Shown here piece after piece: positions 1 through 39,741 of a DNA stretch of 39,741 nt. Each line of letters starts with the position of its first letter. Position 1 is the stretch's first letter. The stretch is taken from the NCBI GenBank assembly GCA_021324165.1, contig JAJPJR010000083.1, positions 1-39,741 of the forward strand. Reading direction: 5' to 3'. The translations under genes were made by a program, and so were the position numbers. This DNA is from Armatimonadota bacterium (lineage in GTDB: Bacteria > Armatimonadota > Fimbriimonadia > Fimbriimonadales > ATM1). The notes below the pieces were generated by a model, which ran no database searches, was not told where the DNA came from, and saw only the letters and a program-made list of their open reading frames with translations.

Positions 1-1
1 G

Positions 2-916
2 TCGCTCGCTCGTGCCGACGTGGCCATTCCCGTTCTGTTTGTCGGCGATGCGGGAGCCGGCCAAGAAGACGCTGCGCTGCATCTTTGCAAAGCATTGCTG
101 TGCACTTCATTACAAGCGGGCGATGCGTGCGGCGTTTGCAGCGCATGCAAAATGTTCGATCGCGATCTTTCGCCGGATTTCCTTTTGATCAAACCCCAAG
201 GAAAGGCGAACCTCATTCGCATTCATCAAATCGAATCATCAAAAACCCCAGACGATGATGAAGACTCTCAGCCTCCGCTGCTCGAATTCATCCGCGTTTC
301 ACCGATCCAGGCACGCAACAAAGTAGCGCTGATCAAAAACGCCGATCGGCTGGTGATCAACGCCGCAAACTCACTCCTGAAAACGTTAGAAGAATCGCCC
401 CACGATGTTCGAATCGTGCTGACGTCGCATGCCTCCGGGCGCATCCCGCAAACCATCCGCTCGCGCTGCTGCATCGTTCCGTGTGCCTACCGCTCCGATC
501 AGACCATGGATCCAGCGGTGCTTCGGCTCTCGGCAGGTACGCCCGACCTGGCGGCTTTTTTGTCCAGCGAAACGATGCTGCCATTTGCGCAGGAGTTTTG
601 GAACTGGATACAGAGTTGGACAACCAGGCCGCGCTCGCAGGCTTTGAAAGTCTCAGAAGAGTTTGCAGAACTGTGCGAAAAGTATCACGAACTCCTGCCC
701 GACAGCAAAAACCGCGACGTGCGCACATCACGCGCCGAAATGTTTCAGTTTTTCGCCAACGGCATCGCGTCAAGAATTCGCGATGGGAATGACGAGCTGA
801 TTCCCGCTCTCGATGCTGCGCTGTTCGCTCACCGCGCCGTCATTGGAAACGCCCAATTCAACTATCTTTGCGATTCGTTTTTCACGAATTTCAACGCGAA
901 GTCTCAAGTTCAATAA
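2..916 (+). CDS. holB: DNA polymerase III delta' subunit (clamp loader), 5' end cut by window
   Basis: Clamp-loader subunit that helps place the beta sliding clamp on primed DNA. The frame is open to the left edge, so the true start probably lies outside; a GTG at 20 is the first internal start. Counting from it, a degenerate Walker A (GDAGAGQED, no Lys) lies at residues 9-17. A four-Cys zinc module follows (C28, C37, C40, C43), then the ANSLLKTLEESP segment, and the SRC motif with the arginine finger at 148-150. This combination of zinc module plus SRC is typical of delta'/gamma AAA+ proteins; loss of the P-loop lysine fits delta', which does not hydrolyse ATP. The C-terminal part is helical and poorly conserved. 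The 3' end overlaps the convergent ROK-like gene by 26 bp. Confidence 0.85.
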   Translation, partial: SLARADVAIPVLFVGDAGAGQEDAALHLCKALLCTSLQAGDACGVCSACKMFDRDLSPDFLLIKPQGKANLIRIHQIESSKTPDDDEDSQPPLLEFIRVSPIQARNKVALIKNADRLVINAANSLLKTLEESPHDVRIVLTSHASGRIPQTIRSRCCIVPCAYRSDQTMDPAVLRLSAGTPDLAAFLSSETMLPFAQEFWNWIQSWTTRPRSQALKVSEEFAELCEKYHELLPDSKNRDVRTSRAEMFQFFANGIASRIRDGNDELIPALDAALFAHRAVIGNAQFNYLCDSFFTNFNAKSQVQ

Positions 917-1940
917 GCCACTGACGGATCGCAGCGAGCCCGGCGCCCGAAACCCGAGTCCAAGGAGTGGTCTCCAATATCCGAAGCGTCAGCGCGTCGT
1001 TCACTCTGCGCGAACACATCCTTCGCGTCTGCCGCCGAAGCCGCTCCAAATCCACCAGACGCTCCACATGGTCTGCAACCGCCACAATCATCTGTTGGGG
1101 TTGAAACAGCGTGGCTGCCTTCGACAAAAACTCTGCCGCCGATTCAGCAAGCCGGTCGCAGATTTTCGCCGCTTCAGGATCGCCTTCTTTTTCTGCCGCT
1201 GCGATCGCCTCTACTTTCGCTTTCGATGAATCAATCTGCACTCCGTCATCCTCGATCCAATCGGGCAGCGCTTCGGCGCACAACAGTTCATCGCTTGCAC
1301 CCAAAGGCGATAAATCAATTCTGATTTCTCCGCCGTGCTTTTCACGCGCAACTCCCGTCGCTCCATCCGAAAGATCAACGCACAAACTGGTCGAGTCCCA
1401 CACAGCCGAATCGCGCCGAGCCGCCACTGCAAGCAGCGCCTCGGCCCCCGAAACAACCCGAACACCCTCCGGCACGCACACCCACCGCCGGTTGAAAACC
1501 GTTTTCGAGGAAACGTTAGAAGAAGGGTAAGCAGGAACGCACACCACCTCCGCAATCACACCTTCCACCTCCGACCCGCACACGAACGAAAACCCGCTCG
1601 GGTCGGAATGGGCTTCACGGTGACTCGAAAGTTCTCCCCACGCGTTCACGATCGCCGACCGCACACATCCGACGCTCACGCTGTGCGCGACCACCATCGC
1701 GAGCTTGGGGGCGATGGTCAACTGTCCGGCCTTCCTTCCGCCGCGGCTTTTGGCAAGGCTCGCCTCGCCGATCAGTTCTCGTCCCGAAAGCCGCTTGACG
1801 AGCGCTGCAAGGCTCGCCCCGCTGATTCCCAGCAAATCTGCCAGTTCCGCGCGCGTCGAGCCCGGGCGCTCAAAAACAAGCCGGGCGCATCGAGCGTCAG
1901 TACTGCTGAGTCTTCCGCGCGCCGGCATATAATGAAGCAT
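891..1940 (-). CDS. ROK-like (NagC/XylR-type) transcriptional regulator, degenerate sugar-kinase domain
   Basis: 349 residues from an ATG at 1940 (a second ATG four codons on is also possible). Residues 10-70 form a winged helix-turn-helix (TRAELADLLGISGASLAALVKRL, helix-turn-helix around 30-50) followed by the wing segment SRGGRKAGQL, as in ROK repressors. The remainder resembles the ROK actin-like fold: a phosphate-1-like VDLSDGATG and a glycine-rich region. The zinc-binding ExGH...CxCGxxGC signature of sugar-sensing ROK proteins is absent, so classical sugar or zinc binding is unlikely. Divergent from the ECF sigma operon with only 65 bp between starts, so it could act on the shared region. 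The family call rests mainly on the HTH and overall length. Confidence 0.6.
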   Translation of the reverse strand: MLHYMPARGRLSSTDARCARLVFERPGSTRAELADLLGISGASLAALVKRLSGRELIGEASLAKSRGGRKAGQLTIAPKLAMVVAHSVSVGCVRSAIVNAWGELSSHREAHSDPSGFSFVCGSEVEGVIAEVVCVPAYPSSNVSSKTVFNRRWVCVPEGVRVVSGAEALLAVAARRDSAVWDSTSLCVDLSDGATGVAREKHGGEIRIDLSPLGASDELLCAEALPDWIEDDGVQIDSSKAKVEAIAAAEKEGDPEAAKICDRLAESAAEFLSKAATLFQPQQMIVAVADHVERLVDLERLRRQTRRMCSRRVNDALTLRILETTPWTRVSGAGLAAIRQWLIELETSR

Positions 1941-1961
1941 ACACGGGGGACAAGTTTCTGG

Positions 1962-1990
1962 GGAACCTTTTCCCCTAATTCAAGCGTAAA
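1962..1990 (+). promoter_or_regulatory. Candidate ECF-sigma promoter (GGAACC-N17-CGTAAA) of the sigma/anti-sigma/htrA operon
   Basis: GGAACC at 1962-1967 and CGTAAA at 1985-1990, 16 bases before the GTG start of the sigma gene. ECF sigma factors commonly read GGAAC about 16-17 bases from CGT, and often their own promoter. The same pattern precedes the second ECF operon at 36624. The spacing here (18 bases from GGAAC to CGT) is one longer than usual. The -35 box is embedded in a small palindrome, GGGGAA...TTCCCC. Confidence 0.5.
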
Positions 1991-2005
1991 CCGGGATATC
2001 CGATC

Positions 2006-2602
2006 GTGAGGGCGACAGCAACCATAGACAGAGACCGAGACTCCTCGGGTGAGAGCCGTGTTCAGCGGTTCGACGCGCTCATGCGCGAATCGTACGCTCA
2101 AGCGTTCCATTTAGCGCTTCGCCTCACGGGGCGCCGGGCCGACGCCGAAGATTTAGTTCAGGAGTCGTTTATTCGGGCTTACAGGTTCTTTCACCGATAC
2201 GATTCCAGGCTTCCGTTTCCGAACTGGCTTTATCGCATCATGACCAACGCGCACATTGACGAAATGCGCCGCCGGGGAAAACTCAAACTCGCAAGCCTTG
2301 ATGAAACTCACCCGGAGACCGGATCAGCGTGGGAGATCGCCGATGAAACCCATTCGCCTGACAAAGCGCTGATGCTCGATCAGTTCGAAGTTGAAGTGCA
2401 GGAAGCGCTGCTGCGAATGACGCCCGAGTTTCGCATAGCGATTCTGCTTTCCGACATGGAAGGAATGTCCTACGAAGAGATTGCCGAAATTATGAAAACC
2501 TCGATCGGCACGGTGCGCTCCAGAATTCATCGTGGGCGCAAGCAGCTGCGGCGGTTTTTGTTGGCCCTTAGGCCCGACAAATACAAGGAGATTGCACAAT
2601 GA
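2006..2602 (+). CDS. ECF-type RNA polymerase sigma factor (RpoE/AlgU-like)
   Basis: 198 residues. Region 2 spans about residues 22-92, with the DAEDLVQESFIRAYRFF core of region 2.2 and the FPNWLYRIMTNAHIDEMRRR DNA-melting segment. Region 4 spans about 128-185, with the MSYEEIAEIMKTSIGTVRSRIHRGR helix-turn-helix. There is no region 1 or 3, as expected for group 4 sigma factors. A GTG at 2006 is preceded by GGGA at 1993-1996. The gene overlaps the anti-sigma gene by 4 bases (ATGA), so the two are translationally coupled. The genes downstream (anti-sigma, RseB/MucB-like, HtrA) imply that it directs an envelope-stress response. Confidence 0.92.
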   Translation: MRATATIDRDRDSSGESRVQRFDALMRESYAQAFHLALRLTGRRADAEDLVQESFIRAYRFFHRYDSRLPFPNWLYRIMTNAHIDEMRRRGKLKLASLDETHPETGSAWEIADETHSPDKALMLDQFEVEVQEALLRMTPEFRIAILLSDMEGMSYEEIAEIMKTSIGTVRSRIHRGRKQLRRFLLALRPDKYKEIAQ

Positions 2603-3054
2603 ACTGCCGCTGCGTGCAATCTCGGCTCGCGGCTTATCTCGACCGCGAACTTTCGCCCAATGAAAGGGCGGCGGTGCGTGCGCATCTTTCTGAATGTGCC
2701 GAATGCAAAAAAGAGTTTGACGAGGCGGAGCGGATCAAAAACGCGATCGCAGGCTTATCCTCTATCGAACCTTCCGAGCAGTTCGAACGCCGTCTGTTCG
2801 AAGCCGTGCATGCCGCCGCGCCAAAATCCACCGCGCGCGAAACTGTCGGATGGGGCCTTGCCATTGTTCCTGCCGTCGCCGCAATCGCCGGATATCTTTT
2901 GTTTGTCTTCACGCGATCGCCAGAAGCCCCTGTGCAGTCGGTTCCGACCTCTGCGCAGTCCGACACCCTTGCCAGAGACCAGGCGTTCGATCAGGCAAGG
3001 AACCCGTTTTCTGCAGGCACGGTGGTTTCATTCGAGGGAACCAACGGAAGGTAG
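2599..3054 (+). CDS. Anti-sigma factor with zinc-finger (ZAS) domain, single-pass membrane protein
   Basis: 151 residues. The N-terminal cytoplasmic domain carries H29, C33 and C36 (HLSECAEC), the HxxxCxxC signature of zinc-containing anti-sigma domains, followed by a helical segment. One transmembrane helix lies at about residues 85-104 (GLAIVPAVAAIAGYLLFVF), leaving a short Ser/Thr/Pro-rich periplasmic tail of about 45 residues. It is expected to hold the preceding sigma factor inactive at the membrane until its tail is cleaved or relieved. The ATG overlaps the sigma stop codon. The periplasmic tail is short compared with RseA or MucA, so the way it contacts the RseB-like protein cannot be inferred from sequence. 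Confidence 0.88.
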   Translation: MNCRCVQSRLAAYLDRELSPNERAAVRAHLSECAECKKEFDEAERIKNAIAGLSSIEPSEQFERRLFEAVHAAAPKSTARETVGWGLAIVPAVAAIAGYLLFVFTRSPEAPVQSVPTSAQSDTLARDQAFDQARNPFSAGTVVSFEGTNGR

Positions 3055-3058
3055 CCCA

Positions 3059-4294
3059 TTGCCAGGAATTTCAACTTTATTGCTGATCCTTAGCGTAGCG
3101 GCAGGGCAGGCGTTTCCGGCGCAGTCGCCGTCGCCGCTCGATATCCTTCGGCGCGCGATGGAAGCCGATACCCACACAACCTATAGTGCGATCCGTCTGG
3201 TTTCAACCTTCGAAGGGCGCGGATTTGGCCTGCGCATTAAAAAAGATCAAGACAGTTCAGGCGCAAGCGCAACGCTCGTGCTCGCTCCCACATGGATGCA
3301 AGGCCGAATCACGATTGACGACGGCAAAAAACTTTCAACTTATAATCCGGAGCGCAAAACGTTGTTTGTGCAGGATTCGCCGGTTCGCATGTTGGACAAA
3401 GGCGAATGGGATCGCCGAATCGCGCTGATCAAACAGAACTATCGAGTCAGCGATCCCGAGCCTTGCACATATGCGGGAAGGCGGTCAGTGCGCATCTCCA
3501 TCAGCCCGAACGAAAAAGGGATGCTGTTTACTCGATGCTTTTGGGTGGATTCAGATCGCAATGTGATGCTGCGTGTGGATTGGGTTCACCCTTCAGGAAA
3601 ACGCAAAACGATCAGCGACACGCTCACGATCTCTTATCCCGAAAAACTTCCCGATGACGTGCTGAAACTGAAACTGATGGAAACCCCCAAGCAAGTGCGC
3701 ATCCAATCTCCGCGCACCGAGCGTTCGATCTCAAGCCTTTCTAAACACGTGGGCTTCGACGTGCTGCTTCCGCTCGATATGCCCCTCGGGTTCTTGTTCA
3801 CGCGGGCCGAAGCGGTATCCGGAGCCACGCGCACCATGGCGGCTTTACGTTTTACCGATGGAGCGTCGAACGTTACGATTTACCAAGCCCAGGGAGTTGA
3901 TGGCAAGCCTCCGTGGCGGGTTGACGCAAGGCGCGGAGATTTCGAACACAACGGGCTGTTTTTTGCCGTTGAGGGCGACGTGCCCGAAGCCGCGCGAGCC
4001 AAGTTCATCGAGGCCGTCCGTCAAAACAACGGCGAAAGTGAGGCCGCCTTCCGCCAAAAGGCCGCAAAACTGATGGCTGCCCCCGAGAGGCTTGTGGCCG
4101 ACCTCCGCGACTTGGGGCTGCGATTCGGAGATGTGGTCATGTGCCTGGCCGTCAGCAAATCCGACCCGAGAAAGGCGATGGAAGCCGCCTGGCTGGTTCG
4201 AAAGGGCCGATCTATCGAGGAAATTTCCGAAAAATTCGGCGTTCGGGAATCCGACATTCGAAAAACTGTTAAACAGTTTTGGACCAATACTTAA
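3059..4294 (+). CDS. RseB/MucB-like periplasmic sigma-E regulatory protein
   Basis: The frame is open much further upstream, but that part overlaps the anti-sigma gene. I place the start at TTG 3059, which has GGAAGG at 3046-3051 and opens with a signal peptide (MPGISTLLLILSVAAGQAF). This gives 411 residues. Residues 25-200 look like the MucB/RseB N-terminal, LolA-like half-barrel (repeat of beta strands: ATLVLAPTWMQGRITIDDGKK, TLFVQDSPVRML, KGMLFTRCFWVDSDRNVMLRVDWV). Residues 225-310 could be the smaller MucB C-terminal domain (DVLLPLDMPLGFLFTRAEAV). The last 100 residues are helical with an extra helix-turn-helix-like end (IEEISEKFGVRESDIRKTV), unusual for an exported protein. It sits 4 bases after the anti-sigma gene and 23 before htrA, the order seen in Pseudomonas algU-mucA-mucB-mucD. 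Confidence 0.68.
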   Translation: MPGISTLLLILSVAAGQAFPAQSPSPLDILRRAMEADTHTTYSAIRLVSTFEGRGFGLRIKKDQDSSGASATLVLAPTWMQGRITIDDGKKLSTYNPERKTLFVQDSPVRMLDKGEWDRRIALIKQNYRVSDPEPCTYAGRRSVRISISPNEKGMLFTRCFWVDSDRNVMLRVDWVHPSGKRKTISDTLTISYPEKLPDDVLKLKLMETPKQVRIQSPRTERSISSLSKHVGFDVLLPLDMPLGFLFTRAEAVSGATRTMAALRFTDGASNVTIYQAQGVDGKPPWRVDARRGDFEHNGLFFAVEGDVPEAARAKFIEAVRQNNGESEAAFRQKAAKLMAAPERLVADLRDLGLRFGDVVMCLAVSKSDPRKAMEAAWLVRKGRSIEEISEKFGVRESDIRKTVKQFWTNT

Positions 4295-4317
4295 AAATCG
4301 TTCATAGGAGACGCATC

Positions 4318-5802
4318 ATGGGACGACTCTTTCGTTCGGGCCTCGGTTGGGCCCTGATTGCCGGCGTAGCCGTAGGCGCGCTGGGCACCGTACTTTTCTT
4401 TAACTCCAAGCGGTTCGCGTTGGCGGCCCCATCCGAACTTCCTGCCCTCAGCGCGGCCGAAACCGACGTTTTGGCCACGCTCGACAGCGCGGTCACCAAG
4501 CTCACCGAAAGGCTGGTGCCGTCGGTCGTGCATATCCGCAACCCGCGCGGAAGCGAAGGCTCGGGAGTGGTATTCCGCGGCGACGGCTGGATCGTGAGCA
4601 ACGCGCACGTCGTCGAGGGCGCATCACAAGTCAAAGTCACCTTCAACGACGGCCGGACCGCCGACGGCAAAGTGTATCTGGATGATATGAGCGACATCGC
4701 CGTGGTGAAGGTGGATCGCACCGGACTGGAGCCCGCGCATTTCGCCGACAGCGAACTTGTCAAGCCGGGCCAGATCGCCATCGCCATCGGTTCGCCGCTC
4801 GGCTTCGAGCAGTCGGTAACGTTCGGTCACGTAAGCGCAACCGGCAGAACGACCAACAACCCTGCCGCGGTTTATGCGCTCGGAAGACCGTATTTCGACA
4901 TGATTCAAACCGACGCCGCGATCAACCCCGGAAACTCGGGAGGGCCGCTGATGAACTCCCGCGGCGAAGTGATCGGAATCAACACCTACATCGCCTCGTC
5001 GAACGGCCTCAGCGCAGGAGTGGGATTCGCCATCCAATCCAACACGGTGAAAGTTGTCGCCGAACAGCTGATTTCCACGGGCAAAGTTACACGCGGCTAC
5101 GTCGGTCTGATCCCTGCGAACCTTTTAGGCTACGAGAAGCAGGAGAAAAACGTTCAAAGCGGTGCGATCATCCGCGAAGTGTCACCCGACAGTCCGGCAT
5201 CCAAAGCCGGTTTGAAGGCTGGAGACGTTGTTACCGAACTGAACAGCATTCCGATTCGCGGCGAAATGGACTTTCGCAACGCGATGATTCTGAACAAACC
5301 GGGCGCCAACGTTACGCTGAAAGTGATCCGCGATGGAAAACCGCTCAGCATCAACGTGAAACTTGCTGAACGACCCGCCGAACCAGCGCCAACCACGCGA
5401 AACCAAAGACGCGGAGGCGAGAACCCGTTTGGCGACCTACCCGATGGTTTCGACATTCCGATGCCGTTCGACCGCGTGCCAAACGCGCCCCGCGATTCGG
5501 GCCCGCAAACCGAACAGCCAGCAAAACTGGGCGTGGAAGTGCGCGCCTTGACTCCGGATGAGCAGAAGGCTCTTCCGGTGAAAGGTGTGTTCGTCGCTTC
5601 GGTTCAACCAGGTTCACCAGCCGAACGAGCCGGGGTGAAACCCGGAATGATCATCACGCGGATTGATTCGCGCAAGATCGAATTGCCAGCCGATCTCACC
5701 GATGCGATGAAGCAGTATCACGCAGGTGACTCGGCGCTGCTGACGTTCGGCAAATACCAAAAGAATATGCAGAGCATCATGACCATTACGATCCAGTTCT
5801 GA
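4318..5802 (+). CDS. degQ: HtrA/DegQ-type periplasmic serine protease with two PDZ domains
   Basis: 494 residues from ATG 4318, with AGGAG at 4306-4310; an in-frame TTG at 4279 lacks a site and is rejected. An N-terminal membrane anchor or signal sequence (residues 8-28, WALIAGVAVGALGTVLFF) is followed by a trypsin-like domain with the catalytic triad H97 (SNAHVV), D126 (MSDIAVV) and S207 (NPGNSGGPL). PDZ1 is at about 265-350 (RGYVGLIP start). A Pro/Arg-rich linker at 360-405 leads to PDZ2 at about 410-490 (KLGVEVRALTP, VFVASVQPGSPAERAG). This is the full DegP/DegQ/MucD layout. It degrades or refolds damaged envelope proteins and here is the effector at the end of the sigma-E-like operon. Confidence 0.93.
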   Translation: MGRLFRSGLGWALIAGVAVGALGTVLFFNSKRFALAAPSELPALSAAETDVLATLDSAVTKLTERLVPSVVHIRNPRGSEGSGVVFRGDGWIVSNAHVVEGASQVKVTFNDGRTADGKVYLDDMSDIAVVKVDRTGLEPAHFADSELVKPGQIAIAIGSPLGFEQSVTFGHVSATGRTTNNPAAVYALGRPYFDMIQTDAAINPGNSGGPLMNSRGEVIGINTYIASSNGLSAGVGFAIQSNTVKVVAEQLISTGKVTRGYVGLIPANLLGYEKQEKNVQSGAIIREVSPDSPASKAGLKAGDVVTELNSIPIRGEMDFRNAMILNKPGANVTLKVIRDGKPLSINVKLAERPAEPAPTTRNQRRGGENPFGDLPDGFDIPMPFDRVPNAPRDSGPQTEQPAKLGVEVRALTPDEQKALPVKGVFVASVQPGSPAERAGVKPGMIITRIDSRKIELPADLTDAMKQYHAGDSALLTFGKYQKNMQSIMTITIQF

Positions 5803-5827
5803 ACGCGAACGGCAGGTTGGTCTACGT

Positions 5828-5861
5828 CGGGCCGCAGGTGCAATAATCAGCCTGCGGCCCG
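5828..5861. other. Perfect 11-bp inverted repeat ending at the start codon of the SprT gene
   Basis: CGGGCCGCAGG at 5828-5838 pairs fully with CCTGCGGCCCG at 5851-5861 around a 12-base loop. No T-tract follows, so it is a poor intrinsic terminator. The ATG of the next gene begins at the very next base (5862), so the hairpin would occlude initiation or serve as a weak htrA terminator or mRNA stabiliser. Confidence 0.6.
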
Positions 5862-6395
5862 ATGAATCTTTTGGAATATATTGACTGGCTTGAATCCAGC
5901 GGCGGCGACAGGATGGACTCGGAAGCGCGGTCGGCTCTCGCCGAAGCGCGGCGGATTCTGCCGATGGCTTCCGCGGTTCAGATCGTTTGGAAGAACTACC
6001 GCACCACCGCCGGCAGGGCGTATTTTCACAACAACACGATCTGCCTCAGCCGGCCGCTTTTGACCACTCCCGCGCGCGTCCAGGACACGGTGATTCACGA
6101 ATACGCGCACTTGTGGGTGAACGAACGTTATGGGCAGCGCGCCCTGCCGCATGGCAAAGAGTGGAAATTCGCAATGAGAAAACTCGGCGCAAAGCCAGAG
6201 GTAACGCACGATTATGAGTGCGAGCGCAATCAAACTCAGCCGCGCCACGCCTACGCCTGCGAAAAGTGCGGCGGGTTGATTTACCGCGTTAAACCTTTGA
6301 TGCGGGGCCGCAGATACCTTCATGTGGGGTGCGGCGGCAGACTAAGCCACGTTGACCAGATGGATAGGAGAAGACTTCCATTATCAGGATCGTAA
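5862..6395 (+). CDS. SprT-like zinc metalloprotease-fold protein
   Basis: 177 residues. The HExxH zinc site is at residues 79-83 (VIHEYAHLWV), and a histidine in LPHGKEWKFAMRKLGAKPE follows as the likely third ligand region, typical of SprT/Spartan domains (order HEYAHL...HGxxWkxxmrklG). A C-terminal zinc-ribbon-like part (YACEKCGGLIYR...HVGCGGRL) keeps the first CxxC but only one Cys of the second pair, so the ribbon is degenerate. The ATG at 5862 directly follows a hairpin with no Shine-Dalgarno; ATG 5914 is an alternative start that would keep the domain. SprT proteins in eukaryotes cleave DNA-protein crosslinks; the bacterial role is not settled. Its 3' end overlaps the next gene if that starts at ATT 6380. 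Confidence 0.8.
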   Translation: MNLLEYIDWLESSGGDRMDSEARSALAEARRILPMASAVQIVWKNYRTTAGRAYFHNNTICLSRPLLTTPARVQDTVIHEYAHLWVNERYGQRALPHGKEWKFAMRKLGAKPEVTHDYECERNQTQPRHAYACEKCGGLIYRVKPLMRGRRYLHVGCGGRLSHVDQMDRRRLPLSGS

Positions 6396-7999
6396 CCGCC
6401 AATCAGATGCGCGGCGTCGAATCCACGGCGGTGGCGGAATTCGGTGTGCGCGTCCGCGAGATGATGGAAGCCGCCGGCAAGGCGCTCGCCGAAGAGATCA
6501 TCCAAACCAAAAACATCCAAAACGTTTTGGCTGCCGCCGGACCCGGCAACAACGGGGGCGACGGCATCGCCGCCGCGCGGTTCCTGTTTGCCGAAGGAAA
6601 AAACGTGACGATTCTGCTTGCCGTCGAACCTTCGAAACTGAAGGACGAACCGCTGCATCAGTTTCGAATGGCAGCGGAAGCGGGCATCCCGATCATCGAG
6701 CCTTCCTCGCCTCATTACAGCGCGGAACTGCAGCGATTCGGCGAGTTCGATGCGATCATTGACGCGCTGCTGGGAACGGGTGCAAGGCTGCCGGTCGAGG
6801 GCACCATTCGTCAGATCATCGAAGCGGTCAACGACTCTCCGGCGCTGATTGTGAGTGCAGATATCCCGACGGGGATTGACTGCGATACCGGAAGAGCGTT
6901 CGGCGAACACGTTTTTGCCGACCGCACGCTCACGTTTGGTCTTGCCAAGCCGTTTCTGTTTTGTGCTGAAGGGATCGCCGCGAGCGGCGCCTGGAGAATT
7001 GTGGACATCGGTTTACCCCTCGAACTGATCGCGAATGTTGGGACGGCGTTTATGATCGAGGACACATGGGCGTTTACTCGGCTTCCTAGGCGGAATGTTC
7101 ATTCGCACAAGCGATCATCGGGAGTGGTGCTTGTGATCGCCGGCTCCCGCTCATTTCCAGGAGCGGCGAGCCTTACGGCCCGGGGCGCCTATCGCGCTGG
7201 TGCCGGCTTGGTGCTCGTGGCAACCGTAGAAGAGGCCGCGCAGTCGGTTCGAGCCACCCTGCCCGAATCGCCGGTAGAAGTCGTCCCCTCGCAGGATGGG
7301 TTTCTAAATCCGGAAGCGATAGGCAAAGTGATCGCCATGGCCGAAAGGTGCGACGCCGTAGTCATCGGGCCCGGCATCGGACGCGAGCCGTGCGTGGGCG
7401 GGTTTGTGGACGGTCTGTTCTCGCGTATGGAGGCTCAATGGGTGGTGGATGCGGACGCACTCTGGTGGCTTCCCGAAATCCGGTCTCACCCTTCCAAGCC
7501 GGCGTTGCTGACACCCCACAACGGCGAAGCGGCACGCCTCTTGGGATGCGATCATGAATCCGTGGCTGGCGCCCGATTCTCGGCAATTCGAGAAATAACC
7601 GAAAAGTATTCTCATCAGGCGCTGCTGAAAGGGCCTCACAGTCTGGTATGCGAGGCGGATGGCGAAATTGGAGTCAATATGACCGGGAGTCCTCAGCTCG
7701 CAACGGCAGGCACCGGCGACGTGCTCGCGGGGGTTGCGGGGGCGTACCTGGCGGTTCTCGGCGACCCGTTTCAGGCAGGCGCGCTGGCGGCGTTCGTTCA
7801 CGGCGCGGCAGGAGAACTGCTGGATGCGGAATACCCCGGGATGATGGGGGCGCTTGCCACCGAAATCGCCGATGCGATTCCAAAAGCGCGCAAGGAGAGA
7901 TTTGATCGGCTTGTTGAAGCGATGGAAAGTTTGGAAGAAGATGACGAGCAGTGGGATGAAGATTTCGAAGAGGACGATCTGGACGAAAGGCTCAATTAG
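6380..7999 (+). CDS. nnr: Bifunctional NAD(P)H-hydrate epimerase / ADP-dependent NAD(P)H-hydrate dehydratase
   Basis: Repairs hydrated NAD(P)H: the N-terminal half epimerises R/S-NAD(P)HX, the C-terminal half dehydrates S-NAD(P)HX with ADP. About 539 residues. The epimerase domain shows the GPGNNGGDGIAAARFL motif and ALLGTG; the ribokinase-fold dehydratase domain shows SGVVLVIAGS, GPGIGR, VVDADALWWL, LTPHNGEAARLLG and the catalytic ATAGTGDVLAG. The conserved start of this family (roughly M-x-I-V-T-x-x-Q/E-M-R-x-x-E) is encoded as IRIVTANQMRGVE from an ATT at 6380. AGGAG at 6366-6370 lies 9 bases before it, and a stop at 6365 prevents longer frames. ATG 6407 has no ribosome site and would remove nine conserved residues. 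The C-terminus is an unusual acidic tail (EEDDEQWDEDFEEDDLDE). Overlaps the FHA gene by 44 bases. Confidence 0.9.
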   Translation: MIRIVTANQMRGVESTAVAEFGVRVREMMEAAGKALAEEIIQTKNIQNVLAAAGPGNNGGDGIAAARFLFAEGKNVTILLAVEPSKLKDEPLHQFRMAAEAGIPIIEPSSPHYSAELQRFGEFDAIIDALLGTGARLPVEGTIRQIIEAVNDSPALIVSADIPTGIDCDTGRAFGEHVFADRTLTFGLAKPFLFCAEGIAASGAWRIVDIGLPLELIANVGTAFMIEDTWAFTRLPRRNVHSHKRSSGVVLVIAGSRSFPGAASLTARGAYRAGAGLVLVATVEEAAQSVRATLPESPVEVVPSQDGFLNPEAIGKVIAMAERCDAVVIGPGIGREPCVGGFVDGLFSRMEAQWVVDADALWWLPEIRSHPSKPALLTPHNGEAARLLGCDHESVAGARFSAIREITEKYSHQALLKGPHSLVCEADGEIGVNMTGSPQLATAGTGDVLAGVAGAYLAVLGDPFQAGALAAFVHGAAGELLDAEYPGMMGALATEIADAIPKARKERFDRLVEAMESLEEDDEQWDEDFEEDDLDERLN

Positions 8000-9188
8000 C
8001 CTTCTGCTTTTTGCGCCTGCGGTGTGCTGTGCGGCAACCACAATCCGTCTTGCGTTCCCAACCGAGATTCTGCGCACCGTGTGGGTGCTTCCCCAACTTC
8101 CAACGAAACTTCCCGAAAACGGGAGTGAATACACATCGAAAAACTTCGAACTGCAGATTCCCGACTCGCTTCTCAGCGGCGTGATCTTGGTTGGCGAACC
8201 GTCCACCGGAAACTACGCATACAAAAAAGTGCAGGAACTTTTGAAAAAAGGAACTTGGACTGTTTTGGATACCGACTATCTGATCGGACGTGTTGCCGTG
8301 AACGTTTCTAAGAACGGCGCTCCTGCCGACGGCGTGATGGTTACTTTGAGCAGAGGTGATTCACGAAAACGCGAACTGACTGTTCAAGGTGAAGCGAACT
8401 TCTATTTCATTTCGCCCGGGCAGGCCGAAATCTTCGCGACGTATTCTGACGGAAAACAGACGCACGACACCCGCGTCCAGCGCGTCGAGTTTTCGATGAT
8501 GCGCGAGGAGCCGATTCCGAATCTTGTTATCGAACTGCCGCCTGAGGCCGTTGTAGGAAATCCTTCGGCTCAAGCCAAACCCGCGGCCCCGCCGCCAAAG
8601 CTGCGGGCCGAAGGCGGATTCGCCTGGATGAACCTGATTTACTATCTGATCGCGCTGATCATCGCCGCATTCGCGCTGTGGTATCTGTTCAAGCTTGCCA
8701 AGCAGAATGACACAAAACTGGTCGAGCAGCTGCGCAATCTTGGCGTTGATCCTGGCGGCGGAGGCGACAGCCAGCCGCAGGCTGCTCAGCAGGCGAAGCC
8801 GCTCGAGCCCGAGCCGCTCGTTCCGGCGGGGCACTGTCTGTTTTGCGGCGAGGCTTTCGACGCTTCGGGCGGATGCGCGTGTTCGGGCAAAAAAACGCCC
8901 GCACCAACGGCCGCGGTTGGAACCAGGTTCGTAAGTTCAACGGGGCAGGCTTTTGAAATCCCTATGGGGACGACCGTGATTGGAAGAGAAGGCGCGATCG
9001 CAATTTCGGATGCCACGGTGAGCAGGCGTCATGCGGAAATCCGACGCGATGGTTCACGAACCATCATTGTTGATCTTGGAAGCGCGAACGGCACGTTTGT
9101 GAACGGGATGAGAATTGATTCCGAGACGGAGCTGCACAACGGCGATACCGTGCAGTTCGGAGCGTTTCAAGTGAGGTTCGAACCGTAG
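7956..9188 (+). CDS. Single-pass membrane protein with C-terminal FHA domain
   Basis: 410 residues if started at ATG 7956, which gives a basic N-terminus and hydrophobic signal (SLLLFAPAVCCA); the start is uncertain because it lies inside nnr and lacks a clear ribosome site. Residues 30-200 are an extracytoplasmic beta-rich region (AVNVSKNGAPADGVMVTLSRG resembles a carboxypeptidase-regulatory-like fold). A transmembrane helix lies at about 224-248. Then a Gln/Pro-rich linker, a small Cys cluster (CLFCGEAF...GGCAC) that may bind zinc, and an FHA domain at about 325-410 with all the canonical residues: GRE, SRRHAE and DLGSANGTFVNG. The FHA therefore faces the cytoplasm and should bind phospho-threonine. 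The stop shares one base with the next gene's GTG start. Confidence 0.8.
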   Translation: MKISKRTIWTKGSISLLLFAPAVCCAATTIRLAFPTEILRTVWVLPQLPTKLPENGSEYTSKNFELQIPDSLLSGVILVGEPSTGNYAYKKVQELLKKGTWTVLDTDYLIGRVAVNVSKNGAPADGVMVTLSRGDSRKRELTVQGEANFYFISPGQAEIFATYSDGKQTHDTRVQRVEFSMMREEPIPNLVIELPPEAVVGNPSAQAKPAAPPPKLRAEGGFAWMNLIYYLIALIIAAFALWYLFKLAKQNDTKLVEQLRNLGVDPGGGGDSQPQAAQQAKPLEPEPLVPAGHCLFCGEAFDASGGCACSGKKTPAPTAAVGTRFVSSTGQAFEIPMGTTVIGREGAIAISDATVSRRHAEIRRDGSRTIIVDLGSANGTFVNGMRIDSETELHNGDTVQFGAFQVRFEP

Positions 9189-10543
9189 TGGGCAGAATTT
9201 TTCAGGTGATGTTTTTCGCGGGCCTTGCCGGGTTGATTGCGTGGGCGATCACCGAACCTTTTGCACCGCCCCAAATTCCACTTCAAGCGGTAACAGCAAA
9301 GGAAATCGCGACTCTGAACGCGTGGAACCGATACGAACTCGCGTTCATGTTCGCTCTTGGTTCGTTCATCGCAATGACGATCGCGGGCCTAAGCGGATAT
9401 TTTGCTGGCAGCAGAACGCAGGCCGTCCGCGGCGGTGTGATCGGCTTTCTGTTGGGAGGAGTCGCGGCTGTTGTCGGCGGAAGATTCGGCGGCTTGCTTG
9501 CAAACCGGATTTTTGGCGAACACGTTTTCGAACCGGGGCACAACGTCATCATCACCATTTTCGCCCGCACGGTTTTCATCGCGTTTTTTGGAGCGATGAT
9601 CGGTTTGGTTCAAGGCGTGCCTTCCAAAAGCTGGAAACGGTGCGTTCAAGGGTTGATCGGAGGTGCGTTGGGGGGCGCTTTAGGCGGTGCGGCTTTCGAC
9701 ATCGTTGGGATGGTGGTTGGCACGTTCATTGTCGCAAAACAGATCGCTGAACAGGGGCAGGTTCCGCAATACCAAGAAGTCGGCGCGCTGCCGCGCGCGC
9801 TCGCGGCGGTCTGCATCGGCATGGCGATCGGCCTTTTCGTTGGGATTGTGGAACGCGTTGCCCGCAAGGCTTGGCTCAGGCTGGAATTGGGTCGCAACGA
9901 AGGCCGCGAATGGACTGTGGATGCCGCGCAGACTTTCATCGGAAGAAGCGAAAACGCGAATGTGCCGCTGTTCGGCGATCCAAACGTGGCGCCGATGCAC
10001 GCCTGCATTTATCGAACTCCGGGCGGATATCGCTTGGTGGATGGAGGAACACCGATCGGCATCGGCGTGAACGGCATCCGCGTTCCGGAAGCGATGCTGA
10101 ACAACGGCGACGTTGTTCAAATCGGAAGTTTTAACCTGCGGTTTCTGCTCAAAGACGCGCGAGGCCACGTGCCGCGGCCGACCGACGTTGCACGCAGTCC
10201 ATCACCCGTTGCGATGCCGATTGACCCAACTCCGGCACCGATGCCCTTACAGGTTTCGACGCACGCATTGGTCGCGCTCGACGGCCCGCTCGTGGGCCAA
10301 AAGTTCAGCCTTCAAGGGCAGGAGACGGTGGCAGGCAGAGAGTCGCCGCACATTCGGCTCGATTTCGACAAAAGCGCAAGCCGTCAGCACTGCGCGTTTC
10401 AAGTCGGGCCTTCGGGCGTGATGGTGCGCGATCTGGGAAGCACGAACGGAACGATTGTAAACGGCGCGCGCGTCCAAGAGATGACTTTGAGGCCGGGCGA
10501 TACTGTCAAAATAGGCAGCACGACTTTTCGATTGGAGCAATAA
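9188..10543 (+). CDS. Polytopic membrane protein with two C-terminal FHA domains
   Basis: 451 residues, GTG start at 9188 overlapping the previous TAG by one base. Residues 1-235 hold about five hydrophobic helices with glycine-zipper-like stretches (IGGALGGALGGAAFDIVG, FLLGGVAAVVGGRFGG). FHA-1 at about 240-325 keeps the first Gly-Arg (FIGRSENAN) and VNG but has APMHA in place of the SRxHA motif, so its phospho-threonine pocket looks impaired. FHA-2 at about 371-451 is canonical (AGRE, SRQHC, DLGSTNGTIVNG). No catalytic motif is seen. Lies between another FHA membrane protein and a VWA protein in a fully overlapping transcription unit, so the three likely form one complex. Stop and next start overlap as TAATG. 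Confidence 0.82.
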   Translation: MGRIFQVMFFAGLAGLIAWAITEPFAPPQIPLQAVTAKEIATLNAWNRYELAFMFALGSFIAMTIAGLSGYFAGSRTQAVRGGVIGFLLGGVAAVVGGRFGGLLANRIFGEHVFEPGHNVIITIFARTVFIAFFGAMIGLVQGVPSKSWKRCVQGLIGGALGGALGGAAFDIVGMVVGTFIVAKQIAEQGQVPQYQEVGALPRALAAVCIGMAIGLFVGIVERVARKAWLRLELGRNEGREWTVDAAQTFIGRSENANVPLFGDPNVAPMHACIYRTPGGYRLVDGGTPIGIGVNGIRVPEAMLNNGDVVQIGSFNLRFLLKDARGHVPRPTDVARSPSPVAMPIDPTPAPMPLQVSTHALVALDGPLVGQKFSLQGQETVAGRESPHIRLDFDKSASRQHCAFQVGPSGVMVRDLGSTNGTIVNGARVQEMTLRPGDTVKIGSTTFRLEQ

Positions 10544-11904
10544 TGGACCCAAACAAAACCGAAATGATCTCGCAGAGCGATGCAAACAAAACGCAGCTGA
10601 TTGCTGGTGCCGATCCAAATCGCACCCAAGCGATGCCGGGCATGGCGGCGCCGGTTGCCGCGCCGTTGAAGAGCCTGGAGGTTGCGGTGATTGCCGGCCG
10701 GCAGCATGCGCTTGCCAACAGCCCAAGCCGCGAACAGTTCTTGATCGAATGTCACGGAGCTGGCGGAGGTTTCTCAGGAACGCGCACGCCGCTCAACATC
10801 TGCTTGGTCATTGACCGCTCGGGTTCGATGGAAGGCGACCCGCTGAACTATGTGAAAACTGCATGCGGATATGTGGTGGATCTCCTCTCGCCAGACGATC
10901 TTTTGAGCATCGTAACGTTCGAAGAGACCGTGGAAGTGCTGATGCCTCCGCGAAGAGTGGTGAACAAAGACCTTGTGAAGCAGCACATCAATCGGATCGT
11001 TCCCGGCAACACCACAAACCTTTATGACGGTTTGGCACTGGCCGCACAGCAGGTGCTTTCTTCGCGCGAACCGGGAATGGTGGAAAGGCTTGTTGTGCTC
11101 ACCGACGGCGATCCCACCGCAGGCATCAAAGATTTCGGCGCGTTGGTAAGCCACGTGGGAGAAATTAAATCACGCGGCATCACGTCAACGTTTTTGGGAT
11201 TCGGTTATGAATACAACGAAGAACTTTTGGCAGGCATGGCCAAACGTTCCGGCGGCAACTACTACTTTATCGCCAAGCCCGAACTGATTCCCGAAGTATT
11301 CCGCGCCGAACTCGACAAACTTTTCACCATGGCCGCGCGAAACCTGAAACTTCAACTCAAATCGGCCCGCTGGTGCACCATTCGACAAATCTATGGGCAC
11401 TCCACACCGTATGGGCAGTCGCAGATCGAAATCAATCTTGCCGATGTGGAAAAAGGCTCGACTGTTTCCACCGCGGTTGACATGGAGTTTCAAAACCACC
11501 CGCTGGGCCAGTACCGCGTGCTCGCAGGCAAACTGACTTACGACGATTCCGCAACGGGAAAGCAGGAGTCGGTCGAGGTGAACTGCATCATCGAATTCAC
11601 CGCCGATGCGGCCAAATGTTCGGTGCCGCAAGATCCGCGGGTTGCCAGATGCGTCGAAGTATCGCTTGCCAGCCGTGCCGTAGAAAAAACGGTGATGGGG
11701 TTGAAATCCGGGCAGATTACGGCGGCGATGGCGGTGGCAGAACTTCAAAAAACGCAGATGCTGCTTGCCCAAGAGGGCCGCACGCAGGAAGCCCAGCAGG
11801 TGGCCCAGGCCGTGCGAGACCTTCAAGGCGGAAACACCGGCCAGGTGGAAAAAACCTTGATCGGCACGGTTACGATCCTGGATCAGGGCAAACAGCAGGG
11901 ATAA
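10543..11904 (+). CDS. VWA-domain protein with N-terminal Thr-repeat tail
   Basis: 453 residues. The N-terminal 33 residues are three 11-residue repeats (see repeat entry). The von Willebrand A domain at about residues 84-255 has a complete MIDAS metal site: D91-x-S93-x-S95 (DRSGSMEG), the Thr at 157/158 (NTTNLYDGL) and D188 (LTDGDPTAG). A beta-rich domain follows (QIEINLADVEKGSTVSTAVDMEF), as in inter-alpha-trypsin-inhibitor-like bacterial VWA proteins, then a helical Gln-rich C-terminus (LQKTQMLLAQEGRTQEAQQ) ending in VEKTLIGTVTI. No signal peptide, so cytoplasmic. VWA proteins usually scaffold metal-dependent protein contacts. Its two upstream neighbours supply the FHA domains that could bind phosphorylated Thr in its tail. 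No kinase or phosphatase gene lies in this window. Confidence 0.87.
   Translation: MDPNKTEMISQSDANKTQLIAGADPNRTQAMPGMAAPVAAPLKSLEVAVIAGRQHALANSPSREQFLIECHGAGGGFSGTRTPLNICLVIDRSGSMEGDPLNYVKTACGYVVDLLSPDDLLSIVTFEETVEVLMPPRRVVNKDLVKQHINRIVPGNTTNLYDGLALAAQQVLSSREPGMVERLVVLTDGDPTAGIKDFGALVSHVGEIKSRGITSTFLGFGYEYNEELLAGMAKRSGGNYYFIAKPELIPEVFRAELDKLFTMAARNLKLQLKSARWCTIRQIYGHSTPYGQSQIEINLADVEKGSTVSTAVDMEFQNHPLGQYRVLAGKLTYDDSATGKQESVEVNCIIEFTADAAKCSVPQDPRVARCVEVSLASRAVEKTVMGLKSGQITAAMAVAELQKTQMLLAQEGRTQEAQQVAQAVRDLQGGNTGQVEKTLIGTVTILDQGKQQG
10546..10644 (+). repeat. Three tandem 33-bp coding repeats (11-residue Thr-containing units)
   Basis: Encodes DPNKTEMISQS, DANKTQLIAGA and DPNRTQAMPGM at residues 2-34 of the VWA protein. 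D, N, K/R, T and E/Q recur at exact 11-residue spacing, with Thr at 6, 17 and 28. The DNA units have diverged while the D-x-N-[KR]-T-[EQ] core is kept, which suggests selection on the protein motif. A phospho-threonine docking tail is the favoured reading. Confidence 0.8.
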
Positions 11905-11961
11905 GACGTTCCAGGAATCCGCACCGAACGGATAGAATCTCCGTTTCGAGGTGAACGATTC

Positions 11962-12402
11962 GTGGACATCAAAGATGCGGTAAAGCATAACTACCTTCTT
12001 CGCGACCTTTCGGTAGAAGGACTCAATTCGGTTGCGGCAATCTCTTCGGTTGTCAACTTCGACGGCGGCGACGTGATCATTCGCGAGTTCGACCGCAACA
12101 ACGACCTGTTCATTGTGTTGGAAGGATCAGCAAGGGTGAACTCCTTCAGCGGGGAAAAACTCGCAGAGCTGGGGCCGGGAGGAATCGTCGGCGAAATATC
12201 GCTGATTGATGAAAAACCGAGATCGGCAACGGTGGTGAGCGTCGGCAAAACCAAAGCCGTTCGCATTCCCAGCGCCGAACTTCGCGGATTGATCGAGGCG
12301 AAGCCCGAAATCGCCGCCGTTCTGTTCAGAAATTTGGCGCTTGTGTTGTGCACAAGGATACGGGCCGCTAACATTCAACTGGATGGTGCGACTTCGAAAT
12401 GA
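11962..12402 (+). CDS. Stand-alone cyclic-nucleotide-binding domain protein
   Basis: 146 residues, GTG start at 11962 with GAGGTG at 11949-11954. A single cNMP-binding beta-barrel covers nearly the whole protein: DGGDVIIREFDRNNDLFIVLEGSARV and a phosphate-binding cassette GEISLIDEKPRSATV, which keeps both the Glu that contacts ribose and the Arg that contacts the cyclic phosphate. No helix-turn-helix follows, so it is not a CRP-type regulator; it would sense or carry a cyclic nucleotide and pass the signal by protein contact. 57 bases after the VWA gene, and overlapping the next gene by ATGA, so it belongs to the same run. Which nucleotide it binds cannot be read from sequence. Confidence 0.85.
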   Translation: MDIKDAVKHNYLLRDLSVEGLNSVAAISSVVNFDGGDVIIREFDRNNDLFIVLEGSARVNSFSGEKLAELGPGGIVGEISLIDEKPRSATVVSVGKTKAVRIPSAELRGLIEAKPEIAAVLFRNLALVLCTRIRAANIQLDGATSK

Positions 12403-14474
12403 AAAAAACTGTCTGTTGCGGCTTGCTTGCTGCGGGTTTTGCTTGGAATGGGTTTTCCCAAAACCTGCTGCCAACATATCCGAATTACGAGCGCTATGCA
12501 CGGCTGCGATCAGAAATCTTCGGGTCAATATCGCCTGCTTCCATCAATCCGATTTGGGCGCCGGATTCCAGCGGGTTCGCCTTTTCAAAAAACGGAGAAT
12601 GGCAGCGCTTTGACATTCGAACCAAAGAAATCACTACGCTGAGCGCGCCTCCCGAATCGAACGGCGGCAGCGGCTCGAACCGTGTTCCCCGCCGGCGTCA
12701 GCCTGACAGGGGGCGGCAGTTCGACACAACCTATACCGAAGACGGCAAGATGAAGGCGTTTCACCGTAACCGCAATGTGTTCATCGCGAACGCGGACGGC
12801 TCGAACGAAATTCAGGTGACGCAAGAAGGCGATGCAACCAAACGCATCAAATTCGGGATCGCAAGCTGGGTTTATGGCGAAGAATTGGGTGTGCGCGAAG
12901 CGCTCTGGTTTTCGCCCGACGGCAGGAAACTGGCGTTCTATAAATTCGACGAATCGAAAGTTCCCGATTATTTTCTGACGCTTTCGCAGCAAGCCATTCA
13001 AGATTCGCTCGATGTGGAGGCGTATCCGAAGGCGGGCTCGCCGAATCCTGAAGTCGGACTGTTTGTGTATGACTTGCAAACCAAACGAACCGTTGAGATG
13101 GATGTGCGCGATGGCAAGCCGTTTGAAAACGATGTGGTAGGACATTATGTGTATTCGGTGCGGTGGCCGCCTAACGGAAAAGAGCTGTATTTCAACCGCA
13201 CGAACCGCAAGCAGAACATCATGGAATGGGTCGCCGCGAACCCCGAAACTGGAAAATGCCGCGTGATCATCCGTGAAGAATGGCCCGCAAGCTGGACGGA
13301 AAACTCGCCTGAAATCAGGTGGCTGAATGATGACCGGTTCATTTGGAGTTCGGAGCGCAGCGGGTTCAACAACTTTTATCTTTACAACACGCAAGGAAAA
13401 CTGCTTTCCACCATTACCAAAAACGCGTTCGATTCGGGGCCAATCGTGCGCGTGGATGAAAAAACAAAGACGATGTATTACATGGGCCGCGACGGTGATA
13501 CTCCTTACAAAATGCAGCTGCACCGCGTTTCGCTCGATGGCACAAACGACAAAAGGCTCACCGATCCGAAATTCAATCATCGAGTGAATCTCGCACCGGA
13601 TGGCTCGTGCTTCGTTGATACTTATGAAACCCACGATATCCCGCCCGCGGTGCGCGTCGTGAACTCCAATGGCAATGTCATCAAGGAACTCGCATCAACC
13701 GATGAATCGAAATTCAAAGAGATGGGATTGCAAAAAGCCGAGCTGTTCACCTTCACCGCAGCCGATGGAAAAACGATCTGTTACGGCATGTTGAAAAAGC
13801 CGTCGAACTTCGATCCTAACAAGAAATATCCGCTGTTGATCAGCGTTTACGCCGGCCCGGAATCGGGCATGGTGGATGAACGGTTTGAAATGCCCGATCC
13901 GATCACCGAACTCGGATTCTGCACGGCGTATTTCGATGGTCGGGGAACGTCGGGCAGAGGCAAGGCGTTCAAAGACGCGATCTACGGCAAGTTGGGCGTT
14001 GTGGAAATTGACGATCAGGCAGCCGGAGCGGCCTATCTGGCGCAGCGGCCTTACATTGACGCGTCCAAAATCGGAATTCACGGAACCAGTTATGGCGGAT
14101 ACGCTTCTGTGATGTGCCTTCTTCGACATCCCGAAGTTTTCAGCGCGGCATGCGCGGCATCGAGCGTTACCGATTGGCGGAACTACGATTCCATTTACAC
14201 CGAACGTTACATGGGACTGCCCCAGCAAAACAAAGAAGGATATGACGCCGGATCGGCGATGACCTATGCCGACGCATTGAAAGGACGTTTGATGTTGTAT
14301 TACGGAACGGCAGACAACAACGTGCACCCTTCCAACACTCTTCAGCTGATTGCGGCATTCCGGGGCAGAAAGAACTTCGAACTGCAAGTGGGCGTTGATC
14401 AAGGGCATTCGGGAATCAACGGCGACAGGATGTTGGAGTTTTTCATTCAATCTCTGATTCTCGACAAAAGATGA
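12399..14474 (+). CDS. Dipeptidyl peptidase IV-type (S9) prolyl oligopeptidase family peptidase
   Basis: 691 residues. An N-terminal signal peptide (MKKTVCCGLLAAGFAWNGFS) indicates export. An eight-bladed propeller region covers about residues 40-440 and contains the double-Glu-like WVYGEELGVREALWFSPDG segment, as in DPP-IV, that recognises the free peptide N-terminus. The alpha/beta-hydrolase domain has the nucleophile S564 (HGTSYGGYAS), D639 (YGTADNNVHP) and H670 (DQGHSGIN). Expected to remove X-Pro or X-Ala dipeptides from peptides outside the cytoplasm. Start overlaps the previous stop (ATGA) and its own stop overlaps the Nif3 start (ATGA), so translation is coupled on both sides. Length fits the bacterial DPP-IV family. 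Confidence 0.92.
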   Translation: MKKTVCCGLLAAGFAWNGFSQNLLPTYPNYERYARLRSEIFGSISPASINPIWAPDSSGFAFSKNGEWQRFDIRTKEITTLSAPPESNGGSGSNRVPRRRQPDRGRQFDTTYTEDGKMKAFHRNRNVFIANADGSNEIQVTQEGDATKRIKFGIASWVYGEELGVREALWFSPDGRKLAFYKFDESKVPDYFLTLSQQAIQDSLDVEAYPKAGSPNPEVGLFVYDLQTKRTVEMDVRDGKPFENDVVGHYVYSVRWPPNGKELYFNRTNRKQNIMEWVAANPETGKCRVIIREEWPASWTENSPEIRWLNDDRFIWSSERSGFNNFYLYNTQGKLLSTITKNAFDSGPIVRVDEKTKTMYYMGRDGDTPYKMQLHRVSLDGTNDKRLTDPKFNHRVNLAPDGSCFVDTYETHDIPPAVRVVNSNGNVIKELASTDESKFKEMGLQKAELFTFTAADGKTICYGMLKKPSNFDPNKKYPLLISVYAGPESGMVDERFEMPDPITELGFCTAYFDGRGTSGRGKAFKDAIYGKLGVVEIDDQAAGAAYLAQRPYIDASKIGIHGTSYGGYASVMCLLRHPEVFSAACAASSVTDWRNYDSIYTERYMGLPQQNKEGYDAGSAMTYADALKGRLMLYYGTADNNVHPSNTLQLIAAFRGRKNFELQVGVDQGHSGINGDRMLEFFIQSLILDKR

Positions 14475-15565
14475 CGATTGGAGAACTCCTTTCCGCGATT
14501 GAAAAAATCGCGCCGCCGAATCTTGCAATGCCCGAAGACGCGATCGGGCTGCAGGTCGGATCAAAATCGTCACAAGTACAAACGTGCGCTGTGTCCCTCG
14601 ATGCCAGCGCTGCAGCGCTCGATTTTGCTCTCAAAAATCAAGCGCAGGCGCTGGTAACGCATCACGCATTGATCTATCACCCGCTGCGTTCGCTTGCCGG
14701 CGATTCGGCCCAGCTTCAAGCCGTCCGAAAAGCGATCGTGAACGGCATCGCGGTGATCACAGCGCACACAAATTGGGATGCAGCCGATGGAGGCATCAAC
14801 GACACGTTGGTGCAACTCTTCAACCTTCATTCAACCGAAAGTTTTGGGGAACACGCTCCGCAAGCCGGTTTCAAACTGGTTTCTTTTGCGCCGAATGATC
14901 AGGTTGATAAGATTCTGGATGCGCTTTCAGACTTGGGCTGTGGACAGATCGGCCTCTATCGCAGGTGCGCTTTTTTGTCAAACGGTTTGGGAACCTTTGA
15001 ACCACTGCCCGGATCAAATCCGCTTATTGGTCAAGTGGGCCGGCGTGAGCAGACTGAAGAGGTTCGATTTGAAATCTTTGTACCGGAACAAAAACGCCGT
15101 GCGGCGGAACTCGCGCTGCGTCAAACGCATCCTTATGATGAACCCGCGTTCGATTTTTATCCGCTTTCGATTCAATCAGCAAAAATCGGCAGAGCAGGAA
15201 ACCTGCCCGAACGGATGACCTTGGACGAAATAGGAAAACTCGCATCGAAAACCTTGCGCGCCACCGTCAGGCTGTTCGGATCGGAAAAGCGAAAAGTTTC
15301 GCGGCTCGGAGTGATCGGCGGCGCAGGAGGCCATTACTGGATGTCGGCGAAAGCCGCGGGGTGCGATGCGCTGCTCACCGGAGAGGTTCGTCATCACGAG
15401 GCTGCGGCCGCTTCGGAATCGGGGTTCGCGCTCATCGAAGCAGGGCATTACGCCACCGAGCAGCCAGGCATGCAAACGCTGCGAGATCGGCTCGCCGAAA
15501 CGCTTCCAGAAGTCCGATTTTTGTTGTTCGAGCCCCAGGAAGGCGAAGCGGGACGTCCGCGCTGA
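14471..15565 (+). CDS. Nif3-like dinuclear metal-centre protein (YqfO type, with inserted domain)
   Basis: 364 residues, ATG overlapping the DPP-IV stop. The N-terminal half carries the Nif3 metal ligands (TCAVSLDAS, ALVTHHALIYHPL, ITAHTNWDAADGGIND). The middle, about 125-235, is the CutA-like inserted domain seen in Bacillus YqfO (EEVRFEIFVPEQKRRAAELALRQTHPYDEPAFDFYPL). The C-terminal half completes the fold (VIGGAGGHYWMSAKAAGCDALLTGEVRHHEAAAASESGFALIEAGHYATE). Proteins of this family form a toroidal hexamer with two metals per subunit; they are often labelled GTP cyclohydrolase 1 type 2, but the cellular reaction is unsettled. Convergent with uvrC, 4 bases apart. Confidence 0.9.
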   Translation: MTIGELLSAIEKIAPPNLAMPEDAIGLQVGSKSSQVQTCAVSLDASAAALDFALKNQAQALVTHHALIYHPLRSLAGDSAQLQAVRKAIVNGIAVITAHTNWDAADGGINDTLVQLFNLHSTESFGEHAPQAGFKLVSFAPNDQVDKILDALSDLGCGQIGLYRRCAFLSNGLGTFEPLPGSNPLIGQVGRREQTEEVRFEIFVPEQKRRAAELALRQTHPYDEPAFDFYPLSIQSAKIGRAGNLPERMTLDEIGKLASKTLRATVRLFGSEKRKVSRLGVIGGAGGHYWMSAKAAGCDALLTGEVRHHEAAAASESGFALIEAGHYATEQPGMQTLRDRLAETLPEVRFLLFEPQEGEAGRPR

Positions 15566-15569
15566 CGCC

Positions 15570-17402
15570 CTAATCGCTCAATGCGTCTTTCACGCGCTTG
15601 GCCATCGCCAACGTCATGGTCGGAACGGCAGCGATCTGTTCCACGGTCGCATCGCGAATTCCCGCAACCGAACCGAACGTGCGCAAAAGCATTCTGCGCC
15701 GCCGCGGCCCCACGCCAACGATTTCATCGAGCGGCGATCCGAACAGCCGTTTGTCGCGCAGTTTGCGATGATACGAAATCGCGAATCGGTGTGCTTCGTC
15801 GCGCAAACGCCGCAACAGCAAAAGCCCCGGCGAGTCCATCGGCAGCGCAATCGGCTCGGCTTCGTTTGGCAAAAACAGCAGTTCCTGCTTTTTTGCAAGC
15901 CCCACTGCAGGAATCTGCAAGCCGATCTCTTCCATCGCTTTCATCGCCGCAGAAAGCTGTCCTTTGCCCCCGTCAATCACCATCAAATCGGGAAGTTTCT
16001 GAAAGTTCGGCTGGCCATCGCGAAACGCGCGGAGCCTGCGCATGATCGTTTCGCGCATCATGGCAAAATCGTCCGGCGATTCCGGATTGTATTTAATTTT
16101 AAACCTTCGATACTCACTCTTGGCGGGCATGCCCCCTTCCACCACAACCATCGAAGCCACCGGCGCGGTGCCCTGAATGTTTGAAATATCAAAACATTCG
16201 ATCCTTTCGGGCGGACTTTCCAAATTCAGCGCATCTTGAAGCTGCGATCCGGCTTCGGCCTGCCAGTTCTCCTGCGCCTCGTGTTCGCGTTTCAGTTGTT
16301 CCAATGCCGATTCGGCGTTGTTTGCTGCCATTTCGATCAATCGCAGTTTTTCTCCGCCGCGCGGCACGGTGACCTTCACGCCCCGCCCCCGTTTCATTTT
16401 CAACCACGATTCCACAATGTGGCGTTCTTCGATTTCCACCGGCAGAAGCAGTTCGCCCGGCACTTCCGGCGCGTCGGTGTAATAACGCTTGACGAACTCT
16501 TCCACGGCCTCGCCCGGACTCGTTTCGCGCGCGCCATCCAGATAAAAATGCCGCTGGCCGATGAGTTTCCCTCCGCGCACATAAAACATCTGCACCGCTG
16601 CTCCCCTTTCGTCTTTCACCAGTGCAATCACGTCTTGATCGCGGTCGTGTTCCGTAACCACCTTCTGTCTTTCCAAAACCAGTTCGATGCTCGCAATCGT
16701 ATCGCGCAAAGCGCCCGCGCGTTCAAAGTCCAGTTTTTCTGCCGCAGCATCCATCTCGGCTCGAAGGTGCTTGACCAGCGCATCGTGCTTTCCTTCCAAA
16801 AACAGCGTTACGTTTGAAAGCTCATGTTGATAAACTTTGCGATCCGACATCCCCGCGCAAGGCGCCATGCATCTTCCCATATGAAAATACAGGCACGGCC
16901 TTTGCACGGGCTCGCCTGTCCACGACTTTCCGCACGGAATCAGCTTGAACACTTTGTGCAGCAGCTGAAGGGTGTCGCGCACGGCAAAGGCGCTCGAATA
17001 GGGGCCGAAATATCGCGAGCCGTCTTTCCGCAGCTTCCGCGTGAACAGCACGCGCGGAAACGGCTCTTTGGTGATCACGATGTAAGGGTAACTTTTGTCG
17101 TCGCGCAGCCGAACGTTGAATGGAGGGCGGTGCCTTTTGATCAGGTTGCACTCCAAAATCAGCGCTTCGAGTTCGGTGTCGGTAACAATCCATTCCAGAT
17201 CGCGCACGCGCGAAACCATCCTCGCAATCCGAATCGAATGCGTGGTGGACTTTTGAAAATAACTTCGCACGCGGCTGCGCAAACTCACGGCTTTGCCAAC
17301 GTACAAAACGTCGCCGCTCTCGTCTTTATAAATGTAGCATCCGGGCTGGGCCGGCAGGGCCTTGAGTTTGTCTTTCAATGCGTCTTTCGACGTTTCATTC
17401 AC
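15570..17402 (-). CDS. uvrC: Excinuclease ABC subunit C
   Basis: 610 residues, the usual UvrC length; GTG start at 17402. The N-terminal GIY-YIG nuclease, about 18-97 (GCYIYKDESGDVLYVGKAVSLRSRVRSYF), makes the 3' incision. The Cys-bearing region PCLYFHMGRCMAPC at about 165-178, the UVR motif around 205-235 for UvrB contact, the RNase H-like nuclease at about 380-540 (ECFDISNIQGT, VIDGGKGQL) for the 5' incision, and two helix-hairpin-helix motifs at the end (LDEIVGVGPRRRRMLL, AAVPTMTLAMAKRV) all follow in order. It completes nucleotide excision repair with UvrA and UvrB, which are not in this window. No clear ribosome site before the GTG. Intact, no frameshift seen. Confidence 0.97.
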   Translation of the reverse strand: MNETSKDALKDKLKALPAQPGCYIYKDESGDVLYVGKAVSLRSRVRSYFQKSTTHSIRIARMVSRVRDLEWIVTDTELEALILECNLIKRHRPPFNVRLRDDKSYPYIVITKEPFPRVLFTRKLRKDGSRYFGPYSSAFAVRDTLQLLHKVFKLIPCGKSWTGEPVQRPCLYFHMGRCMAPCAGMSDRKVYQHELSNVTLFLEGKHDALVKHLRAEMDAAAEKLDFERAGALRDTIASIELVLERQKVVTEHDRDQDVIALVKDERGAAVQMFYVRGGKLIGQRHFYLDGARETSPGEAVEEFVKRYYTDAPEVPGELLLPVEIEERHIVESWLKMKRGRGVKVTVPRGGEKLRLIEMAANNAESALEQLKREHEAQENWQAEAGSQLQDALNLESPPERIECFDISNIQGTAPVASMVVVEGGMPAKSEYRRFKIKYNPESPDDFAMMRETIMRRLRAFRDGQPNFQKLPDLMVIDGGKGQLSAAMKAMEEIGLQIPAVGLAKKQELLFLPNEAEPIALPMDSPGLLLLRRLRDEAHRFAISYHRKLRDKRLFGSPLDEIVGVGPRRRRMLLRTFGSVAGIRDATVEQIAAVPTMTLAMAKRVKDALSD

Positions 17403-17473
17403 CGTTCAACAGTTTAACAGCAGATGCTGCGTCTCCGCTCCATAAACTTCGAGCGTCATAATCTCCAGTTCGC

Positions 17474-17563
17474 GGAGAGATGGCAGAGTGGTCTAATGCG
17501 GCGGTCTTGAAAACCGTTGGCCGACCTGTCGGCCCGGGGGTTCGAATCCCTCTCTCTCCGCCA
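17474..17563 (+). tRNA. tRNA-Ser (anticodon UGA)
   Basis: Acceptor GGAGAGA (17474-17480) pairs with TCTCTCC (17553-17559), discriminator G and encoded CCA at 17561-17563. Anticodon loop CTTGAAA reads UGA (Ser, UCN). The long variable arm GGCCGACCTGTCGGCC is a class II feature, and the T loop is GTTCGAATCC. The RNase HIII start codon lies 8 bases after the CCA. Confidence 0.97.
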
Positions 17564-17571
17564 TTCGGCCC

Positions 17572-18201
17572 ATGAGCAGCGGAAAGATCGGTGTGGACGA
17601 GAGCGGCAAGGGAGACTATTTCGGGCCGCTGGTCGTCGCCGCGTGCTATGTGGGGCCCGAACACCTCGCCGAGCTCGAAGGGGTCAAAGACTCCAAAAAA
17701 CTCACCGACGAAGCCGCACAGCGCCTTGCCCGTGCGATTCAGCGGACGTGCCCTTACTCGGTGGTGGTCATCGGCAACGAACGGTATAACCGGCTGTACG
17801 ACGAAATCCGCAACCTGAACAAACTGCTGGCATGGGGCCACGCGCGAGCCATCGAAGACCTGATCACGCGACAGCCAGCCAGCCTGATCGTCAGCGACCA
17901 GTTCGCCAACCCAACAGAGCTCCAGAAACGGCTGAAAAGCCGCCGGATCGAGGCCGTGCTTGAATCGAGAGTCCGGGCGGAGTCGGATATCGCCGTGGCG
18001 GCCGCATCGGTTCTCGCCCGAGCCGAGTTCCTGCGAAGGCTGAAAATGCTCTCAGAGCGGTTCGAAATCGCCCTTCCCAAAGGGGCCGGCGACCAGGTGA
18101 TCGCCGCAGCGCGGCGGTTCGTTCAAAAGTACGGGTTCGAGTCGCTCGGGTGCGTGGCCAAACTGCATTTTGCGACCACCAAGGCCGTAGTCGAAGCCTG
18201 A
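17572..18201 (+). CDS. rnhC: Ribonuclease HIII, without the N-terminal substrate-binding domain
   Basis: Cleaves the RNA strand of RNA/DNA hybrids. 209 residues. The catalytic site has D9 and E10 (DESGKGDYFGPLV), D109 (IVSDQF) and D139 (ESDIAVAAASVLAR); the GKGDYFGP form is that of HIII rather than HII. Typical HIII enzymes are near 300 residues with a TBP-like N-terminal domain of about 80 residues; here the coding frame starts directly at the nuclease core and the tRNA gene sits 8 bases upstream, so no room exists for that domain. The leader between tRNA CCA and ATG (TTCGGCCC) has no ribosome site, so expression may depend on tRNA processing. Whether the organism also has RNase HII is not visible here. 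Confidence 0.88.
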   Translation: MSSGKIGVDESGKGDYFGPLVVAACYVGPEHLAELEGVKDSKKLTDEAAQRLARAIQRTCPYSVVVIGNERYNRLYDEIRNLNKLLAWGHARAIEDLITRQPASLIVSDQFANPTELQKRLKSRRIEAVLESRVRAESDIAVAAASVLARAEFLRRLKMLSERFEIALPKGAGDQVIAAARRFVQKYGFESLGCVAKLHFATTKAVVEA

Positions 18202-18214
18202 ACTTTTGGGTGGC

Positions 18215-19045
18215 ATGCGTCCGTCCATCAGTATCAAATTCCGGGGGGAATGGTTGAAAGCAAGGGCATTTACGCTGATCGAACTTTTGGTGGTCATCGC
18301 GATCATCGCCATCTTGGCGGCGGTGTTGTTTCCGGTCTTCAGCCGCGCAAAAGAGGCCGCAAAACGCACGGTCTGCTTAAGCAACGCGCGCCAGCTCGGT
18401 ATCAGCGTGGGAATGTATATTGACGATAACCACGGCAATCTGCCGATGGCCACAAACTACAGCGTTCCAACCGATGATCCTTATCGCATTTGGGTTGCTC
18501 AAGTGTATCCGTATATCGAAAACAAAGCGATCTTTTTGTGTCCGGCCGATCAGGTTGGAAAGTTTGGCAGCACTTGGGCAGCGCGAGGCGAACTGAACAT
18601 CGGCTACAACGGCGATTCGGCTTTCGATGCTGCCGGCTGCACCGAATCGCAGCCCGACAAAAAAGGCTGCGAAGGTTTCACAGTGGTTGCGAACACCGCC
18701 AAAATGAAAGAGCCTTCACGCACGGCACTGTTTGCGGATACGCCTGGAGGCCCGCTCAGCGACAAGTATCGCGGCTACACATTCAGCCCGTATAACGGAA
18801 AGGAACATCCGCTGGTAAAAGAACTCAGCCTGCCGCTGGTTTCTGACCGCGATCTGGTGAAAGAGCTCAACAGCCTGCCGCCGTCGCAGCTCAAACCCGT
18901 GTACGCGCGGCATCAAAAAACGGGCCGCGATGAGGGTTTTGCAACCGTGATTTTCGCCGACGGCCACGCCAAAGGGTACAGCGCGAATTCGATTCTTGCA
19001 ATGGATAACGGAGCCGACATCGTCTGGAGGTTCCGCGAGCCTTAA
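18215..19045 (+). CDS. Type II secretion/type IV pilus pseudopilin-like protein (DUF1559-like style)
   Basis: About 276 residues from ATG 18215. An equally good choice is TTG 18254, which has GGGGGGA at 18243-18249 and would give the short leader MKARA. In either case the prepilin motif is A|FTLIELLVVIAIIAILAAVLF, with Glu at +5 of the mature protein and a 20-residue hydrophobic helix. The following FSRAKEAAKRTVCLSNARQLG is the form very common in Armatimonadota and Planctomycetota pseudopilins. The globular part contains TLFADTPGG and ends with an EGFATVIFADGHAKG segment like the C-terminal DGH motif of the family. Expected to be cleaved by prepilin peptidase and held in the inner membrane. 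Follows rnhC by 13 bases and ends at a strong terminator. Confidence 0.85.
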   Translation: MRPSISIKFRGEWLKARAFTLIELLVVIAIIAILAAVLFPVFSRAKEAAKRTVCLSNARQLGISVGMYIDDNHGNLPMATNYSVPTDDPYRIWVAQVYPYIENKAIFLCPADQVGKFGSTWAARGELNIGYNGDSAFDAAGCTESQPDKKGCEGFTVVANTAKMKEPSRTALFADTPGGPLSDKYRGYTFSPYNGKEHPLVKELSLPLVSDRDLVKELNSLPPSQLKPVYARHQKTGRDEGFATVIFADGHAKGYSANSILAMDNGADIVWRFREP

Positions 19046-19070
19046 TCTTATCCACCGTATGAACCTGCAC

Positions 19071-19102
19071 GGGGCCTTCCTTTATTGGAGGGCCCCAATT
19101 TT
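19071..19102 (+). terminator. Intrinsic terminator after the pseudopilin gene
   Basis: GGGGCCTTCC (19071-19080) pairs with GGAGGGCCCC (19087-19096), one G-T wobble, loop TTTATT, followed by AATTTT. 25 bases after the stop codon. The remaining 150 bases to the next gene hold only a loose CCCGCTT...AAGCGGG repeat and no recognisable gene. Confidence 0.8.
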
Positions 19103-19255
19103 GTCGGCCCGCTTTCCGTTGCAAGAAGCATTCAAACTTCAGTTCCTTCAAACGAAGCGGGCACGATAAATGCTGATGACTTTGAGTTTGCACTGCTGAC
19201 GAAAATCTGCAACTTTGCCGCCAGCACACCAACATCTGCTTCATAATCGAAAGTG

Positions 19256-19630
19256 ATGCGCGTGTTTTATTTTTGCGCGGGGACGGCGCTCGTTGGCTTG
19301 GGGATCATCGGAGCGGTTCTGCCCGTCATGCCAAGCACCATCTTTTTTATTTTGGCGCTTCCCTGTCTCACGCGCAGTTCGCCCTCTTTGGAAAACTGGC
19401 TGCTCGAGCACCCCGCATTCGGCCCAACGCTGCGCGCATGGAAGCGCGACAAAGCGATTTCAAAACGAACCAAAATTATGGCGATCAGCATGCTGTCGGT
19501 TTCTATCATCGTCAGCGCGCTGTTTTTCGCACGCGCGGCGTGGCTTCGATGGCTCCTGATCGCCATCGCGGTCTGCGTGTCGGCGTACATCGCAACCCGC
19601 AGGTCTACGCCCGCGGGGCATAAGTATTAA
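19256..19630 (+). CDS. DUF454 (YbaN-like) inner membrane protein
   Basis: 124 residues from ATG 19256; a GTG one codon upstream is also possible. The motif series fits the DUF454 family: GLGIIGAVLPVMPSTIFFILALPCLTRSSPSLENWLLEHPAFGP, then a basic stretch WKRDKAISKRTKI and a hydrophobic C-terminus with two helices. Three to four transmembrane segments in total. Function of the family is unknown. The C-terminus overlaps the convergent SRPBCC gene by 26 bp. Confidence 0.87.
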   Translation: MRVFYFCAGTALVGLGIIGAVLPVMPSTIFFILALPCLTRSSPSLENWLLEHPAFGPTLRAWKRDKAISKRTKIMAISMLSVSIIVSALFFARAAWLRWLLIAIAVCVSAYIATRRSTPAGHKY

Positions 19631-20093
19631 CTTTTGCGAACGAAACACCGTCCTCCAGATGCGTTTTCAACCGCCGAAGCAGTTCTGAATAAAACTTTTT
19701 GGCTTTGGCTTTCTTCGCAATCCCTTCCAGCGCTCCGAAGTGGGCTTGGAATTCGACCGAAATGCGCACGGTGCCCGGCGCCAATTCCGAAAGTTTCCAT
19801 TCGATCTGTTCTCCGCGCAGCGCTTTCGTGGGCCTTTCTACAATCAGCGCTTCTGCCCGATCCCATTCGATCACGTGGGCAATCATATGCTCGTTCATTT
19901 CACCGTCTACGGCAAACGCAACCCTTTGTCCAGGCAAAAACTTTTCGGTTTCGCTGGGCGGCCGCGGCGCGGTTTCCCGCATTGCCGAAACGTTGTCGGG
20001 AACATAATGCCCGCGGCGCAATAAATCGCCGACCGCCAAAAACGCGGTCTGCGCTTCGCACATCACATCAATCTGGCCGCTGAAAACCGTCAA
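19605..20093 (-). CDS. SRPBCC (START-like/polyketide cyclase-fold) family protein
   Basis: 162 residues from a TTG at 20093 whose last two bases form part of the purL stop (TTGA), so it is probably translated by coupling. Pattern of the SRPBCC ligand-binding fold: an opening beta strand with helix (FSGQIDVMCEAQTAFLAVGDLLRRGHYVP), the VRISVEFQAHFG strand and a long C-terminal helix (FYSELLRRLKTHLEDGVSF). Related small proteins bind hydrophobic ligands or act as poorly defined polyketide cyclase/dehydratase-like proteins; no ligand can be named. Downstream partner of purL in one transcript. Confidence 0.7.
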   Translation of the reverse strand: MTVFSGQIDVMCEAQTAFLAVGDLLRRGHYVPDNVSAMRETAPRPPSETEKFLPGQRVAFAVDGEMNEHMIAHVIEWDRAEALIVERPTKALRGEQIEWKLSELAPGTVRISVEFQAHFGALEGIAKKAKAKKFYSELLRRLKTHLEDGVSFAKVNTYAPRA

Positions 20094-22483
20094 CTCGCGC
20101 TGCTTCCCATTAAACTTGGAATGGCATCGAAATAAGCGCGGCGTGCGGATTCCAGCGGCATATCAACCACGGGCGCCGATGGCGTTACGATGCGAATCGA
20201 ATGCTGTGCGTAATCATAAACGCCCACACAATGCGCCGTCAAACCCAACTCGGCGGCAAGCAGGCAAAGTTTGTCCGTGAGATTCTGTTTGGTGGCGGAT
20301 TCGCTGATTCCAACCAGCACACGGCCTGGCATTTCACCAAACAGTCTGGCATCGGCCCGCGAAGAGAACGCCCACGCATCCACGCCAGTTTCCGCTTCAA
20401 AAATCGCCTCGGGAATCTCTTCGAGTTGAACTTTGCCGGTGCTCAAACCTTCGAGAGTCGGCGTCAAGATGTGCCTTCGAACGTGTTCGTTGGCATCAAT
20501 CAACGCCGTGCATCCGGCCTGCCCAACGATGCACATTTCAGCCAAAGCCATCGCGAATCCGCCTTCCGAAATATCGTGCGCGCAGCAGATCAGGTTGTCT
20601 TTCGCCGCTTGGGATAACAGTTCGATGAGCGCTTTTTCGATTCGCAAATCAGGAATTTCGGGCGCGCCGTCTTCCATGTTATGCACAGTTCGAAGATATT
20701 CGCTTGCACCCAAGCCGTGTTGGCGCGGCGCGTGTCCCCGTCCATAAATCATATACACAAATCCCACTCCGCGCGGGAATCCCATTCCTAACCTGTTTCG
20801 AACGTCATCCAGCACGCCTACCACGCCAACCGTCGGCGTCGGCATCACCGGCCCAAATTCCGTTGCGTTATAAAAACTCACATTTCCAGAAACAACAGGA
20901 ACCTCGAGTTTTTCGGCGGCATCAGCAATTCCGCGCACCGCTTCCTTAAACTGAAAGTAAACACCGGGATCGTTCGGGTCGCCGAAATTCAAGCAGTCAG
21001 TTGCGCCCACAGGTTTCGCGCCCGTGCATGCCACGTTCCGCGCCGCTTCGATCAGTGCCAGCTGGCCGCCGATAAAAGGATCGGCCAAAACCTTCCTTCC
21101 ATCTCCGTCAATCTTGGCAGCGATGCCTTTTTGTGTACCTCTCGGCGCAAGAACGGCAGCGTCGCCATCGCCCGGCCACAACGATGTCTGCGTTTGCACC
21201 GTGTAATCGTACTGCTCATAAACCCAACGCTTCGAAGCGCAGTTCGGCGAACTGATGATTGCAAGCAGCGCTTGGCTCAAATCTTTCGGCACGGGCAGCT
21301 CGTGAATGTCGAATCGCGCCGCTTCGCGCACATTTTCAGGCTCTGCCGCATCCAGATCCACGCTTGGACACTCGTTTGTAATGAACTTTGCAGGAATGCT
21401 CGCCTCGATGCGGCCGTTTTTTTTGATCACCACCATGCCGTCCGAGGTCACCGCACCAATCACTTCGGCTTTCAATCCCCATTTGTGAAAAATCTCGATC
21501 ACCTCTTTTTCGCGTTCGAAATGGGTGACTGCAAGCATCCGCTCCTGAGTTTCGCTCAGCATGATTTCATAAGCGCTCATCTCGGCTTCGCGCAGCGGAA
21601 CATGATCTAAATTGATCTCCATTCCCACGCCGCCTTTGGCTGACATTTCGCATGTCGAACAGGTTAGACCAGCGGCTCCCATATCCTGAATCGCCACGAT
21701 GGCCCCCGTTGCCAACGCCTCGAGTGTGGCTTCGATCAAAAGTTTGCCTGCAAACGGATCGCCGATTTGAACGTTCGGTCTTTTCGAATCGCTGTCTTCG
21801 CCAAGCGTGTCGCTTGCGAACGTTGCGCCATGAATCCCGTCTTTGCCGGTTGCGCTGCCCAAATAAAGCACCGCGTTTCCGGGGCCTGCCGCCGCAGCCG
21901 TCGCGATGCGATCCATCTCGACCAGTCCGATGCACATCGCATTCACGAGCGGATTTTTTTGATACAAACGATCGAATTTCAGTTCCCCGGCGATCGTTGG
22001 AACACCCACACAGTTGCCATAGCCGCCGATTCCTTCCACCACGCGAGCAAACAGCCGCCGGTCATCGCTCGAAGAACGGATGTCGCCAAAACGAAGCGAA
22101 TCTAAAATCGCAATCGGCCGCGCGCCCATCGTCAAAATGTCGCGGATGATGCCGCCGACTCCGGTCGCCGCCCCTTGATACGGCTCAACCGCCGAAGGAT
22201 GATTGTGGCTCTCCACTTTGAAGGTTATGCCGAGCCCGCCGCCGATCTCAATCACGCCCGCGTTTTCCAACCCTTTCGATTCCGCCGCCCGTTTATATTC
22301 GGCGAAATGTTTCAACAGTTCGCGGCTCGATTTATAACTGCAATGCTCGCTCCACAACACGCCGAACATTCCGAGTTCGGTCAAGGTCGGCTCGCGGTCA
22401 AGTTTGCGTTTGATGGCTTGGTACTCAAGGTCAGAAAGGCCCATCTGCGCGTGCAGGGGCAGCGGGGCGGTCTCGCTGTGCAT
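20090..22483 (-). CDS. purL: Phosphoribosylformylglycinamidine synthase subunit PurL
   Basis: 797 residues from ATG 22483; the frame is open 42 codons further but that overlaps the neighbouring gene. Fourth step of purine synthesis: converts FGAR, ATP and ammonia into FGAM. Conserved features: MLWSEHCSYKSS-like GVLWSEHCSYKSSRELL near the start, VESHNHPSAVEPYQGAATGVGGIIRD with the nucleotide-binding His, GDPFAGKLLIEATLEAL, QDMGAAGLTCSTCEMS, and the second half ATDCLNFGDPNDP. The length is that of the small (type II) PurL, which needs separate PurS and PurQ; neither is in the window. AAGG lies 7 bases before the ATG and a TATAAT box just upstream. Followed by an overlapping SRPBCC gene. Confidence 0.96.
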   Translation of the reverse strand: MHSETAPLPLHAQMGLSDLEYQAIKRKLDREPTLTELGMFGVLWSEHCSYKSSRELLKHFAEYKRAAESKGLENAGVIEIGGGLGITFKVESHNHPSAVEPYQGAATGVGGIIRDILTMGARPIAILDSLRFGDIRSSSDDRRLFARVVEGIGGYGNCVGVPTIAGELKFDRLYQKNPLVNAMCIGLVEMDRIATAAAAGPGNAVLYLGSATGKDGIHGATFASDTLGEDSDSKRPNVQIGDPFAGKLLIEATLEALATGAIVAIQDMGAAGLTCSTCEMSAKGGVGMEINLDHVPLREAEMSAYEIMLSETQERMLAVTHFEREKEVIEIFHKWGLKAEVIGAVTSDGMVVIKKNGRIEASIPAKFITNECPSVDLDAAEPENVREAARFDIHELPVPKDLSQALLAIISSPNCASKRWVYEQYDYTVQTQTSLWPGDGDAAVLAPRGTQKGIAAKIDGDGRKVLADPFIGGQLALIEAARNVACTGAKPVGATDCLNFGDPNDPGVYFQFKEAVRGIADAAEKLEVPVVSGNVSFYNATEFGPVMPTPTVGVVGVLDDVRNRLGMGFPRGVGFVYMIYGRGHAPRQHGLGASEYLRTVHNMEDGAPEIPDLRIEKALIELLSQAAKDNLICCAHDISEGGFAMALAEMCIVGQAGCTALIDANEHVRRHILTPTLEGLSTGKVQLEEIPEAIFEAETGVDAWAFSSRADARLFGEMPGRVLVGISESATKQNLTDKLCLLAAELGLTAHCVGVYDYAQHSIRIVTPSAPVVDMPLESARRAYFDAIPSLMGSSAS

Positions 22484-22492
22484 GGAGCCTTG

Positions 22493-22498
22493 ATTATA
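22493..22498 (-). promoter_or_regulatory. Candidate -10 box (TATAAT) of purL
   Basis: A perfect TATAAT on the minus strand, 9 bases before the purL ATG, would put transcription start almost at the start codon. No convincing -35 hexamer lies at 16-18 bases. It is in the short gap between purL and the upstream gene end (22515). Confidence 0.4.
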
Positions 22499-22514
22499 TC
22501 TGCGAAGCGGCGCT

Positions 22515-23384
22515 TTACAGATTGCGGCTCGCGACGATTTCAGAAACCAGGCCCCGATGCGTGCTCGCCGCGCTCGGGGGCCCGCATTCAATAACGAACT
22601 CATCTCCAAACGCCTCGACCGTCACCGGCTCCAATCGCATGCGCTGCCACAACGCGTTCGCCGCGGCCTCGGTAAGAGCCATTCCGAGCGTCTTGTGATC
22701 GGGCGGCAGATCGCTGAGTTTTAAATCTGCAACGCCTGCTTTGTTCATTCCTCGCGTGAACACAACAATCGAATCCACCAACTCTTCACATTCGATTCGG
22801 ACGTTGAATTCGAATCGCGTGGCGTCGGTGTCTTTTTGCAAAGCGTGCATCAACTGTTCGTGAGTAAAAAACGCCTGGGCTTCGCAATCCAAAATCATTT
22901 TGGCTTGAACCAACGCAGCAACCGCTTCGGCGGCAAACACCGAAAACTGCAGCGGCCTTAGATCGGCAAGCGGCTCTTCCGAAATGAACACCACACGAAT
23001 CAACGAGTCGCACTCCTTGATCCGCTCCAGCTGTTCAGAGGTCGGCTGCGATTCCAGGTCGGCTTGATATTCAGGATGAAACATCAGATCGTGCCCTTGA
23101 CGCCTCACGAGCCCCATGTGAAACCGAATGTCGCTGAACGTCATCCCTTCACGCGCGCCGATCGGGCTGCCTTTAAAAGGCGATCCTGCCAGCATGCGAT
23201 GCATCAGATCTTTGTGTTCCGGCAGAGTTTCCGCGCACGAATAAATCCAAAACTCGATGCGCACCAATGGCGGCTTCCGCGACCGCTGCGAGGACTGTCC
23301 AAGCAGTTTTACGGCCCCGACGATCAATCCGATCATCGCAAGGGCAGCGACGATCGCAATCACCATCGAACCCCTTCGATCCAT
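22515..23384 (-). CDS. Unrecognised protein with N-terminal membrane anchor
   Basis: 289 residues from ATG 23384 (MDRRGSMVIAIV); a second ATG at 23366 would shorten the overlap with the upstream small gene. One transmembrane helix near the N-terminus (SMVIAIVAALAMIGLIVGAVKLLG), then a soluble domain of about 250 residues of mixed alpha/beta prediction, with VRIEFWIYSCAETLPEH, IRVVFISEEPLADLRPLQF, AAEAVAALVQAKMILDCEAQAFF and RFEFNVRIECEELVDSIVVFTRGM. I do not recognise the family and see no catalytic signature. Its neighbours are a small zinc-ribbon ORF (overlapping, upstream) and purL (downstream); neither suggests a role. Confidence 0.65.
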   Translation of the reverse strand: MDRRGSMVIAIVAALAMIGLIVGAVKLLGQSSQRSRKPPLVRIEFWIYSCAETLPEHKDLMHRMLAGSPFKGSPIGAREGMTFSDIRFHMGLVRRQGHDLMFHPEYQADLESQPTSEQLERIKECDSLIRVVFISEEPLADLRPLQFSVFAAEAVAALVQAKMILDCEAQAFFTHEQLMHALQKDTDATRFEFNVRIECEELVDSIVVFTRGMNKAGVADLKLSDLPPDHKTLGMALTEAAANALWQRMRLEPVTVEAFGDEFVIECGPPSAASTHRGLVSEIVASRNL

Positions 23385-23575
23385 TCGCGCGCGGCCTGCC
23401 ACTCTTCTAAGTTGAGGTTTGCGCTGCAGCCTTCGCAAAGTCCCGCGGCGTTCACTCCGCCGCAAAGGCACAAAAGGCATTGGTCCGCAATCCTTGCGCG
23501 GCGCACGATTTCAGGTTTTTGCAGAGACTTGATCAGGTCGGCGCGGTCAACCGCTCTGCTGTTGAACCTCCTCAC
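23360..23575 (-). CDS. Small zinc-ribbon-like protein, 71 residues
   Basis: The reading frame overlaps the start of the following membrane protein by up to 25 bases and carries a compact Cys cluster CLLCLCGGVNAAGLCEGC (two CxxC-type pairs 11 residues apart), the pattern of a short zinc ribbon. The N-terminus (ADLIKSLQKPEIVRRARIADQ) looks helical. Start assumed at GTG 23575; an AGGAGG lies directly after this codon rather than before it, so the true start may be a non-standard codon downstream. No family recognised. Confidence 0.5.
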   Translation of the reverse strand: MRRFNSRAVDRADLIKSLQKPEIVRRARIADQCLLCLCGGVNAAGLCEGCSANLNLEEWQAAREWIEGVRW

Positions 23576-23580
23576 GCCGT

Positions 23581-23611
23581 TGATTATCCTCTATTCGAAC
23601 CGTGTATACTT
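23581..23611 (+). promoter_or_regulatory. Candidate sigma-70-type promoter for the basic small protein
   Basis: TTGATT (23581-23586) and TATACT (23606-23611) spaced by 19 bases, with TG one base before the -10. The ATG at 23626 follows at a distance giving a leader of about 8 bases. Spacing is longer than ideal, so confidence is low. Confidence 0.35.
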
Positions 23612-23625
23612 TCTGCCGAAAGTTT

Positions 23626-23889
23626 ATGAGAATTCGAAACAAAGAGATCCGCCGTCGGCGCCATCGAAAAGAGCAGCGCGTCAAGGCGCTGTTGGCCGAA
23701 GCCAAATCGGCACCCAAAGACGGCAGAAAGCGCGCACCGAAGACCGCCGAGCCGAAGCCCGTTCCTGCGCCGAAGGCTGAGCCGAAAGAGAAGGCAGCCG
23801 CCAAGCCGAGAACGCCCCGCGCCAAGAAAACTGACGACGAAAGCGCCGCACCAAAAAAGCGAACCCGCGCGAAAAAAGCCGAGGATTAG
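23626..23889 (+). CDS. Small highly basic Lys/Arg/Ala/Pro-rich protein (histone-H1-tail-like)
   Basis: 87 residues from ATG 23626. The first 25 residues are an arginine-rich helix (MRIRNKEIRRRRHRKEQRVK). The rest is low complexity: repeated K-x-P, PKP and RAKK units (PKAEPKEKAAAKPRTPRAKK), like the C-terminal tail of histone H1 and bacterial HctB/AlgP-type proteins. Predicted to be disordered, cytoplasmic and able to bind nucleic acid by charge. The N-terminal Arg-rich part recalls short proteins of the DUF6800 type from Planctomycetota; this is a weak resemblance. GAAAG precedes the ATG. The stop overlaps the convergent DUF3352 gene by 4 bases. Confidence 0.7.
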   Translation: MRIRNKEIRRRRHRKEQRVKALLAEAKSAPKDGRKRAPKTAEPKPVPAPKAEPKEKAAAKPRTPRAKKTDDESAAPKKRTRAKKAED

Positions 23890-25523
23890 CCGCCCGAAGG
23901 CATCGTGTAAACCGCCGGGCGTCCGCTCGGCACAATCGGCTGCGCGCTCACCGATTTTCCGGCGAACCTGATGACCGCTGGAATATTCACCGGGATGAGC
24001 AGGCGCGACTTGCACGATTCATTGTCAGCAGTCCACGTCATCGTCAGCGGCTGACCCGTCAAAAACTGTCGAATCGGCGGCCCGCCTTCGCCTTTCTCCA
24101 CCAGCTGCGCGATCCGCTCCGGATCAATCTGCAGCACAAACTTCATATTCTTGTTGTCGTTCAAGTTCTTGAACGCGTCCGAATTCATGATCGAAGGCGT
24201 GTCGGATTTTGTGGTCTGCCTGAGCATGGAAGGCGAAGAGGACACGATCACTCTGTCTTCTCCGATCGCCACAGACATCTTGTCGTCTGCAGAGCGATAG
24301 ATTGTCCACGAACCTTCAGACTGTTTGGAGAATTTCGGACTGCCTTCGATTCTGCCGCTCATCAAGGCTTCCATCAGTTTCGTTCCGAGCGTTGTGGCAG
24401 TTGCGGCATTCTGGTTGTCGAGCGTAAGAACGAACGTGGGTTCGCCTTTCGGATCGGCGGGCGGATACATCGCGCAGTCGAGTTCGCCGCTGATTCCCGG
24501 CAGAAACTCGGCATCGAAAGAGATTCCTGTCTTTTTCTCTGCTTCTGCGATCCCTTTGGCCATCTGCTCTTTGGCTTTCGGGTCGGCTTCCAGCGCCTTC
24601 ACGATCATCCGCACCAGGCTCGAAGGCGAGCTCACGGCGGCGATTCCGATCGCGCCTTCAGGAAAATGCTCCAACCCCGCAAAGTTTACGCCGCTCATCT
24701 TGTTCAAAACGGCGGGAAGACCGCCGCTGCCAACGGGCGACGAACTGTCAATATAAATCCCTTCGTCTTGCAGGGTTACACTCAGCGCAAACCAGCCGCT
24801 CTTGTCAATTCCAAACGCCTGAAAGCCGGACTGCGCATTCTTGTCTAAACTCGAAAGCGCGCTGCCGTTGAAGAAAACCATCAGCCCCGCATCGTTCGGG
24901 AGCGCTTCGCGCGCCCTCTGGAAACTCGCCTCTTGATACACGCTCGACGATCTTCCTTCGGCCACATCAATCGCGCGCAATGCCGATTCCGGCTTGTTGC
25001 TGATCAGCGCATAATCTTTATAAAACGTGAGCACCGCCGGCGCGCCGTTCGCACTGTAATACATTCTTCCGCCCCGGTTCTCGGCGCGAATCCCTGCCGC
25101 TCCGGCCACCAAGGTTTCGGCCTTGCCCGGATCGTTCAGCGCAACCGCCCCCACCCAGTCGGGATTCCCTTTGGAAAGATCACCCCATGCTCCCGCGGCA
25201 AAAGAGCCTTTCACATTCGCGCGCAGCGATTTGAAAGCGCCCTTTCCTCCGTCGGCCTGCTCCAGAATCTTGTCTATGAAATCGTTCGCGCCGCTGTCGC
25301 TCATCGAACGGGAAATCTCGTTGTACAGTTGGACTTGAGCGGGCGAGGGCGAGGTATCTAAGCTGATCACGACGGCCGCATCCGAAGGGATCATTCGAAT
25401 CGCCATCTCCCCCGACCGATCCAAAAGCCGATACACCGCGATCGTTCCGATTCCGACTCCTGCAAATGCAGCCAGTCCGATCGCCGCTTTGGGGCTGAAA
25501 ACTCCCATGATTCGCTTGTTCAT
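23886..25523 (-). CDS. DUF3352-family membrane-anchored protein
   Basis: 545 residues from ATG 25523, which has GAGGTG 5-10 bases before it; a GTG two codons upstream falls inside that site. A single transmembrane helix (AAIGLAAFAGVGIGTIAVYRLL) is followed by a large extracytoplasmic region. The opening MIPSDAAVVISLDTSPSPAQ and the recurring elements (VVGAVALNDPGKAETLV-like, YKDYALISNKPESALRAID, EDRVIVSSSPSMLRQT) form the two-fold repeated pattern of DUF3352 proteins, which also match in size. Function of the family is unknown; members are surface or periplasmic. It lies 76 bases after the DprE1-like gene, with an AAGGGG/CCCCTT inverted repeat in between. Confidence 0.75.
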   Translation of the reverse strand: MNKRIMGVFSPKAAIGLAAFAGVGIGTIAVYRLLDRSGEMAIRMIPSDAAVVISLDTSPSPAQVQLYNEISRSMSDSGANDFIDKILEQADGGKGAFKSLRANVKGSFAAGAWGDLSKGNPDWVGAVALNDPGKAETLVAGAAGIRAENRGGRMYYSANGAPAVLTFYKDYALISNKPESALRAIDVAEGRSSSVYQEASFQRAREALPNDAGLMVFFNGSALSSLDKNAQSGFQAFGIDKSGWFALSVTLQDEGIYIDSSSPVGSGGLPAVLNKMSGVNFAGLEHFPEGAIGIAAVSSPSSLVRMIVKALEADPKAKEQMAKGIAEAEKKTGISFDAEFLPGISGELDCAMYPPADPKGEPTFVLTLDNQNAATATTLGTKLMEALMSGRIEGSPKFSKQSEGSWTIYRSADDKMSVAIGEDRVIVSSSPSMLRQTTKSDTPSIMNSDAFKNLNDNKNMKFVLQIDPERIAQLVEKGEGGPPIRQFLTGQPLTMTWTADNESCKSRLLIPVNIPAVIRFAGKSVSAQPIVPSGRPAVYTMPSGG

Positions 25524-25599
25524 CTGCACCTCACTGTTTCTTACGGGCAGTTTCTATTATCCGCCTGTTATCTTATTCCCCTTCAACGACCATTTTGGC

Positions 25600-27057
25600 T
25601 CAAGGGGATTCGACTTGGGGTCTTTCGTCCCAAGAAAGCCTGGCAAAATCACCGAATACCCGCTTGCTCTGCTCGGTTTGAAGCAGACCCGAGGGGTCGA
25701 GCCGCCTTTTCAGTTCGACAAACTTCTCGACCGTCTCCTGCGGCCAGATGCGGCTCGCCGACCCTGGGGTCAGCGTGCTGTCTTTCGCCAGATAGAACCG
25801 CCCGCCGCTTTCGAGCACCACGTCGTCCAAAACCCGGATGAGGGCAGCCAGATCTTCCGCATTGCTTCGCGTTTTGCGATAGTCCAATGCCAGTGAATAG
25901 CCGTCAACGGCGTGCGATAGCAAAAAACGATCCGGCCGATGTCTTTTTAGAACCCCCAAAAACGGTACAAGCCCTCGGCCTTGCGAAAGCGAAATGATCT
26001 TTTCAAACACGGTCATCGCTTCGTTTTTCGGTATGAACGACTGATGCTGAATGAGACTCCCCGGCTGATAGGCCAACTTCCAATTGGGAGCAGAATCCAA
26101 AAGAAAGTTGAATTTGGCAAGCGGCTGTCGAACGCGCGTTCCATGTTCGCGCCGCGACATAGCGTATTTCATTGCGTTCACCAACCGCATTCCGAGCGGC
26201 CTTACGAACGGCCTCATCAGTTTATGCATTCGCGAACGCGCGACCCAGCCCATCACCGTGTCCGGCAAAGCCTGCGCCGACACACGCAAACTCTCCTCAG
26301 GATGCGCATCTTCGCCGGGTTTCAAATACCTTGCAGAATGGATCAGCGACCTTCCGGCAGATCGGCCGCCCGCAAAGCAGTCCACCCAGCCCACCAGATA
26401 ATCCGCCATCTTTTCATAGTTTTCAAACACCTGAAACGTGCTCTGCCAGTTGCGGGTTCGAAACGCTTCGACCTCTAACAATCCCGAATGAACTTTGTGC
26501 ATCTGAATCGCAATCCGCACAATCGCCCCCAGCAACCCAAACCCGCCGATCGCGGCGAAGAAAACATCGGAGTTTTCGGTGGGCGAACATCGAAGCAGTT
26601 CCCGCGTTACCGTGAGCAGATCGAATTCCAGCACATGCTCGCCGATCGGCCCTGCGTGAAAACTGCTTTTGCCATGAATGTTTGCCGAAAGCGCGCCTCC
26701 CAGCGTCGTGAAACTTGTTCCGCTCACCACAGGAGGCCACCAGCCGTCAGGAAGCGTGTGCTGCCAAGCCGCGCGAATCGTTACTCCCGGCTCGCATTCC
26801 AAAACTCCGGTCGCGGGATCCCAGGACAAAATGCGCGTCATCCGGCTTAGGTCAATCACCACCCCTTCTGCGCACTGAAACGCATCGCCGTAGCTGTTGC
26901 CGCCGCCTTTGAATGCGGCATGAATGCTGCACTCTTCCGCCTCTTTCAATGCCTCCAAAATCCCTTCGATCGAAGTCGGACGATAAACGTAGGCCGCGCT
27001 CGCCGACGACATCCCCCACGCTTCAACCCGCTCGAGCCTGGAAGCAGGCGGCCTCAA
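25600..27057 (-). CDS. DprE1-like FAD-dependent oxidoreductase (decaprenylphosphoryl-ribose 2'-oxidase type)
   Basis: 485 residues from TTG 27057, which overlaps the SDR stop (TTGA) and has GGAG 9 bases upstream; a longer frame to 27120 would run 67 bases into the SDR gene. The VAO-type FAD domain shows GWG-like EAWGMSS, KGGGNSYGD, and GGALSANIHGKSS with H128 and K130, at nearly the same residue numbers as H132 and K134 in Mycobacterium DprE1. Also VFFAAIGGFGLLGAIVRI and the C-terminal GGRFYLAKDST with K425 matching K418. The residue aligned with Cys387 is Ala390 (DGYSLALDY). Family role: oxidises polyprenyl-phosphoryl ribose at C2' as the first half of epimerisation to arabinose. The substrate here is inferred from the DprE2-like partner. 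General sugar-lactone oxidase is the alternative. Confidence 0.75.
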   Translation of the reverse strand: MRPPASRLERVEAWGMSSASAAYVYRPTSIEGILEALKEAEECSIHAAFKGGGNSYGDAFQCAEGVVIDLSRMTRILSWDPATGVLECEPGVTIRAAWQHTLPDGWWPPVVSGTSFTTLGGALSANIHGKSSFHAGPIGEHVLEFDLLTVTRELLRCSPTENSDVFFAAIGGFGLLGAIVRIAIQMHKVHSGLLEVEAFRTRNWQSTFQVFENYEKMADYLVGWVDCFAGGRSAGRSLIHSARYLKPGEDAHPEESLRVSAQALPDTVMGWVARSRMHKLMRPFVRPLGMRLVNAMKYAMSRREHGTRVRQPLAKFNFLLDSAPNWKLAYQPGSLIQHQSFIPKNEAMTVFEKIISLSQGRGLVPFLGVLKRHRPDRFLLSHAVDGYSLALDYRKTRSNAEDLAALIRVLDDVVLESGGRFYLAKDSTLTPGSASRIWPQETVEKFVELKRRLDPSGLLQTEQSKRVFGDFARLSWDERPQVESP

Positions 27058-27803
27058 AACTTCAGTCTCCGGAAGATGAACGAAGGGATCGTTTGCACAA
27101 CCTTCGAAACAAGCCACCATTTCGCGGGAATGTATGCGGTCTTGCCAAACCGCCTGCTTGCCCGCAGAATCAGTTCTGCTGCCCGATCCGCATCAATCAT
27201 CCCCGACATGGTTCCTAAATCCTGCGTCATTTCGGTTGCGATGCGCCCGGGCTTGATCGTAACCACACTCACACCGTTTTGCGAAAGCCGATTTCTCAGC
27301 GATTCCAAAAAACATTCCAATCCCGCTTTGCTTGCCGCATACGCAGGGTTGCCTCTTCGACCGCGATCTCCCGCAACCGATCCGATTCCGACGATGGTTC
27401 CAGCCTTCAGCCTTTCGAACCTTTTTGCGGCGGCATCCAGCCATGCCATCGCACCGATCAGATTCACGCGGACGATGTCGGCATCTTTTTCAGGATCATA
27501 TTCCGTCTCTCCGATCTTCGGCATGATTCCCGCGGCATAAATGATCAGATCGAGTCCGCCGAGTTTCGCAACGATCTGTTCAAACAGTTCGGATGCCGCT
27601 GCGAAATCACGCACATCGTGTACAAAAGGCAGAGCCAGTTCGAGCGTGGATCCGTTGATATCGGCGGCGATTGCAGAAAGCCGCTCTTCACGCCGCGCAA
27701 CCAACGCGGTTTTGCATCCCATGCTCGTGAGTCTTCGCGCCAGTTGTTCACCAATTCCCGATGACGCGCCCACCACAATCGCTTTCTTGAACTCCGTTTC
27801 CAT
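27054..27803 (-). CDS. DprE2-like short-chain dehydrogenase/reductase
   Basis: 249 residues, ATG 27803. A Rossmann fold with VGASSGIG at 11-18, IIYAAG in place of NNAG at 88-92, and catalytic S142, Y155 and K159 (SVAGDRGRRGNPAYAASKAGLECF). This segment, the VVTIKPGRIATEMT strand and the end VVQTIPSFIFRRLKF resemble mycobacterial DprE2 (AAGERVRRANFVYGSTKAG, VIRPGQVRTRMS, LRHIPRSIFRKL) as I recall it. It would reduce the 2'-keto polyprenyl-phosphoryl sugar to the arabino form, completing the DprE1 reaction. Gene order is SDR then oxidase, overlapping by TTGA, so the two are made together. The reversed order differs from mycobacteria. Confidence 0.78.
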   Translation of the reverse strand: METEFKKAIVVGASSGIGEQLARRLTSMGCKTALVARREERLSAIAADINGSTLELALPFVHDVRDFAAASELFEQIVAKLGGLDLIIYAAGIMPKIGETEYDPEKDADIVRVNLIGAMAWLDAAAKRFERLKAGTIVGIGSVAGDRGRRGNPAYAASKAGLECFLESLRNRLSQNGVSVVTIKPGRIATEMTQDLGTMSGMIDADRAAELILRASRRFGKTAYIPAKWWLVSKVVQTIPSFIFRRLKF

Positions 27804-27821
27804 CAGCGTGCTGTTTGAAAG

Positions 27822-28235
27822 CTACTTCGCAACGGTCACGTGGGATTCCACGCGATCCCAATTCCCGGTGATGCCATACGCCACGCCGATCACTTTCAAC
27901 CTGTCAGTTTCGGTGGGCACGGTGCCGTTCAAAATCACCTTGCCGTTTTGGGCCTCGACAGTTACCTTCGAGGTGTCCAGTCCATCCATCAGTTTGAATC
28001 CCGCGAGCACCTTCGCCTTGAGCATCGCGTCGTCCATTTTTTCGCTCGCGCCCTTCACCAGGTCCTTCGCCTTGTCCGATGCGGCCTGGAACGCTTCCTT
28101 CCCTTTTTCCGAAGCCCCTTCCAGCAGGTGTTTGGAGCCCACCGCAACGTCGCCTGCCCGCTGCCGCACCTCCGAATCGGACATGCCGCAGCCTGCCATC
28201 ATCGCTCCAACAGCAAGAATCGCCAAAACTCTCAT
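27822..28235 (-). CDS. BON-domain lipoprotein
   Basis: 137 residues. A lipoprotein signal MRVLAILAVGAMMAGC has lipobox MAGC (Cys16). Next a helical, charged stretch of repeated A/K/D segments (KHLLEGASEKGKEAFQAASDKAKDLVKGASEKMDD), about 45 residues, and a BON domain at about 68-137 (LMDGLDTSKVTVEAQNGKVILNGTVPTETDRLKVIGVAYGITGNWDRVESHVTV). BON domains are envelope-associated and may bind phospholipid or other surfaces, as in OsmY. Divergent from the GAF membrane protein. 18 bases upstream of the SDR gene and on the same strand, so it could be the first gene of that transcript. Confidence 0.85.
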   Translation of the reverse strand: MRVLAILAVGAMMAGCGMSDSEVRQRAGDVAVGSKHLLEGASEKGKEAFQAASDKAKDLVKGASEKMDDAMLKAKVLAGFKLMDGLDTSKVTVEAQNGKVILNGTVPTETDRLKVIGVAYGITGNWDRVESHVTVAK

Positions 28236-28310
28236 GGTTCAAAGGATAGCCCACAAGCCCGGGTGAAACCTGACCCAATTGGGCTGAACGACCGATACAA
28301 ACCTCAAGGT

Positions 28311-30287
28311 ATGTGGGAGTTTCTGGTTCGTTTGGCTTTTTCCGCGGGTGTTCTCGGCGCCTCAGCCGCAAACGCGGTTCCTTTTGGCTGGGCATCTAAA
28401 ATCGCCGCACTCACGGCGGCCTATGCCCTCACCGCGCTGGTCATCGAACGCCGCAAACTCACGAATCCTGGCATTGCAGGGCTGTTCGCGGGTCTGGACT
28501 GCCTGGCCCTTTCCGCCGTGCTTGCGATCGCGGGAGTGCTGCCCACGTTCGGCCTGGCGGTTGTCGGGCCGGTGGTGTATGCCGTTACTAAACGAGGCAG
28601 CAACCCGTTGGCGTTGGGGCCGATCGCGGCGGCATCGGTGATCGCAGCCGAAGGTCTGGTGAGCAATTCGGGGATGCCGAGCCCGGCGGTCATCGGCCAG
28701 GCAGGGGTCGTTCTGGCGGTTTCGCTCCTTTCGAACCACCGCAGGGTTGTCATCCGGCCCCAAACCATTCAGCAGATGATCGCCGAGCTGGCCGTAAGCG
28801 AAAAGGCCGAAGAGCGGGAAGAGACCAGCACGCAAGCCTTGATCGAACTCCGGGAAAAGTACCGCCGCCTGAACAGTTCATTCAAAGAGCTCGAGCGGCG
28901 GTCTCGCATATCGCGTCTTGCATCGAAACTTCTGCTTGCGCGCAAAAGATACGGCAGAAACCTTGCGGCGATTGCAGATCAACTGCGCGAACTGCTCGAA
29001 GTGCAGGCGGTGATCATTTACACGATTAACCAGGTGGGAGATCGGATGATCGTTCAAGCCTCATCCGGCAGGCTTTCGGAAAACGTTGACGAACTTTCCT
29101 TTCCGATAGACGGCCGGGAAGCCGCTCATCAACTGCGGCTCCGCGCCGCCGACGCGCTGAATCGGCTGCATGGGGGAGCAGCACCGAACACGCACAACAT
29201 TCTCCTTAAAATCCGAGGCACCTTGATCGGCGTTGTGACCATTGTCGGATCAAGCCGCGCGCAGATCGAAGAAGTCGAGCCGCGCGCCGAAGAACTCTCA
29301 GAACTCCTTGCATTCATCGTGAACGACGAAAGGGAGCGCGCGTCGCTGCTTCGCCGCGTGCAGGAAGCCGAACTGCTTTACCAAACGGTATGCAGCTTGG
29401 ATGGAGTTGCCAACGAAGCCGACCTCGGCCGCCGAGCCGCGAAAGAGCTCGCCGAGATTTTGCAGGCCGATCATGTCGGCATTTACCTTTTGGATGGATC
29501 ATCCCAAGTTGCTGTGGGCAGATCGGGAAAGCCGGCGCCGCTGCTCGATGGCTACAAACAGTCAGGAATCGAAACGTGGATCGAAGACGGCGCACCTGCT
29601 GTGCTGGCATATGCCGCATCCGATTCGCACATGATTGATCCCCGCGCTGCGCTTCGATATCGAATCGGAAGCTACATCGCCGTTCCGATCTCTGCCGGAG
29701 ATCAGATTCTTGGATATGTTTCGGCCGGCAGATCGGCGGAAGGCAGTTTGCAAAGCGACGATGCGAAAACGATTCAAGACGTGGCCGCCGAACTCGCGCA
29801 CGCGTTCATCGCGATCCGCGACCGCGCCGAGGCCCTCCAAGATGCGCGTCCTCACGGAATTCTGAGCGTGCAGGAGTTTCAGCGCGAAGTAACCTCGCTG
29901 GAGGCTGAAAACGCCTGCTTGGTGTATCTGGAGCCGATTTCGGTGGAAGAGCAGGCCGAGGACGCTGGTGCGGCGGCGATCGAACAGACGATCAGGCAGA
30001 TCGGGTTTTTGGCAAGGCGTCACGCCCCAAAGGGAGCGCGCCTCTGCCGCAAACAGAACGGCGGAATTGTGGTGCTTCTGCCCGATCACGATATCAGCCG
30101 AGCGGAAAAATGGGCGAACGAAATGGCCGCAATCACGATGGACCGGAAATATCAATCCCCTGACGGCAGGATTGTGATTCCGTTGGCGAGCAAGGCGAGA
30201 GTGGCCGATCTGCACGCCCGCCCCGAAATCTCCAAAACCGCAGATTCCGAGTCCGAAAGTGACGATTCCCGCAGAGTTGCGGGTTGA
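28311..30287 (+). CDS. Membrane sensor with two GAF domains and a degenerate GGDEF-like C-terminus
   Basis: 658 residues from ATG 28311, preceded only by AAGG 3-6 bases upstream. Residues 1-145 hold four to five transmembrane helices. A coiled coil at about 155-205 (KAEEREETSTQALIELREKYRRLNSSFKELERRSR) leads to GAF-1 at about 213-345 and GAF-2 at about 358-505 (LYQTVCSLDGVANEADLGRRAAKELAEILQADHVGIYLL). The last 130 residues, from about 520, read like a diguanylate cyclase domain (EAENACLVYLEPIS, ARLCRKQNGGIVVLLPDHDISRAEKWANEM), but the R-x-GGDEF signature is replaced by KQNGGIVVL, so no cyclase activity is expected. Probably a ligand-sensing scaffold. Its stop overlaps the promoter of the TPR-like gene. 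Confidence 0.78.
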   Translation: MWEFLVRLAFSAGVLGASAANAVPFGWASKIAALTAAYALTALVIERRKLTNPGIAGLFAGLDCLALSAVLAIAGVLPTFGLAVVGPVVYAVTKRGSNPLALGPIAAASVIAAEGLVSNSGMPSPAVIGQAGVVLAVSLLSNHRRVVIRPQTIQQMIAELAVSEKAEEREETSTQALIELREKYRRLNSSFKELERRSRISRLASKLLLARKRYGRNLAAIADQLRELLEVQAVIIYTINQVGDRMIVQASSGRLSENVDELSFPIDGREAAHQLRLRAADALNRLHGGAAPNTHNILLKIRGTLIGVVTIVGSSRAQIEEVEPRAEELSELLAFIVNDERERASLLRRVQEAELLYQTVCSLDGVANEADLGRRAAKELAEILQADHVGIYLLDGSSQVAVGRSGKPAPLLDGYKQSGIETWIEDGAPAVLAYAASDSHMIDPRAALRYRIGSYIAVPISAGDQILGYVSAGRSAEGSLQSDDAKTIQDVAAELAHAFIAIRDRAEALQDARPHGILSVQEFQREVTSLEAENACLVYLEPISVEEQAEDAGAAAIEQTIRQIGFLARRHAPKGARLCRKQNGGIVVLLPDHDISRAEKWANEMAAITMDRKYQSPDGRIVIPLASKARVADLHARPEISKTADSESESDDSRRVAG

Positions 30288-30312
30288 CGAATCGCAAAAC
30301 AGGTTCTATAGT
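30284..30312 (+). promoter_or_regulatory. Consensus sigma-70-type promoter (TTGACG-N17-TATAGT) for the TPR-like gene
   Basis: TTGACG at 30284-30289 and TATAGT at 30307-30312, spaced exactly 17 bases, the best sigma-70-type match I found in the window. The -35 lies on the stop codon of the GAF gene. Transcription from about 30319 would exclude upstream start codons of the next gene. Confidence 0.7.
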
Positions 30313-30421
30313 GTCAGCGTCGAAAACAAACAGCAGGCTGGGCCGTCGAGACAAAGGGTGGGTGTCGAAGGCTGAATTGCTGAAATTCAACTCCGAAAAT
30401 GAATTCGGAAAGCAGGGAACC

Positions 30422-30901
30422 ATGATCGTCGGGGGAAAAGTCCGTGATAGCGCATCGTATCGAGTGTTCGACATGGAGGTCGCAATTCAGGCGAAATTGC
30501 GAGATGGTGATCTTGAGGGTGCACTGCAAGCGTTGCGGCGTGCATTGCGTGTGAATCCACAAGACGCATGCTTCCGCTATTTACGAGGAGTGCTGCATCA
30601 CAGCGTGGGCATGCCGAATGAGGCGTTGCAGGACCTTGAAAGCGCGCTCGCATTAGCGCGTAAACCCGAACTCATCGTGCAGATTCAACAAGCGATTTTG
30701 GCCGTCGAGCAGGAACAACTCGAACTGTTGAACGTGCTGTTTTCGGAGGATCGCTATTTTCGGCTTGAGTTTGCAGTCAATCCCGCGAATGCGGCGAAAG
30801 CACGCGGCTTCAAACTTAGCAGACCCACCGAGCAGGCGCTGCCTTTGTTAGTGGGAAAGCAAAAGCCGGTTGCAATCCCACTAAACCCAGGCGTCAGTTG
30901 A
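30422..30901 (+). CDS. Small TPR-like repeat protein
   Basis: 159 residues from ATG 30422 (GGGA shortly before it); a GTG at 30362 is an alternative. An in-frame TTG at 30284 is excluded because it forms the -35 box of the gene's promoter. Residues 19-80 form two helix-turn-helix units of TPR type (AIQAKLRDGDLEGALQALRRALRVNPQDACFRYLRGVLHHSVGMPNEALQDLESALALA), then helical residues to 105 (ELIVQIQQAILAVEQEQLELLNVLF). The C-terminal 50 residues are irregular. Cytoplasmic, no signal. TPR repeats bind other proteins; no partner can be named from the context. Gene ends 32 bases before the convergent PilX-like gene. Confidence 0.72.
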   Translation: MIVGGKVRDSASYRVFDMEVAIQAKLRDGDLEGALQALRRALRVNPQDACFRYLRGVLHHSVGMPNEALQDLESALALARKPELIVQIQQAILAVEQEQLELLNVLFSEDRYFRLEFAVNPANAAKARGFKLSRPTEQALPLLVGKQKPVAIPLNPGVS

Positions 30902-30933
30902 CCAACGGAGTTTGAGCGCTTCGCTTGCGCCAA

Positions 30934-32601
30934 TTAGTTGTTTTCGCTCATGTGATCGGACGCAACCGGAACGCGTTCTCTCCATGTGCGGCGCTTCATG
31001 CTGATGATCGGCTTATCGCCGGGCATTCCGGGTGGCAGATTCCGCGCCAGCGCGGGTACCTGATAGATGTTGGGAACGTTGGTGCCCATGTCGTAGTAGT
31101 TGGCGACAAACGTGCCGGCTATCTGATTCTGCTTCGCGCTCACAATCGAGCCTTGTGCATAGAACGCGCCCATCATGGAAAGCTGCGCATCGCCAGGCCC
31201 AGTGGCGAGCCGAATGTTGTTTAGAGCGACCATTCCCAACGCGGTATTGAGCGGAAATGTTTTGCCTGCAACCGGAAGGATGTTGGAGTGGACGTCAATG
31301 CTGCCAGTCGAGTAGATCGTGCCGCGGCCGTCGGTTCTGACGGTTGTGTTCTTCTTGCCGAGCGTGAAATCGCCCACGCGGACGATGCCGTTGATCGTCA
31401 ATGTTCCAGTGGCTTGGTTCCATGTGATCTTATTGCCTCGTGCGTCGGACCCGATGGTAAAGCTTGCGACGTCGGAACTGATCGTAAGCTGAGGAATCGT
31501 CATGCTGACTGTGTCAAGATACACCTTGAACGACGAGTACGTGATGCCATCACGCGTGTACGGTTGTGCGCCGATGCCGTTAATGATCGGAAATTCGACG
31601 AGGTCGCCCAAATCGTACTTTTCTTTCGTGCCGTTGTCGGACCAAACGTGCGAGTCGCCTTGGTTTCCTGTCCAGCCGTCGTTCACGAAGACACCGTCCA
31701 CAGTGCCTTTCTGGTCGAGAATGTTGTACTGACTGCCAATCGCCGCGTTGCCGCTGATTCCGATCATCCCGTTCTTGCATCGAACCTCAGCGCTCAGAGT
31801 CTTATAGCCGTTCAACATAGGGATTGTCGGAATCTGCGCTGACAACGTAAGCGGCATGTTGTTGTAATTGTTGCCGACAAAGGCGGTACCGTTGAAGCTT
31901 GAATTGAGATCGGTAACCGTCAGCGGCGGATCGTAACGGCCGTTGCCGTTCGTGTCGTTGTATGGTTCTGCGCTGCTCCACGATCCGTTTCCGTCGCTGT
32001 CAACATACGGTTCGCCCGGATCATAAACGCCGTTATGATTCAAGTCGGTAAATGGTTCGGCATCGTCGCGCTTGCCATTGCCATTCAGGTCGGTGTACGC
32101 CTCGCCGTCACCCAAAAGGTGTACCGATCCGCGAATGTCCACGTTGCCGTTGATGGATTGTCCAGAAGCGCCGGTACCGGCGAAAATCGCGTTGTTCCAA
32201 ATGCCTACATCTTTGCTCGAGATCAACACGCGGACGCTGCGCCCAATGCCCCCGACTTTGACGCTTGCGGTCAGCCAGGCTGTCTCGCCGGTGCCGACTG
32301 GAGCCACGACCACGGAGCCTTCTCCGCCCGGCGGCAAGCTCACCGAGAGTTGGTCATAAGTGTAAAACTCGTTTTGAAACACGCCATACGTGTTGTCGAG
32401 CGATGTGATCAGTTTCTGATACACTTCGTCGCACCCTGCCTGGGCCAATTGAAACGCCTGGGCAGCGCTCACTTCACGCCTGGATCTAACGATGCCAGAA
32501 ATGCCCAGTTGCGACATCGAGACGATCATAAACACAGTGACGGTCATCACAAACAGTATCATCGCGGTCGTGCCGCCGCGTTGTCGTTTTATTTGTTTCA
32601 T
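30934..32601 (-). CDS. PilX-like pilus assembly protein with EF-hand calcium-binding repeats
   Basis: 555 residues, ATG 32601 overlapping the PilW-like stop (ATGA). The N-terminus MKQIKRQRGGTTAMILFVMTVTVFMIV is the RGxA-type membrane segment of PilX-like minor pilins, followed by an AAQAFQLAQAGCDEV helix equivalent to the usual AEAG motif. Residues 171-227 carry four 15-residue calcium-loop repeats (see repeat entry). The rest, about 230-540, is a beta-rich region with repeated G-N-x and T-x-T-x strands (GTLTINGIVRVGDFTLGK, RGTIYSTGSIDVHSNI, ALGMVALNNI), as in surface beta-helix proteins. Predicted extracytoplasmic subunit at the pilus tip or a secretion-linked surface protein. Third in a minor pilin run. 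Confidence 0.75.
   Translation of the reverse strand: MKQIKRQRGGTTAMILFVMTVTVFMIVSMSQLGISGIVRSRREVSAAQAFQLAQAGCDEVYQKLITSLDNTYGVFQNEFYTYDQLSVSLPPGGEGSVVVAPVGTGETAWLTASVKVGGIGRSVRVLISSKDVGIWNNAIFAGTGASGQSINGNVDIRGSVHLLGDGEAYTDLNGNGKRDDAEPFTDLNHNGVYDPGEPYVDSDGNGSWSSAEPYNDTNGNGRYDPPLTVTDLNSSFNGTAFVGNNYNNMPLTLSAQIPTIPMLNGYKTLSAEVRCKNGMIGISGNAAIGSQYNILDQKGTVDGVFVNDGWTGNQGDSHVWSDNGTKEKYDLGDLVEFPIINGIGAQPYTRDGITYSSFKVYLDTVSMTIPQLTISSDVASFTIGSDARGNKITWNQATGTLTINGIVRVGDFTLGKKNTTVRTDGRGTIYSTGSIDVHSNILPVAGKTFPLNTALGMVALNNIRLATGPGDAQLSMMGAFYAQGSIVSAKQNQIAGTFVANYYDMGTNVPNIYQVPALARNLPPGMPGDKPIISMKRRTWRERVPVASDHMSENN
31927..32091 (-). repeat. Four 45-bp coding repeats encoding EF-hand calcium loops
   Basis: Exact 15-residue period: D171-L-N-G-N-G, D186-L-N-H-N-G, D201-S-D-G-N-G, D216-T-N-G-N-G. 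Each is a canonical 12-position loop with ligands at 1, 3, 5, 9 and Glu at 12 (E182, E197, E212); the fourth ends in PPL, lacking Glu12. Linkers PFTD, PYVD and PYND vary. The DNA units have diverged, so the repeat is not a recent slippage product. Confidence 0.9.
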
Positions 32602-33170
32602 CGGTAGTTCCTCAATAGTACGGTCAGGGTTTGTCGGTTAAATACGTTCCCGTTCGCAACCGGGCTCTGAGTAATCAGCATAATCTTCAGCCCGTTAGCC
32701 GCCCCGATGTTGGCGAATGCGAACATCGGATACGCTTGCTTGTAATAACTCGAACCGGGATCGGGGTCAATATCAATAACGTCTTCGGCAAGAATGGTTG
32801 GGGCTGCGCTGCCCACCTTTTCATATATCTTTCCGTTGGAATAGTAGATCGAGCGATCAATTCCGTCTCCAACCATTGGATAGGAGTACTCGTACTCGCC
32901 CGTATTGGGGTCAATCGTTCCGGAAACCTTGGGAAGTTCAAAGTAAATCGCTTGGCCCGATTCGTCAACATCAAGACTGTACACCGACCTGATCTCCTCT
33001 GAAATCTTTCTGAGAGCGAGTGCGTTCGTCTGCGTCAGCGTCAGCTTCGTGTCGGTTCTGCGCAACGATCGCAGCGACGTCGAAAACAGACTCATACAGC
33101 TGATGAAAAGCAGCGCCATGAGGGCAAGTCCAGTAAGGACTTCAACTAACGTGTATCCGTTCTTCTTCAT
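32598..33170 (-). CDS. PilW-like minor pilin/pseudopilin
   Basis: 190 residues from ATG 33170; the frame continues upstream but the prepilin leader begins here. Leader MKKNG and the cleavage site G|YTLVEVLTGLALMALLFISC, with Glu at +5, are classical for prepilin peptidase. The mature protein has the N-terminal helix, then the extended strand region of PilW/GspJ type: RKISEEIRSVYSLDVDESGQAIYFELP, SIYYSNGKIYEKVGS, NRQTLTVLLRNYR. Expected to sit at the tip of a type IV pilus or type II secretion pseudopilus. Located 20 bases after the PilV-like gene and overlapping the PilX-like gene. Confidence 0.82.
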   Translation of the reverse strand: MKKNGYTLVEVLTGLALMALLFISCMSLFSTSLRSLRRTDTKLTLTQTNALALRKISEEIRSVYSLDVDESGQAIYFELPKVSGTIDPNTGEYEYSYPMVGDGIDRSIYYSNGKIYEKVGSAAPTILAEDVIDIDPDPGSSYYKQAYPMFAFANIGAANGLKIMLITQSPVANGNVFNRQTLTVLLRNYR

Positions 33171-33190
33171 TCTAAAGGGTTCGCAACTGC

Positions 33191-33655
33191 CTAATACCTG
33201 CCGACCGCAGTTTCCAGTTCGACAATCCGGCTTGCGCGCGAAGCCGCAGTCCATCGAATGCGAACTACGACTGTTTTCAAGTTCACATTGACATCGCGGA
33301 TCTCGATCTCCCCCTTGCCATTCTTGAGCGCCTTGGCAGGAGAAAAACCGATCGAGCCGTCAACTGCTATGTTGGTGAACGTGTAAGGCCCGCTGCCCGA
33401 CCACTCGTCAACCAATCCCAAACCTCGCAAAGTCGAATAGTTCAGATTTTCGAAGCGCGCCAGGCGAAGCTGCTCGATCATTCTGGCGGCCAGCTGAGTG
33501 GCTTTTGAGTTTTCGTCGGCCATGGCCGCCGACCGGGCAAGCGTCGGCAGCGAAGCCGCCAAAGAAATCCCACCAATTGAGAGCACCAGAAAGGCGATGA
33601 GAGCATCAACGACCGTAAAGGCTCGACTCCGCGGGGAAAAGGATCGCGAACACAT
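33191..33655 (-). CDS. PilV-like minor pilin/pseudopilin
   Basis: 154 residues from ATG 33655. Leader MCSRSFSPRSRA, mature start FTVVDALIAFLVLSIGGISLAASL. Position +5 is Asp instead of the nearly invariant Glu, and -1 is Ala instead of Gly, so cleavage and methylation could be less efficient. The following ENSKATQLAARMIEQLRLARFENLNY helix and C-terminal strands (VNLKTVVVRIRWTAASRASRIVELETAV) match the PilV/GspI fold. First of three minor-pilin genes, downstream of a lytic transglycosylase gene on the same strand by 91 bases. No clear ribosome site. Confidence 0.78.
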   Translation of the reverse strand: MCSRSFSPRSRAFTVVDALIAFLVLSIGGISLAASLPTLARSAAMADENSKATQLAARMIEQLRLARFENLNYSTLRGLGLVDEWSGSGPYTFTNIAVDGSIGFSPAKALKNGKGEIEIRDVNVNLKTVVVRIRWTAASRASRIVELETAVGRY

Positions 33656-33746
33656 AGGGCCATATCTGGTATTCCACCATTCGCCGCCAACCAGTTGACT
33701 CGGCGCAAAACCAGGAGTTAATTGGAGGGCGTTTCGGCGGCCGAGT

Positions 33747-34826
33747 CTAATTTCCGCACAGCTTCTTATACCAGGCCAAAACTTTCGCCACGTAGCCTTG
33801 CGTCTTCGGAAACGGCGGCATGCCGCCATACTTCGCCACGTTGCCCGGCCCCGCGTTATAGGCGGCGATTGCCAGCGTCAAGTTCGGAACCTCGTTGCCA
33901 TTGGCGTCTTTGGTCAGATACTTGTCATAAAACTCGCGAAAATGGCGGACGGTGCAGTAGATGTTGGAAACGATGTCATAAGCATCGCGCACTTTCATCT
34001 CATCGCGCGTGAACGGCATGATTTGGCCGAGCCCCATCGCGCCCGCATATGAAGTAGAACCCGGATCGAAATCGCTTTCGCAAATGATGAGCGCGACGAT
34101 CAGCCGCGGGTCGAGTTTAAAATCGCGGCAGAACGCGATGATCGCAAGCGCCGCGTTCCTCGCTTCGCTCGGAGTGATTTTGTTCGATTGACTCAAAATA
34201 AAATCCGCATACTGCTGTGCGGCCGGATGATCGCTGATTCCCCACTGTTCGGGTGTGGTTTGCGAATATCGTTCGCGTCCGGACACTGGTGCGGAACTTC
34301 CGGTCGAAGTGCGCTGCATCGGCGCTAATCGTCCGCTTTCGCCGCGCGTGGGGCCGGGCGCCGGATTGGGCCGGTAAAAACTTTCGGAACGTTTCGGGCC
34401 CGCGGCAGATGTTTTGGGCGCCTGCTTGTCTTCCCACTCTTTGATCGCGCTTTCGGGCACGGCTTCAACAATGGTTGCCTGCCAGCCCGCAAACTTGGTA
34501 GGTCGGGTGATTTTGAGGATCAGCCGCGCCTGCGTGTTGGATGTGCCAAGCCACGGTTCATCTTCGGGAAGGTCCACGCACAGCGTTTGCGGAGCGCACT
34601 CGATGAGAAGTTTGGTTTCGTTTCCGGCGACCATGGAACCTTTAGTGGTTCCTTTAACTTCGATCAGCGCGTCGCCTGCTTTCGAGTCGTAGTCGGCCAG
34701 CGACCCCGGACCGGTGATTCCAGCCTTTTTCCGCGCGGCCAGGAACGATTTCAGGTCGGCCGAATATGCCGCCGGCAGGAGCGCAAGAGCGATCCCCGAA
34801 ACGGCCGCTATTTGCAGATGGTTCAT
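33747..34826 (-). CDS. Lytic transglycosylase, SLT domain
   Basis: 359 residues with signal peptide MNHLQIAAVSGIALALLPAAYSA. Residues 25-130 are an unrecognised N-terminal domain; 135-205 are Pro/Ser-rich. The SLT domain, about 220-355, has the catalytic Glu in ALIICESDFDP, then GAMGLGQIMPF and AIAAYNAGPGNVAKYGG, the standard family-1 motifs (Glu, GxxGLxQ, AYNxG). It cuts the glycan strands of peptidoglycan, giving 1,6-anhydro-MurNAc ends, usually to let a pilus or secretion machine pass; the minor-pilin genes downstream fit that. The start codon is 8 bases from the 3' end of tRNA-Ser(GCU) (leader GAAGTTTT), so the mRNA probably arises by tRNA processing. Confidence 0.93.
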   Translation of the reverse strand: MNHLQIAAVSGIALALLPAAYSADLKSFLAARKKAGITGPGSLADYDSKAGDALIEVKGTTKGSMVAGNETKLLIECAPQTLCVDLPEDEPWLGTSNTQARLILKITRPTKFAGWQATIVEAVPESAIKEWEDKQAPKTSAAGPKRSESFYRPNPAPGPTRGESGRLAPMQRTSTGSSAPVSGRERYSQTTPEQWGISDHPAAQQYADFILSQSNKITPSEARNAALAIIAFCRDFKLDPRLIVALIICESDFDPGSTSYAGAMGLGQIMPFTRDEMKVRDAYDIVSNIYCTVRHFREFYDKYLTKDANGNEVPNLTLAIAAYNAGPGNVAKYGGMPPFPKTQGYVAKVLAWYKKLCGN

Positions 34827-34834
34827 AAAACTTC

Positions 34835-34926
34835 TGGCGGAGAGATCGGGATTCGAACCCGAGAAGCCGGTTTCCCGACTTACCCACTTAGCAGGCGGGC
34901 GCTTTCGACCACTCAGCCATCTCTCC
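34835..34926 (-). tRNA. tRNA-Ser (anticodon GCU)
   Basis: Read on the minus strand: acceptor GGAGAGA pairs with TCTCTCC, encoded CCA at 34837-34835, anticodon loop CTGCTAA with GCU (Ser, AGC/AGU), a long variable arm and a T loop GTTCGAATCC. Same acceptor sequence as tRNA-Ser(UGA) at 17474. A gene follows 8 bases after the CCA. Confidence 0.97.
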
Positions 34927-34939
34927 GAGCCCGCCGGCC

Positions 34940-34945
34940 ATTATA
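34940..34945 (-). promoter_or_regulatory. Candidate -10 box (TATAAT) of tRNA-Ser(GCU)
   Basis: A perfect TATAAT on the minus strand, 13 bases before the tRNA 5' end, would start transcription about 7 bases before the tRNA. I find no good -35 at 16-18 bases. It probably also drives the lytic transglycosylase and the pilin genes. Confidence 0.5.
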
Positions 34946-35056
34946 CTAAGGATCGGCTTTTTGGCCTCATCCGTTCACCCGGCAGGGCCTGAAACCGACC
35001 CCCCATCAAAATTTGCAAATTACTGTTTCGCTGCGTTTTATATCCGGCTTTTCCCC

Positions 35057-35084
35057 GAACGCCTCTCCTAACGAATTCGTCGGA
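35057..35084 (+). promoter_or_regulatory. Weak candidate ECF promoter (GAAC-N17-CGTC) before the TIGR03118-like gene
   Basis: GAAC at 35057-35060 and CGTC at 35078-35081, 38 bases before the start codon. The pattern follows that of the ECF motifs at 1962 and 36624 but has CGAAC in place of GGAAC. Chance occurrence cannot be excluded in a 195-base intergenic stretch that otherwise holds nothing recognisable. Confidence 0.25.
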
Positions 35085-35121
35085 GTGTTCGGACATCGCG
35101 CTTCAAGATAAGGAGGTTACG

Positions 35122-36168
35122 ATGTCGAGAAATTCGAACATCAGGCTGTTGGGTTTGTCGAGCGCTGTTGCTCTGTGCATCTCCGCTTCAGCCGCATTTG
35201 AAGTCATCAATCTCGCTTCGAATGAAATCACCGCAGGAGTTCATTTCGACCCGAATCTGATCAACCCGTGGGGAATGACATCGAGTCCCACCGGACCGTT
35301 TTGGGTCGCAAACAACGGCACTGACACTTCCACACTCTATGACGGCAACGGCGTTCCGCAGCCCGTCGGCGATCCACTCATCGTCGCCTTGAGCCCTGGG
35401 TTTGCACCCACGGGCATCGTCTATAACGCAGGCGATGCGTTTCTGATCAGCAAAAACGGAATGAGCGCTCCTGCACGTTACATTTTTGTTGGGGAACGCG
35501 GCTTTGTGGCAGGTTGGAACCCCGACCTCTCGATGGAACAAACCGTTCTGGCTGCGGGCTGGGCTTTTGCAGGGCCCGTGTATAAAGGGGCTGCGATCGC
35601 CCCCGTCGGCCAGCGCGACTATCTGTACGTAACAAACTTTAGATCGGGACGAGTCGAAATCTACAACGATCACTTTCAGTTCGTTGGATCCATGCGGCCC
35701 GACGGCATTCCCAAACAGTTCTCGCCATTCGGCATTCAAATGATCAACGGAAACCTTTACATAACTTTCGCCCTGCGGGATGCCATGGGCGAAGACGACG
35801 TTCCCGGCCCAGGCAACGGATACGTGGCGGTGATGACTCCCGATGGTTCGAGTTCGCGCGTGCTAATTTCGCAAGGCTTGCTGGACTCGCCTTGGGGATT
35901 GGCGGTTGCGCCTGAAGGGTTCGGCGAATTTGGCGGCGCGCTCCTCGTCGGCAACTTCGGCGACGGAATCGTTCACGCTTACGATCTTTCAACCGGAATG
36001 TTTCTCGGCACTCTCACCGACTCTGACAACCAGGCGTTGGTCATTGACGGTTTGTGGGCGCTGAGTTTTGGGAACGGCGTCATGAGCGATGAGCACAGCC
36101 TGTACTTCACAGCCGGGCCCGACGACGAAACCAGCGGTGCATTCGGAGAGATCGAATTCACCCCATGA
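35122..36168 (+). CDS. Secreted TIGR03118-like protein
   Basis: 348 residues, ATG 35122 with a strong site (AAGGAGG, 35110-35116). Signal peptide (NIRLLGLSSAVALCISASAAF) then a beta-propeller-like region with conserved pieces: INPWGMTSSPTGPFWVANNGTDTSTLYDGNG, PTGIVYN, YLYVTNFRSGRVEIYNDHF, SPFGIQMINGNLYITFA, GYVAVMTPDG, SPWGLAVAPEGFGEFGGALLVGNFGDG and SLYFTAGPDDETSGAFGEI. These match my recollection of the TIGR03118 family, extracytoplasmic proteins of unknown role common in Planctomycetota and Acidobacteriota; the repeated GxxYxTxF and NFGDG pieces suggest NHL/SMP30-like blades. No catalytic residues recognised. It is followed by a strong terminator, so it is a single-gene unit. Confidence 0.75.
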   Translation: MSRNSNIRLLGLSSAVALCISASAAFEVINLASNEITAGVHFDPNLINPWGMTSSPTGPFWVANNGTDTSTLYDGNGVPQPVGDPLIVALSPGFAPTGIVYNAGDAFLISKNGMSAPARYIFVGERGFVAGWNPDLSMEQTVLAAGWAFAGPVYKGAAIAPVGQRDYLYVTNFRSGRVEIYNDHFQFVGSMRPDGIPKQFSPFGIQMINGNLYITFALRDAMGEDDVPGPGNGYVAVMTPDGSSSRVLISQGLLDSPWGLAVAPEGFGEFGGALLVGNFGDGIVHAYDLSTGMFLGTLTDSDNQALVIDGLWALSFGNGVMSDEHSLYFTAGPDDETSGAFGEIEFTP

Positions 36169-36191
36169 ACCGCGCTTAGCATAAAGGAGCA

Positions 36192-36222
36192 GGGGGACGG
36201 CAGATCGCCGTCCCCCTTTTTT
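36192..36222 (+). terminator. Strong intrinsic terminator
   Basis: A perfect 10-bp stem (GGGGGACGGC, 36192-36201, with GCCGTCCCCC, 36207-36216), 5-base loop, followed by TTTTTT. 23 bases after the TIGR03118-like stop codon. Confidence 0.95.
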
Positions 36223-36225
36223 GGC

Positions 36226-36251
36226 GAACCTTTTCACCTGGTAATCGTCAG
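36226..36251 (+). promoter_or_regulatory. Candidate ECF promoter (GAAC-N16-CGTC) of the small membrane protein
   Basis: GAAC at 36226-36229 and CGTCAG at 36246-36251, 16 bases apart, 20 bases before the ATG at 36271. The stretch GAACCTTTTCACCT matches GAACCTTTTCCCCT at 1963-1976, in the promoter region of the first ECF operon, in 13 of 14 bases. Starts just after the terminator. Confidence 0.45.
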
Positions 36252-36270
36252 AGGTAAGTGGGGGTGCCTG

Positions 36271-36558
36271 ATGGCAGCAATCCTGATCTTTCCAGGGTAT
36301 CTCATCGTTCTGGTTCTGTTGTGGATGTCCTATTCGCGGCAGTTGGCGGCAGCGCGCACGAGGCCGTCGCACCTTGTGCCTTTTGCCGGCGCGGTGTTGG
36401 GAGCGGTGGTAGGTTATCTTGCGTTTCAAAATGTGAACTTCGGAGTTGCGGATGTCGAGTCGTTCGGAAGCATCGCCGGGGTGGTGATTTCGGCTCCGCT
36501 GGCGGCGGTGATCTCCGGCAAGATCGCTTTGTGGCTCATGGAACGCACCGCCCGGTAA
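36271..36558 (+). CDS. Small membrane protein, 95 residues
   Basis: Start ATG 36271 with GGGGG about 8 bases upstream. Three hydrophobic segments: residues 3-20 (AILIFPGYLIVLVLLWMS), 37-52 (PFAGAVLGAVVGYLAF), and 67-88 (SIAGVVISAPLAAVISGKIALWL). No recognised family; the layout with Gly/Ala-rich helices is that of small inner-membrane proteins. A 366-base frame on the same strand (36258-36623) overlaps it but has no such membrane pattern and a poor start, so I reject it. Preceded by a candidate ECF promoter, hinting at membership in the envelope-stress regulon. The 123 bases after it hold the promoter of the second ECF sigma gene. Confidence 0.65.
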   Translation: MAAILIFPGYLIVLVLLWMSYSRQLAAARTRPSHLVPFAGAVLGAVVGYLAFQNVNFGVADVESFGSIAGVVISAPLAAVISGKIALWLMERTAR

Positions 36559-36623
36559 AAACTCCAGAAACCGCCAAAAGCGAGACAAAAACACCGGATT
36601 TGGAACGCGCGCGGCGGCGATAG

Positions 36624-36651
36624 GGAACTTCGCCCTAAGGCGGAGCGTTAG
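36624..36651 (+). promoter_or_regulatory. Candidate ECF autoregulatory promoter (GGAACTT-N15-CGTTAG)
   Basis: GGAACTT at 36624-36630, CGTTAG at 36646-36651; GGAAC to CGT is 17 bases. 30 bases before the ATG of the sigma gene. The -35 equals the E. coli sigma-E consensus GGAACTT. Same arrangement as at 1962-1990. Confidence 0.6.
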
Positions 36652-36681
36652 GCCGTACTGACAGGTACACTCGCCCGGCGG

Positions 36682-37245
36682 ATGCTCTGGCGAAATCGCG
36701 CAAAGCGCGAGGAGTTTGATAGAGCGGCAAGGGAAGTGTTTCCGTCAGTATTCAGCACCGCACTCAGGCTAACGCGAAGCCGGGAAGAGGCGGAGGATTT
36801 ATCGCAGGAGGCCTTGGTCCGCGCATTCGAAGCGTTCGACCGCTTCGATGGCCGGAACTTCAAGGCGTGGCTGCTTCGAATCCTCACCAACCTCTACATC
36901 AACCGGTATCGAAAACACAAACGGGAGCCTGGTCAGGAATCTCTGGATGCTGATCAAGGGATTGAACCTGTTGCTGCGGCGGATGGAAACCCTGTAGCGG
37001 AACTGTTCGACGATCTGCTCGGCGAACAGGTCGAGGAAGCGTTGAAATCGCTTCCTGAAGAATATAGGGTTGCCGTGCTGCTTTGCGACGTAGAAGGCAT
37101 GAGTTACGAAGAGATTGCACAAACGCTGAAAGTTCCGATTGGAACCGTCCGTTCCCGGTTGGCCCGCGGGCGCGCACTGCTTCGACAAAAACTCGGCCAG
37201 TACGCCCTGAGCGAAGGGATCATCAAGCAGGCGGACGCTGAATGA
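36682..37245 (+). CDS. Second ECF-type RNA polymerase sigma factor
   Basis: 187 residues, ATG 36682. Region 2 at about 14-75 (REVFPSVFSTALRLTRSREEAEDLSQEALVRAFEAFDRF, FKAWLLRILTNLYINRYRKH) and region 4 at about 118-170 (LKSLPEEYRVAVLLCDVEGMSYEEIAQTLKVPIGTVRSRLARGRALL). No linker domain beyond the usual acidic stretch. The region 4 sequence resembles the first sigma factor closely (VEGMSYEEIAQTLKVPIGTVRSRL against MEGMSYEEIAEIMKTSIGTVRSRI), so overlapping promoter choice is plausible. Overlaps the anti-sigma gene by ATGA. No ribosome site beyond a weak AGG. Confidence 0.93.
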   Translation: MLWRNRAKREEFDRAAREVFPSVFSTALRLTRSREEAEDLSQEALVRAFEAFDRFDGRNFKAWLLRILTNLYINRYRKHKREPGQESLDADQGIEPVAAADGNPVAELFDDLLGEQVEEALKSLPEEYRVAVLLCDVEGMSYEEIAQTLKVPIGTVRSRLARGRALLRQKLGQYALSEGIIKQADAE

Positions 37246-37985
37246 ACAACTGGCTCGAAAAAGTGCACGCCCTTGCCGACGGCGAACTTTCTGCCCAGGA
37301 GACCGCCGAGGTCGAAGCGTTCATCGCATCTTCAAGCGAAGCCAAACGCGAATACGAAGCGGTTCTCTATTTGAAGCGCACACTGAAAGCAAAGCTGCCT
37401 GTGCACGATTCAGCTCAACTGTTCGATGCATGCAGGCTGCGCCTCGATGAAATTCAAGCCGCCCAATCAACCGGAGCCGACCTGATCATCGGCAAGTTCC
37501 GATACGCATTCGTCACCGCTGTTGCCGCGGTGATTCTTTTCGGCGGTGTGATCGCGCGGCTGCATCCAGCGACGGAAGCCGCCCTCGACAGCGTTTCCCG
37601 CACCCTCACCGCGTCGGCGGCCGATACGTTCGGGTTTCGAAACCCGAGCGAAGACATTTCCACGCGCTGGGCAAGCGAACAGATCGGGTCTTCGGTGACC
37701 GCTCCGAGCGTAACCTCGTACGGCTTGCAGCTGCTTAGGGTTGACATCGTGCAGACCCCCGATTCCCGCGTGATCCGTTACATTTACACCGATGGAAGGG
37801 CCCGGTATGCGCTGTGCGTTTTCCCCCGCACCTGCCCCGAAGCCCGCGAACTGATTCCCGAAAACGGCTGGATGCATGGAACCAACGGGCAGCTGAATTT
37901 TGTTGGAAAGATCGTGGGAGATTACGTTTTCATTCTTGCCGCTCCCCGGCCGTTCGGCGAGCTGGAGGCGATGCTGCCGCAATAA
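37242..37985 (+). CDS. Anti-sigma factor, zinc ligands lost, single-pass membrane protein
   Basis: 247 residues. The N-terminus (VHALADGELSAQETAEVEAFIASSSEAKREYE) matches the anti-sigma zinc-finger fold, but the HxxxCxxC ligands are replaced by FIASSSEA, so it folds without zinc, as some anti-sigma domains do. One transmembrane helix at about residues 88-108 (YAFVTAVAAVILFGGVIARL). The extracytoplasmic domain of about 140 residues (YIYTDGRARYALCVFPRTCPEARELI, FVGKIVGDYVFILAAPRP) keeps two Cys. Its DNA overlaps the sigma gene, the standard pair arrangement. Followed by an intrinsic terminator, so the operon is two genes. Confidence 0.82.
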   Translation: MNNWLEKVHALADGELSAQETAEVEAFIASSSEAKREYEAVLYLKRTLKAKLPVHDSAQLFDACRLRLDEIQAAQSTGADLIIGKFRYAFVTAVAAVILFGGVIARLHPATEAALDSVSRTLTASAADTFGFRNPSEDISTRWASEQIGSSVTAPSVTSYGLQLLRVDIVQTPDSRVIRYIYTDGRARYALCVFPRTCPEARELIPENGWMHGTNGQLNFVGKIVGDYVFILAAPRPFGELEAMLPQ

Positions 37986-38012
37986 GCTTCTCTCTCCTCC
38001 CTTCCCCCCAAA

Positions 38013-38043
38013 GGCCCTCGACGCAAGTCGGGGGTCTTTTTTT
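38013..38043 (+). terminator. Intrinsic terminator of the second ECF operon
   Basis: GGCCCTCGAC (38013-38022) pairs with GTCGGGGGTC (38027-38036) around GCAA, with two G-T pairs, followed by seven T. 27 bases after the anti-sigma stop. Confidence 0.9.
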
Positions 38044-38121
38044 GTCTGATGGGCTCGGATGAAACGCTGCTGGCGAACGCCGCGTTTGAAAGAATGGGCT
38101 TTCCGGAACGAGGAGACCAAC

Positions 38122-39078
38122 ATGGCTGGTGAAGGCGGGAAACGGAGTTGGCGGCGGTTCGAGCAGGGTGGGAACACGACGACATACAACTGGGATTACG
38201 AGTCGCATCTTGTGAGCATTGACTATCCTGGAACGTCGAATGACGACACGCACGAATACGATGGCGACGGCAGGCGAATGCGAAGCAAACTTTCCGGTGC
38301 AACCGATTGGACGAATTTCGTGCACGACGAAGTCGGCGGCGCGTTGCTGGCGGAGTACACTTTGATTTCCGGGACGTTCACGATTAAGTGTTTGTACACG
38401 AGCGGTTTGGGTTTGATATCAACGAACCGCGAAGGGACGAAACGGTATTTCCACTTTGATGGATTTGGTTCGACGTGGGCACTTACCGATGAAAACGAGA
38501 ATGTGACGGATAACTATTCGTATTCCGCTTTTGGAGTCACCGTAAGCGCAACCTCCACCAACGGCCCATCCACCAATCCAAACCGCTTCGGAGGAAGATG
38601 GGGATATTACGACGACGGTGCGATGGGTGGGAGCAGCGGACTACTTCTCGCGGGAAACAGCCAGTACGCAGTTTCTTACGGAGTTACATTCGATTCGGAT
38701 CATAATGGACAACCGTCATCCGCCGGCGGAGGCTCTTGGGGCGATCCGATTGAGCAGCCGATGCCAAAAGTTGACTGTCAGCAGGCATGCTACGAGCGAT
38801 ACCGCGACGACCTTGACAAATGCATTAAAGAAGGCAAGGAGTGTCAAAGAAAATATTGGTGGGCTCCGCCCATTCAGTTTTACAAATGCGCACGCGAGCT
38901 CGTCATTTGTCTTCAGAGGTCCCTCGCCGACTATGAGTTGTGCCTTGCTTGTTGCATCGACTCGGATGATGCGGAAGAATGCACCCATCGACGGAATGCA
39001 AATCCTCCCGTAGGATACGTCATCGAAAAGCTGATTAAGAGATTTCCACCAGGATTGCGAATTAGTCCGCTGGAATAG
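38122..39078 (+). CDS. Headless RHS-repeat core protein with Cys-rich C-terminal region
   Basis: 318 residues from ATG 38122 with AGGAG at 38111-38115 (6-base spacing). The first RHS/YD unit appears at once: GGNTTTYNWDYESHLVSIDYPG, then HEYDGDGRRMRSKLSG, then the RHS-associated core (LYTSGLGLISTNREGTKRYFHFDGFGSTWALTDENENVTDNYSYSAFG and GRWGYYDDG). In complete RHS proteins this core follows hundreds of residues of YD repeats and a secretion head; both are missing. From about residue 190 the sequence leaves the core and becomes a Cys-rich stretch (DCQQACYERYRDDLDKC, ECQRKYW, YKCARELVICLQ, CLACCIDSDDAEEC; 12 Cys). This may be the toxin tip. No secretion signal, so it is either a fragment or an orphan tip cassette. 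Sits directly after a terminator. Confidence 0.7.
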   Translation: MAGEGGKRSWRRFEQGGNTTTYNWDYESHLVSIDYPGTSNDDTHEYDGDGRRMRSKLSGATDWTNFVHDEVGGALLAEYTLISGTFTIKCLYTSGLGLISTNREGTKRYFHFDGFGSTWALTDENENVTDNYSYSAFGVTVSATSTNGPSTNPNRFGGRWGYYDDGAMGGSSGLLLAGNSQYAVSYGVTFDSDHNGQPSSAGGGSWGDPIEQPMPKVDCQQACYERYRDDLDKCIKEGKECQRKYWWAPPIQFYKCARELVICLQRSLADYELCLACCIDSDDAEECTHRRNANPPVGYVIEKLIKRFPPGLRISPLE

Positions 39079-39114
39079 GGCGGGATATAAATCTAACTGC
39101 AAGGAGAATTGCCA

Positions 39115-39459
39115 ATGAAGGTAACATCGAACTTAGGAACCGGATCGAGTTTTGCGTGTGCCCTGCTTTTTGTGTGTATTATTCTTGTCGTTGGAGCATG
39201 TAGGTGCGGCGCTTCCGACGAGTTGAAGGGAAAGGCTCTGAAACTGAAAGTTGGGATGACTGAGCAGGATGTAACGGACATCTTGGGTGAGCCAACGACA
39301 AGCGGCGGGAGCCCACCGAAAGCATACGTTCTCGAGTTCGTTCAGAAGGATGACATTACAAAACGGTTGACTGTCCAGTTTTCAGACGGCAAGGTTAAGC
39401 ACTGGGTGTATGTCTCGATGGAGGGCACAATAGATGACACCGGAAAGTCGGAGAGGTGA
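39115..39459 (+). CDS. Small BamE/SmpA-like lipoprotein
   Basis: 114 residues, ATG 39115, strong site AAGGAG (39101-39106) 8 bases upstream. A signal peptide (residues 12-29, FACALLFVCIILVVGAC) ends in a lipobox-like VGAC. The mature part holds LKVGMTEQDVTDILGEPTTSGG, which fits the BamE/SmpA GMT...LG.P motif, then AYVLEFVQKDDITKRLTVQFSDGKVKHWVYV, the following strands. BamE-like domains occur in outer-membrane assembly lipoproteins and many unrelated small periplasmic proteins. The position 36 bases behind the RHS tip on the same strand is where immunity genes of such toxins are usually found; a membrane-anchored immunity protein is possible, but nothing in the sequence proves it. Confidence 0.6.
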   Translation: MKVTSNLGTGSSFACALLFVCIILVVGACRCGASDELKGKALKLKVGMTEQDVTDILGEPTTSGGSPPKAYVLEFVQKDDITKRLTVQFSDGKVKHWVYVSMEGTIDDTGKSER

Positions 39460-39741
39460 TCGCACATTCTGGGTCCTGCAAAATCTTCAGGGGGCTCGCC
39501 GCGAACGTCTTCATCGAAAGTACGGTCTGGCGGCGCTGACAGGCGCGAAGATTTGTCCGCGAATTGAAAAACGATGGAGCCAAATGAGATGGACGAACGG
39601 ACTCAGTTTGACAAGCACGAACCGCGACGGGTGGCACGGTCGAGGCGAAGGCTCGGCCGTGATGCAACAAGAGGATGTATGAGATGATTGCGAGTTCTTC
39701 GCGCAGCGTAAATAGTGGCCCACTGGCGCATTCGAAGCTGA
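39460..39741 (+). pseudogene. Decayed RHS-like remnant at the window edge
   Basis: No intact gene is convincing here. A frame at 39434-39682 contains WTNGLSLTSTNRDG (DNA 39590-39634), similar to TSGLGLISTNREG of the RHS gene at about 38400-38435; by eye about two thirds of the bases of a 45-base stretch match. The similarity stops on both sides and no YD repeats surround it, so it is a fragment. The last 60 bases show no feature. Confidence 0.4.

Follow-up and report, generated by a model that had tools for sequence, protein, structure and literature searches.

Gene organization of the locus

Which process is served by two membrane FHA proteins and a VWA protein that are encoded end to end, when the VWA protein carries a tail of threonine repeats and no kinase gene is adjacent? 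The locus lies in a 39,741-nucleotide stretch of DNA (the window) from a MAG of Fimbriimonadales (Armatimonadota), and its features are the following:

6407..7999, + strand: YjeF/NnrDE gene, conserved 5' neighbour (Pfam; neighbourhood comparison)
7956..9188, + strand: FHA1, with signal-like N-terminus, extracytoplasmic beta-sandwich, one TM segment, Zn-ribbon-like CxxC linker and C-terminal FHA domain
8973..9161, + strand: FHA domain of FHA1, with GR, SRRH and NGT intact
9188..10543, + strand: FHA2, with two FHA domains C-terminal to about six TM segments
9935..10126, + strand: FHA2a, degenerate FHA domain lacking SRxH, its degeneracy conserved
10328..10516, + strand: FHA2b, canonical FHA domain
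10543..11904, + strand: VWA protein, with disordered N-terminal tail, split beta-sandwich, vWA domain with intact MIDAS and C-terminal four-helix bundle
10546..10560, + strand: VWA tail motif 1, DPNKT (Thr6) (motifs 1 to 3: sequence, relatives' tails, shuffles)
10579..10593, + strand: VWA tail motif 2, DANKT (Thr17)
10612..10626, + strand: VWA tail motif 3, DPNRT (Thr28), followed by QAM
10795..11301, + strand: vWA domain, with DRSGS, T157/T158 and D188 invariant
11635..11886, + strand: C-terminal four-helix bundle of the VWA protein, with invariant Thr383, Thr404 and Thr438
11962..12402, + strand: solitary cNMP-binding protein (CNB), a neighbour outside the conserved module

The first-pass annotation had described four tightly spaced open reading frames and three D-x-N-[KR]-T motifs, and both were confirmed by ORF check and Pfam, with one FHA domain in FHA1, two in FHA2, VWA and cNMP_binding all exceeding the cut-off; for FHA1, FHA2 and VWA the family libraries held no model more specific than FHA or VWA. 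FHA1 starts inside the 3' end of the YjeF/NnrDE gene, the GTG start of FHA2 shares 1 base with the TAG of FHA1, and the FHA2/VWA junction is a TAATG overlap. The YjeF/NnrDE gene is probably co-transcribed with the FHA genes and is no signalling part itself.

Conservation in the order and the phylum

Within the order, 110/113 genomes have a VWA orthologue and 107/113 an FHA2 orthologue, and for VWA the figure in the phylum is about 200/291; the VWA gene stood away from the FHA genes in 12/61 order loci. The reduced genus g31 (G067 and G068) had no VWA, FHA2, FHA3 (described below) or any FHA domain. On comparison of gene neighbourhoods, FHA1-FHA2-VWA is read as the conserved part of a putative phosphorylation-signalling operon found across the phylum. 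Outside the phylum, the four places viewed in plasmid records showed only MerR-VWA or unrelated contexts, and our literature search found no paper on the Armatimonadota FHA1-FHA2-VWA module.

The fourth gene behaved differently. The annotation had proposed an FHA-FHA-VWA-cNMP cassette with a cyclic nucleotide as second input, and in the window the CNB gene does lie 57 bases 3' of VWA on the same strand, but it overlaps the next gene, a DPP4-type peptidase, by 4 bases (ATGA), and no cNMP gene adjoined VWA in any of 60 relatives, same family included. The lone CNB match among these (L063) was on the opposite strand about 3 kb away. The first three genes of the cassette are conserved together; as a conserved module of four it is already refuted by these neighbourhoods, and we regard a cyclic-nucleotide input as very improbable. 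The cNMP protein was rejected as a system component.

A threonine-specific motif in the VWA tail

In the window, Thr6, Thr17 and Thr28 are exactly 11 residues apart, a period that had been singled out as a feature and turned out to be local, as the spacing in relatives' VWA tails ranges from 8 to 27 residues; loci L069, L101 and L208 have few-motif tails with one or two only. The motif itself is kept. Three motifs arose in 0/200,000 shuffles of the window tail, and the D..[KR]X sites of 61 VWA tails held Thr in 167/170 cases and Ser in none (mean of shuffles of the same tails, 1.9), although the 61 species are related and the 170 sites not independent. In contrast, where Thr is conserved in the folded part, Ser made up 101 of the 1,282 Thr+Ser cells in those columns. 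The three window repeats are not identical at the nucleotide level, and since all four Thr codons are in use at the motif and 122/167 motif 15-mers are distinct, the constraint acts on the protein. A disordered, gap-rich and compositionally simple tail could have suggested low-complexity drift, with the repeats arising as a side effect of a linker rich in Pro, Ala and Thr, but the excess over shuffles, the missing Ser and the high synonymous diversity effectively exclude this.

Matches of the DPN[KR]TQAM type in the 113 genomes fell in the VWA gene in 20/20 cases (reversed-pattern control, 0), and in the genome of the window DPN[KR]T in tail context was limited to VWA and FHA3. An FHA-ligand code spread over many proteins was considered for this genome and rejected: the one further real ORF with DPNKT has it inside a folded MinD/FlhG-like ATPase region. 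Relative to the motif Thr, position -4 is acidic, a hydrophobic residue lies at about +3, and the residue directly before Thr is basic (R/K). Mtb PknA sites are reportedly enriched in acid and Pro; the first two features agree with them, whereas the basic residue differs.

State of the FHA domains

Membrane placement, which here is by hydropathy only, gave FHA1 a signal-like segment and one TM segment (about 8634-8690), FHA2 about six TM segments and VWA none. Phospho-binding residues of FHA1 were invariant in 49/49 order loci and 25/25 outgroup loci, and GR, S..H and NG were kept at essentially 100% in FHA1, FHA2b and the two FHA domains of FHA3 (FHA3a and FHA3b). The reported loss of SRxHA from the first FHA domain of FHA2 was borne out: FHA2a reads VAPMHA where SRxH is expected, and the serine of S..H and the arginine of SRxH are missing from the sequences of the order and from most of those in the outgroup. 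The division of labour suggested earlier is supported by these alignments, in which FHA2a appears degenerate phylum-wide and the other domains intact, and it would be a stable one. Among the Foldseek matches listed for FHA1, all were to its FHA domain and none to the extracytoplasmic domain.

With an invariant Thr that is never Ser, a disordered tail and adjoining intact FHA domains, the repeat stands as a plausible pThr-FHA ligand, as had been claimed, and the search for homologues lacking the repeats or the Thr left that claim in place.

FHA3, the kinase and the phosphatase

FHA3, a Zn-ribbon double-FHA protein, is the sole other protein with such a tail in this genome. Orthologues occurred in 103/113 genomes of the order, the tail sites were Thr in 69/70 and Ser in none, and C..C...C..C was present in nearly all loci printed (RanBP-type ribbon match weak, E 0.027). 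In other Armatimonadota, the outgroups of the order, the operon runs YjeF-FHA1-FHA2-VWA-FHA3-PP2C phosphatase-Hanks kinase: downstream of VWA, 29/40 loci had FHA3, PP2C and kinase, and 7 more had FHA3 and PP2C. In the window's own genome these genes are dispersed, with KIN1 on contig C48, FHA3 on contig C76 and PP2C on contig C18. Gene order in the outgroups indicates that Fimbriimonadales scattered FHA3, PP2C and kinase out of the ancestral operon, and because of this dispersal the missing kinase can be identified (contig C48). The annotation had called for a distant kinase, and the candidate is KIN1, by sequence the orthologue of the operonic Hanks kinases, which were closer to KIN1 than to KIN2 in 29/29 cases.

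Fold of the VWA protein and comparison with ArnB

The AlphaFold2 model of the VWA protein had a mean pLDDT of 89, with about 50 or below in the N-terminal tail, which is predicted to be disordered. The best PDB matches by Foldseek were 8s05 (ArnB), 4fx5 and 5a8j, and the predicted architecture is of the ArnB type (split beta-sandwich, vWA and C-terminal four-helix bundle), with an intact MIDAS (DRSGS, Thr157/158 and Asp188 invariant). Identity to ArnB was about 19% over the fold; profile matches to 8s05_A (E 1e-15) and 5a8j (E 6e-14) covered the vWA domain alone, where ITIH and other vWA proteins score alike.

In Sulfolobus, ArnC phosphorylates Thr in ArnB and the FHA domain of ArnA binds it (PMC6509490, PMC12852372). 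The present system resembles ArnA-ArnB-ArnC in the vWA architecture seen in 8s05 and 5a8j, in a partner with zinc ribbon and FHA (an FHA domain of FHA3 matches ArnA 5a8i, E 2e-8) and in a pathway with Hanks kinase and phosphatase; outside the order the gene for this zinc-ribbon and FHA protein, FHA3, adjoins VWA. Unlike the archaeal system, it includes two membrane FHA proteins, its FHA3 contains a pair of FHA domains as well as a tail, and its phosphatase is PP2C and not PP2A. The conserved motif here is also in the N-terminal tail, while the ArnB phosphosites lie in the C-terminal bundle, and an N-terminal tail is not reported for ArnB in those papers (PMC6509490, PMC12852372).

In the model, the four-helix bundle of the VWA protein would correspond to the bundle that is phosphorylated in ArnB. 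Thr383, Thr404 and Thr438 in it were Thr in 61/61 sequences, and, together with the bundle position of the archaeal sites, they favour a reading in which the N-terminal tail would have some other binding partner and need no phosphorylation. We consider that reading unlikely: a generic disordered peptide would be less strict about Thr than the tail motif is, this motif recurs in FHA3, which lacks such a bundle, and the bundle Thr lie within confidently predicted helices. As a separate observation, the three invariant bundle Thr could be real phosphosites, which would speak against the tail reading.

Proposed mechanism

We propose, with a probability of about 0.7, a multivalent pThr-FHA scaffold at the membrane, kinase-written, PP2C-erased and ArnA-ArnB-like. 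Within this phospho-threonine signalling module, FHA1-FHA2-VWA would form the membrane half. The substrates of the Hanks-type KIN1 would be Thr residues in the disordered tail of the VWA protein, which is cytoplasmic, and in the comparable FHA3 tail, and the pThr sites would dock on the membrane-anchored FHA domains of FHA1 and FHA2 (FHA2b) and on the two FHA domains of FHA3 itself. Since 2-4 tail sites would face several FHA domains, the scaffold would be multivalent and reversible; it would bring FHA3 and the VWA protein together at the membrane, and PP2C would erase the tail phosphorylation. FHA2a, with pThr binding presumably lost, probably has a structural role, and the output of the module is perhaps envelope-related. 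The module is probably ArnA-ArnB-like, with an ArnB-fold VWA protein and the phospho-switch placed in the N-terminal tail. More tentatively, at somewhat less than even odds, it may be a bacterial counterpart of ArnA-ArnB-ArnC, with the phospho-code moved to, or added as, a multi-site N-terminal D-P-N-[KR]-T tail on only two proteins of the genome, with four FHA readers on membrane and soluble partners and the whole circuit of writer, readers and eraser dedicated to one scaffold.

Such a module would comprise a genetically defined candidate writer (kinase), eraser (PP2C), readers in the form of four intact FHA domains and a Thr substrate with several sites, with conservation throughout a phylum that has been little studied; it would also connect FHA signalling in bacteria with the ArnAB switch of archaea. 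We propose the Thr-only tail as a short phospho-docking code that can be tested directly, and operon dispersal in one order is a natural test of which parts need linkage.

Comparison with bacterial FHA systems

In GarA/OdhI of actinobacteria, a PknB-type kinase phosphorylates a short N-terminal Thr tail, which FHA then reads. Similarly, the tail could be a kinase-docking or autoregulatory element, the pThr tail of FHA3 folding on its own FHA, the VWA tail competing and a phospho-switch releasing partners. As in GarA/OdhI, a single FHA3 chain carries both tail and FHA, the FHA of FHA3 matches structures of GarA/OdhI, and VWA and FHA3 share the same motif; on the other hand, a chain of FHA3 combines two FHA domains with several sites where GarA has one, and the VWA protein lacks an FHA domain and therefore cannot bind itself. 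We take this explanation seriously but judge it rather unlikely. GarA/OdhI further differ in having no VWA partner, one FHA domain, one phospho-acceptor motif and enzymes of 2-oxoglutarate metabolism as targets, and the NCBIfam OdhI model scored 59-79 bits against a 200-bit cut-off.

Compared with the scaffold that we prefer, the mycobacterial fhaA-fhaB-pstP-rodA-pbpA-pknA-pknB operon likewise groups genes for two FHA proteins with those for PP2C and a Hanks kinase, but contains rodA and pbpA and lacks both VWA and a Zn-ribbon double FHA; the FhaB model on FHA3 reached 95 of 125 bits, below the cut-off. The PpkA-PppA-Fha1 threonine-phosphorylation pathway of type VI secretion is alike in concept, as it combines kinase and PP2C with FHA and a component that contains vWA; no secretion genes were recognised among the conserved neighbours, and the TagH/VI_FHA model scored 32-80 bits against a cut-off of 120.25. 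The anti-phage defence models of PADLOC, which had no match for FHA1, FHA2, VWA and FHA3, did match the kinase, PP2C and CNB, in a manner that resembles generic domain matches.

Gene layout and conservation of the cluster

The window spans all of contig C44, part of a source genome of 2.33 Mb (97% complete), and ORF calling and Pfam confirmed the four tightly packed genes of the first-pass annotation:

7956-9188, +, FHA1, one FHA domain
9188-10543, +, FHA2, two FHA domains (FHA2a and FHA2b)
10543-11904, +, VWA, VWA domain
11962-12402, +, CNB, solitary cNMP-binding protein (cNMP_binding)

FHA1 and FHA2 overlap by one base, FHA2 and VWA overlap at TAATG, and CNB begins 57 bases after VWA. By hydropathy, FHA1 has one transmembrane (TM) and a signal-like segment; about six TMs are predicted in FHA2, whereas VWA shows no TM. 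An extracytoplasmic beta-sandwich, a possible sensor, is confidently predicted for FHA1 (7956-8600, pLDDT ~97).

VWA is present in 110 of the 113 Fimbriimonadales genomes and FHA2 in 107. Among 61 loci (60 from relatives and the window), 49 keep FHA1, FHA2 and VWA together, with the genes directly abutting in 45, and this block is usually preceded by YjeF, often by SprT and, in the genome's own family, by DegP too. VWA is relocated in the remaining 12 loci; the same genomes encode FHA2 elsewhere and the VWA tail is kept. CNB, previously counted as a cassette member, stands beside VWA in 0/60 relatives' neighbourhoods and is therefore a neighbour; it may belong with the next gene, for a DPP4-type peptidase, because its 3' end overlaps that gene by 4 bases. 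CNB (11962-12402) contains GEISLIDEKPRSA, which resembles a phosphate-binding cassette.

Threonine motifs in the tails of VWA and FHA3

The three annotated motifs, DPNKT, DANKT and DPNRT (Thr 6, 17, 28), were found at the VWA N-terminus, and three motifs occurred in 0 of 200,000 shuffles of this tail. Tails of the 61 VWA proteins carry 1-4 motifs (2-4 in all except one) at spacings of 8 to 27 residues; therefore the exact 11-residue period is local and not a general feature. When D..[KR]X was searched with Thr not preset, X was Thr at 167 of 170 sites and Ser at 0, and as the 61 species are related, these sites are non-independent and no formal probability is claimed. Shuffled tails gave a mean of 1.9 motifs and a maximum of 7, against 167 observed; in the folded part, 101 of the 1,282 Thr+Ser cells of Thr columns are Ser. 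The motif DNA is varied, with all four Thr codons used and 122 of 167 15-mers distinct. Moreover, a degenerate DNA pattern for DPN[KR]TQAM had 20 matches in the 113 genomes, all within the VWA gene, and the reversed-pattern control had 0. The tail is predicted to be disordered (pLDDT ~50 or less). Because FHA domains recognise pThr but for the most part do not bind pSer (PMC6509490), a Thr-only constraint in a disordered tail is expected of an FHA ligand, and the proposed ligand role fits it; binding itself is what we infer. GarA-like self-binding is a main rival.

Within the source genome, VWA shares DPN[KR]T in a tail setting with one protein only: FHA3, which is 285 residues long, is encoded on contig C76 and combines a Zn-ribbon with two FHA domains (FHA3a, FHA3b). 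FHA3 is present in 103/113 genomes of the order, with Thr at 69 of 70 D..[KR]X sites and Ser at 0 (32 sequences). Beyond the order both tails stay Thr-rich, often with T-Q-[MA] motifs.

In every sequence examined, FHA1, FHA2b and FHA3a retain GR, SRxH and NG. FHA3b has Gly at the Arg position and otherwise retains GR, S..H and NG. The reported loss of SRxH from FHA2a extends across the order, the serine/arginine pair being gone there and in most outgroup sequences, and near-invariant stretches of its own (GRNEG[KR]EW, FGDPN.AP.HA) point to a conserved non-phospho role for this domain. In addition, contig C15 encodes a small soluble single-FHA protein (L143 2634-3218, 194 aa); its gene sits between a sodium-symporter-like gene, on the upstream side, and an acetyl-CoA synthetase gene just after it.

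Predicted fold of VWA

In the VWA model (mean pLDDT 89), a vWA domain interrupts a beta-sandwich, and a four-helix bundle is also present. Foldseek placed 8s05 (ArnB, ArnAB complex), 4fx5 and 5a8j (ArnB paralogue) at the top, followed by ITIH1 and Sec23/24, and ArnA was among the best PDB matches of an FHA3 FHA domain. In Sulfolobus, ArnC kinase phosphorylates Thr in the ArnB bundle, which the zinc-finger/FHA protein ArnA binds (PMC6509490, PMC12852372). The other main rival is that the VWA bundle is phosphorylated instead of the tail: Thr383, Thr404 and Thr438 of its C-terminal helix bundle (within 11635-11886; EKT, QKTQ, EKTL) are Thr in 61/61 proteins and, by analogy, recall ArnB phosphosites.

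On Deinococcus and cyanobacterial plasmids (L241, L242, L244), an ArnB-length VWA gene directly follows a MerR-type regulator gene, an apparently recurrent pairing different from the FHA context.

Probable ancestral operon and proposed module

When 291 Armatimonadota genomes from across the phylum were searched with a profile, VWA turned up in ~200, the weakest matches possibly being paralogues. At 40 loci outside Fimbriimonadales, the best-scoring ones and thus possibly biased, the genes run YjeF-FHA1-FHA2-VWA-FHA3-PP2C-kinase along a single strand; 29 have all three of FHA3, PP2C and kinase, 7 more have FHA3 and PP2C, and several of the remainder end at contig edges. All 29 operonic kinases are closer to KIN1 (contig C48), a Hanks-type kinase of the source genome with HRDVKPDN and DFG, than to its second kinase. 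This PASTA protein (L008 1417-3234, contig C48) has HGDLCSDH where HRDxKxxN is expected; it may be inactive and is probably a pseudokinase in this lineage. KIN1 is thus the candidate for the distant kinase proposed earlier. One PP2C phosphatase, Stp1-type, is on contig C18. Given the outside operon, KIN1 and PP2C elsewhere, and VWA-FHA3 linkage kept in two other families of the order (L054, L071), the writer-reader-eraser operon was most likely ancestral and then broken up in Fimbriimonadales.

The comparisons show the conservation, the motif constraint, the operon, orthology by sequence similarity and the predicted fold; phosphorylation, binding, membrane recruitment and the output of the module are inferred. 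Most likely, KIN1 would phosphorylate the VWA and FHA3 tails, FHA1, FHA2b and FHA3 would dock on them, and PP2C would reverse the phosphorylation, giving a multivalent scaffold associated with the membrane. FHA-pThr signalling and FHA-vWA switches are already known; a multi-site N-terminal tail in two proteins, two membrane FHA proteins and a phylum-wide operon appear undescribed in the literature searched.

Two genomes of a reduced genus (G067 and G068, g31; 1.5 Mb, 97% complete) lack VWA, FHA2, FHA3 and any FHA domain, and retain one kinase match.
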